Below are positions 1 through 64,000 of a DNA stretch of 64,000 nucleotides, in pieces. The stretch comes from Brachionus manjavacas (Eukaryota > Rotifera > Eurotatoria > Ploima > Brachionidae), in NCBI GenBank assembly GCA_019054805.1, contig JAHQIY010000014.1, positions 2,232,001-2,296,000 of the forward strand, read 5' to 3'. A model generated the notes under the pieces. The model made no database searches, was not told where the DNA came from, and saw only the letters and a list, made by a program, of their open reading frames with translations. A program made the position numbers and the translations under genes. Each line of letters begins with the position of its first letter. Position 1 is the first letter of the stretch.

Positions 1-53
1 AATTTTATCATTTTATTCAGTTTTTAAATAAAATTTTGAAATAAAAAATTGTT

Positions 54-75
54 CTGCTTAAGTATACTTAAGCAG
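54..75. repeat. Perfect 22-bp palindrome
   Basis: CTGCTTAAGTA is followed directly by its reverse complement. No gene lies next to it and no function can be assigned. It sits beside the end of a LINE remnant, so it may be part of an element terminus. Confidence 0.6.
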
Positions 76-94
76 TTTTAATTTTTTTATTAGA

Positions 95-600
95 TTGTTA
101 GTATTTCTTTTTCCTGATTTACACTTTGTGGAGCAAAAGGCAATTACTTTTGATTTCCACTCAAGTCGATCTTTTGGCTTTACCTTTGCTTCTTGTGTTT
201 ATTTTAGCGTTAGACAATATATCAGAATAATCAGGCCAGTGTGTTCTGAGAATCCTCCTCAGGCTTCCAATGTGGAAGTTGTTCGGACTTTTTTGCCAGA
301 ATCAGACATTGTCCAACATTCGCTTCTGTGCATCAGTGTTGTAGAATTTAAGTTTTGTTTCCTTGCCGTGGCTAGTTGACTTTTATGCTGCTCGTAATCA
401 AGAAAAGGCTTATAAGTCTATTCTATATGATTTTATCAATTTTTGCAAATTCGCTAAGATTTTTCTTGAAGCATATTTGCTTTGGCTTATCTTCTTTCAG
501 CTATCAGTGTCTTATATCTCGTCGTAAATTTATTTTTTTCTTCACAAATCCTAGAACCTCTTTTTCTGTTTTGCTTTAGACTTCTTCACTTCCTAACCAT
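95..600 (-). mobile_element. LINE reverse-transcriptase C-terminal remnant (RTE-like)
   Basis: Minus-strand translation gives fragments such as HRSECWTMSDSGKKVRT, then, after a frame shift, SLRRILRTHWPDYSDI. These match the region after the reverse-transcriptase palm of RTE-like non-LTR elements, where a YGSECW motif is followed by CLRRILxxxWPDR. The frame is broken several times, so this is a dead copy. Its limits are uncertain; the part above about 430 is only presumed to belong. It resembles the remnants at 11,750-12,745 and 48,331-48,760 in type. Confidence 0.5.
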
Positions 601-811
601 CTATTCTGTGTATCCGATTTCTCTCGGTGTTCAAGTTTTTAGAGGCTCTTTTTAGCTTTTTATTGTATTCTTTTTTTATCAGCTAGTTTTACGACATCGT
701 TTTTCCTTTCAACATTTACCTGATAGGCTTTTCTCAATTTCAGCTTTACACACTCTCGACAAATTTAATTTTGAAATCATTTAGAGCTACAAAATGTTAG
801 ATTATATTTAT

Positions 812-814
<3 letters not shown>

Positions 815-847
<33 letters not shown>

Positions 848-849
848 TT
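815..849. repeat. (ATT)n microsatellite
   Basis: A pure run of about eleven ATT units lies in otherwise AT-rich DNA between two LINE remnants. Confidence 0.85.
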
Positions 850-943
850 TAAACTTGCTGTGGAGAAGTAAATGTAAAAAAAAATAAAAAAATTGACAAT
901 AAAAGAATTAATAGAGGAGCTTAGAAAAAAGTGAAAGGTTTCA

Positions 944-1390
944 TCAACTTTTTGAAAATTCATTTAAAATATTTCTAAAGTGCTTAGACCTCAAGTTACA
1001 CAAGCAAAGTCTTAATGAGTCACAGATCCTGGCTTCTGTTTTATTCATTTCTTTGAGTTGAATTTTGAGTTTGGAAGAATTATTTATGATTGCTGACAAG
1101 TTTAAGTTAAAAAATTTGGAGATCAGTTGAAAATGAATTCTTTGATGGTGATTCCTCGTACATCGAATGAAAGATAAGAGTTGAAAGATTTTTAAATCTA
1201 ATTGAGTTTGAAAAAGCTTTGAGAAGACAAAAAGTTCTTTAAAGTTAAACATCTTCAATACTTTGAGCACCCTGGACATGTGACATGTCGGTGGAAGGTC
1301 AAACATTTGTCTGATGGGATTGTTTTGTGAGAGATTAAGAGAGGCTTTAGTCCCACAGTTGAGAGCTAGGTTTTCAAGACCGTAGGCAAT
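944..1390 (-). mobile_element. Probable LINE C-terminal remnant
   Basis: A 120-codon minus-strand open frame extends upstream in pieces that read IAYGLENLALN and then a segment rich in Leu, Lys and Asn. The YGLEN motif followed by a helical, Lys/Asn-rich region resembles the end of the reverse-transcriptase ORF of some non-LTR elements. There are no start or splice signals that would make it a host gene. The assignment is weak; a random AT-rich open frame is the alternative. Confidence 0.35.
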
Positions 1391-1396
1391 GTTAAT

Positions 1397-2073
1397 CTGT
1401 TATTAAGAAAATTTAACGTATTTTTTCGAAATTTTACGTGATATTTCGTAATTTTACGTAAAATTACTAAAGTAAAAAAAAAGTAAATTTCCCAAAAATT
1501 ACGAAATTTTACGCAATTTTACGAAAAATTTAGTAAATTTTAGTAAATATACTAAAATTAAAGCAAAAAAAAACTGGCGATTTTTAAGAATTTTTCTCTT
1601 TTTTTCGAAAATTAAAATGAAAATTGGAAAAAAAAATTACGAAATTTTACGTAATTTTACGTAAATTTTTATTATAAAAAACTGGAAAAATAAATCGTTA
1701 AAAAAAACACAACTACAATGCAATTATTAATGATCCGACCATTCACCGTTTTTCTCAATGACTATTTTAATTAACTAAGAATCAATAACTTTTAAAGGAA
1801 TATAAAATGAATATATTTTTATTAAATAATACCTTTTTTAAGTGATCAATATATCTTTTACATTTAAATGGTGAAATTGTTTTTTTTAAATTCTCTAATA
1901 GCTGTCATGGGATCACAATCGGAACATTTATATTTACTCAAATTTACTAAAATTTTGGTAAAATTGCGTAAAAATTTGTAATTTATCGGAAATTTACTAT
2001 TTTTACTTTAGTAATTTTACGTGAATTTACGAAATATCACGTAAAATTTCGTAAAAACATTTAACAATAGCAG
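1397..2073. mobile_element. Non-autonomous DNA element with long TIRs (TTTTACG-rich)
   Basis: The left end (about 1397-1470) and right end (about 1995-2073) are imperfect reverse complements over roughly 75 bp. Both ends carry the order TTAAA...TTTTACGTGATATTTCGTAA...ACTAAAGTAAAAA. The termini read CTGTTATT and AATAGCAG. The interior repeats TTTTACG and its complement many times and has no coding frame. No clear target-site duplication is visible. It is best called a MITE of unknown superfamily. Confidence 0.7.
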
Positions 2074-2510
2074 TCCTATGTTGATGTATGTAGAAAATAC
2101 AAAGAATGGAAAATTTTTAATTTATTTTTGTTTTTTTATGAAAACAACAAATATATTTACTTGTTCAAAGACTGGTTTATTCAAATTGCATCATCCCATG
2201 CCACTCAGTTCCTTTCTCAAAATCATCTTTTACATTTGTACCTTACATTTTTCGATTCAGAAAAAAGTTGAATTTAAAATATCAAAATTTTTTCATTTAT
2301 CTTCAAAAATTTATTGCATTTTAATGTTAAAATGAAATATATTGATATAAATAAAATTTTTCTTTTAATTGGAATTTTTACATTAAAAAATTGCGTTTGT
2401 TCTTTAAAAAAAAAAAAAGAAAAACTAATAATTCACATTTTACGGTTTAATGCTGTTTAATTAAAAATAAAACACTGTTTCAAAGATCGAGCAAGTAAAA
2501 AAAAACAATT

Positions 2511-5500
2511 TCACTGTATCCAGCCTTCTAAAAAGTCTTCATGAACACTGGCTTCAAATTGTTTAAGATTGGTGGTTGTCAAAAGACTACTCTGCAATTG
2601 CTGACTGGTAATAATGTGCGTTTGATTGGAACTGTGCACAAATTGGTGGGCTGTCACTTGCTCGAAAAACGCTTTCAAATCGACTAGACTAGAAATCCGC
2701 TTGTATCGTAAAAGAGGTCCGTTCGGGCTTGACCTGAGATTGACACTTTTGCTATTCGGATACTTAACTTTTAGCAAATGATTTATTTTATTCAAATATG
2801 GAATAAATTGATCTCTGTGGTTAAAGTTGATCGTATCATCGGTATTTATAAACGACCATTTGTAGAGCTGAAATTGTGGCGTCAATGGACTAGGCAATGT
2901 TAAAATCAAGTCAATAAATTTACAAGCTGACAAGTAAATGTGTAATTTTGAATTATTCCAGTTCTGGGTGCTCATTTGGCTGGCAATGTGATCCAAATTG
3001 GAATATTTGGTTCCATTTCTAGATTGAGAAATTAATCAAAGGCTATTTTTAAGTGAAAAAAAGCATAGCTTTTAAGAATTAAGTAAGGCTTTGATTGTTA
3101 ACTAAAAAAAGCAAGTGAATCTAAAAACAATTCTAAAATAACCTCTTTAGTTTGATGCTGAAACAAAAAAATGCATAAATAGCATTCGAATAACTAATAC
3201 CCAAATGGTAGGTAGAAAAAATTTGCTTACTTCAACTCTTGTTCTTCACTTAGGTCCTGTTCAATTTGAAGAAGTATTAATACTAATTCGGTGATTATAG
3301 TTGGCCACAGAGCGGTCAAGTGTTTGCTTGAAATTCTGAGAAATAGTATGCGAAAAAGAAGGAACAATGTTGAATATAAGTTGGCTGATTGCACCAATTT
3401 TAGGACATGAGCGATGCATTCTGAATAATTTATTAGAAAAAAAAATTTACAAATAAGAAAAAAAAACACCTTGAATTTCCGGCATGTTCCTTTGGTATTG
3501 ATCTTTTTCACTGGAGAAAATAACAAAAGCCAGTCGCTTGAGCAACTGAGCTTTTTGCTCCGATTCTTGTTCTTTGCTGGTGAATAAACCCCCCGATTGT
3601 TGGTAGGTGACCCGGGCTAAATATTAATTAAATTTGTCTGATACAAAAAAATTTAATTCAAACAAAATTACTTAGAACATCTTTGAACATCGCGCGGTCA
3701 TTGCTTATAAGATTATCTATAATAATCTTAGAATATTCTAGTGTGGCCGAGTCCACATGAAAATACATGTTGTCAAAAAGCATTTCATAGACTTCTTTTT
3801 TCCAAGTTTTTCTAGTGTACGGGTAAACAGTCAGAGTCATCAAAAGATGCGATGCTGCCTTAAAGTTATTCTTATTAGCCACTCTTAAATTTAAAAAAAT
3901 CATTACAGAAATTCAAAAATACTAATAATGACACATACAAATGGGTTTTCAAGTAAGGCCAAAGATTTGACATTAAGCTGATCAAAATTGGTATTACCAA
4001 GCGATCTTTTTCGTCACTTTTGTAAACTATGTCCAGTGTTTTGGCCAAAAACTAAATTTTTTTTTATTTAATTTTAATTTAACAATAGTTAAAATACTTC
4101 AGCAAGAATGTTTAGCGCTTGAAGACTGTAGGCCAAGTTATTGTTCGAATCATTTAAATCACCGATTAAAGCATTCATTGGGTCCATTGAATTCAAGTTG
4201 GATCCATGGTCAGAAAGATTTGATGTCATTTCTTAAACAAAACAAATTATTTATCCACATTTTATTTTATTGCTTTTAAAAAAGGCAAACGAGGTTAGTT
4301 GCTGTGAAAAAAACAACAAAAAATGAATTAATGAGCAAGTTTTTTTATTTAGCAGAATTACTTAGTTTATATTTTTTAAATATTTTTCTACGCTTAGATT
4401 TAACTTTGATGGCTAAATTTTTAAAATTTGACATTCAGATTTATCAATATTAACATAGTGAATTTCTAAGATTGTTAATTGCTGTTTTAATGTTTGTTAA
4501 ATATGACACTAAATATTAAAATAGTTAATATCAAATATTTTTTTAATTAAGTAATATTTTTCTTATCTATCAATTTTGATTTTTATTATTTGAATAAAAT
4601 TTTTATTAAATTAATTTTTAATTAAAGTTTGATTTGTTACTCTGCCTTCTGGATCGAAGAAAAAAATAAATAAAAGAAATTTTGAATAATATTAAACCAA
4701 ACTAGTTTAATTAACATTTTTTACAATAATTATTTAGTATGATTTCATAATATTTTCGAATATTTCAAATGCATTAAAAAACTAATGATTAACTAATTAA
4801 CTAATTAAAAAAAAATTCACTATGCTTTTAATTTCAGCTAGGAACTTACCATTTTCTAAGTCGGAAAAATTTGACCGAGGATTTGAAACAGAAGAATTTG
4901 ATCCAATGCCATTAGTAGTACCAGAAGCAATAGATTTTGAATTCAAATTTGATGATTCACTTAAATTTGCCGAGTTTGGCTGTAACAATGAGGAATTAGT
5001 CGAATTGGACGGGCCGTTTGTATTGGCTTGGTTCAATTGTGAAGATGAGCTCTGCGATTTAAGCTCGGGCTGGGGATTTAGCTTGACAGCAAAGTTCTTT
5101 CGCAGCCAAGTTGTTTGCTGCAAAGAGGAGGCCACAATGCTGTTACACAACTCGAATAGTTTATGGGTGGCTTCTTGGATATCTTTGGAGTACTTTTTGT
5201 CATCGACCAGAATTGAAAAATTGTTCACTGAGTCATGCAATATTCGAAATAATTGAAAATAACAAGCTGGCGCGAAATTTGAAGTGGTCGAGTTGGTAAG
5301 TACTTCTTTAAAAAAGTTACATAGACATGCTGCCAAATCGTTTTGACTCAGTTGTTCCGTCTGAAAATGGTTATATTTTGACGGAGTCTTTATTGATCCC
5401 AGATAATTGTCTAAATATGTGTGCAAAAACTGCAGCAACCAAATGTTCAATGGACTCTTTTTCTTAAATTAAAAAAAAATTCATTTTAGAAGAAAATTTA

Positions 5501-8500
5501 ATAATTGTTTTTTTTGTCATTATTTTTTGAAAAATTTGAAAAATTAATAGATTAATTAATTTATTTTATTTCAAGTTTAGTTTTAATTTAATTTAATTTA
5601 TTTTTAATTCAACCTTAATTTTTTAATGTGAAGGAGCTATCTTTCGATAGATTTACTTTTAAATAAATATAAAACAATTCATTTTTTCTGAAATAAAATT
5701 GATAATAAAAATAATAAATTTAATTATGTTAGTTCACCTTTGGACACAGTCTGCATAAACGCTGCATTTTAAACACTAATTTAATTGCCAAGTTGAAGTT
5801 TTTGGTCAAACTTTGATGACCATTGGCAAAAATTTACTCAAAAAAATATTTTTAAGCATTTTTAATTAAGATATTAAACCCAGAGTTGTTTAAAAGTCAT
5901 AAAGTCAAACTCAAGTCAAAAGACTTGACTTCAAAATTTTTAAAAGTTTTTTGGGTCTAGCCCATTAGGTGAACAAGTGTTCACGGTTTAAGTGAACAAA
6001 TTGCTCACCTAATTATTTTTACCCTGATAGGTGAACATGAAAATACAAAAAATTTTTGCTAAAAAATTTAGGTGAACAATATTTAAAATAGGTGAAAATT
6101 TAGAAAAAAACTTATTTGAGTTTTCGAATAAAGAATTTTAGGTCTTGTGTCTTGTTAAATTAAAAACTTTTACTTATGACTCCGATTTTATGGCTTTTTA
6201 TTCAAAATTTTGAAAAAATTTTGGATTTCAAAAATAGAATATTTATATTAAAATTAAAATTTGCAACATCATTCTTACATATTTGTTTTCTAAAATTTGT
6301 TTTCCTATTTTAGTATAAATTGTGCAAGGAACAGTTAAAAATTGCCTTTTTGGCAAATTATAAAGATAGATGAACATTTTTGAATCTAAGTGAACAATTT
6401 TAAAAATAGGCAACAACTTTTGTTCACCTATCAGAGTACAAATAATTAGGTGAACAATTTGTTCACTTAAACCGTGAAGATGAATTGTTCACCTAATGAA
6501 CTAGACACAGTTTTTTTTAAAAGTTGGTGACTTGACTTTGAAAAGACTTCAGAATGACTTTTTTTCTGACTTTTGCGCAAGTCTGGTTATAACATACCCA
6601 AGTATTGTGGATAATTCAATATGTATTAAATTTTTGCACAAATTATCACAAATAAAATTTTTTTTGAAAATGTGCTTCTACAATAAAATTAAAATCAAAA
6701 TTTTCTTATTTTCTTCAATTTTATCTAGTGCACTTTGCAGGGATATTGCACGTGATTAGCAGACTTTCGGAATTAAAGCAACAATGCTTTTTACACTATG
6801 CTGTTTTTGCCGAGCTAATGGTTATCTAATAGAATAAAAGTTGTGCACTTATTTTTAACAAAAAAACATTAAAAATTAATTTTTTTTATTCAATTTACTC
6901 GTACAATAAAAAATTAAATGTTATCAATTTTGAGCTTTTTTTCTAGTAATTAATCAGATTTATTTTCTTTAAAAAAAAAAAATTTTTTAAGCACGTTTGG
7001 CGATTTAAATTTTTTGAATTCTAATCTAAATTTTTTTCAAATTAGCTTAAAATATTATTTTTTCTAAAAAAAAACCTGATTAATAATAACAATGAAATAA
7101 AGCCTCAGATTGAGATTAATCAGATTTCCTATTCTATTTTAATCAAATTTGTCAACAAATGCTGCCAAATAATTGACAAATAGAAAAATACCAATTTCTA
7201 AATTACCTTTTCTTTGGTATTTCCGGAACCAGACTGCTTCAAAATTTCTATAATATTCAATATAATAACAGAGAGAGGAAACGATTTAAGAGATCTAATT
7301 AGCTCGATGATAACTCGGTGTTCTTGTAGCAGCCTGGACTTTTTTCTCCTCTCACCCCACACAGTTCCAATGGCATGCATCAGCTGAACTTTGTTAAATT
7401 GCGCAATGGGATTTAGCAAGTCAGTGATGCACTGTTTAATAACAGCCGGATGTCCCAGGATCCACGAACAATGAATTTGATTGACAATTGTGCTATTCGA
7501 GGAGTCCAGCGATGCGGGAACATGGGAGTTTAGCAACAAATTGCACCTTTGCCACACTTGGACCATGCTGCTTAGAATCGAGGGAAACAAATGGATCAAA
7601 CTTTCTCTGGCGTGTATCTGATTCAGTTCGTTGTCTGTCTGAAATTGTCTGAACAGCTTTGACTGACTCTCGGGGTTCTCGGTGCCAAAATTGAAGACCA
7701 CAGAGTTCACATTTTGTCCGCTAATCAAACAATAGTTCAAAATAAATGCCAATTGCTTTATCATGTCAATTACAATGTCGGGTATGTTGATGGCCAAAGA
7801 CACCTGGGACATGTAGCTGAGAAGCGGTTGAATGTAGTTGCTCGAACTGGAGCCACTGGTGTTCATTCCGCCGTTCGTAATGTACATCAAATTGCGGCAC
7901 AATTGTTCTATGATGTAAGTGGTGATGGACTTCAGGCTGGAGCCAGTGGAGGCCAAAGTGTTGCGTATTAGCTTCAATATGTCCAAGTGATACTCAACAA
8001 GACCCATGTTCTTCAAATAGTACAAAACACTTGACACAAACATGGACTGATTGAAGATTGTCTGCGACGGAATGTACTTGGCAGTGTGAGGTAGTGAGCA
8101 GGCATTTTTTAAATCAAGCAAAAGCTCGTCCACTTCTGGGTCGGTGGTTTTGTGCGAGGCCGACGTCAACAGGCCTGTTTTGACAAATTTTAAATTGTAG
8201 TCGGCGAGCACTTTTTCCAGATCGATCAAACTTTGAAAGCAATTGAGCAGCTCGGCAACATAGCAGCGCTGGCTTTGCTTGGAGTTTTGTCTGAGGAGCA
8301 GATTGGCCAGGCCGTTTGGCGCCGGCTCCTCAGTACTACAGTGAAAAAGGTGCAAAAAAGTTTTCTGAATTTTCAACTTGTCCAAATAGTCGGCCACATG
8401 CCGGTGAATTTGTTTGCTCGAGAGTGACATCAACGAGCCCAGCTCCTTGAATATTTGGCCCATCACTTTCAAGCAGTAGATCTGAATGTTCCTGTTCTCT

Positions 8501-11500
8501 TCGAACTGGCTCAAGGCGTCGCTCTCGTCGGCCACTGCGGCCACTTCGGAGCTCGCCGACTGCACCGAGCTCGACTTGCACCACTTGCCGATTTGTTCGC
8601 CAGCGTTTTTGACCACAAACCTGCTGCACGGATAGTAGCTGCGAATGTAGAACAACAGCACCAGGCTCACCGCCTCCAGATACGTCATCGAGCTCACAGT
8701 CATGCTGGTCACATTTTTGCTCGACAAGTAGAAATTTTCTCCATGAACACTGCTCAAGTGTTTGACAATGAGATCAATTAACTTTTGGTTGTGCACCGAA
8801 TGCACCAGTTTCTGGTCGGACAGCGTGCTCTGGCTGACACAAAAGAGAAAGTCGCTTTTGCACTTGAGCAACAGCTGTTCGATGCATTTGAGAGCGAACA
8901 AAACTTTGACATGGTCGTAGCTGGTGTTCGAATACTTGGACACCACCAGAACACAATTGCCCTGCTGAATTGGCTGCAAATTGGCGCAGTTTGTGTACAC
9001 GAGCAAATGGGCATGGGCTGGCTCCACACCAGCCTCCAAATCGACGAGTAGATCTTTGCTTTTGAGCAGCAGCGACTGGCCTAGCTTTTCGCTGCTTTTC
9101 GCTCTGATCAGCGTGGACGATGACGACTTTTTCAGCTTTTCCTTTATTCTCAGCTTTCGGCCCTTCTTGCCAAAGCTGTTCCGGCTCTTTTTCTCTCTGC
9201 CATTCAACAAGGTCAAGTCTGTGCCGTGACTCTCATTGTGTTGGTTGAACTCGAGGTCGCTGGCGCCAAACGTTTCGTAGTCGTCGTCGTCGTCCAGCTC
9301 GTCTTCGTCGTCCACGTCTTCGTCGTCGTGGTCCTGCTCCTCTTCGTCAGACAAATACTCGGTCTCCATGCTGTTGCGATTCGACTGTCCAATGCTCTGA
9401 ATGGACTGATCGGCCGGATTGGCCGACAAGGACGTCAGCGACGGCGAAACGTTCGGCGAGGCCACTTGGCTGCCGTTTTTGCTGCTGCTGCTGCTCTGCT
9501 TAAGCTTCGCGGCCTTGTAGTTTTCCAAGAGGCGTCCATTCTTCGAGCTGTTCTCCTCCTCTGTTTCGTCATCGTCCAAAAACGGATTTATCCTCAGGCT
9601 GATGGCCGAGTTGAGCGACGACGCGTTCAATATCGACAATGGCAGCTCTATGTTGGCGTTTCTCAGCGGCCTGTTCGACTGGCTACTCTGTTCCAGCGAG
9701 GTCAGCACGAACATTTGCTGCTGCTGGTGCTGCTGGTGCTGCTGGTGGTGGTGGTGTTGTTGGCTTGATGGCTTGTCCGTGTTGTTCACATGGTACTTGA
9801 CGTTGCCGTCCTCGTTGCTGATCGCGTACACTTTGGACTCGTAGGTGCTGGAGTTGTCGGAGATTTGGTCGGCGAGGCCCGACTTGGCCGCGTCCGCGTT
9901 CAGCAGCTTGGGGACAAAGTGCTGCACGGAGATGCGAGCTGTGCTCGGGTGAACCAGCGACACTAGCAGCACGTCTATCAATCTGGCCAAGTCGTGGTAG
10001 TCGGTGATGGAGCTGGCGAGCCAGTCTTGAATGAGCATGTGCAAAGAGCTCGGCGTGTCCTCTCTGGCCAAGTGGTCGAACAAAATGAGCAGAAATTTGT
10101 CGAATGTTTTGGTCAATTTGCCGTACTTGATTGTGCTCACGCTGAGCTCTTCGATTTGGTCCAGGTCTTTGTTCGAGTTGAGCTCGCGCGACCAGTGCCA
10201 GAGGCGCGTGAACCGCCCGAACGAGTCCATTTTGGCCTTCAGATTGCAGGTGGTGTACAAATCGCTGGCGCTTGTGGCCATGCAGCTCGACGAGCACAAA
10301 AAATGCTTGATGACTATCTCTTCGCACAAGTTGCTGGGCAAAAGCTCGTGCAGCAAGCAGAAGAGGATCGAGGCTCGCTTGTCGGTGCAGTTGAGCATGG
10401 GCTCGAGTTGACTGGGCGCCGGGCACAAATGCGACCAGAGCATTTGGGCGGTCACGTGACCGAATTTCGAGCCAGTGAACACCAGGTCGACTTGGGCCGG
10501 AGAGAAAATGGTCTGCAGCAGGCACTTGGGGTCCGTGTGCGACCGCTTGTTAAAGTGACAATTTATGCTCTCGCTCAGGTGAATCAGCTCGATCAGAGTA
10601 TTCAAGCTGACCGACTGAAGCTCGAATAGCTGCTTGCGATTCGGCATTTGACTGCAGCAGGCTATCACGAACAGGTCTTTGAGCCACTCTTCGAAACTGT
10701 TCACCACACACCATTCCGTTGTGTCGTCGTCGCCGCTCCATTTACCACCACTTTGTTGTTCGCGTGGAAAAAAAAGCATCTTTATGAGAAGTTTGTTCAG
10801 AATTTGGTAGGATTGTAAATAGTGAAGGCTGCTTGACTTGAGCTTGATGTGGCACAAGTTGTTCATGTGCGAGTCGCACAGGTAGCCGTCGTCGTTGCTA
10901 AAAGAGCTTTTGCTGAACAGGCTCTTGAATGATTTGTCCACCTGGTCCAGTTGGTCCTCGTTGAACATGTGAGAATGGACAAAAGTGTGCGTGAGCTTTT
11001 TGAGAGATGATAGACATTGTTCGATCATGAGTAGTTTGTCATCGGTTTCTTGGTCAGTGCTTTGGACTGAAATGGTGATGGTGCACGGCTCGCTCAATGG
11101 CTCTGTGCATTCTACATTGGCGATTAGGTCATCCATGACTTGTTTAACTATTTCTTCGACCAGGTCCGGTTGGTTTTCTTCGACTGGAGGTTTTTTTGTG
11201 CTCAATTTGCGTGATCTAGCACTTGTGCTCAAGTTCGACTCTGGCACTGATATTTTTGGCACAACCTTGAACACAATTATTTTTTTTTGTTTAGTAAAAC
11301 TTGATAGATTTTATTTTAAATTTAGCGATTTAAAGAAAAAAACTTCAAAATTCAAAGAGCTAAACCCAGTTAGTTGACAGCTAGTTAGTTAGTAAATACA
11401 CAAAAGTAGTAATTATTATTATTATTAATATTAATTTTAATAATAAATTGAATTTTTTATTAATATTAATTTTTAATAATAATTTTAATTAATGGAAGGC

Positions 11501-14500
11501 AATGTGAATTTTAAGGTCATAAAAAAAAACCAAATCAAAATTGAAAAAACTAAAAATATTTTATCCAAAACCTAAAATTAATTCTGTTAATTAAATCAGT
11601 TGCTAAATTCAATTTATCGATTGATTCTACCTGCTGCAAATATTTTTTTAAATTTTTAAGTAAAATCAAAAAAAGAAGATTGATGCATTGATCAGATATT
11701 TGCACTGCGTAATATTGTTGAACAGTGTATGTTTTGAATGTAGTGCAACCCTTATTGACAACTTGATCGATTTTAGAAAGGCATTTGATAGTGTTCACAG
11801 AGAAATCTTTGGGCCGTGCTTAGATCGTACGGCATTCCTCAGAAAATCGTAAATATTATAAAGCTTTTTTACAATAAATTTGAGTGCAACTTGAGGATGG
11901 AACCTCTGAATACTTTGAAATTAAAACAGGGATTCGTCAGGGATGCATCCTTTCTCCATTGCTTTTCTTGACCCTCATCGATTATGCAATGAGGAAAACC
12001 ACTGAAAGACAGCGCACTGGCATTTACTGGGGCATGCCTCTGGGTCGAATGGAAAATCTCGAAGACCTTGATTTTGCGGATGATATTGTCTTAATATCAC
12101 ACATGGAGAGCCTCATGAGGGAAAAGACCGAGAAGCTGAGACGCAACACTGGATACGTTGGCCTAGAGATAAACACCGGAAAAACACAAGTTATTTGCAT
12201 AAACAAGAAACTAAATGCACCAATTTCTGTTGGAGACGATAATCTTATATGCGTTGGCAGCTTTACATATCTGGGAAGCGTGATTAGTAAAAATGGTGGC
12301 TCCGAAGAAGATATTCGCAACAGACCGACGAAGAATTTCTTTTTTTTTCTTTAGAACTGCTTTCTTCAAATTAAGGAATATGTGGGAATCGTCACCCCTT
12401 CGACTGAGGACCAAATTACATCTTTATAGTAGTCTTGTCAAATCTGTAGTGCCAAATGGATCTGATTGTTGGAGAATGATTGACAATGATCTTCAAAAGA
12501 TCGAAGTATTCCATTACAAGTGTCAACGAAAAATTTTGAGAATCTTCTAGAGTTGCACCATTTTGGACACCTCAAGGAAAGAGAAATGCTGGAAGACCAA
12601 AGGGAGAACAATTGAAAGAGATCTGAAAGAGATGAAACTCACATGGGGCAAGCAGAAATTGTCACTAAGGATAGGGTAGAATGGAGGGGACGTGTGGACG
12701 CCTTATGCTCCACTGGGAATAGAAGATAGAAGAAGAAGAAGAAAATAGAAGATTATTGATCTAATAATAGTAAAAATTTCAAAAATTTAAATCTACTCAA
12801 TATTCTGCAACATAATTTGTATTTTTTTGAATTTTTTCTACATACTGGAATTAGGTGATATATTAAATGTATCAGTTAACAGAATTTACAGAACTAATTT
12901 TTCGGTTTTTTAGTAAAAATTGTGTAGCTATTTCGTTTTTTCTCTAAAATTCACAATTCCTTAGTCGAAAGATGTTTTAAAGCGTGCATGGAATTTTGCC
13001 CAAACAAATTATACTTGATTTTCAATTTTGGATAATTGACGCGAATTAATCTTAAATTTGAATTGTTTTTTTTAAATTGTTTAAATTTTTCAGTACAGTT
13101 TTTAAAAATATGTCAATTAAAAAAATGAAATTAATTGAAATTTAAATGTCTGGTGTAATTCAGAAATAAATAAATGGAAAATTTTGGTCACAATTATCTG
13201 TAAGATAATGCTCGAAAATTACACAATCAGAAACTGACTAAATTTATCTGAAAACCATAAAAAAAATATAATAAAAATGATTCAAGAAATTTTGATGTCA
13301 TTTTAGTATTTTTTCTCCTATAGATTGATTCATTCTTTTGTGCTATTTTTCAAAAAAGGCAATAATCAATTTTGCTAAAGAGCTTTTATTTCTTAATTTT
13401 TAAATTATCAAAATTCAAATTTAAATCTAATAACTTATATAATTGAACCGATGTCAAAAAGGGTCAATGATGAATAAACAATTGGATTTTTTATTCAAGA
13501 CTGATAAATAGCTTTGTAATGAAGAGATCAATGCTGAATTTTGCAACATTTAAGCAATTATATTATTTTTCTAATAATATTAATCCAAATATAAATTTAA
13601 TATAGATTCAAATTTTATTTTTATAAAATAAAAAAAATTTTCAATCAAATATTCGAATAAAATTTGCTAGTAAAAGAATTAACTAAACATAAAAGAAGAA
13701 AAGCAAAAATTAAACTACAGATTTTGAACAGCATTCTAAAAAATTTAAAAGGCTCAAATAAGGCATAACGCCAGAGAAAATCGCTGACCCATAATAAAAA
13801 TGATGTTTCTTTAGAAATCATGATATCTTTTAAAATAATTTAAAAGTATTTTTTAAGAATTATTTTTGTTTAAAATCTAAATCAAGTTTATGGCTAAATT
13901 TTTTTTCCATAATTGAAGATTCATTGTTTTTGAGTGATGAGAAATAAGACTGTTGAAATTTTTTCTAAGATTTTGTAACTTTTTTTTAATTAGAAATAAA
14001 AATTTTGTAGCAAATTGAAATTAGTGATAAATTAAAATATAAATCTATTTTCAATGTGTTGGTTCAATAAATAGAAAAAAATCTATAAGAAATGTGATCA
14101 TCGACTGCATGTTTTTTTATACCATTTCAATCACATGTATCCTTAAGTACAGATAAAATGAAATTAAAAACGATTATTGTTTTTAAAGATTTTGGTTTCA
14201 GTCAATCCTCCGTATAACGAGACCCTATATAACGAGAAACCCTTTATAACGAGCAACTTGGCTAGAACATATTACGAGCTATAGAAAAAGATATAAAAAT
14301 TAATTCGATATAACGAGTTTCGATATAACGAGCTTATAATGAAAAACCGCTTAATGATTTTCTTAAGAATAAAAACTTTCTATAACGAGCTTGAACAAAA
14401 GAAATTTTTTCACACTTTTTATATAAAAAAAAATAAAAATAAAACAATTAACTTATCTTCATGAATAACTATAAAACACCAGAAAACATTTCCTATCTAA

Positions 14501-17301
14501 TTGTTTATAAAAAATGTCCAATCTTAATCAAAAAATATATCTTTGTTTGAAAAAAAGTTAAACTTTGACAAAAATGCTTATGTTTCAATCGACTCAAATT
14601 TTCCTGCACGCGGCTTATTATCAGATGTTGAGATCATCAGTTCAGTTAACAATACAGCACAAAATGATGACAGTGATTCTGATGTCGAAGAAATCGAAAA
14701 ACCTAAAAAACCTGTTATAAGCTCAAAAGAAGCTATCGATAAAATTAATGATTTAAAAGATTTTTTTTTGAATAAAAACCAAGATTTCTCAAAAATAGTT
14801 GATTTTTTGTTTAATATTGAAAATGCTGTGATTGAAAAATGTAATACCAAACAAACATCTATTAAAGATTTTGTAATAAAACAATAATTTTGTATTTTTT
14901 TTCCTTTTTTATTTATTTTTTTACCAATAAACATTTTGAAAAAAAAAATTTTTTTGCCCATCTTTTTCAATGCAATTTCGATATAACGAGCAACGAAATT
15001 TTCGCCCAACTTGCTCGTTATATCGAGGATTGACTGTAATTAATTATAAATTTAGAAATATTTCTAGTCTGAGAGCTATTTAATTTTTTTAAAAGTCTAG
15101 TCATATGATTTGTAACAACAAAGATATGCTGGATATTTTGAAATTAACAAGGAAAAAATTATCATTTTTTAATATTTTGATTACATAAAAAGTTGAGATA
15201 AGATTCTCATTGAAAACAATAATTGATCTAAAAAAATTGAAAAATATTTTCCTGTCTAATGATCTCATTGTAGTTTTTTGTTTCAAATCTTAAAGATCAA
15301 ACATTTTTTGTTTTTCTTAGAATAAAAGTGAGTGAACTTTCTAAAAGCAGTGATCAATGAGTGAAATCAAGCTATTGAGAAAATTAATAAATTTTAGGAA
15401 AAAATAAATTTCCACATACTTTGTTTAAAATTTTCAAGCACAAAAGAAATGATTTACTCAAGTCCTGATTTGTCATTTTATCACAATAATTGGTAATTGT
15501 CTGAATAATTCGCTTTAGCATCACTGGCAAATGTTCGGTTTGGATTTCATTGTACATATCCTTGAAAAAAATCGAAAATAAATTTCAATAAATTAAAATT
15601 TATTTTTTGAAAACCAAACAATTCACAATCAACAAATTACAATTTTAAACTTACTGAATTAGCCAAGAGTTCAAGAATGAATTCGTACAAATCGCATAGC
15701 TGAGCAGGATTGAGCGTAGAGCTGTGCACATTGTCTGATGTAATTGTGTGAGAAGAGGCCGATTCCAAGCGAGTGCTGCTGGTGAAATTCCTACAAATGG
15801 ACTCAAATTTACTTGCACAAAAGTCCCATATGAAAAAGATCTGAAACGAATGAAACAAGAAATTACAAGTGGCTTTTTTGAGCTCATTGGAGTCTTTTAA
15901 ATTCTGATTTTGCTGCTGTTGCTGCTGCACATGCTGAAAATTGCTTGTGCCCTTTTTAATACTTAGATAACTTTGCACATTTGAGCTAGCCGGTCCATTG
16001 TTTAAATTCAAAAATGAATATTCTTTATAAACATAAAACAACAAATCTAAGAGTATGTCATCAATAATGGCTTGTCCAATGTCTTGACGCTCGACCAGAT
16101 TGGAAATTATTTTTATTAATTTGAGGGTAGTTGCAGCGCTAGGGCTGATCTGGGGATTTTGGCCAGAGTGCGTTATGGTGCCTGCTTGGCTCGCCACCGC
16201 CGGTGTTTCGTCATTAAGCAAGTAGAGTATGGACGATGCTTCTTTTTTGTTCAGCAGCATCTTAATAGATTGAACTAGAATGCTTTTAGAATGCAGTTCA
16301 AAGTAATTTTTGTCATTTTTTTTCGACTCTTCACTGTTCGACCCGTTTCCCATTAGCCAAGAGTAGATTCTCCGGTTGAGTGTCATGTCGCGTCTGAGCA
16401 CCACATGGATGGCCACAGTAATCAATTGTATCTTGTCGCTTCGGGTCACGTTTTTTGTGTTCATTGGCAGACATGTGCAAATTAAGTCAAGTATGCTTCG
16501 TTGGACCAGAGAGTTGGCATCTTGGAGACAGCAGCAAATTGCGTTTGTCATTAGATCAATGGAATTGCCAATAAGATAAAGCTGGTCGTTGGCATTGACC
16601 GATCCGCTTCGTTTTTTCAGCTCGTAATTACTCAGCATAAACTGGATGGCTGGAAACCGGATGTAAGACTCGGAGATGATGGCCGACCAAATGCACGAGT
16701 GAAAATACTTGTCATCAGCTATGTAGTTGTTCATGTTGGTCACGTTAGCTGAGCTATCAGACTGAACCAGACAGATGTTTTTTATAAGGTTGAATGTTCG
16801 CTGATAAAAATCGGAGCCTTCTTCTAGACCGGGGAAAAGGGCGATGAGCAGCCCGGTGAGCCCGGGTCGCAGTGATTTTTTTAAAGGCAAAAAATAGGTC
16901 TCGTACAAGTTTAGCAGAACAGGCTTGACGCTAAGTGCCGCGTTGGCCAGTAACGGGAACAGTCCGCTCGAGTACAAGAACAAGTCTTTGGCCAAGTTTT
17001 CGGCGCCTATGTTCTGAAAGATGCATGTGTAGACCTCCAGCGCTTTTAGATGAACTCCGCTGGGCAATGCTGGATGCAAACACTGCGCCAGTCGTTTGCA
17101 GACATTCACTCTTTTCGGAATGTATTGGTATTTGGGCGATGAGTGAACCACTTTTTTTAGCTTGCCTAGAGACGATATAAGATCAGCCCATTCGGATGAG
17201 GACTCGAAATTTTTGAGACACTTTTCGATCGAGCTCACATAGGCCTTGTATTTGTTGTCCGTGTGGAGAAGAGTCAGCTCTTCCGGGCTAAGTAAACTCA
17301 T
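2511..17301 (-). CDS. DOP1: DOP1/Dopey family protein
   Basis: Homologue of DOP1/Dopey, a very large peripheral protein of the Golgi and endosomes. Family work in yeast and animals shows it binds Mon2 and acts in endosome-Golgi traffic and kinesin-linked organelle movement. Exons read by splice signals and frame are 17301-15655, 15560-15420, 11265-7207, (6814-6795 proposed), 5810-5738, 5462-4850, 4231-4098, 4051-3939, 3883-3672, 3616-3470, 3420-3231 and 3018-2511, giving about 2,618 aa, slightly longer than vertebrate DOP1 (about 2,300-2,500). The N-terminal exon holds the Dopey_N region (SSIEKCLKNFESSSEWADL, LPSGVHLKALEVY). Near the C-terminus KRLAFVIFSSEKDQYQ and LTALWPTIITELV are family hallmarks. 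Exon 3 has a disordered stretch with a His/Gln run and an acidic run (about 9,230-9,780). Coding exons are clearly GC-richer than the introns. Introns carry three transposons. All joins keep frame once the 20-nt exon is included. Confidence 0.95.
5811..7206 (-). other. DOP1 intron interval with a possible 20-nt microexon
   Basis: The large third exon ends in phase 0 at a GTAATT donor (7206-7205), but the next recognisable exon (5810-5738) starts in phase 2. The interval must therefore hold an exon of 3n+2 bases or an unusual junction. A 20-nt exon at 6814-6795, with acceptor CATTAG and donor GTAAAA, restores the frame and encodes LGKNSI plus two bases. The remainder is AT-rich and contains the TIR element at 5955-6506. 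Confidence 0.4.
5955..6506. mobile_element. MITE with about 90-bp TIRs built on AGGTGAACA
   Basis: The ends are GTCTAG and CTAGAC. About 90 bp at each end are reverse complements with few mismatches: CATTAGGTGAACAA, TCACGGTTTAAGTGAACAAA, TCACCTAATTATTT and TGATAGGTGAACA appear in the same order inward from both sides. AGGTGAACA or its complement occurs exactly six times. The TIRs contain smaller inverted repeats, so each arm can fold by itself. There is no coding frame. T-rich flanks hide any target-site duplication. The element lies in a DOP1 intron. Confidence 0.8.
11750..12745 (+). mobile_element. RTE-like LINE remnant in DOP1 intron 2
   Basis: The reading opens with LIDFRKAFDSVHREI, continues as FEIKTGIRQGCILSPLLF, and has the reverse-transcriptase catalytic motif FADDIVLIS at about 12,075-12,100. 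After that come VGLEINTGKTQ and FTYLGSVISKNGGSEEDI, then, after frame breaks, NGSDCWRMIDNDLQKIEVFH and GRTIERDLKEMKLTWG. The order is that of RTE-type non-LTR elements. It ends in a (GAA)n tail at about 12,727-12,745, also common in that group. At least three frameshifts or stops and the missing endonuclease make it dead. It is inserted opposite to DOP1. Confidence 0.85.
14199..15036 (+). mobile_element. Tigger/pogo-like DNA transposon, internally deleted
   Basis: Terminal inverted repeats begin CAGTCAATCCTCCGTATAAC on the left, and on the right the complement is CAGTCAATCCTCGATATAAC. TA follows the right end, as expected for the Tc1/mariner-pogo group; the left flank no longer reads TA. The motif TATAACGAG occurs at 14213, 14228, 14245, 14309, 14324, 14381 and 14982 on this strand and as its complement at 15014. 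The interior keeps only the transposase tail (next entry). It sits in DOP1 intron 2. Confidence 0.85.
14543..14887 (+). pseudogene. Remnant of pogo/Tigger transposase C-terminus
   Basis: A 114-codon frame with acidic stretches (NDDSDSDVEEIEKPKKP), then an SSKEAIDKINDLKDFF helix and the closing motif KQTSIKDFVIKQ. CENP-B/pogo/Tigger transposases end with a KQTSITDFF-like tail after such helices. The DNA-binding and DDE catalytic parts are missing, so it cannot be active. It lies inside matching terminal repeats, which supports the assignment. Confidence 0.75.
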
Positions 17302-18626
17302 TTGAGCACTGTTTTATTTGCTTTTTTTTCTCTTCTATTGATGTGACTAATACGTGAAAAAATTATTTTGGTTTATTTGCAAAGAATTTTTTTTTAAATT
17401 TTATTGAAATTTTGAGTTTTTTTTTTATAATTTAACAAAATAAAAATAATTTATTATAATCTAAATCGTTAAAATGCAACAACAAGACCCTAAAATGCAA
17501 GCAAAATAACTTAGCTCGCTTTGCTAAAAAAATAAAAAATGAGCTTATGTAGAAAGAGAATAATTTCAATTATTTTCAGTTGACAATTTGAGAACATTCG
17601 ATTTTGCTAATTAATCACGGAGATGGTGGTGCAAATTTTTGAAATTTGTGACGAAATTTAGCTCTTAGTTTTAATTAATTAAATAAGTACATTTGCTAGT
17701 GATGCACTCACTGCTTGTCTTGTCAAGAAAAAAGAGCCCAAGGCGCCAAATTTCAATGCATAAAATATATTATCAAACGTTACCTTAAGTTTTTGCACCA
17801 CAAAATTACAAATAAGCAAAAATTCATTTTTAATTGATTAATAATTGTTATTATTTTTTTAGGCCTAAAATTAAAAAAAAAATATTTATTAAATTTAATT
17901 TTATATCAAAATAAACAGGAGCTCTATAAACGAGCGCCTTAGTAACAAAAAAAAAATAAATAAAAATCTTGAATATTGTAATTAAGTCTATTATTAAACA
18001 AAATTTTATTAAATCAATAAAAATTCTCCTTCAATTGATCATTCTTCTTAAATAAAGTTTAATTTAAGTTAAAGAGGAGGTAAATTTGAAAAAAAAACGA
18101 AATTAAGCAGTCAAGAGTTTATAATTTAGAAGAAATAAATATTATCTTTTGGTTACATAACAACATAATTACATTTAAGTATTAAAAGCTCTCTTCCGAA
18201 TGAACAAACCGTAAGACTATTATCTGATATAATACTTTAAAAAAATAATGAAAATGATAGCTTTTCTCTTTTGTTTAGTTCTAAATTTTTTTCCTCAAAA
18301 AGAAATTTATTAAATAGAAAATTTAAATGCATGAAAATAACAACCAATTTAATGATTTCCTCTTCGGGGAACTAAAATTATTTACCAAGTGAATAAATTA
18401 TGAGCCAAGGGATAAATATCAAATTACATTATTCATATCAAGGATGATGATAAAAAAATTATTAATTAATCAAAGTTTTTATTTGTTTATTACTTAATAT
18501 TCATTGACAAATGAAGAAAGATTATGTAATTATCAGTAAATTTCGATGACTTTTTCATATAGAGAAAATAAGAGGAAATGGAATTGAGAACTGGTATGCA
18601 TTTTATTCTACGAAATTTGAATAAGT
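17302..18626. other. Intergenic, DOP1 5' side to receptor 3' end
   Basis: About 1.3 kb of AT-rich DNA. I see no coding frame, no ligand-binding-domain exon for the upstream receptor, and no transposon signature. A TTTATT (AATAAA on the minus strand) at 18602-18607 is a likely poly(A) signal for the receptor gene, 20 nt past its stop. The DOP1 promoter must lie near 17,302-17,700. Confidence 0.6.
18602..18607 (-). terminator. Poly(A) signal AATAAA of the nuclear receptor gene
   Basis: AATAAA on the minus strand, 20 nt past the stop codon. It implies a very short 3' UTR and supports the frame ending at 18627. Confidence 0.5.
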
Positions 18627-19616
18627 CTAAATAGAATTAAAATTAAAATTAGTTAGAGACATGGTATTTTGGCTGTAAATTGGAGCATTAAACGAATACA
18701 CATTGCTACTACCATAAGGATTAAAAAGAAACGAATTGCTTTGGCTTAGACTCAATTGATCTTCACTAGTTGTTGTATAAAAGCTATGCTGATTATTCAT
18801 AAGATAATTAATATTTGTTAGTGTTTGATTGTAAGGTGGATTTTGATAAAAGTATTGATCGGAATTTGTTGTGTCCGAATAGGTGACAGTTATTTGAGGA
18901 ACTGACTCTGTTGAACTGTAAGATGAGATTGATGATGCAGAATTATTGAATTGATTGTCTTGAAAGCTGTATCGAGTTTTTTTGGTGGGATTTTGCTTCG
19001 CTAAGCCTTGAATTGAATCAAATTGATCATCGATTTCTCTTTCTTTCTTTTTTTTAATTATTTCCTGCTTAACTTTATTTGTTGTTCGACCCAACTTTGA
19101 GTTGTCCAAGGACATGCCAGCTTCTAGACACTTTTTAAATCGACAATATCTACAACTTCTGTTAGTCAATTCAAGACAGTTCTGGTTTCCGTTTGATTTA
19201 CATTTAAGAGGATTGTCTGCGTGAACAAGGGCAGATCGACGAAAAAATCCTTTGCATGCCTCACAAGACATGACACCAAAATGGATTCCGGATGGCTGCT
19301 GGCTGCATACAGCACATTTTAGACTCTGAACTAGAGAGTTAATTTCGATTTGAGAGGCTTTTTTGCTCAAGTCCAGACCGACTTGAACACATTTCTTAAA
19401 CCGACAATACTGACAATTGGCCCTGGTCGATTTGGTAATGTTACACTGTTTATTGGCCACACACATGTACTTTCTTTTTTGTTCTTTTTTGCTTCGGATG
19501 AAAAATTTTTTACAAGCTTCGCATACCATAGCTCCATAGTACCAGTTACATGCCTCATCGCCACATACCTTGCACACCGAATCACTATCTTTGGTCGAAT
19601 AGCTTTGAGTTGACAT
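18627..19616 (-). CDS. Nuclear receptor with two DNA-binding domains (2DBD) and no LBD
   Basis: A 329-aa intronless protein with two complete nuclear-receptor zinc modules. DBD1 has Cys15, 18, 32, 35 and Cys52, 58, 68, 71; its P-box region is CEACKK. DBD2 has Cys101, 104, 118, 121 and Cys139, 147, 155, 158, with P-box CEACKG. Both are followed by the usual CRFKKC box. A basic KKKKER stretch near residue 190 may be a nuclear signal. Tandem DBDs with a CEACKK first P-box are known in the invertebrate 2DBD-NR group. Those proteins normally continue into a ligand-binding domain; here the last 130 residues are Ser/Asn/Tyr/Gln-rich, and no LBD helix motif is present in this frame or in the next 1.3 kb. 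It should bind DNA in the nucleus. Whether ligand-free function is real or the gene is truncated cannot be told from sequence. Confidence 0.92.
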   Translation of the reverse strand: MSTQSYSTKDSDSVCKVCGDEACNWYYGAMVCEACKKFFIRSKKEQKRKYMCVANKQCNITKSTRANCQYCRFKKCVQVGLDLSKKASQIEINSLVQSLKCAVCSQQPSGIHFGVMSCEACKGFFRRSALVHADNPLKCKSNGNQNCLELTNRSCRYCRFKKCLEAGMSLDNSKLGRTTNKVKQEIIKKKKEREIDDQFDSIQGLAKQNPTKKTRYSFQDNQFNNSASSISSYSSTESVPQITVTYSDTTNSDQYFYQNPPYNQTLTNINYLMNNQHSFYTTTSEDQLSLSQSNSFLFNPYGSSNVYSFNAPIYSQNTMSLTNFNFNSI

Positions 19617-20021
19617 TTTAAAATTTTTTGATTAATCCAATTGAGCCAGCTTATCATCATTTATATCCTGGTAAATTAGCTAAATTAAATAAATAGCCCG
19701 TCAAAAGATAAATAAGTTAAATTACTTAAATTAAAAAGTTAAAACTTTAACGATCTAATTTAACCACCAAGTTTGTTCACAATTGTCTTGTTCTGATTAA
19801 AAGACACTTTTGATCTCAATTTGTCATTGAGTTAAGTTTGCCACAATCGAATCCGGCAAAAGAACCACCACCAACTAAAAAAAATTTCAAATAATACTTT
19901 ACATTTGTTCAACTTAATTATTCGAACAAAAATAATTTTAAAATTAAAAAATAATATTTTTTTTGAATTCAAAATTTGCAAGATATATATATTTTTTGGG
20001 TATTATTTGGTATTTTTTCAA
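19617..20021. promoter_or_regulatory. Shared divergent promoter interval
   Basis: Only 405 bp separate the start codons of the receptor (minus) and the zinc-ribbon gene (plus), so both promoters must lie here unless distant 5' exons exist. It is AT-rich. I see no convincing TATA box or initiator, so individual sites are not called. Confidence 0.4.
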
Positions 20022-21810
20022 ATGGTTCATAATTGTCCGTTTTGTGAGGCTAAAGTAGAAGCAGACTTCAAATTTTGTGGTGTTTGTGGCAAGCTTTTGA
20101 AAAAAACATGCCAAAGATGTAATATAAAATTTGAGCCAACATTCAACTTCTGCGGTCAGTGTGGAAACGCACTCGAAAAGTCTTCGTTTGATCCAAATTT
20201 TAGATCCCACACAAAAAAAACCCAAGTAATTTAAAGTAATTTTTTTTTGTTGAGTTATTTTTTAATTCTAAATAAAGGATTTAACTGATAAATCAGGAAT
20301 TAAAGTGAAGGTAAGCATTTTGCACGGCCTCGACATGAACACCATAAAACAGGAGCAAGGTGGAGGTTCAAGGAGAATTTATCTCAATCAAACAGATGAT
20401 TTTAATGGAGTTAAAAAAAAAATCACCGAGCTCTATTTTCCGAGTGAGTTTTCATTAAGCTAAATTGTCCAACTAATAATTAGGTATTATTTCTAAGGAA
20501 ATAGCTACACATGCTTGGGTCGGGTCAGAGAATACCAGATCAATATGCTTGACTTTAAAAAACAGCTTTTGAATTACAAAAATTTTAAAAACCTTTCATC
20601 GTATGTGGACACGCATGGTTTAACTCCTCAAGTGAAGCCGATATTTTTTCTTCATCTTTTTAGAAATGAAAACCATCTCAATACGGGTTCTTTAGTGCCC
20701 ATAGCTAGCACCGAAAAAAATCCAAAAGCTGATCATTTAGTGAAAAAAACAATAAAAAAAGAAGATTTGAAGGAAACCAGCAACCAAAGCTCGACAGTAG
20801 CGCTGAGTTGTTCTAAAAACCTTGGTAATGAAAAAAAATTGGTCGAATCCTCTTCATCTTCCTCGTCTGAATCAGAGAACGAGGTCGATAAAAATAACCT
20901 ATCAACTCAAAATGTAGGCTACAAATCTCTTAGACAAATAAATAAATTTCTTAATCCGTCGGAAAATAATCTTGCCAAAAGGCGCATTCATAAAAGAGAT
21001 AGTTCATCCTCGTCAGTCTCTTCATCTTCATCTACTGCGAGCTTTAAAAAAGCGAAAAAATTGGATAAAAAATTAAATAGGAGAATACAGAGCTTAAAAA
21101 AGGAGACTGATCCAGACCACAATACTAAACCACTTTTGCCAACTCCGAATAAAACCCCGAGTTCTAAAGCTAACATATCAGACCAATTTAAAAATAATCA
21201 TAATTCAGCTAGTAATAAAAATCTTGTTATTTTATTAAAAGAAAAAACAAGCCACGAATGTGAAGAAATTGTTATTGATGATGGCGATCAGCAAAAATGT
21301 GACCATTATGTGAGCCAAAAATTTAAAATAATTTTTTTAATAAAAATTTTTTTTTTAGAATAATGTGAAAAACTCCACCAGCTATTCACATAATCGTTAC
21401 TACAATAGCAAATACCATTCTTATTCATCAAATAAAGATAATTATAACTATTCAAGTATGTTTTCTATTGTATTTTCTTCAAAATAAATAAACAAATGAC
21501 CATGGTCAAGTGTAGAGAGACATAATTTTCAATTAATTTTTTCTTTTTCTAATTGATCTTGGTTCTTTAAATTAAACCCCAAGAATAATGTTTTTTAATA
21601 AAGCTAATTACAACCAAAATAGATACTCCTACCGAAATAATTCAGCCTACAGGGGATACAATAATAATCATAACTACTATTATAAGAATAACCAGTATTC
21701 GATTAGTAAATATGGTAATTATGGTAAGCTCGTTGAGTTTATAAATTTAAATATTAAACTTTTTAACATTAGACAACTACAACGAAGACAAATCAAATCC
21801 GTATTCTTAA
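20022..21810 (+). CDS. Unrecognised protein with two N-terminal zinc ribbons
   Basis: Six exons (20022-20225, 20278-20443, 20498-21309, 21359-21455, 21604-21723, 21773-21810) join in frame to 478 aa. Residues 1-50 form two tandem zinc ribbons (CPFCEAKVEADFKFCGVCG and CQRCNIKFEPTFNFCGQCG), eight cysteines spaced CxxC. Residues about 75-180 make a compact mixed segment (VSILHGLDMN, GGGSRRIYLN, GVKKKITELYFP, then YVDTHGL and IFFLHLF) that looks like a folded domain I cannot name. It is followed by a Ser/Lys-rich disordered linker with several Ser runs. The last 85 residues are dominated by Asn, Tyr, Ser and Arg (YNNNHNYYYKNN), the make-up of RNA-binding low-complexity tails. Function is unknown. 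The next gene starts 128 bp downstream on the same strand. Confidence 0.8.
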
Positions 21811-21822
21811 TTTTTTATCCTG

Positions 21823-21828
21823 AATAAA
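21823..21828 (+). terminator. Poly(A) signal AATAAA of the zinc-ribbon gene
   Basis: AATAAA starts 13 nt after the stop codon, implying a very short 3' UTR. The SKI3 start codon follows about 110 bp later. Confidence 0.55.
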
Positions 21829-21938
21829 AAAAATTAAAAATGTTTTTATTTTTTAAATTTATTTGCTTATATTTAAAAAGAAGTTAAAATCTTTGAAAAA
21901 AATATCGAAAAAAAGATTTTATTTTAAAATAAAAAGAA

Positions 21939-24900
21939 ATGGATAATCCAGAAATAAAGGCACTTCTAAAATCGGCCAAGGAGGCCATTAAGAACAAAGA
22001 TGCCAAAGAAGCACTCAAACTTTGCAAAGTAATCTGGCATAAATTAAAATTTTATTTCTTAAAATAAAAATTCAAATTGAACAGTCAGTAATTGACAGAG
22101 ATAAAGAAAACTATTTAGGTTGGGTGATGACTGGCGCTGCTGCGAATGAGCTCAACAACAAAGATCAGTCATTAGCAGCTTATCAGAGAGCTATTCAGAT
22201 TTCGTCAAATCTAGCGCCAGCTTGGCAAGGTCTTGCTCAACTTTATGAAAAAACTAATTCCCAATCTGAACTAATAAGTGTGTACAGTGAACTGAGAAAA
22301 TTCTTTTGCAAGTAAAATTTTTACCATGGTTGACAATTACATCAAATTAAAAGCATTATATTAAAGTGATGCAGTTAAATTTTTTGAAATATCTAATAAG
22401 TATGCCAATTGTTTGTTATCTCAGGCAAAGACTAAGGAAGCTATTGCTGTTCTCTATGAGCTTATTAAGAATCAAAACACTAATAAAAACTATGGACCTT
22501 TGATCGAAAATTTGGCTCGTCTTCTTGCACTCTCTGATGAACAAGTATTTGAAAAAAGTATTCTAAACTCAATTACTAGTAAACTGCTTTCTAGACAAGT
22601 GACGTCTATTTTGATGTCATTGGCATAATTGACAGGAATTCGGAAATAAAAATTGAAAATGAATATTTGGAAAAGATAAATGAAAACGCTTTGAAATCCA
22701 TGATAAAAGTAAAAAAGTCTTAAATTAAAAATTTATTAATATAAAATGATATGTATTAGGCTCATGAATCATGGAAAACTATTCTGGATCATTTGTTTGA
22801 TTTGCTTGAAAAATATTGTGCCCATAACGAGTTTGGATTGAATACGCTGTTTGAAATTTACACCGAAGCGTTGATTAGTGGCATTGAAATTGAGCAAAAA
22901 TATTTGATTAAAATTAAGAATTTACTCGAAGATGAAACAAGCGAATTGGACTCTTTACGGCAATACCGGATGCTTATCAATGCAGTAAATATGCTGTCCA
23001 TTCTTGACCAGAATAATATTGGTGAATTCAAAAAAATTCTTGATCAAGGTAAACAAACAATTTTGAAACAGATTTTTTACTTTTTAATAATTTAAATTTT
23101 AAGTTAAAGAACAAATGATTAAGTCAAATAAATTGCTTTTACTGTTTTTGGAAAATAATTATTATTTTTTTACATGCAATCATGAGCAAACCATCAAGAC
23201 AGCTCAAGAGGGTGAATCTTTTTTTTTTACTTTAATTTCTAAGAAAAAATGCGAAACTAAACATTTGAAAACGTTTATTCTCACTCAAGTTGTCTGAGAA
23301 TAACTAAAATAATGTATACTCAAGATAACTTTGACTTTTGTTATTTATTTGTTTTCTGTACCGAGCAAAAGCTCCTTCAGATTAAAAAAAAAAAAAATAT
23401 CAAAATAAAATAAAGTTAAATAAGATAGAATAAAAATTTAAAAAAATAAAATGTAATAAAATGGTTTAAAATTCACTATTCTGTTTCCATAAATTTTTAA
23501 GTTTAGATCATCACTCTCTTTTTTATATCTAGAAAAGACTACTGAACACGACTTTTCTACTGATATCTTCATTTTCCATTTAATAAGCCATTGTTCTAGT
23601 TCGTTGGTGTATTTATTTATCTTATTTTCAAGGTTCCCTTTTTTGTTATAAATGAAGAATGTAACTAGATCATCTGCGAAAATCAGAGAGTATTCATTAT
23701 TTGTTTTGTTTCTTTTGGGGATGTCATTAATATATATACTAAATAAAAGGGGACTAATTACTGAGCCTTGAGGAACACCTGCAGTTATTTGATATTCTTC
23801 GCTTAGGTGATCATTCACATTTACCTTGAATCTCCTAGAATCTAAAAAGGACCTAATCCAGTTAGTCAAGTAATGAGGTGGATTCAATTTAATCAATTTA
23901 AAAAGTAAACCTTCATGCCAAACCCTATCAAAGGCTTTAGAAATATCAAAAAAAAGGCCACAAACTCTTTTTTTTCTATTAAATGATTCCAAAATTTTTT
24001 TGATTAAAAAGAAAATATTATCTGATGTTCGCCGGTGTTTTCTAAATCCAGACTGCTCCTGGATAAGGAGTGAATTTTGTTCCATAAAATTGTATAATCT
24101 TGAGTATACTATTCTTTCCAGTAACTTTCCTAGACAACTCGTTATGCTAATTAGTCTATAATTTAAAGGGTTTTGTACAGTAGAGGCCTTTTTTTGAATC
24201 ATAGTAATGTTCGAAGTTTTCCACGCTTTCGGGACTTTACCTTCTCTAAGAGATAAATTAAAAAGTTCTAAGATTTCAATTAATGAATTTCTTGGTAAAT
24301 TTTTTAGCATCAAATTATGAGTTTGGTCAGGTCCTGATGCCGCTTCATTTTTAGATCTTTTTACAGCAATAATTAATTCATCTAAGCAAATTAGATCATT
24401 AAAATTAGACTGATCATAATTTCTTAAGAATTCAGAGTTAGAATAAAGTATTTCGAAATCTTTATCAAGATCTATTAACATAGTTAAACTTTAACTATGT
24501 CAAAGTAGTATGTTAGTTAATTCAATTTTCATTTTTTAAAGAATTTTATATAAGCCCTAACAATTGTTGATAGTTTTTAAATGTGTTCACTATTTATTAC
24601 ATGTCACTAAAATTGGATTTTTTAATTTTTTTTAAAACAGTTCTCAATTTTGAATAACATGTAACTCAATTTGGATGATTACGTTAATTCTATGAGAAAT
24701 TTAAAAAAATCATTTTAAAAATTCATTTGTCGTATCTGACTAAGATTTAAGCTAATGCTCATTATTATTAAATAAAAAGTTAATTTTAAAACATTTAGTA
24801 AAAATTCTGTCTTTTTTGTTCTTTTAATTTTAATTTTTTTTATGTCCAATATATTCAATTAAGGAAAAAGCGTATAACGCAAAATATTCACAAATTGTTT

Positions 24901-27900
24901 ATTTTATTAAATAAGGTTCTTTTTTTTCACAAAGATGTTTTGAAACATTAAACAAAAAACCTTAAATAATTGATATTCCTCCTTACTATTTAACTAAAGC
25001 ACCTCTTGCTTTCGACTTAACTTACGACTTGTTTAGCCTTCTATTCAATCGCTACACGTATGCGCCTTGAAGGTATTGTTACAAACTTTAAGTTTACCGC
25101 TAAAGCTATAATATGGTAACAATAATAATTTTTCATATAATAGGAACAACAACGTATTTCTTCTTTTTTCATTACTCTTTTACCATTCATCAAAATCGAA
25201 AAAAAAAAATCTTGAACTGTTTATTATAATTTACAAAAATATCAAAATCCAATCCTCCAATATTCTTATAATTTCAATTAATAAAATCTAAATTAATCAT
25301 ATCTTTAAGATTAAATACTTTGGACCGAAATTAAAAACTTTAATCTGATGAAAAAAATATTTACAAAATATTTAAAGCAAAGAAAAAAGTCTTAAAAAAT
25401 GTAATGGTCAAATCGAACACTTTTTTAAATCAAAAACTAAATATTTTAGCAGTGCTGGTAAATAATAGCCAAAAAAAGCTTTAAATGTTTCTTTAAAATA
25501 CAAATTTTAGTGTTTTATTTATTTATTTAAATAAGAAAGTCGCAACTAGGGCGATTTTGGGAGTTGGAGCGTCAATCATGGACCTCCAGTACTCTTATTG
25601 AAATTACTAGTATATTTACAATTGAACAAAAGTAATAATAAAATTTGTCTAATAAAATACAAATAAAAAAAAAATAATACAATAAACAAAAAAATTTCCT
25701 TTTTTTTTCTTTTTTTTTTCTTTTTTAGCTATTGATTAGTACTCGATGCATTGCAACTGATTCAACCTTATTCTTCTATTGTCTCCTTCTGTCTCCAATG
25801 CCTCCATTATATCTATGACTTCACCATCTTTCCTGCAATCCACAATTCTTCTAACTGTTTGTCTGACTATTTCATTTCCATATTTTATCATCTCATAAAT
25901 TGTTTGTCCATTCGTAATCACTGATACTTCGTATAGCAGGCTTTGCTTAATTCTGATATTGTTATCTTTGCTTAATTCGGGATCATGTGCCATTAGCTCA
26001 TCTATTTTTGATTTAGTAAGTTCAAATTCTACCAGTCTTATTAAGAGTTTGACTTATGTATTTACTATAAGCTCATCTACTTTATTTATATTTAGTGCTC
26101 TTAAAAAATGAGTACTTCTAGATAATAATATGAGCTACGACAGATATTAGCCTGTAGAGCAAGGCTAAGAGTCTCGCTATGGTAGCTTAAACGAGTTACA
26201 AAACATTAGTTTAATAGACTTAAAAGAGTTAGTTTTGTTGAATTGCAGTTGATCTGACGTAAAAAAAAAATCGTCTATTTTCTTTTTAAAATTGTCTTTT
26301 GATGTTGCTGCCAATACGTCAGGTGATAATCTATTCCAGTTATCAACTACTCGATTTAAAATGAAATGCTCTCTGTGACTTATCCTAGTGAATTGCTTAA
26401 CCAGTCTATGCTTTTGACCACGAATATTACCAGCAGGACCTTCCGAAAACAATGAACTCATTAGTTTACTCGGATTATGCCAGCCCACTTTGCTATACCC
26501 TTTACTAATCTTAAAATATTCGATCAGATTACCTCTCTCTCCTCACTTTTAGGGTTGTTAGTCCTAGTATTTTAAGCCTTTCTTCATAGGCGAGGTGACA
26601 GATGGACTTGACAAGCTTCGTTGCCCTCGCCTGAACTTTTTCCAAAACCCTTAAAGAAATTGAAAATGTCCTTCTTTGTATAGGGACACCAGGCTGCAAT
26701 CGCGTATTCCAGGTGAGGTCTAACAAACGCAACATAAAGTTTCTTAAAATTGCTTGCTGTCCAACAATTAAAAGTTCGACTCAACTGTCCCAATACCATA
26801 GAGGCTCTATTAGCTGCTTGTGTTACTTGGTTATTCCACGTAGTTCATAGTTCTTTTTCTTAATCTAAATATTCCCTTTATCAACTTTGATTCCAACGTT
26901 TGTATCTTCTTAGTGATTTAGTCACACATTATTTCAGCTTTGGGTAAAAAAATCACTAAAATTATTTTTCTCTTTAAAAGGACTCATTTCATTACATCAG
27001 ATTAAAATCAAGGATGTTCAAGATTTTTTCTCGATTAGATTCAATTATAACATTGCTCTTATGAATTTTATGTATCATGAATTCGATTTAGCGATTGAAC
27101 GATTTAAAAAGGTAAATTGTAACAAAAAATATATCAAAAACTTAATTTTTCTTTATTAGCTTAAACAACACCGATTAGATGATAGTTTTTTGAATGAATT
27201 GAACAGATTTATGCTAGAGAGCTATGTTAAGACATATAAAAAAGAGCTTGGTATCGAAATTTTAAGAAACGAAATCGACAAGTCAAGCTTTACTTATGAG
27301 TTGTGTGAATTGATAATAAAATATGAAAATCAAGAATTTATGACATCTCTAGAAATGTTTGTTTAATTTAGTTTATTTAAATTTCAAGTAAAATTTTTCG
27401 CTAGAGCAAAGCATTTGTGCAATTTGAACCCGGAAAATCATGACTGTCAAATTCTTCTAGCCAAAACTTGCTACAATTTGCTGCTCAACCGAAATGAAAA
27501 ACTCGAATATGAAGAAATAAAGACCCTTTGCTTTCAGTCAAATATCAAAGCTATTAAATTGAGTCCATATAAATGGGAATCAATATACCAGCTGGGCATT
27601 TATTACAAATATTTGGTCAAAGATTACAAAAAGGCTTTGAAATGCTTTCAAAAAACCTATGAGCTTTGTTTGGACTTGAGTCTTTGTGGTCTTGAGCTGG
27701 TCGACACATTGCTTTATGAAAAAAATGATGTAATATTAAAGATTAAAAAAAAAGATGTTAAATTATAAAATTTAAAGGAAATTGCGTTTAATTTTCTAAA
27801 AAAAGCCCTTGAAGAAATTGATAACTGTAAATGGGCGTCGTTAAGACTTGGTGTCATTTATCTTAAAAAAGGTGAATCAAATGAGGCTATTCGGCTCTTT

Positions 27901-30900
27901 TACAATGTTATCCGCAACAATCCAGATGACTAGTACATTTAAATTATCTTTTTAAATTATTTTCTCATTTTGTTTAGTAATATGTGGGAGTGTTTAGCTG
28001 ATGCTTATTTAAATCGAGGTTCACTGACAGCAGCTCTTAAATCATTCAACAAAGTCATTGAATTAAATCCGGACTCATCATATGCTTATTATCAGTAAGA
28101 ATTTATTATTTTAATGCGCAATATCGGTATTTTAAATTTTAGAACAAAAAAAAAGTAGAAATAATTTTCTACTAAAAGCCTGAAGAAAGTTCTGTGAATT
28201 TTAAATATATCATTTGAAATATTGAATTTATCACCTGTGTCTAGCTTCTGCAATAGTATGCAAATTAAATCTAAATAAAATTTGATATAGATGCTTTTTT
28301 TTCAATTCTTGTAGAGGCTAATTTAGGTGATACCATTTTCAGAACCACTTTTGAGCTTTTAGAAAAAAGTTGTTTTTTTTTTTTTTAATTTTTTTTGTTT
28401 TTATTATGTTTGTAAATTTAAAATGTTGAATAATAAACAAAAAATATTTTTTTTCCTTTAGAATTGCTCGTATCAAACAAACGCTAAATTTGTATGAACA
28501 AGCTAGAATCGATTATTTTGCAGTTTTGAATAGAATTCCCAATGATGTGCCCACTTTTAAAGGACTTGGCGAGACTTATTTTCTAATGGCAAAAGAGAAT
28601 GTCAAAAATTCAACAGATAATAGATATTTGGAATACATTGAAATGAGCATTAAATATTTGACAAAGGCTATTTGTATGAGAAAAGATCTATGCTGTGTGT
28701 GGAAAATTCTCGGCGATTGCTGTAACATGGTACGATTTTATCCAAAAAATGATCCTATGTAAAAAAAAATTTAAATTTATTTTTTTAATTTATAATCAAA
28801 ATTATTTTCCATAGTATTCAGATTCCCACTTGTATTCTGAAAAAAAAATTCAGCATTCCAGATACCGAAACAACCCTAGTCAATAATCAGGAATTATTCA
28901 AGCTTGCCGAAGAGTAATCTAAATTTTCTCCACTTTTCTTGATATTTTTCAAATATATTTAAAATTAAAGGAGTTATATGATTTGTTGTAAGCTTAGACC
29001 AGATTGTGGTTCATACTACTACGATCTATCACTATCTTATCTATTCCAGTACAAATCACTGTCAATGAACATTCAAAGCATGAGCGAAAAAGCCAATTTG
29101 ACTCTGCTAGTTAACAAATCTAAAGAGTGTTTGATAACAGCAGTCAATTTAGATCCCTCAAATCATTTATTTTGGAACAATCTGGGAATTTTATATGCAT
29201 TTACAGGTAGTTTAATTCGAATATTTTATTTAAAACTTTTAAAAAAAAGTCAATTAATGTTCAATTAATTTTTAAGAAATAAACAAGCCACATTTAGCAC
29301 AGCATTGTTTTTTAAAATCTCTTAAAATCGATGAGTCTGACGCAGTAACGTGGACAAACCTGGGAGTTTTTTATTTGCTCGTCGACGAGAACAAAAAAGC
29401 TCATGAATGCTTTAAGAAATCGCAGGCTCTTGATCCAGAATATGGAGTTGCATGGATAGGTCAGGCTTTTATAGCCGAAACAGTTAACATGGAAGAATGC
29501 ATTGACTTGTATCGGCATGCAGTTGAACTTGGTTTGCATGTAAGTAAAATAGATGGCGCTTTATTTAAATTTAGAAAAAAATTATTATTGAAAATTAAAA
29601 TATTTAAAAGTTTAAAAATATTTTAGCAAAAAGTTACTTTTTCTAAAACCTAAGCAAAGAGCTTAAATAATGGAAAAATATCTTACTAAATTAGTGCAAA
29701 ATAATATTTACTTAATTTAAATCGAGGTGATGATTATAAGTTCAGTTCTGCTTCTGAAACAAAATGAAGCCAATTCCAAACTTGCTGACTCGATTTAAAA
29801 AAAAAATAATTTTTAAATTTTCTAAAATTACTAGACAGAAGCGTTCTACGGCTACGCTAGAATAGTATGCAAAATATCAAATGATCCCGCTCTTAAAAAT
29901 GATACAATTTACAAAGATTACATTCAATTCTTGAATGCTATACCACTTTCTTCCGACTGTTTGATTAAATATTGTGGTAGATAAATTTAAAAATCCCCAA
30001 AATAAATTTTTATCAATGAATTTAAACTAGACCGAGTGGTGAACAACGTGGATGCTTTTTTTCTAAGCGGTGTTTTGCTTGAAAAACTTCATCTTCCTTT
30101 GACATCAATGAAATATTATGAAAAGTTTCTTTTAAATTTCTATTCTAATCTATTTACATGAAAATTAAAACAGGGTTTTTGAATTGATTGATGATGATGA
30201 TGAAAGTGAAGTTTGTTTGCAGAGTAGACGTGGGTATGCCAGACTTTTGAGCTCACAGAAGCAATACGAAGCTGCTTTCAACCAATATAAACAAATTGAT
30301 GTAAAGAATTCTGTTGAAGACATATTTTCTTTGGCAAAATTTTTTTATAATATGGGAAAATATCAAAAATGTGCTCAAAGTAAGTCAACTCAATTAATTC
30401 CGTTTAAAAAAAATTTAAAATAATTTTTTAGTCTTTGAGAGTGCATTAAATGTTTGCAATGAAAACGAAAAGTCTATAGTTTACACTGCCATGGGCATGG
30501 CCATATCAAAATATAATATTCAAGAAGCAATAAGCTGTTTTTTCAAAAGGTTTTTTAATAAAATAATATATAAAATTTTATTTTTCTTTCTTAGCTTTCA
30601 GTGTAAAGTTAAATGCATTCAATCACTTTTTGCTTTATGCTCAATTGGTTTGCTTAAAAGTGATAAAGCATTGATAAGCGCAGTTTTTAAGGAACTGGAC
30701 ACCATTAGTGATCTAAAATACAGATTTGATATTCTAAAGCTAAAATCAGTCTACTATTGCTTAGAAGTAATTTTTTTTTTTAATTTAATTTTTGATTTTC
30801 TAAAACCTCTTCTTTTACAGAAAGATTTTGATAAAGCGATTAGGTGGGTATCCAAGTATGTTCATGAGTACCCAGCTGAAACTCGAGGTTGGATAGAACT

Positions 30901-31264
30901 TTGCTTGTGTTTAAAACGGAGCAAAAATTACGATCTGGCTTTATTGATTGGAAAAATTATATTTGCCACAAGCTCTCAGGCTAATTTAGTAAAAAACATT
31001 AAAAAATCACTTGATGTTTGAATTATTTATTTTTTGTTAAAGGTATTCTATGAATGTGTTCAATATTTATTGCTTCAAAAGCTAATACAAAACAGGTTTA
31101 AAGATCCATCAGGATATTTGTTAAAAATGTTTCAAAAAACACTACACATGTTTCCAGACAACATGACGAGTTGGAGCTCTTTTTCCAAATTTTTAAAAAA
31201 TTATGATGAAAAAGATGGCGAATTTAGAATTGTTGCAATAGAATTGGAAAAGATTGTCACTTGA
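21939..31264 (+). CDS. TTC37: SKI3/TTC37, scaffold of the Ski complex
   Basis: TPR-repeat scaffold of the cytoplasmic Ski complex, which holds the SKI2 helicase and WD40 subunit and feeds RNA to the exosome for 3'-5' decay. The N-terminus (IKALLKSAKEAIKNKDAKEA, then APAWQGLAQLYEKTNS) matches the family closely. I join 21 exons: 21939-22028, 22085-22311, 22367-22544, 22595-22708, 22760-23048, 26981-27111, 27160-27356, 27405-27729, 27778-27932, 27978-28094, 28462-28758, 28815-28913, 28971-29206, 29277-29539, 29835-29976, 30031-30124, 30174-30379, 30432-30549, 30595-30766, 30821-31015, 31043-31264. Every phase matches and gives 1,288 aa, shorter than the human protein (about 1,560). TPR units are visible throughout (WNNLGILYAFTG, WTNLGVFYLLVDENKKAHEC, VAWIGQAFIAE). 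Most introns are 45-70 bp; intron 5 is 3.9 kb and holds two LINE remnants. Confidence 0.93.
23330..24500 (-). mobile_element. Jockey-like LINE remnant (family A) in SKI3 intron 5
   Basis: A 347-codon open frame covers the reverse transcriptase: NEAASGPDQTHNLMLKNLP, WKTSNITMIQKKAS, QSGFRKHRRTSDNIFFLI, FFDISKAFDRVWHEGLL, AGVPQGSVISPLLFSIYIND and the catalytic FADD. The endonuclease is missing at the 5' side. After KIYGNRIVNF the frame stops and the sequence jumps almost straight to the 3' end, so about 550 bp present in the copy at 50.7-51.3 kb are deleted. The 3' end carries the family hairpin (23363-23374) and an AAATAAATAA tail. It lies antisense to SKI3 in its longest intron. Confidence 0.9.
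25505..26870 (-). mobile_element. CR1-like LINE remnant (family B) in SKI3 intron 5
   Basis: Minus-strand frames read VLGQLSRTFNC, FKKLYVAFVRPHLEYAIAAW and CPYTKKDIF, then, shifted, VLEKVQARATKLVKSI and YEERLKILGLTTLKVRRER, then ISHREHFILNRVVDNWNRLS. This is the usual C-terminal part of CR1/L2-type reverse-transcriptase ORFs. There are at least two frameshifts and no palm domain. The 3' terminus at about 25,505 ends in an (ATAA)n-type tail preceded by a conserved-looking GC-richer segment (25,541-25,600). Confidence 0.8.
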
Positions 31265-33499
31265 AAATTTGTTATCACATTTAAATTTGAATAAATATCT
31301 CTGATCATAACTTAAAAATTATTTAAAATTTTGGGATAAATTGAAAAATTAACATCAACTTCGAGAATTCTTAGTGTATACTTTTGACCTCTTTTAAAAA
31401 ATATTTTAAATAATATTTTTTTAATTATTTCAAAATACAACATGAATTCTTGTTTGACAAATTTTTTGAAAGCTTTTTTCATTTTTTTTTAATTAACTAA
31501 TTGCTCATTTTATTCTAAAGATTGCATGGATTGAAAATGAGCTTATTCTAAAATTGAAAAAATCTTCTAATGTCTTTTTTATCTTTTTTTATTAAAGAGA
31601 AGTGTTGTTAAATTTAATTATTAACCTAGAATGAGATTTTTTTAATTTTTAATATTTAAATTATGAATTTTTTATCTGTATTAGGTAAAAAAAAGGACAA
31701 AAAAGAAAATTTTGCTAAAAAAACAAGCTTAATGTCTATTGTTCATGATTATGTATTTAATAAACCTATTTATTTTCCGGATCTATTAGGATCTAGTGGT
31801 TCGTGTTTATAAAACAAAATAATAAAGAAAAAAATTAAAGAATGAGTGTTTTTATAAATAGCCACTTCTAGCCAACGAATATATAACAAAGAGAAAAAAA
31901 TAACAAAAAATTAAGTTTAAAATCATAATTTCTTCTATATGTAATAAATTTTATGTCTAATAATTTACACAGTGTTAACACTAGCGACTTGCTAAGCGCA
32001 TGAGATCATAGTCGTTTTAGTTGGATAGAGTCGGTTTTGTATTTATTGAGAGAACTAAAACAGGTAAATGAATGTGAGATAGGTAAAAATTGATGTTAAT
32101 CATAAAAAAATTAAAATTAAATTTTTTTTAGGTAATCAATTAAATTGGTCAGAATTCAATCTATCAAATTAAGATTCAATTTTTCATTTTTTTTCTTTTT
32201 TTTTAATTTCACATAATTTGAAATTTGAAAAACAATTAATAAATTTTAAGAATGCTTTTTTTTTAATCTACCATTTTTAGATTTTTAGAAGAATGAGTAA
32301 GGAGGCAATCCTTTAATTTTGGACTAGTCTAATTAGAATCATATAGTTTTAAAGATATTTTAATGAAGATGAGTCACAAATTGGACTATTTTTATTATTT
32401 TTTTATTACTAAAAATATAATTTTGGGGTGATCCCCAGGTTCGTCCGAATGGCTTACGCCTTCGTTTAAACTCAATTATTAAAGACTAAAATAAAATAAA
32501 GTTTATACTGTTTTAAAAATAGAAAGTAATTGAAATTGAATAAAAATAATAAATATTAAAAATAATCCAAAATATACATAGTTTAGAGAGTATAAAAGGT
32601 GAAAATGTTCGAAATTGGTCTTTACAGTTTTATGTACAATTTCTAACAAAATGGACTAGTATGGGTCATATTTGAAAATGGATTAATTGGTGTAAGTTAA
32701 AAAGAAGATGGTGAATTGAGAATTTAAATTATTTCACTAATTTAATTTTTTAAGATATTTTCTCAAGACATTTTTTTAAAAAACTCCTGAATTTTCTCAT
32801 TACATTTCAAGCATTTTTGAAATAAAAATCAATTCGCTGGTGTCTTCAATATTTTAAATGGTCAAATTTTTAATTATCATTTTTTCATGTAATTTTTGTT
32901 TGCTTTTTATTATCTAAATATTTAAAACCCACATGTGTGAAAAAAGTAAAACTTTCATGCATATACTTATGATAACTAACTTTAATATTTGAATATAGTG
33001 CTTTTATAATTGTCTTAATCCATTTTTTAGATTACATACTGTATATTAATTTTTAATAAATTTTAACTTAAAAATAAATTTTAATTAAAAAATTAAGAAA
33101 AGAAAAAATCATTCAAATTCATTGAAATTCATTCATTCAAGTTTTTCTTACAAGAAATTTTGTTTTTCCAGTATGTCACAAAAAGTTAGAATCAAGTTGA
33201 AAAAATAAAAATTTTTAATTTTTTGCAATTAAAAAATTACTATGAGTTTTTTTCAAATAATAGCTTAAAAGTATGACTACCAAAAAATCTGACAAAATAG
33301 AGAAAAAATGGGTAAAAATAAAATAACTGATCAACAGAGATGGCAAATTGCATGTTTTTTGAAAAATCAGACAAAGACTGATAGAGAAATAGCCGAGTTA
33401 ACGAAATATTATTTTTATTTTTATCATTTATTTCAATGAACGCCTTGAAGGCAATGTAAAAAAAAAATTTAAACAAGACCCTTTTTTTTTTTTTTAAAT

Positions 33500-34195
33500 T
33501 AATCCGAAATTATTTAATATGATTTGTGGATTAGTTCTAGGATTTTTCTGTTTTTCTCACTCGATTCTCAAAAAAGGTACCTTGTCGACTTCATCGTTCC
33601 ATCTTTGCTTTCTTCTTTGTTAAGCATATTTTCAAGCTTTCTCTTTTCACTTGCTTGGGCTGCCATATTTCCTATATTTTCTTTTTCTTCTAGGATGTTT
33701 TGCATTTCATTTATAACGGTTTTTTTGCTAGTTCTATTTTCTTTATCTCTTTTTTCTTTTAGGATATTGTTCACTAATGTTTTTGTAAATTTGTTGTTTG
33801 ATATCTCATTATGAAGCACATTTTTCTCTTTACCTTACTCTCTCCATTGGTTCTACATTCAAGTGCGGTCATCAGTTTTGTTGTTCTTGATCTCTTGCAG
33901 AGTCAAAACATTTTCTTCACCAAGTTGCCATCTGTTGTTTTAATTTTTTTTAAGTGAATCTGGTTAAGCTTGATTGCCTCGCATCCATAGGTGAGTATTG
34001 GTCGGCAGAATGCGGGTTTTGATATTTGTTTTTAGCGATGTATTCATAACGCCAATGTTTCCGATGCTGTATACGCTTGAAAAGACAGTCAGGTCTCGAG
34101 GTCACTTTGGTCACACTTTTAATCAATGATGATTTGATAATTAAAAACAAAATTTCTCTATCCATTGATAAATAATTTAAAAAAAAAACTTGCAA
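33500..34195 (-). mobile_element. LINE C-terminal remnant
   Basis: Minus-strand translation gives KTNIKTRFCRPILTYGCEAI, then KMF and KRSRTTKLMTAL in broken frames, and then an 83-codon frame MLHNEISNNKFTKTLVNNIL...TSKKTVINEMQNILEEKENI. The Y-G-CE motif followed by Lys-rich helices is the tail end of a non-LTR reverse-transcriptase ORF. The clade is not clear. Several frame breaks show it is inactive. Confidence 0.55.
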
Positions 34196-34319
34196 TAAAA
34201 AGACAAGTCTATAATAATTAATAAATTGCTACTCAACTAACTCTTATTCATTTGACTGAAAATATTAATCTTCTAATTAATCTTAAATTCTGATGAATAA
34301 ATTACTTAATTAAAAAAAC

Positions 34320-34770
34320 ATACTGCCAACTCTTCCTTTGGCCTTTAACTGCTCGAATGATGGGCGCTGTTTATGATGAACATCCCATAGAAACTTAGGC
34401 GCCAGAGACTTGAAAAGTAAATTGACAGTCTTTTTTGTAAAATATTTGAAAGTGTTCTTGATCCTATATGCCGCTGTCATTGCTTTAGCATCAGCTCGTT
34501 TAGATTGTTCACTTGATTTTAGGTCAACTGACTATTTTACTAAATTGTCAATGTTCTTCTGGAGCTTTATTCTCTCAATTTCTTGTTTCACTGAGTTCAT
34601 GAGCTTTGTGTCATCAGCATTACATATCTCAGGTAAGTCATTTATGTATACTTGGACCCATTGGGATACTTAATTTCCAATGACAACACGTTGCTTCCTG
34701 TGACTGAGAAATGCTCGAACCCAACTGATAATTTTTATTGGTATTCCGTAGGCTCTTAGTTTTACTATTT
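34320..34770 (-). mobile_element. CR1-like LINE remnant
   Basis: Minus-strand reading gives GIPIKIISWVRAFLSHRKQR, then VYINDLPEICNADDTKLMNS, KIQLQKNIDNL, WSVDLK and AYRIKNTFKYF. ADDTKLM is the A/C palm motif of CR1/L2-type reverse transcriptases. It is truncated at both ends and has frame breaks. It sits tail to tail with the previous remnant, so the two may be separate insertions. Confidence 0.65.
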
Positions 34771-35184
34771 ATTTAATTTACAATGTGAAGACTTGAAACC
34801 AAGATAAATTTAAGTTACTTCTGACATTTTTAGTCAGCAGTGTAACACACTCACACACAATTGCATAATTAAAAATTATTCTAATTTATTATCGAGTTTA
34901 ATTAGAGTAGTTAAATGCTAATTCGTGAAATATTTGTTGGTAATTTTTTTTTATTTTGTTGTTTTCAGACGGCATATTTGGTCAGATTTAGTAACTTTAA
35001 AAAAAAAGAAATTTTTTTTTATGTTATTATGATGTATTTTAATGATTTTTTAGGCTAATATTTTAGTCTATGATTTTTTTGTTTTATTGATAATTTTTAT
35101 TTTTTATTTTTATTTAAAAAAAAATATGAATTCTGTTTATTATATAAAATTTTTGAAAATTTAACAGCTGAAGTTCAGATTTAG

Positions 35185-38100
35185 ATGATGAGTTTGTGGG
35201 AAACGTAAGTGGGCATTTTTATGTTTCTGGTGTTTATTTTTGAATTTAAGAATTGATGAATTACTGGATGAATCGGACAATGTGACACATCAAAATGACG
35301 AGAAAATAGAACAATCAGCATCTGATGAAGTAAGTGTTCTAGTCTTTTTAACAAATTCATTTACTAGTTTAGACAAATTTTTTGACTCTGAATACTTTTT
35401 TTCAATAAAAATCTTGAATTTTACACATTTTGATCAGAGCTTGAATTTGAAAATTAAATAAGACTCTTTTGCTCAATAAAGATGAGTAAATTTGTATGTA
35501 GAATTTATTTGTAGTTGATTTAAATTTTTTAAAAGCTTTTAATTATAAAAATCTTGCGTCAGAAGATAAAAAAAAGATATCACTATAATTTTGATAAATT
35601 TAAAAAAGCCGATGTGGCTTTTTAAAAATAGTTTATTTTTCCTAATATTATTTCCGATGTCTGCTGTTTAAAGTATCGATTTACTAATTTTATAAGGCCA
35701 TTTATTTTACGATGAAGCATAATAAATTATTTGATATAAATTAAAAAATTGATATCAAATTGCTTTTAATTTATTTTTTTTAATGCTTCAAAAAATTAAA
35801 AAAATTTTCACATATTAGGCTAAATTTTTTTAAATTGATATAAAAAAGATAAAACTAATAAAAAGAAAAGATAAATTTATTTGTCCGTGACCTTATGTTT
35901 TCCAGTTATTATGGATCTTGTAATTGAATTTTTCTTGGTCTTCCTCTTGGTCTTTTTGCTGGAATTTGCAGTTGACAAGAACCGGATTTTATGATTAATA
36001 CCACTGGATTTCTCTATTTAAGCAGAAACAACAGCATGTTCACACATTGAATTTTTCTTTCAATACAGATAAGTACATGAACTTTATTTTCAATCATCCT
36101 CATTTAACTAAATTTTGAAATTTTCGCATAAAATTTTTAAAAATCTGTGATATCCTACCTAATTAAAAAGATTTACATTTTTTTTTTATTAATTAAATTT
36201 GAATTCATTTCTTATCTTTTATTATGAATCAGAAAAAAAGAAGTCTTCAATTTTATTAATTATTTATTTGTTTATCTGTGCCCTGGATCAAAAAAAAATT
36301 TTGAATAGCTATTAAACTCGTAAAGGAAATTAGATTAATTTTTGTGAAAAAAAGTACAATACAATAATATTTTATTATTAATTAAACCTGAATTCATATT
36401 TGAACATTTCATAAAAAGAAAATTTGTTGACATTTTGACTTGATGTCCCTATTTTACAAAAAGCTACATTTGGCATAAAAAAGTAATTTTAAATTTTTTT
36501 TGAAGCCAAGTCATTTTAAATGACTTTAATCCTTTATTTTATCGTTGAGATTAAGAATAATTTTATCTTTGCTTTATTAAATTTTATTATCATTAATTAA
36601 TTTACAACTTAAGGATTTTTTTTTAAATTTTAATAATTTTTTAAACTCTCAAAATTAAAAAAAAATAAAGTAAATTTAAAGGACCTGACTTGATTTTGAT
36701 TTTTTAGAATAATTAAATTATTTTATTTTTTTAAGAAAGCCAATATCTTATTCTATTAACAAACATTTGCACAATCAAGATATCTAGACTAGTAATCCAA
36801 CGAAAAATGATTAGAAAATATTAATAAAAAAATTTTACCTCATAAATTAAACCCTTTCAAATAGAAACTCATGAAGTTTTAGAATTTTTAAAAAATAAAA
36901 AATTTGATTATAAACAGTTAATAAGCAATTTTATTGAAAACTCAAATTAAAAATATATTATCCATACATTACGAAATTTTGTTTTGACATTTTATTTTCT
37001 TGATTCTTTTTACGTTTTTAGCCAAAAAAAATTAATAAATTTAAATAATTAAAAATCTTAAGAACCAACAAATTTCAGTTAATTCTTCAAAAGAACCTTA
37101 AATTTACTTTTCAAAATAATTAAAAAATCGATTTAATAAACATTTATTAATTAAAGAAAATATATGACGAAAATGAATTGGATCAAAATGAGTTTCTTGG
37201 GCTTGAATATGAGGAAGACGATCTTGGTCTTTTGGGTGATCAAACAGAAACGATAGAGGATAAGCCTAAGACAGAGTCAGAAAAGGAATCTGAAAAGGAG
37301 CCAGAAAAAGAGCCATTTCGTGATGATAGTCCAAAAGAACCAGAAAAACAAAATACTACTTATTCTCCACAATCGTCCAGACATGATGAGAAAAAGACTA
37401 TTGACAAGACTTATGAAAATTCTATTATGACCAACAAGAGTCCCATTAAGCAATCACGGCACAAAAAAATCAAGCAAAGGGCTCAAATAATTAGAAATTA
37501 TTCCAAAAATGACGGTATTCTGCCAATACCAACTCAATATCTACCATCATCCAATGTGCCTACACAAAATTTCATGCCCAATTTAATATTCTCACAAATG
37601 GCTCAGTTTCCAAGTCCTCAATTCAATTTTAATGAAATGTACAACCCCCAAATGGGACCTTATCAGCCAAATCCGTACCGAATCTATGACCAAGGATACA
37701 TGTATCCGAGCTACCCGTTTCCTAATCAACCTTCAATGAACAATTATCAGAATGAGATGCGAATTCCGGCAAATCAGCTTATCCAAGCGCAATACAATCA
37801 TTTTAATCCAAATAATTTACCAAGAAAGTCAAGCTATGCGACCGAAATCAAAGCACAAAAATCTGATCTAAAAGAAGAAATGGCAAAAAAGCCCAATTCA
37901 TCTCGGTCTAGAAAAGAACTCGACCTTTTGTTGGAAAAACGCTTGGCTCAGTTGGAAAAAGAGAGAATCGAAGAAGAGAAGATTGAGCAAACAATGGCCA
38001 AACGAAAATTGGAAAATGCCGAGAAATGCATCAAGACAGAAGTTAAGTCGGAGAGCGAAAGTCTCATTTTGGCCCAGGACCCGGATTACATCAAGAAAAT

Positions 38101-38451
38101 GGAGGAACAGAAACGAAAGCGGGAGGAAATTTTGCGACAAAAAGAGGAAAAGAGAAATCAACGCATTAGTCAAATGAGTAAAAAAAATGAGAATTTACCT
38201 GAAGATAAAGCCAAAGCTCAAAATTCGTCTAGTGATAATAGAATAATTAAAAACGCTTCTAAGCGTTTAATTACGCTAAAAAGCACGGACAAAAAAATTC
38301 TCGACATGTCTAATTCACTTGGTGTTCGAACAAAAGTAAAAGATTATTTTTTGCTTTTAGCTTGGTAATAAAGGAAAAAAATCTGTTTTTTTAAAAAGCT
38401 TTTTTGTTTGTCAAAGAAAGTTTGTTTTGTTCAATTTAACAGGTTTTTTGA
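35185..38451 (+). CDS. Charged coiled-coil protein, possibly RBM33-like
   Basis: Exons 35185-35204, 35251-35329, 37157-38335 and 38443-38451 keep frame and give 428 aa (if the last donor is not used, the frame ends at 38368). The N-terminus is acidic (WETIDELLDESDN, GLEYEEDDLGLLGD), followed by an EKE-rich linker, a Pro/Asn/Tyr/Gln-rich middle (QFPSPQFNFNEMYNPQMGPY) and a long charged coiled coil from about residue 275 to 355. The segment KKMEEQKRKREEILRQKEEK resembles a helix I recall from RBM33, an RNA-linked protein with an acidic start and Pro-rich middle; no RNA-recognition domain is visible here. The likeness could be chance among charged coils. Intron 2 is 1.8 kb and AT-rich. Confidence 0.7.
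35850..36010 (-). mobile_element. Short antisense coding scrap with an AT-hook
   Basis: Inside intron 2 of the previous gene, the minus strand reads IIKSGSCQLQIPAKRPRGRP, continues RKIQLQDP, then a stop. KRPRGRPRK is a textbook AT-hook. No start codon, exon signal or longer frame is present, so it is probably a leftover of a mobile element whose ORF ended in an AT-hook or Lys/Arg-rich tail. The limits are approximate. Confidence 0.35.
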
Positions 38452-39129
38452 CTGAGCTCAAGCTAAGGGTCCTTTGGGTTTAATTGGACCATTTTTGAAA
38501 AAAGCAAAAACTTTAAAGGGTCTTTAACACTCTTCTTGTTTAATGATCAAGTAATTTTTCTTAATTTTTTCCTAGAACTCTAGTTGATCTGTCAATGTTA
38601 TCTGTCAGTTTATGATAGGAATCAAGCAAATAACGTGTATATTATTTTGATATCAGTAGTAATTGTAAATATATCAACGCTTCGACGCATTTAATTAGAG
38701 CTCTCTAAAAATAAAATTCATTCAATTTTAGCTTTAATAAAATTATTTTAATATATAGATTTTAATAAACATTAAAAAATAAAAATTTTAAACTTTACTC
38801 TAAAAATTACTTTTTTTTTATCAAAAAATACCATTATTTATTAACTAGAATTAATTCCAAAATTTGATCTCTTTTAAATTGAACATTTTGTTTAAAATCA
38901 AAAGTGCTGAAATTGAACTTGATCTTTAAGGCATCTTGAAGTTGATAATCAATTCAGAATATCCAAACATTAACAAGGATTTTCTTCCTTGTTGATGTTT
39001 GGCTGACTGGTGGTTAGGAAAAGTTAGAGGTTCGAAGCTGGACTGGTAAACGTAAAGGATTGTTGGATATGGTCAAGACAAACCGGTCCAATACACGGAC
39101 GGTTTTTTGCGGTCTTTGTCCGGTCAGCC

Positions 39130-39154
39130 AGGCGGTCTATTTTTTAGACCGCCT
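39130..39154. repeat. GC-rich hairpin AGGCGGTCTA/TAGACCGCCT
   Basis: A perfect 10-bp stem with a T-only five-base loop, inside a GC-richer island (about 39,010-39,185) that repeats GCGGTCT/ACGGNC words. The surroundings are extremely AT-rich. It may be a fragment of a mobile element; no gene is near. Confidence 0.6.
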
Positions 39155-39279
39155 AAAAATACGGCCAACTTTTTGGTGGGTGGTCAATAAATTTTTTGTA
39201 AAATTTTGAAAAAAAAAATCTTTTTAAAATAAATTAAGAAAATTCTTTTTTATTTTTTTATTATTATTTTAAAAAGTTT

Positions 39280-40530
39280 TTTTTTATAATTTATAGTCAG
39301 CTAGAGCCATGATTGAATATTCCCTTCTTGAGTGGTCATCGACTGCCTCTAACGGGTACTCCGAGGCGTCTGTATACAAGACCCGATGCAATCTTGGGTG
39401 CTTACTAAACTTAAGCCTGTCTATGCTTAGGATTGGGCTTAAATACCACCAATACTCACACCTTGTGAGCATGGTCATTTTGAGGTCGGTGTTAATAATG
39501 GACTCTACTTTGCCCGTCTACCCCAAATAATTGTTCAAGTAGCCTCTAGCTCTCATAAGGATTCTTACTCTTGGGCAGAATTAAGCGGTGATTCTGCCAT
39601 GTTGTGGACAAACTTAGAAGCTTTCTTGTTTCTTACTATTCCCAAACTATCGCAGTTAGCTCCAAGAAAACTTATATTTTTAGTCGGATTTAAAACCGAC
39701 TTGTGTGCTTTTAAAACCCACCTAGGGTTCCTCAATTTTGCCCTTAACACATTCATAAGCACCTTGAGTTTGCATTGATTTGGATGTACAATGATGAGGT
39801 CGTCCAGATGCCCGTAAGTAAACTGTCTATATTATTGTAGTATAGTGACACAATCAGACTATAAATATAACTTTATATTATTAATAATAAGATTCATTAT
39901 TGTTGTTGTTAGGAGAAATATAAAACTTATTTTAAATAAAGTGTTTAACTAAATACTAAGCTTATTATTCACACACTCGGCCTGTACTACATTATCTTAT
40001 AAGCTTAAGAACGCAGTTGAGCAAATTTTGCTAGACATAGAGGGCTATACACAAGCCGATGAGCATCCTGGGGAATTGGTGAAACTTATCTCCGTAACCG
40101 AAAGTGGTTATAAATTTTGACTAAAGGTCAAAGTTAATATTAAAGAGCGCCTGATTGAAATCTATTTTAGAATACCAAAAGTGTGTTTGTGAATTAAAAT
40201 TATTGACCACTTGGTAAATAGATTTCAGTCAAAATTTTGGCGCCCTAATAATCTTTGTTAATGCAGAAAAATCTGCTATAGGTCTTACCTTCGAGCCGGG
40301 TCTCGAAACCGGGGGGAAAAAAGTACCGGAATAGCGAGTAGTACTTGACATAACTACGAACTCTTCCACTTTTTAGCTCGGAGTAAGGAAGTTCATACAC
40401 CTGTTTTTGTCTTTGGCTTTAATTTAAGCCTTTAGAACGGGCGCAACCAGCGTTTGGCCAAATCCTTAACCGGTCCTTTAATTTGCTATAGAGTGCCTTA
40501 GGCACGGGGAATTCCCCGCGGAATTTTAAA
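39280..40530 (-). mobile_element. Decayed LTR- or DIRS-type retroelement
   Basis: Minus-strand pieces read GHLDDLIIVHPNQCKLKVL (the YLDD-like palm motif), VLKAHKSVLNPTKNISFLGA and DSLGI, then further on VLYTDASEYPLEAVDDHSRR with the first Asp of an RNase H domain. This order (palm, thumb, RNase H) is that of LTR or DIRS polyproteins and not of LINEs. The upstream part (40,250-40,530) has broken frames that may be the start of the reverse transcriptase. There are no intact LTRs. Confidence 0.6.
40148..40248. repeat. Small imperfect inverted repeat
   Basis: GATTGAAATCTATTT near 40,162 is mirrored by AAATAGATTTCAGTC near 40,216, and the outer flanks carry GCGCC and GGCGCC. It could be a small MITE or an LTR edge belonging to the surrounding retroelement debris. 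Confidence 0.4.
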
Positions 40531-41468
40531 TTCAATAAAATATATAATTTAATAGTCTCTATGATATGGAAGCATCGAATTATCGGCAAAACATCAATGT
40601 TTTAAAAAAATATTTAGATCATAAAATCTCAAGAGAGAGTTCTAATTCATTGAATCTAATTGAACATATTAGCTATACTTGGCTAAGTTAAAAAAGGAAA
40701 AAAAAATAATAAGCTGGTCATTAGTTAGTAAAATACATAAAGCTTATCGAAGGGAAAAAAAATTGAACCCAAGTCTGCCAGGAATTTAAAATTCCAGTAG
40801 ATACAATGAGTGGTATTTACAAACGGAGAGAAAAGTATCTAAAAATTGTCCAAAGAGGACGCAACAGCCGCAGAATGTCAAAAAATCAAAACTGAAAAAT
40901 AGGATCATCTCGAAAAAGCACTCGTAGAATGGACCAGAGATGGATCAATAATAAAAGCAAAAGCAACAGAATACGCTAAAAAATGCGTTCAGACAGTTTT
41001 CTAAGACAAAAAATATTTAAGTAATTTTGTAACATTAAATTTTGATATTGTAAGATGGGGATATTATTTTATGTGAAAAAGTGTTTTTTCTTCCTCATTA
41101 ATATTATATGTCTTAAATTCTTTTTAAATTATTACATAATAGAGGGTATGTAGAAAAAAAAGCTTTTTTTTGTTTGATATGTGCTTATCTTTTTGGGGCT
41201 GAAAAACTTCAAAAAAAATCAAGGGGCAATTAGTGAGATTTGGTCAAATTTTAAATTTGATTTTGGCCGATTTGCTAACTTATCTTGAGCTAAATCATCT
41301 AATAAAATAAAAAAAAAAGATAAAAGCTGCCAATAATCAAGGTACTGATCTTTAACCGGGTGAATTCCTGGGTTTAAGAGGTAAATAGGGTTTCACCCCT
41401 TAATTCCGAAAATTCACCCCATTAACGCCAAAAATAACCCATTTAACCGATTTTAACCCGTTTGTCCC

Positions 41469-41820
41469 GGCAATGTGAAATATTAGTACAAAAATTACAG
41501 TAGAAAAAGTAAAAACTTTATAATTTTTTTTCTAATTGTGCAAAAATGGTTCTGTAAACAGTACAATATTGTACAAATTTTTTAGAAACGAATACCAAGC
41601 TCTGCGAAAACTCTGAATTTTTCTGTAAAATGCACACCATCAAAAAATATATGATTAATATCTGCAATAAATTGCAGAGTTTCCGCAGAGCTTGGTATTC
41701 GTTTCTAAAAAATTTGTACAATATTGTACTGTTTACAGAACCATTTTTGCACAATTAGAAAAAAAATTATAAAGTTTTTACTTTTAGGACTGTAATTTTT
41801 GTACTAATATTTCACATTGC
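41469..41820. mobile_element. Palindromic MITE (copy 1), 9-bp TSD
   Basis: The 352-bp element is a nearly perfect inverted repeat: GGCAATGTGAAATATTAGTA at the left end matches the right end TACTAATATTTCACATTGC, and the arms match over roughly 155 bp each with a short unpaired centre near 41,620-41,670. The flanks GTTTGTCCC (41460-41468) and TTTTGTCCC (41821-41829) are identical at 8 of 9 positions, suggesting a 9-bp target duplication as in Mutator-like elements. There is no coding capacity. Confidence 0.88.
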
Positions 41821-42034
41821 TTTTGTCCCAAAATATCGTATTAGTTTTGTTAAATCTGGGATTTAGGTAAATTATTTGAGAATTTATTTTTAGTTTCAAA
41901 TCTTCATGATTGATATAAAACTCTAAAGTAAATCTTGAATGGGCTTAATTTTTATTTAGAAAATATGAAATAAAAATCGGAAAATTTGAAAAATTTTGAA
42001 AATTCTTTTTTAGCTTTTAAATAATTAATTGATT

Positions 42035-42110
42035 TATTTGTTTATCTGTACCGAGCTAATGCTCCTTCAGAATAAAAATAAAAGAAAAAAATTAAACAAT
42101 TCATTTAGTT
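42035..42110 (-). repeat. Solo 3' end of LINE family A
   Basis: Carries TTTATTTGTTTATCTGTACC, then the GAGC-TAAT-GCTC stem-loop (42053-42064) and CTTCAGAATAAA. It is the same terminus as in the copies at 23.3 and 50.3-50.6 kb. No coding part is attached, so it is a strongly 5'-truncated insertion. Confidence 0.75.
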
Positions 42111-42514
42111 TTTTTAATTTATATTCAATAATTGAAAAACTGAGTAAAGTCAGTTAGATGAACCATAGTTCACCTATTTTGCGAAATATTCTTGTTCTCG
42201 GGTTTTGTCAATGTTTATGTTTTTTTAAATTAGAATAATCTATCAAAAATTAAATCTCAGTTTCGTTTAATAAAAAGATACTTTTAAAAATTTGTAAAAA
42301 TTAATTGTAAAGGAGTTAAATCCATATCGATTATAAAATCAATTTTTTATTCCTTTTAAATATAAAAATAGCAATCTTTATAAAAAACTTTTTTTAAGAT
42401 TTAAAAACTTTTTTTTTCGAAAAAGATTCTATATCGTAATATCTAGTGTATTTAAACTTTGAATTTAAAGCAAATATAATAAAAAAAAAAAAAATTTTAC
42501 TTTACAAATTTAGT

Positions 42515-42520
42515 TTTATT
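42515..42520 (-). terminator. Poly(A) signal AATAAA of the Sar1 gene
   Basis: AATAAA on the minus strand, about 52 nt past the Sar1 stop codon. It is the closest candidate to the stop in very AT-rich sequence, so chance occurrence is possible. Confidence 0.4.
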
Positions 42521-42571
42521 AAACGCGTTTAAATATTATAATTAAAATATTAGTCAAATAAACAAAAATTT

Positions 42572-43269
42572 TCAAAGATAATGTGATAGCCATCTGAATG
42601 CTTCTCCGAATCCTTCGCGCTCTTTTATAGAACACATAAACAATTCTATCGGTCTTGTCCTTAACTCACTTTCTTGTACATTATCTTTGCCAGTTGTTAT
42701 TTCATTTAAATTAAATATTTGGCGTATATAATGCTCTTTCAGTGCACCATTTTTGTCTATTTTATTTCCTAGTATCAAAACCGGACAATTAATTACTTGT
42801 TCGTCTAATAAAAGCGAGTCTAGCTCGGCTTTAGACTCATTAAAAAATTTAGTGTCAGTTACATCTATCATAAAAACGATAGCATTCACAATCTGATAAT
42901 AATCTTTCCATACTCTTCTAGCTTAAATTTTAAATTTTTATTTAAATAAAATGTATTTTTTTAATTTTTCAAACCTATCTTATGTCCGCCTAAATCAAAA
43001 CACGTAAGTTTTATTTTTCCCAGGATCAATTCTTCGGATGTTGGATATTGTGTTGGTGAATGTTGAATAAATATATTGTCCTTAAGCATTCGCAGCAAAG
43101 TTGTTTTACCTTAAGACAAAAAATTTTGAATTGAAAATAAATTGATTTTAAATTTTTATTTGGCTAGGTTTTTACCTGCATTTTCAAGTCCCAGTAAAAC
43201 GAGTGAGCCACTTTTTTGGTTAAATCCCAAAAAATTGAGAATTCTAGTCAACCAGTTCCAGATAAACAT
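42572..43269 (-). CDS. SAR1: Sar1-type small GTPase (COPII coat)
   Basis: Exons 43269-43176, 43109-42975 and 42921-42572 give 192 aa (human Sar1 is 198). Sar1 starts COPII coat assembly at ER exit sites by inserting its N-terminal amphipathic helix when GTP-bound. The helix is here ([16 protein letters not shown]), followed by the P-loop GLENAGKTT, the switch I segment PTSEEL, switch II DLGGHKIARRVW with the catalytic His, the G4 motif NKID and the late Sar1 block [20 protein letters not shown]. The canonical P-loop is GLDNAGKTT, so an Asp is replaced by Glu. The second donor (GTTTGA) is weak, but the join ARRVW is exact. Other Arf-family members lack PTSEEL and the closing FRWLS. Confidence 0.94.
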
Positions 43270-44103
43270 TAGAAAATAATTTTTGATTTTAAATAAATTG
43301 TGGAAAGCTATTTTTTATGAATTTTATTTATATACTGAAAAATAATATAGCTTAGATTCAAACTTCCACGTTGGTTAAAATGATGGTGTAATTTTTGACA
43401 AAGTCAATTTAATCATTTAATTAAGTCACATTTTTCAAAAGAAATATTAAGAAAAATTATTTGAAAGGCATTTAAAATTTTTGAAGTTTTGCTAATTTTT
43501 TGACAAATGTTTTTTATTCTCTTGGAACAAGTGCAAAGACGACCTCCGAAATTAGTGTTTAGTTTAAGAAATCTGGATTATGATAAAAGACTTACCATGT
43601 TAGGGCTAACGACCTAAATACAAGACGAGATCGAGGAGACCTAATAGAAGCATTCAAATTAATGAATTGTTTCAGCACAACTGAATGACAGAATCCGTGC
43701 ATTAAAAGCCATGCACTAACTAACAATGGTTCAGCTGGTGGAATCCGAGGATATCAAAGAAGATTGACCAAGCAAATTACAAGAATCAAGATTAGAGAGA
43801 ATTTTTTATAGACGCCGTAAAAGCAGAATTTAAAAATGATTTTAAAAACAAATTGGATAAATTTTTGAAACAAAATAATTAATTTTAGCAATATCTTTTC
43901 AAGTCATATTTAAAATCAGACAGCTAACAAAGCAAGGCTAGATATTGCTCCACAGTTAGTCTAATGTAGCTTTATTATTTTCTTTATTATTTTTCTCTTT
44001 TTTGAAAAAAAAAATAAAGTAATCATTTTAAAAAAGATAATTTAAATTTTTTTAATAAGGAATGTGTTTGAACTGTTTAAAAAATTTAAAAAAAAAATGG
44101 GCT
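43270..44103. other. Spacer between Sar1 and the next gene
   Basis: About 830 bp. The first 260 bp are featureless AT-rich DNA that should hold the Sar1 promoter. The rest is largely a LINE scrap, described separately. Confidence 0.5.
43525..43990 (+). mobile_element. CR1-like LINE remnant (family B type)
   Basis: Plus-strand frames read LEQVQRRPPKLVFSLRNLDY, then DKRLTMLGLTT, then, after a frame break, RDLIEAFKLMN; the stretch near 43,810-43,880 gives KAEFKNDFKNKLDKFLK. It matches the end of the CR1-type ORF seen at 25.5-26.9 kb (ATKLV...KILGLTTLKVRRER). Frame breaks and the missing palm domain show it is dead. Confidence 0.7.
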
Positions 44104-44775
44104 TTAAAAATTAGCATTTATGCGAGCTCTGTAGCCATAATCCAAATAATCTTGCGTATTAATATACGATCTGTTTGTATACTCTCTAATCCTCAGGTAC
44201 TGATCTCTTTTTAAAAAAAATTACAATTGAAATGTTTTAACTAAAATTTAAATTTACAAATTAGCTTTCATCGATCTCATCAGATATTTGTATGTTGGTT
44301 TAATATGCAGTGAATCCAAGGCACCTGCAATCTCCGAGTCGGTACTTTGCTCCATTTTACTTGTATTTATTTTTCGATTGTTTGTTTTAGTGGTACTAAA
44401 TGGAGGCGCAATGATTTTTTTATCAACCTCAACATTCTCTCTTGTTCTTTTGGTATCATTTTCTTTTTCAATATTTACTTGAGCAGCTGAATTAACCGAA
44501 GTTGATTTAGTGACTGTGGCAGATTTAGATCGTCTGATCATTTTTCTCTTCGATTTGCTCTTTTTCTTTTGAGATAAATCTGGTAATTTCATCATTTGCT
44601 CTCTTTCTTTGTCATTTATATAACAAAAGTATTTTTCCCACTCCTGTCTTTTGGATTTTTTTCTCGAGCCCATTGAAGAGTTGGATCTAGTGCTGCTTGT
44701 TTTGACGGTGCCATTGTCGTTCTCTTTTTTCTTCGCAGACTTGCTCTGCTTCGATCCTACTTTTTGATCGTCCAT
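44104..44775 (-). CDS. Small basic protein of unknown function
   Basis: Two exons (44775-44258 and 44206-44104) join in frame to 206 aa. The first 75 residues are Lys/Ser-rich and disordered, with a possible nuclear signal (KKKSKSKRKMIRRSKS). A compact motif QEWEKYFCYINDKEREQMMK is embedded near residues 45-65. The last 60 residues look ordered: SLHIKPTYKYLMRSMKANLD then QYLRIREYTNRSYINTQ and YGYRARINANF. I do not recognise the family. The join is supported by phase and by the continuing aromatic/basic composition. The start follows a short leader directly after an AT-rich spacer. Confidence 0.72.
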
Positions 44776-45530
44776 TTTAAAGGCACGTTAAAATTTTCCG
44801 AAATATTTAACTAAATTATCCGCAATTATGTGTTACGAATTATTTTGTTTGGTTGCCTAGCAACTAGTAACTATTGCTAATGGATTTTAACTGCTCTTGA
44901 AACTAGGATTTATTTGCTATATTCTAAAATCATTCCGTTTTTATTCCCTAAAAATTATCCTGTTTTCATATTTAGTTTTTTAAGTTAAACCTTTACTTTG
45001 AGATTATGTAAGAAATTTTTCTTTAATTTATTTTGTAGCAGTATTGGTATAAATACTGTGAGAGGATTTGGTCTCCTAGGAGTGGCGCACGTAGACGCCC
45101 GACTATAACAGCCTACAGCCAATTTTTTTAAACAAGAATTTAAGAATTTTTAAAAAACAATGTCTCAATAATTTGTGAATTCTTTTTTAAAAAATGTTCG
45201 CATTAGTGACGCACTTAATCACTGCATCCAGACTGTTCCAATTTCCTACTGTCCGGTGTGTTAAAAATTGTGTTTCACTCCACAATTGCGAATCTGCTAT
45301 CGTTCAATCGCTTTATGAAATGTTATTAAGTTTTCTTCCGGGCTTTCTAGGCCGCTTGAACCCATTTTTGATCTCCATTTGTGAATGTAACCCGATGACC
45401 ATGCGAAGCTGAATAATATCACCACACCTGCGTCTATCTTTAAGTATGCTTCAGTTAAGTTATTTATTTGTGTAGCTAAAGCCTCATGTTTCGCATTTTT
45501 TTTACTTGCTCACCATTAGAAAATATACTT
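44776..45530. other. Intergenic spacer
   Basis: Somewhat less AT-rich than average near 45,050-45,120 and 45,190-45,420. Scattered open frames show no recognisable motif. The second half may be old retroelement sequence but I cannot place it. Confidence 0.4.
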
Positions 45531-45531
45531 C

Positions 45532-45610
45532 TCAAAACGAGATCTGCAAAAACTCTGCAATTTTGCAGGAAAATGCACCTCATAAAAAAGTTTCTAATTC
45601 AATTGTGCAA
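45532..45610. mobile_element. Half copy of the palindromic MITE family (copy 2)
   Basis: GATCTGCAAAAACTCTGCAA followed by TTTTGCAGGAAAATGCACC and CATAAAAAAG matches the centre of the element at 41469-41820 (CTCTGCGAAAACTCTGAATT, AAAATGCACACC). One arm is missing. It abuts the truncated 3' side of the LINE at 45,590-46,810. Confidence 0.6.
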
Positions 45611-46810
45611 TTTAATTAAAAACAATTTTCTGGCTGAGGATTTAAAAAAAAACTTAAAATATGTTATTCTAAATTTAATTAGTTTTATTAAAAAGAAAAG
45701 ATTATCTGATGTTCGCCGGTGTTTCCTAAATCCAGATTGCTCCTGGATAAGGAGTGAATTTTGTTCCAAATAATTGTATAATCTTGAAAATACTATGCGT
45801 TTCAGGAGCTTTCCTAAACAACTCGTTATACTAATTGGTCTATAATTTAAAGGATCTTGTAAAGAGGAGGCTTTTTTTTGAATCATAGTAATGTTCGATG
45901 TTTTCCATGCTTTAGGGACTCTACCTTCTCGAAGAGATAAATTAAAAAGTTCTATAATTTCTATTAATGAATTTCTAGGTAAGTTTTTAACATTAGATTA
46001 TGAATTTGATCAGGTCCTGATGCCGCTTCATTTTTAAATCTTTTCAAAGCCATAATTAATTCATTTAAGCAAATTGGATCATTAAAATTAGACTGATCAT
46101 AATTTCTAAAGAATTCAGAGTTAGAATTGAGTATTTCGAAATCTTTATCAAGATCAATTAAATCAGAATTAGGACTAAATATTGAAGATAGGAGTTCTCC
46201 AAAGCATTTTCCCTTTTCTTCATTATTTTTGAATTCCTTGTCATTTTAAAACAAATTTGGGATTAAATTTGATCCTTTTTTGTTCTAAATTTATTTATTT
46301 TTTTCCAGAATGGTCTACTTGTCAGTGGGTTTTTTCCCATATTCTCAATAAAATCAAACCAATTATGATTCCAGAATTTTTTTAAAGAGGCCTTTAACTC
46401 AAATGTAAGTTGATTAAATTTTTTCTTGAGATTTTGACAGCGAGTTTTTTGAAAGTTTCTTCTTACTTTCCTGCGTTCTTTTATCAGAATAACAATGTTC
46501 GGGGGAAGACTAGTTTTGTAGATTTTCTGAGAATGATAAGGAATGCTTATATGTGAAGTAGAAAAAAATTTTTCTGCAATTTTATCATTTAGTTGATCTC
46601 TTGTGAGGGAACTTTCAGTGATATTCACTATTTGAGAATTTAAAATCTCGCTGAATAATTGCCAGTTTGCTTTCTTATAGTTAAACTTTTTAGCTGCTGA
46701 TTTATTTTCTAATTAATAGCCCATAGAAATCGATGCTTCGATTGGGAAATGGTCACTAGTCATGTCTTGACTATTTAGGACACAAAAGTCGGTAATTTTG
46801 TCAATTAATG
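45590..46810 (-). mobile_element. Jockey-like LINE remnant (family A), endonuclease end to RT
   Basis: From the 5' side the minus strand reads TDFCVLNSQDMTSDHFPIEA, the last motif (SDHFPI) of an AP-type endonuclease. It continues as QLNDKIAEKFFSTSHISIPY, a Lys-rich linker, then NEAASGPDQIHNLMLK, MIQKKASSLQDPLNYRPISI and QSGFRKHRRTSDNLFFLI. It overlaps and closely matches the copy at 23.4-24.5 kb and adds the part upstream of it. It has stops, and it breaks off before the catalytic YxDD box where the MITE half-copy begins. Confidence 0.88.
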
Positions 46811-46831
46811 AAAATGAAACTAAAATCATAT

Positions 46832-46876
46832 ATAAGAAATATGGAAATGTTACCATATTTCTTATATGTGTAGAAA
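46832..46876. repeat. Short hairpin
   Basis: CATATATAAGAAATATGG is mirrored by CCATATTTCTTATATGTG with a short loop between them. Small and AT-rich; the function is unknown. It lies just upstream of the LINE remnant. Confidence 0.6.
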
Positions 46877-46879
46877 GTG

Positions 46880-48330
46880 ACTAAATCAATATATGATAAA
46901 TATCTCAATCTGTCAGTTAAAAGGTTAGATATGTCAGTTTGTAATTATTAAAAATTCCAGCAGAGCTAATTGATTGTTGAATGATAAGACAATCCTTGTA
47001 GAGAGCAATTACTCTTATAATTTGATTTATAACAGCTATATGAAAGATTAATTGCATAAGTTTGAATAATCTATTGTTAGGAAAAAGGCCCTATAGTTAG
47101 TATGGAATAGAATTAATTTTAGTAACAGCCTACTCTAATCCAGATTGTACTAAAAAAGAAAACATTGAGAAAAAATCTAATCTAATTTACAAATCAATTA
47201 GACATTTATGGCAAAATTTTTGTTTCAAAACTTGATGTTTACCCAAAAGATAAACTAGATTTTATCAAGTTCCGATATTGCATCATTGCTTCGTAAGCTA
47301 ATTTAAAATAATCTAAATAAATGGATTTATTAGATTTACTTTATTTGTGGATATATTATCTGTAATTTCAATCAATGGCCTGAAAATAAATACCATAAAT
47401 AAATGTAAGCGTTTGGATTCTTTTTATTGATATTAGCCCAAAAAAATTCAATTAGTTTTTTAAGTTAATAATTATTTCTTCAAAATTGATTCCAGCAAAA
47501 AATATGTTGAAAACTGACATGTAACATGTTAATTTTTACTAAATCAAATTTTATGATTTTTTCATTATATTTAGTAAATGATTTTATTGTTACAAAATCT
47601 AATTTTTATTTTTTTTTATTTGAAGAAAATTTTTTTATATTTAAAAATATTGATTAATATAAAAAATTCAGATTGAGTTCAATTCTTTATACAAAAAATA
47701 TCCATTAAAAAAACAAAAAAGCTTAGCTATTATGTATTGGATTACATAACAGGAAGTGTAAAAATAAAAAATTGAGAATTGGCTTCAATAAAAAAATAAT
47801 TGACATTACTTAAGACTTATGACTTAAAAAAAAACAAAAATTTAAAATGAATTGGAATAATTTTACGTTCCTTAATAAGCCACCTCTACAATTCATTCGA
47901 ACAGCTAACCTCAAATGAACGCATTTCTTGATGCAAAATAATAGAATCTAAAATAAAATATCCAAAAGTGCACCAAATCATCAACCGTATATTTAAATAT
48001 TTTTGACATTTAAACTTAAAAAATACTTTTACTTTAAAAAATAACCAGTGGGTCAGCTGCTTTAAGGATTTGCGTCCTTCTTTCATCAAAAAAAACACGA
48101 ATAATTCTTTTTAATTTAAATTGATAAAATAATAAAATCTAGCTATACTTTCTAATAATGTTCCAAACCAGAGAAACCTTTTATACCATTTGACTATTTC
48201 TAAGTGAGTGTAAGAGCATCTAATGATAAATTTCTATTTTTTTTGTTACCAAGAAAACTAATAAACGAATATCTTTATCAGTTGATCTTCCAATATCTAG
48301 GAGATCATCGTTTGAATTTTATTCTATAAT
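46880..48330. other. Featureless AT-rich stretch
   Basis: I see no gene, RNA gene or classifiable repeat. A 70-codon minus-strand frame at 47,886-48,098 is short, low in complexity and lacks gene signals. Confidence 0.5.
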
Positions 48331-48760
48331 TTTTTAAATTCATGTCATTTTGGAGCATAAGACGTACACATACTTCTGCTTGTTTTCACGTGAGTCTCAT
48401 TCAGCTCTCTTTCAATTGTCCTCCTCCATGTCATCGTTGGTCTTCCTACATTGCTCTTTGCTTGTGGTGTTTAGAAAAAAGCTATTCCAGGAATTCTATC
48501 TGTTGGTATTCTTAAAACATTTCCAAGCTATTTAGGCCGTGTTCTGTGTACCGTGATGGAGATCGGCTTGGATCTTGTTTTCCAGAATAACTCTTCATTT
48601 GTAGTTATATATTTCTAAGGCAATTATTAAAAGCTTCTTTTTTTTGTAAGCCACTCTCTCGGTCATTCTCCAACATTTGGATCCATTTAGCAGCACAGAT
48701 TTGATAAGACTACTTTAAAGATGTAATTTGGTTCTATGGTTAAGATTTGTTTGATTATAT
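48331..48760 (-). mobile_element. RTE-like LINE 3' remnant
   Basis: The minus strand reads NVGRPTMTWRRTIERELNET, then a broken frame. GRPxxTWRRTIERE is the closing motif of the RTE-like ORF also seen in the copy at 11.75-12.75 kb. The upstream part is heavily decayed. Confidence 0.6.
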
Positions 48761-48799
48761 CGATCAATAAAAGCGTATATTCATAATTTTGAATTTGAT

Positions 48800-48850
48800 T
48801 TTTTTCTTAATCTAAAGGAGCTTTAGCTCGAAACAGATAAACAAAAAGTT
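48800..48850 (+). repeat. Solo 3' end of LINE family A
   Basis: AAAGGAGC-TTTA-GCTCGAAACA followed by GATAAACAAAAAG. It is the plus-strand orientation of the family A terminus with the stem-loop at 48819-48830. No coding sequence is attached. Confidence 0.65.
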
Positions 48851-49099
48851 CGGAATAAGAATTGCCTTCAAGGTGGTTTAGTTGCGCCCTCTTTTTTTCT
48901 TGACTTTTTTACAATTAAAAAATTGAAATTCAGCAGTCCGTTCTATTCTTAAGCTAAAATACGGTACTCCTTCCAATATTTTGCATCATGAGATCTACAG
49001 TCAATTCAAACTACACAACAATCTCAAATCATTAATTTTTTAATATATCTTTTATTTTTTTTTATTTTATTTTATTTAACATGATTTTGATTTCGATTT

Positions 49100-49150
49100 A
49101 TTTTTAATTAGAAGGAGCTCTGGCTCGGTACAAAAGACAAAAAGTAAATA
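49100..49150 (+). repeat. Solo 3' end of LINE family A
   Basis: GAAGGAGC-TCTG-GCTCGGTAC then AAAAGACAAAAAG, with the stem-loop at 49115-49126. A second plus-strand copy of the same terminus, 300 bp from the previous one. Confidence 0.7.
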
Positions 49151-50289
49151 ATTTCTGACATTTTTGAATCTTGGATAAGTCAATATTTAATATAGGAAGA
49201 GTTACATCTTACTTTTTAGAGGTGCTTGAGATGAGTGCAGCAAACCTCTCTCTTATAAAAGCGACCTGTTGTTGTATTTCGTAGGGGCCAAAAAAAAAGA
49301 TTTCATAAGTTTAAAACATTTTTTTATAATTTTTTATTTTTATACTTGAAATTTTTTTGTCATTGCCGAATCTAGAGTAATTTTTCAAAAAAAATAATAA
49401 TAGAAGTTTTAAAGAGAATAAGTCATTTTTTAAATTAATTTATTAGCAGCTTTGATTTTTAAGCTTATATTTTCTCTTATCATCAAAACATTGAATCAAA
49501 ATAACAACGAGTAATATTATTTCTATTTATTATTTATATCAAAAAAACACTTTTTGGATGATGAAAAAAAGTCACAAAAAATAAAAAAAATAAATTGTAA
49601 ATTAAAATTTTTATTTATTTTTAATTATATAAATATTCTGAGAAAATCCTCAGGCGACTTAGAATGAATCAAAGTACTAAAATTGGAGTCAATTAGACAC
49701 AAGTACAAATAAAAAATAAATAGAAATTGGTATAAATTTCTAAAGACAAAGTTTCTAAAAATAAAATTACAATGAAAGTGTTTTTATAAAATTAAAAGGG
49801 CTGTTAGTCATTTTAATCCAGATTGTTTAATGCTTAAAAGATGTTGTCTAATGGTGTTTGGATTTTTTTTTCTAAAAAATAAATTTGATTACTTAATAAA
49901 AGACTAAAATATTTGATAGAGAAAATAATTTTTTTTTAAACAGTTGTCATAAGTAGAAGATTTGACTCATATAAATTGCACTGAATATGATCTAGCTTTC
50001 GGTGTTCTTTTGATTGAATGGTGCTTTCAATGTCACAATTCTGGACTAACCGAATCGATAAAATACTATTTTTACCTAGTCAAATTTTGTATGTAAAAAA
50101 ATCTTAAACATTTTTTTGTATATTACAATCTGAAATTTTTACTTAATTGTCTAATAAATTTTTCTATTTTTCTATTAATTGGTATTTCATTTTTTCCGTG
50201 GGACTTAAGCTTTAATTAAATAATTAAACACAAGGACAGTTGATGTGTTTATAATGAATAAACTTGCATCATTTAATGAGATTTTTCAA

Positions 50290-51310
50290 ATTTATTTTTT
50301 ATTTATTTGTTTTCTGTACCGAGCTAAAGCTCCTTCAGAATAAATTAAAAATAAAATAAAAAAAATAAAATAAAAATAAAATTAAAGTAAATAAAATTAG
50401 ATAAAAAAAAAAAAGAATCAAAATAGAGTAAATAAGCTAAAAAAAATTAAAGTTGAAAAGACATAAATTGGAAAAGATTGTTTCATGTTTATTTATTTAT
50501 TTTATTTATTTGTTTTCTGTACCGAGCTAGAGCTCCTTCAGAATAAGTTAAAAATTAAAAAAAATAAAATAAAAATGAAATAAAATAAAATAAAAATAAA
50601 ATTAAAGTTAATAAAATAAGATAAAAAAAAAAAAAAAGAATTAAAAAAAAGTAAATAAGCTAAATAAATGAAAATTAAGAATATATAAAATTGGAAAAGA
50701 TTGTTACATGTGACTCATGTTTAAATAGTTCAAGTTTCAGGAAAAAAAGAAGAAATAGTAAGGTAGCAATTACACAATGGAGTTGGGTAGTCAATATATC
50801 TTGATTCGAAACCTTCTTTGTATTCCTTCACCAGTCTTACAACCAATGGAATAGAATGACTCAGTCCTGCCCCAACATATCTCTCACTCAACTCACAAAG
50901 CCGATTTGAGACTGTTAGTAATTTTAGTTTATTAAAAGCCTCATGATGTACGATGTTGGAGGGAGTATCATATTTTAACTTAAGAATAGATCTGACTGCT
51001 GTATTCTGAATTGCTTGTAGTTTTTTGATATTATTTTCTGAAAATGAATTCAAGCAAGGAAAAGAATAGTCTAAAATTGATCCGACTAAAGATTTATATA
51101 GATTTCCTAGTGTGTTCTGATTAAGACCCCATTTTTTGTTTGACAATATCTTAATAATATTTAGCCTTTTATTGCAGCGCTCTTTAATTTCATCTACCAG
51201 TATATTAAAGTTTAATTTAGAATCAAATTTAATACCAAGAAACTTGATTTCTTTTTGTCTCTCTATTCTGTTTCCATAAATTCAAATCACCTGCTTGAGT
51301 TTTAAATATT
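50290..51310 (-). mobile_element. Jockey-like LINE (family A) C-terminus with duplicated 3' end
   Basis: A 138-codon frame reads NKKWGLNQNTLGNLYKSLVG, SILDYSFPCLN, KLQAIQNTAVRSILKLKYDT and CELSERYVGAG, the region after the palm of Jockey/CR1-type ORFs. Upstream pieces (KEIKFLGIKFDSKLNFNILV) link it to the catalytic core missing here. Downstream, a roughly 205-bp 3' UTR segment occurs twice: both copies have TTTATTTGTTTTCTGTACCG, a GAGC-N4-GCTC stem (50321-50332 and 50524-50535), an A/T-only tract, and ATTGGAAAAGATTGTT before the coding end. Confidence 0.85.
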
Positions 51311-51397
51311 CTAAATTGGATAATAAAAGTGAAAATGAATATTAGGGAATTCCATAAATGATGTCTCTGTTTTTAAGGTATTGGCTACTTTCGAATT

Positions 51398-51420
51398 TAG
51401 TAGTAGTAGTAGTAGTAGTA
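51398..51420. repeat. (TAG)n microsatellite
   Basis: A run of seven to eight TAG units close to the 5' break of the family A LINE copy. Confidence 0.8.
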
Positions 51421-52091
51421 CGATTTAGTTATGAGCTAAAGTATAAGTTTATTTTTTTATCAGCTTAGTTTGAATTCAAGCAGTATCTTAGCGATTCAAC
51501 AATTCCATCTATCTCTAATTCCTTTCTCTTTCTATAGATTTCTTCAACTTTAATTTCACAGAGTTTGCTAAGTTGAGTTGACAAACTAATGCTGAAGCTT
51601 CATTCCAGTCTGTATGGATCAGATATTGATGAAAAAAAATCGAAAAATTTTCTAAAAGGAAAAATTGAATCAAATTTTATTTTAATAAAAATATAAGCTA
51701 GAATGTTAAAAAATAAATACTTTTGCGTTAAAAACGTAAAAAAAGGAAAAATAAAAATAAAACGACATCGGCATCACTAAAATATAAACTATTAATCAAA
51801 TAGAATAATTTTTTTATTTAAAAATACTTTATAATTCACACTTAGAAGAGAGAGAGAGAAAAAAACTGAAAAAAAAACTGAAAAAAAAAAAAAAAACGAA
51901 AGAAAAACGAAAAAGTAACAGTATAAATAATTTAGGCCTTAAAAAATGTATGAATACACAAAAAACAAAATAAACGTGTTTTTTTTAATTGTGCCAAACA
52001 AACGCTTGAAACAAATTGTCAATTGTACACAAATTTTCGATTATCCACTTTTTAAAAAACAAAGTCAATTCTAAAACAAACAGAAAAAAGT

Positions 52092-53864
52092 CTAAATCTC
52101 AAGCTTGATTTCATCGTTAAAAAAATTAAAATTAGCAAACACATTCTCGCCACAATTCACCGTCGACGCGCTACTCTGGTCGGCTTTGTCCGCAGCCAAA
52201 TCGATCATGTTCCAGTCGAGAGTCAAGTGCTGGGCGCCACCAATGCTGTAGCTGTTCTGATAGGGCGAATTGTGCTCGTAGGACTGGTACGGACACGGAC
52301 TAGCGTCGTCTGGAGAGAACAAATTGTTGATGCTATTTACACTTAGAACATTGGTGCCGCAATTGCCATAGCCCAAATTGCTTCCACTGCCGCCACTAAT
52401 GCTACTACTACAGCTGAAGTTGGACGGCTCCGAGAAGCCCGAGCTGCCCGACGAACACACTGAAAACTGCACATTAAACTCGTCCATTTGATTGCACACC
52501 ATGTGCGCCCCCGACCGGTAGTCCAGCGGATTCACGTCTATTTCGTCCAAGTCGATGAATTTTTCAATCGGCGAACTCTGCTCTGTGTTCAACTCGAGCT
52601 CCAGCAAATTGTCCATGCTCAACTGCTCGCTCTCGTTCGAATACTGCATGTTGTCTACCAAATGGTTTTGATTGATCCATGTTATCGTTAAATCTTCGTT
52701 GCTAGTCTCTTGTTGTTGCTGTTGTTGTTGTTGTTGCTCTTGCTGTTGTTGTTGTTGTTGTTGTTGTTGCATATCGATCATATTGTGTTGATTAACGAGC
52801 ACAGACTTTTGTTGATTGCTGCTGCTTGCCCGGTGCTTAACAATGTCGGCGATTGTTTTGAGTTTTTTGGGTCTGGAGTGGTCCGCGAGAGTGCTGATTT
52901 GGTCGAGAGGTCGCTTGGGCTTTGATTTTTTCACTGGCCTAGACTTCAACTCGACTAGTTTGAGGTGAACGCGGTCCGTGTCGCACATGCTCTGCTCCAG
53001 CGTGTCATAGTCAAGCTCTTGGCACATCCAGGCGCTTGTGCTGCTCAACAATCGGCTCAGATTGGACGACGGCGACGCTTTGTTAAGCACGAAGTCGGCC
53101 GCCGCCGGCTGACTGCTCCCAGCCACTGGTTTGCTCACCGGTTTCGGCTGGATCAGCACTTGATTCGGCTTGGCGTGGCTTTTAGAAGCGAGCAGTGGGT
53201 GCATGGTTCTTGTCTTGTCGATTTGAGAGTCGTCGGCGCTCTTCTCCCGGCTCGCAATCAAACTGCTGATGTAGGACGTGCGCGCTTTGCTCGACTTGGT
53301 CTGCTGCAGTTGCTGCTGTTGCTGTTGCTGTTGCTGGCTCTCCGTCTCCATCTCCACTCTGCTTTTGCATACTTTTTTGGCTGTCTTCGATTCGCTGCTA
53401 TTTACATTCGGAATAGTGTCGACACTGGGCTCTCGGCTCTCTTGTCTGCATTTGGCCAATACGGCATCTATGGCATAGTCGATGTTGTTCTTTGTCGTTG
53501 TGTGATCGTGCTTCTCGTGCTGCTGCTGATGTTGGACGAAGCTGTGTTCGTCTAGCACATATTTTATCTGGTCGTCATCTATCTGACTGACTTGTTCGTT
53601 GTTCTCTTTGTTGATGGCGGTGTGGTCGACGAACTGTAGATTTAGCTTGGACGTGTGCAGATTGTTAAGCTCGTTCTGGGTGAGAACGACGAACACGACC
53701 GGCCTGGAATCTAGTCGAGAGTCGGAGGAACAGGATGACGACGATGACGAGGACACGCTTGAGCAAGAAGGCGACGATGTGTAGATCTGCGATAGAACGT
53801 TGTTGAAAGCGGCATCGTTGCCGTCCAACGTCGCCGCGTTATTCACATACAAGCCAACGGGCAT
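52092..53864 (-). CDS. Gln/Ser-rich, probable transcriptional regulator (unrecognised)
   Basis: A 590-aa single-exon frame, much GC-richer than its surroundings and with strong codon structure, so it is real. It has a Ser run near the N-terminus (residues 31-48), one Gln run near residue 180 and a longer one near residues 365-390. Basic motifs KKSKPKRPLDQ and SRPKKLKTIADIVKHR in the middle look like nuclear signals or a DNA-contact region. Acidic and aromatic stretches (ENLLELELNTEQ-type, EKFIDLDEIDVNPLDYRS) follow. The C-terminus is FNFFNDEIKLEI. I recognise no DNA-binding fold. The composition suggests a transcription factor or coactivator with an activation domain. A TTTGTTTAG acceptor lies only two bases before the start codon region, so a 5' UTR intron is possible. 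Function is inferred from composition only. Confidence 0.8.
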   Translation of the reverse strand: MPVGLYVNNAATLDGNDAAFNNVLSQIYTSSPSCSSVSSSSSSSCSSDSRLDSRPVVFVVLTQNELNNLHTSKLNLQFVDHTAINKENNEQVSQIDDDQIKYVLDEHSFVQHQQQHEKHDHTTTKNNIDYAIDAVLAKCRQESREPSVDTIPNVNSSESKTAKKVCKSRVEMETESQQQQQQQQQLQQTKSSKARTSYISSLIASREKSADDSQIDKTRTMHPLLASKSHAKPNQVLIQPKPVSKPVAGSSQPAAADFVLNKASPSSNLSRLLSSTSAWMCQELDYDTLEQSMCDTDRVHLKLVELKSRPVKKSKPKRPLDQISTLADHSRPKKLKTIADIVKHRASSSNQQKSVLVNQHNMIDMQQQQQQQQQQEQQQQQQQQQETSNEDLTITWINQNHLVDNMQYSNESEQLSMDNLLELELNTEQSSPIEKFIDLDEIDVNPLDYRSGAHMVCNQMDEFNVQFSVCSSGSSGFSEPSNFSCSSSISGGSGSNLGYGNCGTNVLSVNSINNLFSPDDASPCPYQSYEHNSPYQNSYSIGGAQHLTLDWNMIDLAADKADQSSASTVNCGENVFANFNFFNDEIKLEI

Positions 53865-53890
53865 TCTCTAAACAAACGACTTTATTCGCG

Positions 53891-53950
53891 CTGTGTGTAT
53901 GTGAGTGTATGTGAGTGTGTGTGTGTGTATGTGTGAGTGTGTGAGTGAGC
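53891..53950. repeat. (GT)n-rich microsatellite upstream of the Gln-rich gene
   Basis: Mixed GTGTGT, GTATGT and GTGAGT units over 60 bp, starting about 25 bp before the start codon of the Gln-rich gene. It probably lies in its 5' UTR or promoter. Confidence 0.8.
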
Positions 53951-56252
53951 GTTTACTTTTGGCTCAGCTATTCTCGGCTGCTATTACATAAAAACAAATA
54001 ACAAAGAACAAAATGATTTATTGCCTCGTTGCTTCGCTCCCGATACTATCTATTCATCTAAGCTTAAAATTCAATATTCGTTTTAGTTTAGTGCTGATGG
54101 ATTAAGCTAATTAGTTTTATCTAATTTGCTTTGCAAAGGGAAAAGAGAACAGAACAAAAACAAATGGAGAAGTGCAAGCATTGCATCCAATATCTGACTT
54201 TAACCAAAAACAAAAAAAGCAAAAAAAAAAAAGAAGCTTATGCTTGTTCTTTGCTGATTTTTGAAAATTATTTATCTCGCCAGTTTTTTTTCTCTTTTAA
54301 GCTTCTGTTCGAATTGTGTGTGTGTGTGTTAGTAAAAGCTTAAACTATTCCATTAGGCTTTTATTTATTTATTTTATCTATTCTATGTAGAATATAAATT
54401 ATTAATATAAAAGAGAATCTTAATGATATCATTTGGGGGTTTCTTAATCCATGCTAGAATCAAAGATTGTTCATCGATGATTGAAAAAACAACCAGCATT
54501 CAGATAAGCTAGAGAGCAAAGACCACTGATTATTTGTATTTATCTAAATTATGTGCTTCAATACAGATAAATTTGATGCTCGGCTGATCACCAGCTACCA
54601 AACCGATGCATCCATACACACACACACACACACGCTCCACTCAAATCACTTCAAGCATGCCGCTCTTTTTCTTATGTTCACTCAACAATACTCTTCTCCT
54701 TTTCTTTTGACCACAAATCACTCACTACTACAAACAAATGTCAGCATAGAGCTTTCTAATTTTCTCCTAAACCCAATTATCCAATTCTTAAGCAACATTT
54801 TTAGTACCTTTTCCAAACAATCATTCATTTGGCTAAAAGTAACGCACTAAATGCCACTCCAGCTATCATGTTGTCGTACCCATCATATAACTACTTTTAC
54901 TCTAGAATAATAGTGTGACAAAAAAAATAAACTTATTTTATTTAAAAGATATCGAAAGTTAATTGTAAAAAATCTAATTTTAAATAAATGAGCGAGTCAA
55001 CTAACAGAGATATTTATCCGTTGACTCACTTAATTTGATTTAACTAATACAAATATATTCCTAACATGCTGGCAGAATAAAGGCATTGTGAATATCTCTT
55101 AAATAAATAAATAAATAAAATACTTAAGCTCGCTGACGAGTCAAATAAAATAATCTTTTATTTATCCTTGCTTGTGTCCCCCCAATTATTAACGTGTTGG
55201 CAGAGTTAGTTGCAACCAAAAAGTAAAAACTCAAAGAGAAAGATTGAAAACACCTCAATAGGTGGTAACCAGACTCTTACCCAATCTCAAATTATTTCAA
55301 GATTAAAACCCAAAGTTCGATCCTATTTTTTATAATCAAAAATTGAAGCAGTCAAAAAAATTAATTGGTAGAGCAAACAGAATTCTTTTTCAGACTTTAA
55401 ATGGTTTCAAGCCTTTCACGCAGGCATTTAGAATATGCTGTTCAGGCATGGGTTCTTTATTGCCGTGGTGGAAAAGGTCCGAACAGGAGATACAATAAAT
55501 TTGAATATGATGACAGATCTAAAAGGCTGAATTTAACCAAATTAGGGACAAGAAGAAATGACTTTTTCAAATGTACCAAATAAAGAACAAATACAAAGTG
55601 AGATGTAAATGGCTTGTGCACGAAACAAGAGCCAATAGTCCTAGTTGAAAAGTTTGTTAAGAATTGCACGCAAAGATTCAACATTGTCACTAACAGGATT
55701 GTCAAAGAGTGGACTCACTGAAACAAAAACAATTGACCATTTTAAAGCTTAGTTAGACAGACTTTTGAAAGACGAAAATATTCCTTATTCAAAAGCCTAG
55801 TCATTTCCATATTTTATAATTTATTTTATTTATTTAAAAAATAATTTAGGAAAGTTTATCCAGGGCAGTTGCGAATGGCGGCGCCTTCTTTTCAGTCCTC
55901 ATGATTCCAATATGATTAAATGTTAAATATATGGTTATGATTATGTATTAAATATATGTGTACAATTAGAGTAGAAAATAGTATTTATATTGTATTTACA
56001 TTGTTAAATTAAATTAATTTATAACAGATATTATTATATATTTAAAACAAAAACATTGTTTATGAAATTATTCTTTTTTCGACATTCATAACAAACTCTA
56101 AAAACTTAATTTAAATTTATTTAACTTTTATTTTCAATTTTTGTTTTATTTCAAAATTTAATCATATGGCTGAAAGTAAGGACTCAGTCTCAATTCCAGC
56201 CTGCCAAGGCTCAGCCTAGACTATTTAATAATAATAATAAGAACAAATAGTA
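53951..56252. other. Upstream flank of the Gln-rich gene
   Basis: The interval has a (CA)n tract at about 54615-54633 and a relatively pyrimidine- and C-rich stretch (54,640-54,860) without a convincing ORF. It ends with LINE debris at 55.3-55.9 kb. The first kilobase may hold promoter or 5' UTR sequence of the gene on its left. Confidence 0.4.
55330..55900 (+). mobile_element. CR1-like LINE remnant (family B type)
   Basis: Plus-strand pieces read LIGRANRILFQTLNG, SRRHLEYAVQAWVLYCRGGK and TRRNDFFKCT. RxHLEYAxQAW followed by RRND is the CR1-type C-terminal pattern also seen at 26.6-26.8 kb. It ends with an AATAAATT-type tract and a GC-richer 3' segment (55,855-55,905). Several frame breaks are present. 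Confidence 0.6.
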
Positions 56253-56593
56253 GGCATTGTGAATTTTGAAGCAAAAAACAAAAACAATAATCTTAAAATG
56301 AAATAACTTTTTTACTAAAAGTCTAAAAATAGTTCTGCAAAATGTATCAGCTGGTACAAACTTTGTACCACCCAAATTTAGTTTCTGCAAAAACTCTGCA
56401 AGTTTGCAAAGCACTAAAAGTATTAGAAAATCATTAAAATTAAATTGCAGAGTTATTGCAGAGACTAAATTTGGGTGGTACAAAGTTTGTACCAGCTGAT
56501 ACATTTTGCAGAACTATTTTTAGACTTTTAGTAAAAAAGTTATTTCATTTTAAGATTATTGTTTTTGTTTTTTGCTTCAAAATTCACAGCGCC
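56253..56593. mobile_element. Palindromic MITE (copy 3), perfect 9-bp TSD
   Basis: The 341-bp element is an inverted repeat with GGCATTGTGAATTTTGAAGC at the left end and GCTTCAAAATTCACAGCGCC at the right. The arms match over about 150 bp, with a centre (56,400-56,445) containing AAAACTCTGCAAGTTTGCA. The 9-bp direct repeat CAAATAGTA flanks it exactly (56244-56252 and 56594-56602). The centre words and termini resemble the element at 41469-41820, though the arm sequences differ. It has no coding capacity. Confidence 0.9.
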
Positions 56594-56602
56594 CAAATAG
56601 TA

Positions 56603-59600
56603 CCTGGTTGGAGTTAAAATATTTCTTATCAGTTTTTGATTTTTTGCCGCTGCAAATATTTTGTTTTCTTTAAAACAATGAAGTTAACTTTTTTTATTGT
56701 CTAAGGTACGATCTTATGATAAGATAATTTTATTTCATTTTTTGGAACATTTTTCATAAGCCTAAATAAAAATAGTTTATCAATCAATCAATCAATACTC
56801 ATGTACCTTAGCTAACGGAAACTCAACTTTTTTTAATGTTTAACGAAGAAGCTCATTTTAAAAGAGCTGTGGTTTGAGAAACGTGAGCTTACATTTAATG
56901 GATTTCAAATATATTCTACAAAAATTGAGATACAACTCTAGAAGCTTTCATTGAATAAACTTTGAAAATTCTTTTTCTAATTTTTTGCTGTCCTCTCTGT
57001 AACTTTTAACATTTAAACGAATTTTTTTATATGCTAAATTGTGGGCTCAAAAGTGAAAATGTCCAGGTTCCATCGGACACTGTTCTTAAAAAATAAATAA
57101 CTAAACAATTAACTATTTTTCTTTATTTTTGTTTATATGAAAGAGCTACAGATTTACAGGTAAATAAAATATTATTGACTATTGCAAAAGAGTCTTTAAA
57201 ATACTACAAAAAAATTATCTTCAATAGACACTAGAAGAAAATTCTTTATTTTTTTGAGACAAAAAAAAAACTATCATTTTAAATTTCTTTTTTCAAAATC
57301 AGTCTCTGATTAAAAGAATTAAAGACATTTCGAATAAATATTACTCTTTAGTTGCATTTCTACCTTCTATTTAAAATTTAATTGTAATCTCAGATTAATT
57401 GATAACTGCTAGATTATCATGTATTTGATTTCTTTTAATAAAAATTGTCTCATTCATTAATTTCAGAAAAACGACACTTTAAAAAATTAAAATGAAAATA
57501 AAATTGTTAAATTAAAGTCTAATACTCATTTATTTAATTCTGAATTTACAAAATAAAATAAAAATTTGAATTCTTAAATGTAAAATTTCATCAAATTCAA
57601 TTATTTAAAACTTAGTCATAATTCAATTTTTGACACTAATTTTTTAGATAACCAAAATTTAGTTTTTAATAACAATATTTGATTACCACAATGGGGTAAC
57701 TCCTCTCAGCTCAATCTAAAAAATATGATTATGAATTATGACTTGCTCAAACAAATACTCACCAAATTGAATTCTTTAAGAGCAGCTTCAAGAACAAACT
57801 GGATAAATGTATAAATGAACAATTTTTATTACACTGAATGAAAAAATCAAATTTTTAGATCTTTACATTAAAAAGAGTCTCGGCATGTTGCTAAGCCAGA
57901 AGTACAACATTAGAATCCTTTTTAAATTTTTGGAAATCAAAACAAATGAAATTAAAAAAGGCTTAAAGCTTTCATACCATTTATTCTAAGATTTTAATGC
58001 TGAAATTTATATAAAAGGGAAGTTTATTAGGCGCTTTCTCAAATAAAAGAGAGTGTAGTCTTCAACGAATTTCTTCTATTCTTAAAATTTTACCTTAGAA
58101 AAGCAGATTTCTAATTTATTCTTCTATTTGAAACAAGAAAAAATACTGATGTTCAATATTCAGGATTCATGAATTTTTCTGTAAACAAAATACTTTTTTA
58201 CTTTAAAAAATAACTCATATAAAAGCAATTTTATTATTTTTGAAGGAATACGGCATTTGTTTAATTGTTTCAAGTTTAATTTCTCATTCTTCGTGTATTC
58301 AATAATCTGAGCTACAAAAACAACATCATTTTCCAAATTTTTCCTAAATAGCCATTTGTCTCTAAAAAAATCTGTTAGAGCAGCAATGCAATGGATGCTC
58401 AGAAAACAGAATATTTGATAGAAAACTTAAAAAGAGAATTTTTAAAGATAATTGCAACAAAAATAAATTTTAAGAAATTGAAAATTTTGTCAAGTGTGAA
58501 TTTATTAAATTATAAAATAGTTCGAGTCTAGTAAATATTAGTATACTTTAAATAGTTTTTAATTTAATTATAAACTAAATTTTTAAAATTTTTAAATTTT
58601 ATTTAAAATAAAAATATATCATGAAGAGATGTTCTAAATTCTATCAATTTAAATAGTGTGTCATTTAGTTGTTTAAAAAAACCCATTTGAACATTGACAA
58701 TTCTAATTTATATAAAAAAACCTCACTCTGCCAAATATTTTAAAATAAAAATTAAAAATAAAAAAAATAAAATAACACAAAGAATAAAACTTATCGAAAT
58801 CAGACACAACTCAATGCAATAAAATTTTAAAAAAACTCAATAATGATAAAGCTAACATTAAAAATAATTTTTTTAAAAAAATAATAGTCATAATGTGTTC
58901 ATTAAGCCCCAGAAAACTATTAGAAATACAATTTTTTTCTAATTAATATATTATTTTTTGCAATTTTAAATCTATTGATCACTTTTTTTCTCAACACTTT
59001 CACGGTTAATTCAATTGTTAATTAAAAAAAATGTAAATTAAAAAAATAAACTCAAGAAGGACCTGAAAAATTTAATAAAAGTTTTTTAACTTGATCTGAA
59101 TTAAATCAAAACTTGGGATGCTGATCTAAAAGACAAAATTTAAAAAATTTGAATTATTTTCTCATTTTATGTGTTTACCTATTTTTTTTATAAATCAAAC
59201 TATTAATTTGCACATCATTTTATTAATTTTACACTATTTCATATTTTTTTGTTTAAAAATTTCCAATGAGGAAACAAAATAGTTTCGTTTTCGTGCAAGC
59301 TTGAAAAATTAGAAATTTAAATCTAATTTCCTGGAAATTTAATAAAATTAATTAATCAAAAAGTTTTACATTGTACAACAATAATAAAAAGTAAATAAAA
59401 AAATTTTCTTAATTTTTGTTGCAAAAATTTAATAGCTTTTGTCAATTCAACTTAATCTGCTTCTTCCGTCTCAAAACTAATCAAAGCAATACATTAGTTA
59501 GCATCTTCTGGTCCAGAGAACTTCTAAGCAAATTTTCAACAAAAGCAATTAATGAAAATATTGGAATAATTATAAATTTTTAGAGAAATCGTTTTTAAAA

Positions 59601-62600
59601 AATGACGCAAAATATTTTTCGGAATGTCAACAGTAGAAAAGTTCATCTCGAAACTTAGATAAAACCAGACCAAGTTAAATAAATATATCCAAAAACATTT
59701 ATTAGTTTTAATTCAACAACTATATTGTTTGTTAGAAAATAAAACAAAAAAAAAGCATTTAATTTTGAAAGAAGCAAGACAAATTTTATTCAAGTCTTGA
59801 AATGCTCTGAAAAAAGCAAGCAAAGAAAATTTATGTTGTCATTTAAAACTTAAATAAATCATTTTTAGGCTTTATTTAAAACTATTTTCATTAATTTAAA
59901 AATCTAGGTAGCGAATTAATTTAGCTGCTATTATTTGTTAGTTTAAAATACTTAAAGAAATTGAATTTGAGTAAAGTTGTTCGAAATCCTCACCTTTGCT
60001 AAAAAACATTTGTTTTAAAATTCAATTACTCATTTTGTCATGAGAACAAGCGCTGATGTGCTGTACCTAGTTGAATCTAGAGTTTGAACTATTGAAATCC
60101 TTTAAAAATACATTAATTACAAAATAATAAAATTTCATTTGAAATAAAATTAAAGAATTATTTTTTTAATTTGTTTTTGTATGAAAAAGTTTTGGATTTT
60201 TCTTGCCAAAATCTATATTTTAAAAAATTTGTTGAGAAAAACACTTTTTTTGGTCTAAAGTTGAAAAAAAAAATAGTTTATTCGATTACAGCTTTTATTT
60301 TCTATTAAAAAATTGTCTAAAAGCTACGTTTGCTTAGTCTGGTTATACAATATTGATTTTAGCTCTAAATTATTTTAAATGGATTTAGTTAATAAATATT
60401 CAAAATTCCATTCTTTACGGCTCAAAGTGGCCATCATTTTAAAAAAGTTAATTTCGCGTAAATAAATACTAAGATTGTTTAGTTTTTCAACAATAAGGTT
60501 TGTTTAACAGATTCCACTGAAGTTTAATAGAGCAAACAAATTCTCAAAGTATTAAATAATCTAGCTTTTGGTCGATCTAATCCCAAGTCTAATCAGGTAT
60601 AAGGACTAACGCTAGATTAAGCAAAGTTTAAATACTTTGCTATTTTCATTAAGCCTTACAGGGCTATTTCTAATTTGCGTTTTACCATTTTTAATATCAA
60701 AAATAATTACTTAAAGTTTACACGCCTTAAAAAGCTAAAGAAAAATCTTAATAATTTATAAACAAAATTCAATTTAAATCATGAAATTTTTTATCAATTT
60801 TTTAATGTTTTTAAATTTAGAAAAAAATAATTGTCATTACAACTAAAGAACCGAGAGTTTTAAACATAAAATAGAAATTAAATAACTCTTAGCTATTGAT
60901 ATTTAGAATTACTAAGATAAAATTTAAAATCTTAGGATTTTTTTATTAATTTTTTAAATTAAAAATCAAACAAAAATAAACAGAATCATTGATATCAAAA
61001 TGGATTACTAAAGAGAATGTGAGCAAAAATGTATTTATTTTTCGATTCTCCGGAGGAAACCTGTCTCATGTTTTTAAAAAATGGATTTTGCTTTCAAATA
61101 GCTTTGTTAGTAGCATTCGAGTCTGTTTGAATACAAATCTTTTGAATAAAATCAAATTTAATTAATTACAATTACAACTGAGCCATTCAATTATAATAAT
61201 TTTAAAGCAAAAATTTAATCAATAAAACAAAATAAAAATATTTTCTTTGTACTCTTATAGTGGTTGAGTGTAGAATGGAATTTTTATCATATTTCTAATC
61301 AATCTATTGATTTGTTTACGCTTCTTAAGAGAAAAAAACCCTCCAAAAAATCTTTATTGAAAACAAAATATCTGTTTAAAGTTTGAGTTGTCGAAAAAGT
61401 GAAAATATTATGCAATGCGCTATTTTTGTTCTAACTTATTTTATTGATAAAATAAAATAAAAAAAGCCTGGTGATAGAAAATCGATGGAATCAACTATCA
61501 ACCTTTTAAACAAGTTACGTCACTTTAGCTACTCTTTAATCAAAGTGCCTTAGACCTCTGATTAAAAATTTTAAATTCTCTCTAAATTTTTTTCACTTAT
61601 TTTTTTTGTGTAGTTGTCAGAAAAGTAACTAATAGAGCTATGCGAATTCAAATATTCAAAAATGCCAAAGGTATTTTCTTTTTAAGATTTCTTCGCAAAT
61701 GTTGTTGATTGAATGGAATGAAAAGAATAGCAGCAAAACTACTCGGCAAAGCACTAAAGGCCCCTTGCAAAATCTGGCTAGAACAAAATATTTTTAAAAT
61801 TGTTTAAATTAAATGATTGTAAACATTTATGTTTGGCCCGTAATTGTTTTATCTAAATTTAACTTATCGAGCCAAATTTAAGCCATACTAAAGATTCTTG
61901 ATTTAGAACAGAAGCGCGCCAATTTATTTATTGCTTCACTCTGATTCCCCTGATAAAATCAATTTATCATCGACTAGCAGCCATGATCGATTCATTTCGA
62001 GCACTTAAAGCTCTCTGTCATTGATCGATTGTGGCTTCTATTTGCACAACTGTCCGCTTTTCAAAGCAAAGGCCAAAATTAAGACCATCTAAAAAGGTGC
62101 TAGAGATTAAATACAATTTCTGGATAGAGAAATGGATATACAGCTCTATCTCTACCTAAGGTAATTAACATCAGTATCTGAAAATATTTAAAACATGATC
62201 TAAAAAATATACAAGATATTAGATTTCGGTTTAATCGGGCTTCCAAAAGCACCGATTAAACTAATCGAGATTGTAATCAAATCGTTTGGAAATAACTAAG
62301 AACAAACTTGATATTGGAATATTGATTTTCCCAGTTAATCAAAATTCTCATGAATAATCTCGGCATTAGTGGAATTTCGAAATTAAAATAAAGTAATGTC
62401 CCACGCGATCAACTTTTTTTTGAAATCGTTTTAAAATTTACCTTGAAAAACAATTATTAATGCTTGAGTTTTTTCCTACCTTGATGATTCATCTGGGACA
62501 CATCGTAAGACCTATTTGATTTTTATTTATGACAAAAATTTAGCCTTGGTCTCAACCTCTTTTTTTAATTTTTTATTCAAATAAATTTGAGAATTTTTTC

Positions 62601-64000
62601 TTGTTAAATTTGATGAAATTCTGAGGAAATTCTTGATTGTAATTAAACGATTTCAAACTAATAAATAAAAAGTAATACTCATTAATCATCCTTTTTTTGC
62701 TTGTATAATTAAATATAAACTACGGCAATTCAAATTAATGTACAGCTTTGCAACCCACGATACAAAGATAAAAAAAAACATTTAAAATATTCGCCAAAAA
62801 GCTTAATACCACTAGGCATTATCGAGGAATTTTTATTATTCTGCCATTTTGAAATAACTCTTGTCTAATTAATATGATAAATGATCAGCGGATTTGCAAT
62901 GGCCATCTGATTTTATAGCTAACAAATTTTAAATTTTTATTTTTTTTTCTATTAGTCCTCAATTGATTTAAAAGTAGACAAAAAAAATTAAAATTAAATT
63001 ATGCAGAAAAAAACAACTAAATTTTGTTTATAAATTTATTAAATTTGGAATTTAATTTATTAAATAAATAACAAAAATATTAATAAATCTCAATTGTTTT
63101 TTGTTTCTAGAATTCCTAAAAACAATAGTTTTAATCATAAATGATTCTGATGAAATAAAAGCTCGACCTACTACGATTTAGCTCAGAAGCAATTTCTATC
63201 ATTTGCATCAGAAACTAAAATCTAAAAAAATTGTATTTAACTCACTGATTATTTTAGTTTTATTAGAATAAATAAAGTTTAAATTTGTATATTATTGCTT
63301 TAGCCCTGAATATTGCAATACAGAGTAAGTCAAGAAAAGTGGTTTATGGTCTTTGATCTCATCAAAAATACTATCAAAAAAATAAATTTTATTTTACCCA
63401 AAAAAGTAATGAATCTAAATAACTCATATCTATTTCTGTTGCCCTGAGTCGACTCAAATCATGTTTAATCAAAAAGAAAAAGTTAATCAAACTTTTATTG
63501 TTCTCAACATTTCATCAAATCGATCAAAATTTATTGCTTCTAATTCAGCTTGTCAAATCTTGATAAGAAATTAATCAATTGTACAAAAATCTTTTACTAA
63601 TTTATCTATTACTGAAATTTTATTAAACAATAGAAAGGAAAAGAAAATTAATATATTCAATAATTGAAAATAATTTGTATGCAAATTTAGATGTAATGAA
63701 GCGTAAATATGTGGAAACATGAAGATTGAACAGATCAAAAAATCTAAATCAGTTAGTGAGTCTAAACACGATTCAGAATCGATAATTTATACTTTGGCGC
63801 GTGAGTGCAAATTTTCCAAAATCTTTTACTTAATTTTATTAAAAAAAAAAAACAAAAACAAATTCTAAAAAATCAAAGTTTTTAAGCTCTAAAAGTGAAC
63901 CAGGTGCAAGACTATGCTCAGTTTATAATAATTCTGAACAAAAATAATTTTTACTTCCATCTGGAGAAATCTAATAGCACAACAGCTTGCTGATATTCGA
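56603..64000. other. Long gene-free AT-rich region
   Basis: About 7.4 kb with no open frame of note, no RNA gene and no classifiable transposon. A few GATT/AATC-rich and ATCGAT-rich patches stand out, notably 61,890-62,110, which is less AT-rich than its surroundings. A 10-bp stem GTTTAATCGG/CCGATTAAAC is at 62229-62261. Distant exons of neighbouring genes cannot be excluded. Confidence 0.5.

Follow-up and report, generated by a model that had tools for sequence, protein, structure and literature searches.

A two-DBD nuclear receptor gene of Brachionus manjavacas in which no ligand-binding domain was found

The Knirps group and odr-7 are examples of nuclear receptors that have a DNA-binding domain (DBD) only. 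The existence of such receptors, in which the ligand-binding domain (LBD) is absent, is noted in the introductions of PMC10497141 and PMC8363021. The abstract of the 2023 review of the family, PMC10497141, gives 2DBD nuclear receptors (2DBD-NRs) two DBDs and a single LBD, a passage of its text describes the LBD signature as conserved, and the legend to its Fig. 1 names four layouts, which are the typical one, DBD-only, LBD-only, and the pair of DBDs with an LBD. The window analysed here, which is the whole stretch of 64,000 nucleotides, raises the question of whether a receptor with two DBDs and no LBD, a layout absent from those four, is encoded at 18627-19616. No receptor of this kind is described in the portions used here of the literature on 2DBD, rotifer and DBD-only receptors (including PMC10821554, PMC8222990, PMC4388693, PMC6844482 and PMC4070562).

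The features of the window are as follows (C14 is the contig that carries it).

7198..17298 (at least), minus strand: DOP1/DOPEY, the next recognised same-strand gene downstream (Dopey_N, TPR_DOP1)
18602..18607, minus strand: AATAAA, possible poly(A) signal (direct reading; frequent in the AT-rich flank)
18627..19616, minus strand: coding sequence of the two-DBD nuclear receptor without a detected LBD, single exon, 329 aa
18630..19082, minus strand: tail of 151 aa without a detectable LBD, basic, then N/S/T/Q/Y-rich
19083..19109, minus strand: C-terminal extension, LDNSKLGRT, in which KLGRT resembles a G-box; aligns with CKIGRQS / SRIGRQS in the paralogues
19110..19319, minus strand: DBD2, P-box CEACKG (zf-C4, 77.2 bits; C14:2251110-2251319)
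19374..19577, minus strand: DBD1, P-box CEACKK, both zinc modules standard (zf-C4, 82.9 bits; C14:2251374-2251577)
20020-20232 and 20497-21363, plus strand: divergent neighbour, with paired-cysteine zinc-ribbon-like motifs and then a Ser/Lys-rich frame
23438-24490, minus strand: frame for a reverse transcriptase (RVT_1, E 1.3e-39), upstream of the receptor gene by about 4 kb

Pfam identifies the downstream gene by Dopey_N (E 4.3e-105 in 15637-17298) and TPR_DOP1 (E 2e-40 in 7198-11307), and its position therefore bounds where an LBD exon could lie. The reverse-transcriptase frame is probably LINE-like, and the Ser/Lys-rich frame of the divergent neighbour matches no Pfam family over the cut-off.

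The reading frame and its DNA-binding domains

The preliminary description of this locus, made from the sequence alone, took the gene to be intronless and in one frame, and translation bears this out: on the minus strand, 329 codons run from ATG to TAG uninterrupted by stops, and none of 500 dinucleotide-shuffled versions of the open reading frame had a frame of at least 300 aa on the same strand. A DNA-level search of the genome (a 114-Mb assembly of 61 contigs) gave a single copy of the gene. Pattern matches for an orthologue numbered 12 in viral_contigs and 47 in genome_contigs, of which none was confirmed. The AATAAA that had been pointed out 20 nt beyond the stop is indeed present, but it is weak evidence of a poly(A) signal, since AATAAA also occurs in 392 of 1265 windows of 60 nt from the AT-rich 3' flank.

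Pfam finds zf-C4 twice in the 329-aa protein, with a whole-protein E-value of 4.2e-43, and direct reading of the translation agrees with the P-boxes first given, CEACKK in DBD1 and CEACKG in DBD2. Two full zinc modules had also been described, which is nearly right. All 16 zinc-binding cysteines are kept, but the spacing in the second module of DBD2 is shifted: the first module of this domain is standard, while the second reads C-X7-C-X7-C-X2-C instead of the standard C-X5-C-X9-C-X2-C, which displaces the sixth cysteine by two residues and lengthens the D-box. Because of this odd zinc spacing, DBD2 may not bind DNA in the usual way. The linker between the DBDs is 19 aa long if the count starts at the GL that follows DBD1 and stops at the first cysteine of DBD2.

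Two-DBD paralogues in the same genome

From the zf-C4 matches and the loci fetched around them, four 2DBD genes were found, namely the gene on C14 described above, a gene on C15, and a tandem pair, C4a and C4b. All three of the others have an LBD, which Pfam confirms in C15 (E 1.6e-7) and C4b (E 1.8e-9). C4a was considered as a second LBD-less 2DBD gene and rejected: the first stretch downstream of its DBDs contains no LBD, and the LBD part was then found further on, starting about 3.6 kb past DBD2 and behind an intron.

The exons of the paralogues were read by hand, and the DBD part was checked again by script. Three introns are common to C4a, C4b and C15: one in the linker (phase 1), one after CEGCK of DBD2 (phase 0), and one in the C-terminal extension (phase 1). 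Both C4 genes have one further intron in DBD1. The C14 gene has none of these introns. In searches of a three-sequence database, its DBD1-linker-DBD2 region is 44.8% identical to that of C4b over 181 aa (E 4e-46) and 43.8% identical to that of C15 over 178 aa (E 7e-40). Pairwise, its DBD1 is closest to the DBD1s of C4a, C4b and C15 (52-55% identity); its DBD2 is closest to those of C4a (53%) and C4b (50%), whereas the C15 DBD2 (45%) is no closer than some DBD1s.

A DBD tree was built from 21 rows. Eight are the DBD1s and DBD2s of the four 2DBD genes, and the remaining 13 are DBDs, complete and free of interruptions, that a pattern picked out in the fetched loci; the tree thus leaves out the intron-split DBDs of single-DBD genes and receptors outside these loci. 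One branch parts all four DBD1s from the DBD2s (81/80 support, 98% of 200 bootstrap trees), although no branch of the tree is starred or strongly supported and 13 of the 18 inner branches stay open. Inside the DBD1 group the tree also places L018, a receptor outside the 2DBD genes that sits on a long branch. The DBD2 of the C14 gene lies apart from the other DBD2s, with a branch length of 4.12 changes per column, and is drawn with L016 and L040 (49/93). On these comparisons, DBD1 looks conserved and DBD2 fast-changing, and the spacing C-X7-C-X7-C-X2-C together with the long DBD2 branch is, for the sequences compared, newly noted here.

As a separate observation, the DBD2s of the two C4 tandem genes (L023 and L042, C4:5071.8-5083.9 kb) are 87% identical, and in the stretch that contains the C-terminal extension, the hinge and the start of the LBD their DNA does not differ at all for the first 746 bases. 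Either gene conversion or a 3' duplication of recent date is suggested by this identity.

Search for a ligand-binding domain

The protein had been described as ending, after DBD2, in about 165 low-complexity residues. The composition and the lack of an LBD were upheld, whereas the length is 151 aa when counted after SKLGRT; a figure of 165 counts from nearer DBD2. N, Q, S, T and Y together make up 56% of the tail, compared with 48% and 45% of the hinges of C4b and C15, and 32% and 28% of their LBDs. Since its composition is near that of the hinges and unlike that of the LBDs, the tail is probably hinge-like and disordered. The idea that it is a recognisable remnant of a paralogue hinge or LBD was dropped for want of a significant alignment: shuffled sequences aligned as well as the tail to the hinges in 242/1000 (C4b) and 914/1000 (C15) cases, and to the LBDs in 93/1000 (C4b) and 853/1000 (C15) cases. 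In control alignments, no shuffle out of 1000 was as good as the match of the C15 LBD to the C4b LBD, and 560 of 1000 were as good as that of the C4b hinge to the C15 hinge; because the paralogue hinges match each other no better than this, the hinge alignments are uninformative.

Pfam gives no Hormone_recep match in the whole protein at E-values up to 1 and no LBD in the tail alone at E-values up to 10, where the sole match is PhoQ_Sensor (E 0.018, below its cut-off). In a tblastn search of the window, no LBD match falls in 17300-19616, and the only matches to LBD regions are at 8782 (E 0.37) and 25314 (E 0.76). Other frames and the 3' flank were also considered as places for an LBD and rejected: the best score of a two-sequence LBD HMM is 4.5 bits, equalled by 24 of 300 shuffles. 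Thus, neither Pfam, tblastn nor the two-sequence HMM finds an LBD in the C-terminal region or its flanks. The earlier statement that the next 1.3 kb downstream has no LBD-like frame is sustained as well, the longest minus-strand open reading frame in 17302-18626 being 59 aa; the GC content of this flank, which extends to DOP1, is 22.7%. Three paralogues with an LBD and none found here agree with the initial reading of the gene as a relative of the 2DBD receptors without an LBD in its genomic sequence.

A whole-genome Pfam scan for LBDs at E 0.001 missed the LBDs of C15 and the C4 genes, and so is no test for the 2DBD family; against solved receptor LBDs, the C15 LBD shows weak similarity, at best E 0.018 to an RXR-like protein. 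The LBDs of C15 and C4b were used as queries against the whole genome at E-values up to 1, and gave no match on C14. As a positive control, the C4b query recovered the C15 gene (1.2e-7) and the C15 query recovered C4b and C4a (1.3e-7 and 1.4e-7), mainly via one piece of about 60 aa that the C15 and C4b LBDs share, so a more divergent LBD could escape.

These searches bear on the alternative that an LBD is encoded after all, in an unseen downstream or nested exon that is spliced on, with the tail as an alternative end. Long gaps do occur among 2DBD genes, as the 3.6 kb between DBD2 and the LBD part of C4a illustrates. However, same-strand DOP1 begins only 1.3 kb downstream of the C14 gene, the paralogue queries find nothing on C14, and the one Pfam LBD on that contig (1358450-1359105) is about 0.9 Mb off and adjoins its own DBD (1358108). 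We consider such an exon very improbable.

The gene might also be a pseudogene, that is, a recently truncated and decaying 2DBD receptor whose LBD was removed by a stop or a deletion. It is the only LBD-less one among the four 2DBD genes found, and the long branch and shifted cysteine spacing of DBD2 are what relaxed constraint would give. Nevertheless, 329 codons have remained without a stop in a gene whose DBDs share no more than 45-55% identity with their counterparts, which makes a fresh truncation unlikely. In addition, the full set of zinc cysteines is retained, frame 0 of the tail stays open in none of 2000 shuffles, and the 1.3-kb flank contains no decayed LBD clearly above chance by the HMM comparison given above. 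Decay of this kind is an unlikely account of the gene.

Family placement and proposed function

The sections of PMC10497141 used here report the P-box pair CEACKK-CEACKG only from the rotifer groups NR7A3 (bdelloids) and NR7A5 (monogononts); other 2DBD-NRs pair CEACKK in DBD1 with CEGCKG in DBD2. They also give an inter-DBD spacing of 17-22 aa, a G-box of the form RXGRQ(P/S), and standard zinc modules in both DBDs of most members, with very few exceptions. The C14 gene has two tandem C4 DBDs, the P-box pair and the 19-aa spacing of this family (NR7A); it differs in the zinc modules, which are not standard in both DBDs, in its G-box (KLGRTT), and in the single LBD with Ti signature and AF-2, which was not found in it. 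Because no LBD was found, the gene is, by its predicted protein, an LBD-less relative of NR7A and not a canonical member. As for the G-box, C4b reads RIGRQS and C15 KIGRQS, which is off the RXGRQ(P/S) rule at residue one; the rule is not absolute.

According to the same source, rotifer NRA1 has H as the fifth residue past the G-box, and NRA4 has another residue there. The C4 genes have H and C15 has Q, and by this rule we read the C4 pair as NRA1 and C15 as NRA4. The tally of NRA1, NRA4 and NRA5 here would then be 2+1+1, near the counts listed in Table 3 of PMC10497141 for B. calyciflorus (2+2+1) and B. plicatilis (1+1+1). Table 6 of that paper lists NR7A5 accessions, those of Brachionus being RNA34403 and CAF0986382. 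The C14 gene is like Brachionus NR7A5 (2DBD-NRA5) in its two DBDs, CEACKK-CEACKG pair, short linker and single copy per genome, and unlike it, as that group is described, in the missing LBD, the G-box KLGRTT and the altered DBD2 zinc spacing. It is homologous to the NRA1/NRA4 genes (the C4 pair and C15) across DBD1, linker, DBD2 and C-terminal extension, whereas those have CEGCKG in DBD2, the three common introns and an LBD. With DBD-only receptors (Knirps group, odr-7; NR0A) it shares a DNA-binding domain and no LBD, but there is one DBD in those and two here, which sets it outside that class.

Since the P-box pair is reported only from NR7A3 and NR7A5, and since the paralogues have an LBD, we take this, with a probability of about 0.7, to be a genuine 2DBD-family gene whose LBD and introns were lost; its likeliest identity is an NR7A5-type paralogue of monogononts. 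An overlapping possibility, which we hold at somewhat less than even chances and which does not exclude the reading just given, is that the whole rotifer NR7A5 group, and perhaps bdelloid NR7A3, is LBD-less and that the gene is an ordinary member. The shared P-box pair fits this, and so does the inclusion rule in PMC10497141, by which two DBDs, partial DBDs or high similarity were each enough for a sequence to be kept, and which would have let LBD-less proteins in; the single LBD and conserved signature that this paper attributes to 2DBD-NRs speak against it.

If the gene is an NR7A5-type paralogue without an LBD, its product would have DBD1 joined to DBD2 by the 19-aa linker and would end, past the C-terminal extension, in a tail that resembles a hinge and is probably disordered. 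Such a protein, descended from a 2DBD receptor, could bind DNA independently of any ligand: the two linked DBDs of a single chain would engage two half-sites, so that dimerisation driven by an LBD would not be needed. For comparison, schistosome Sm2DBD-alpha is reported to homodimerise, and its LBDs form a homodimer in vitro, in the part of PMC1810520 that deals with this receptor. The main action of the rotifer protein would be to occupy, or compete for, sites of the LBD-bearing 2DBD receptors, and activating or repressing contacts, if any, would be made via the N/S/Q/Y-rich tail. More speculatively, such genes may form a class of LBD-less double-DBD receptors that is conserved in rotifers, a fifth nuclear-receptor architecture, whose members bind two half-sites constitutively as a single chain, antagonise or replace the LBD-bearing 2DBD paralogues, and have a rewired DBD2 dimerisation loop. 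A receptor with two DBDs and no LBD would mean that a double DBD is able to persist in the absence of ligand control and LBD dimerisation, and would be a natural case in which to ask whether linking two DBDs suffices for target choice.

Because all three introns common to the paralogues are absent, the gene perhaps arose via a processed mRNA. However, several other receptor DBDs in the same genome also lie within long uninterrupted frames, which makes the absence of introns weaker evidence of retroposition.

Three similar single-DBD receptors were seen elsewhere in the genome: L038 at 3357-4256 (C29, about 190.4-191.3 kb), L040 near 2694 (C11:58.7 kb), and C11:51357-51560. In L038 the DBD (residues 211-275) is near the C-terminal end of the 299-residue frame, in which Pfam finds no LBD; the copy at 51 kb on C11 carries one in-frame TGA. 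These receptors are possibly another LBD-less group. Two further receptors, L018 (1360-2436) and L037 (2932-4803), are in single long frames. For L018, Pfam gives a DBD and no LBD despite about 240 residues after the DBD. Divergent LBDs may be widespread among the receptors of this genome.
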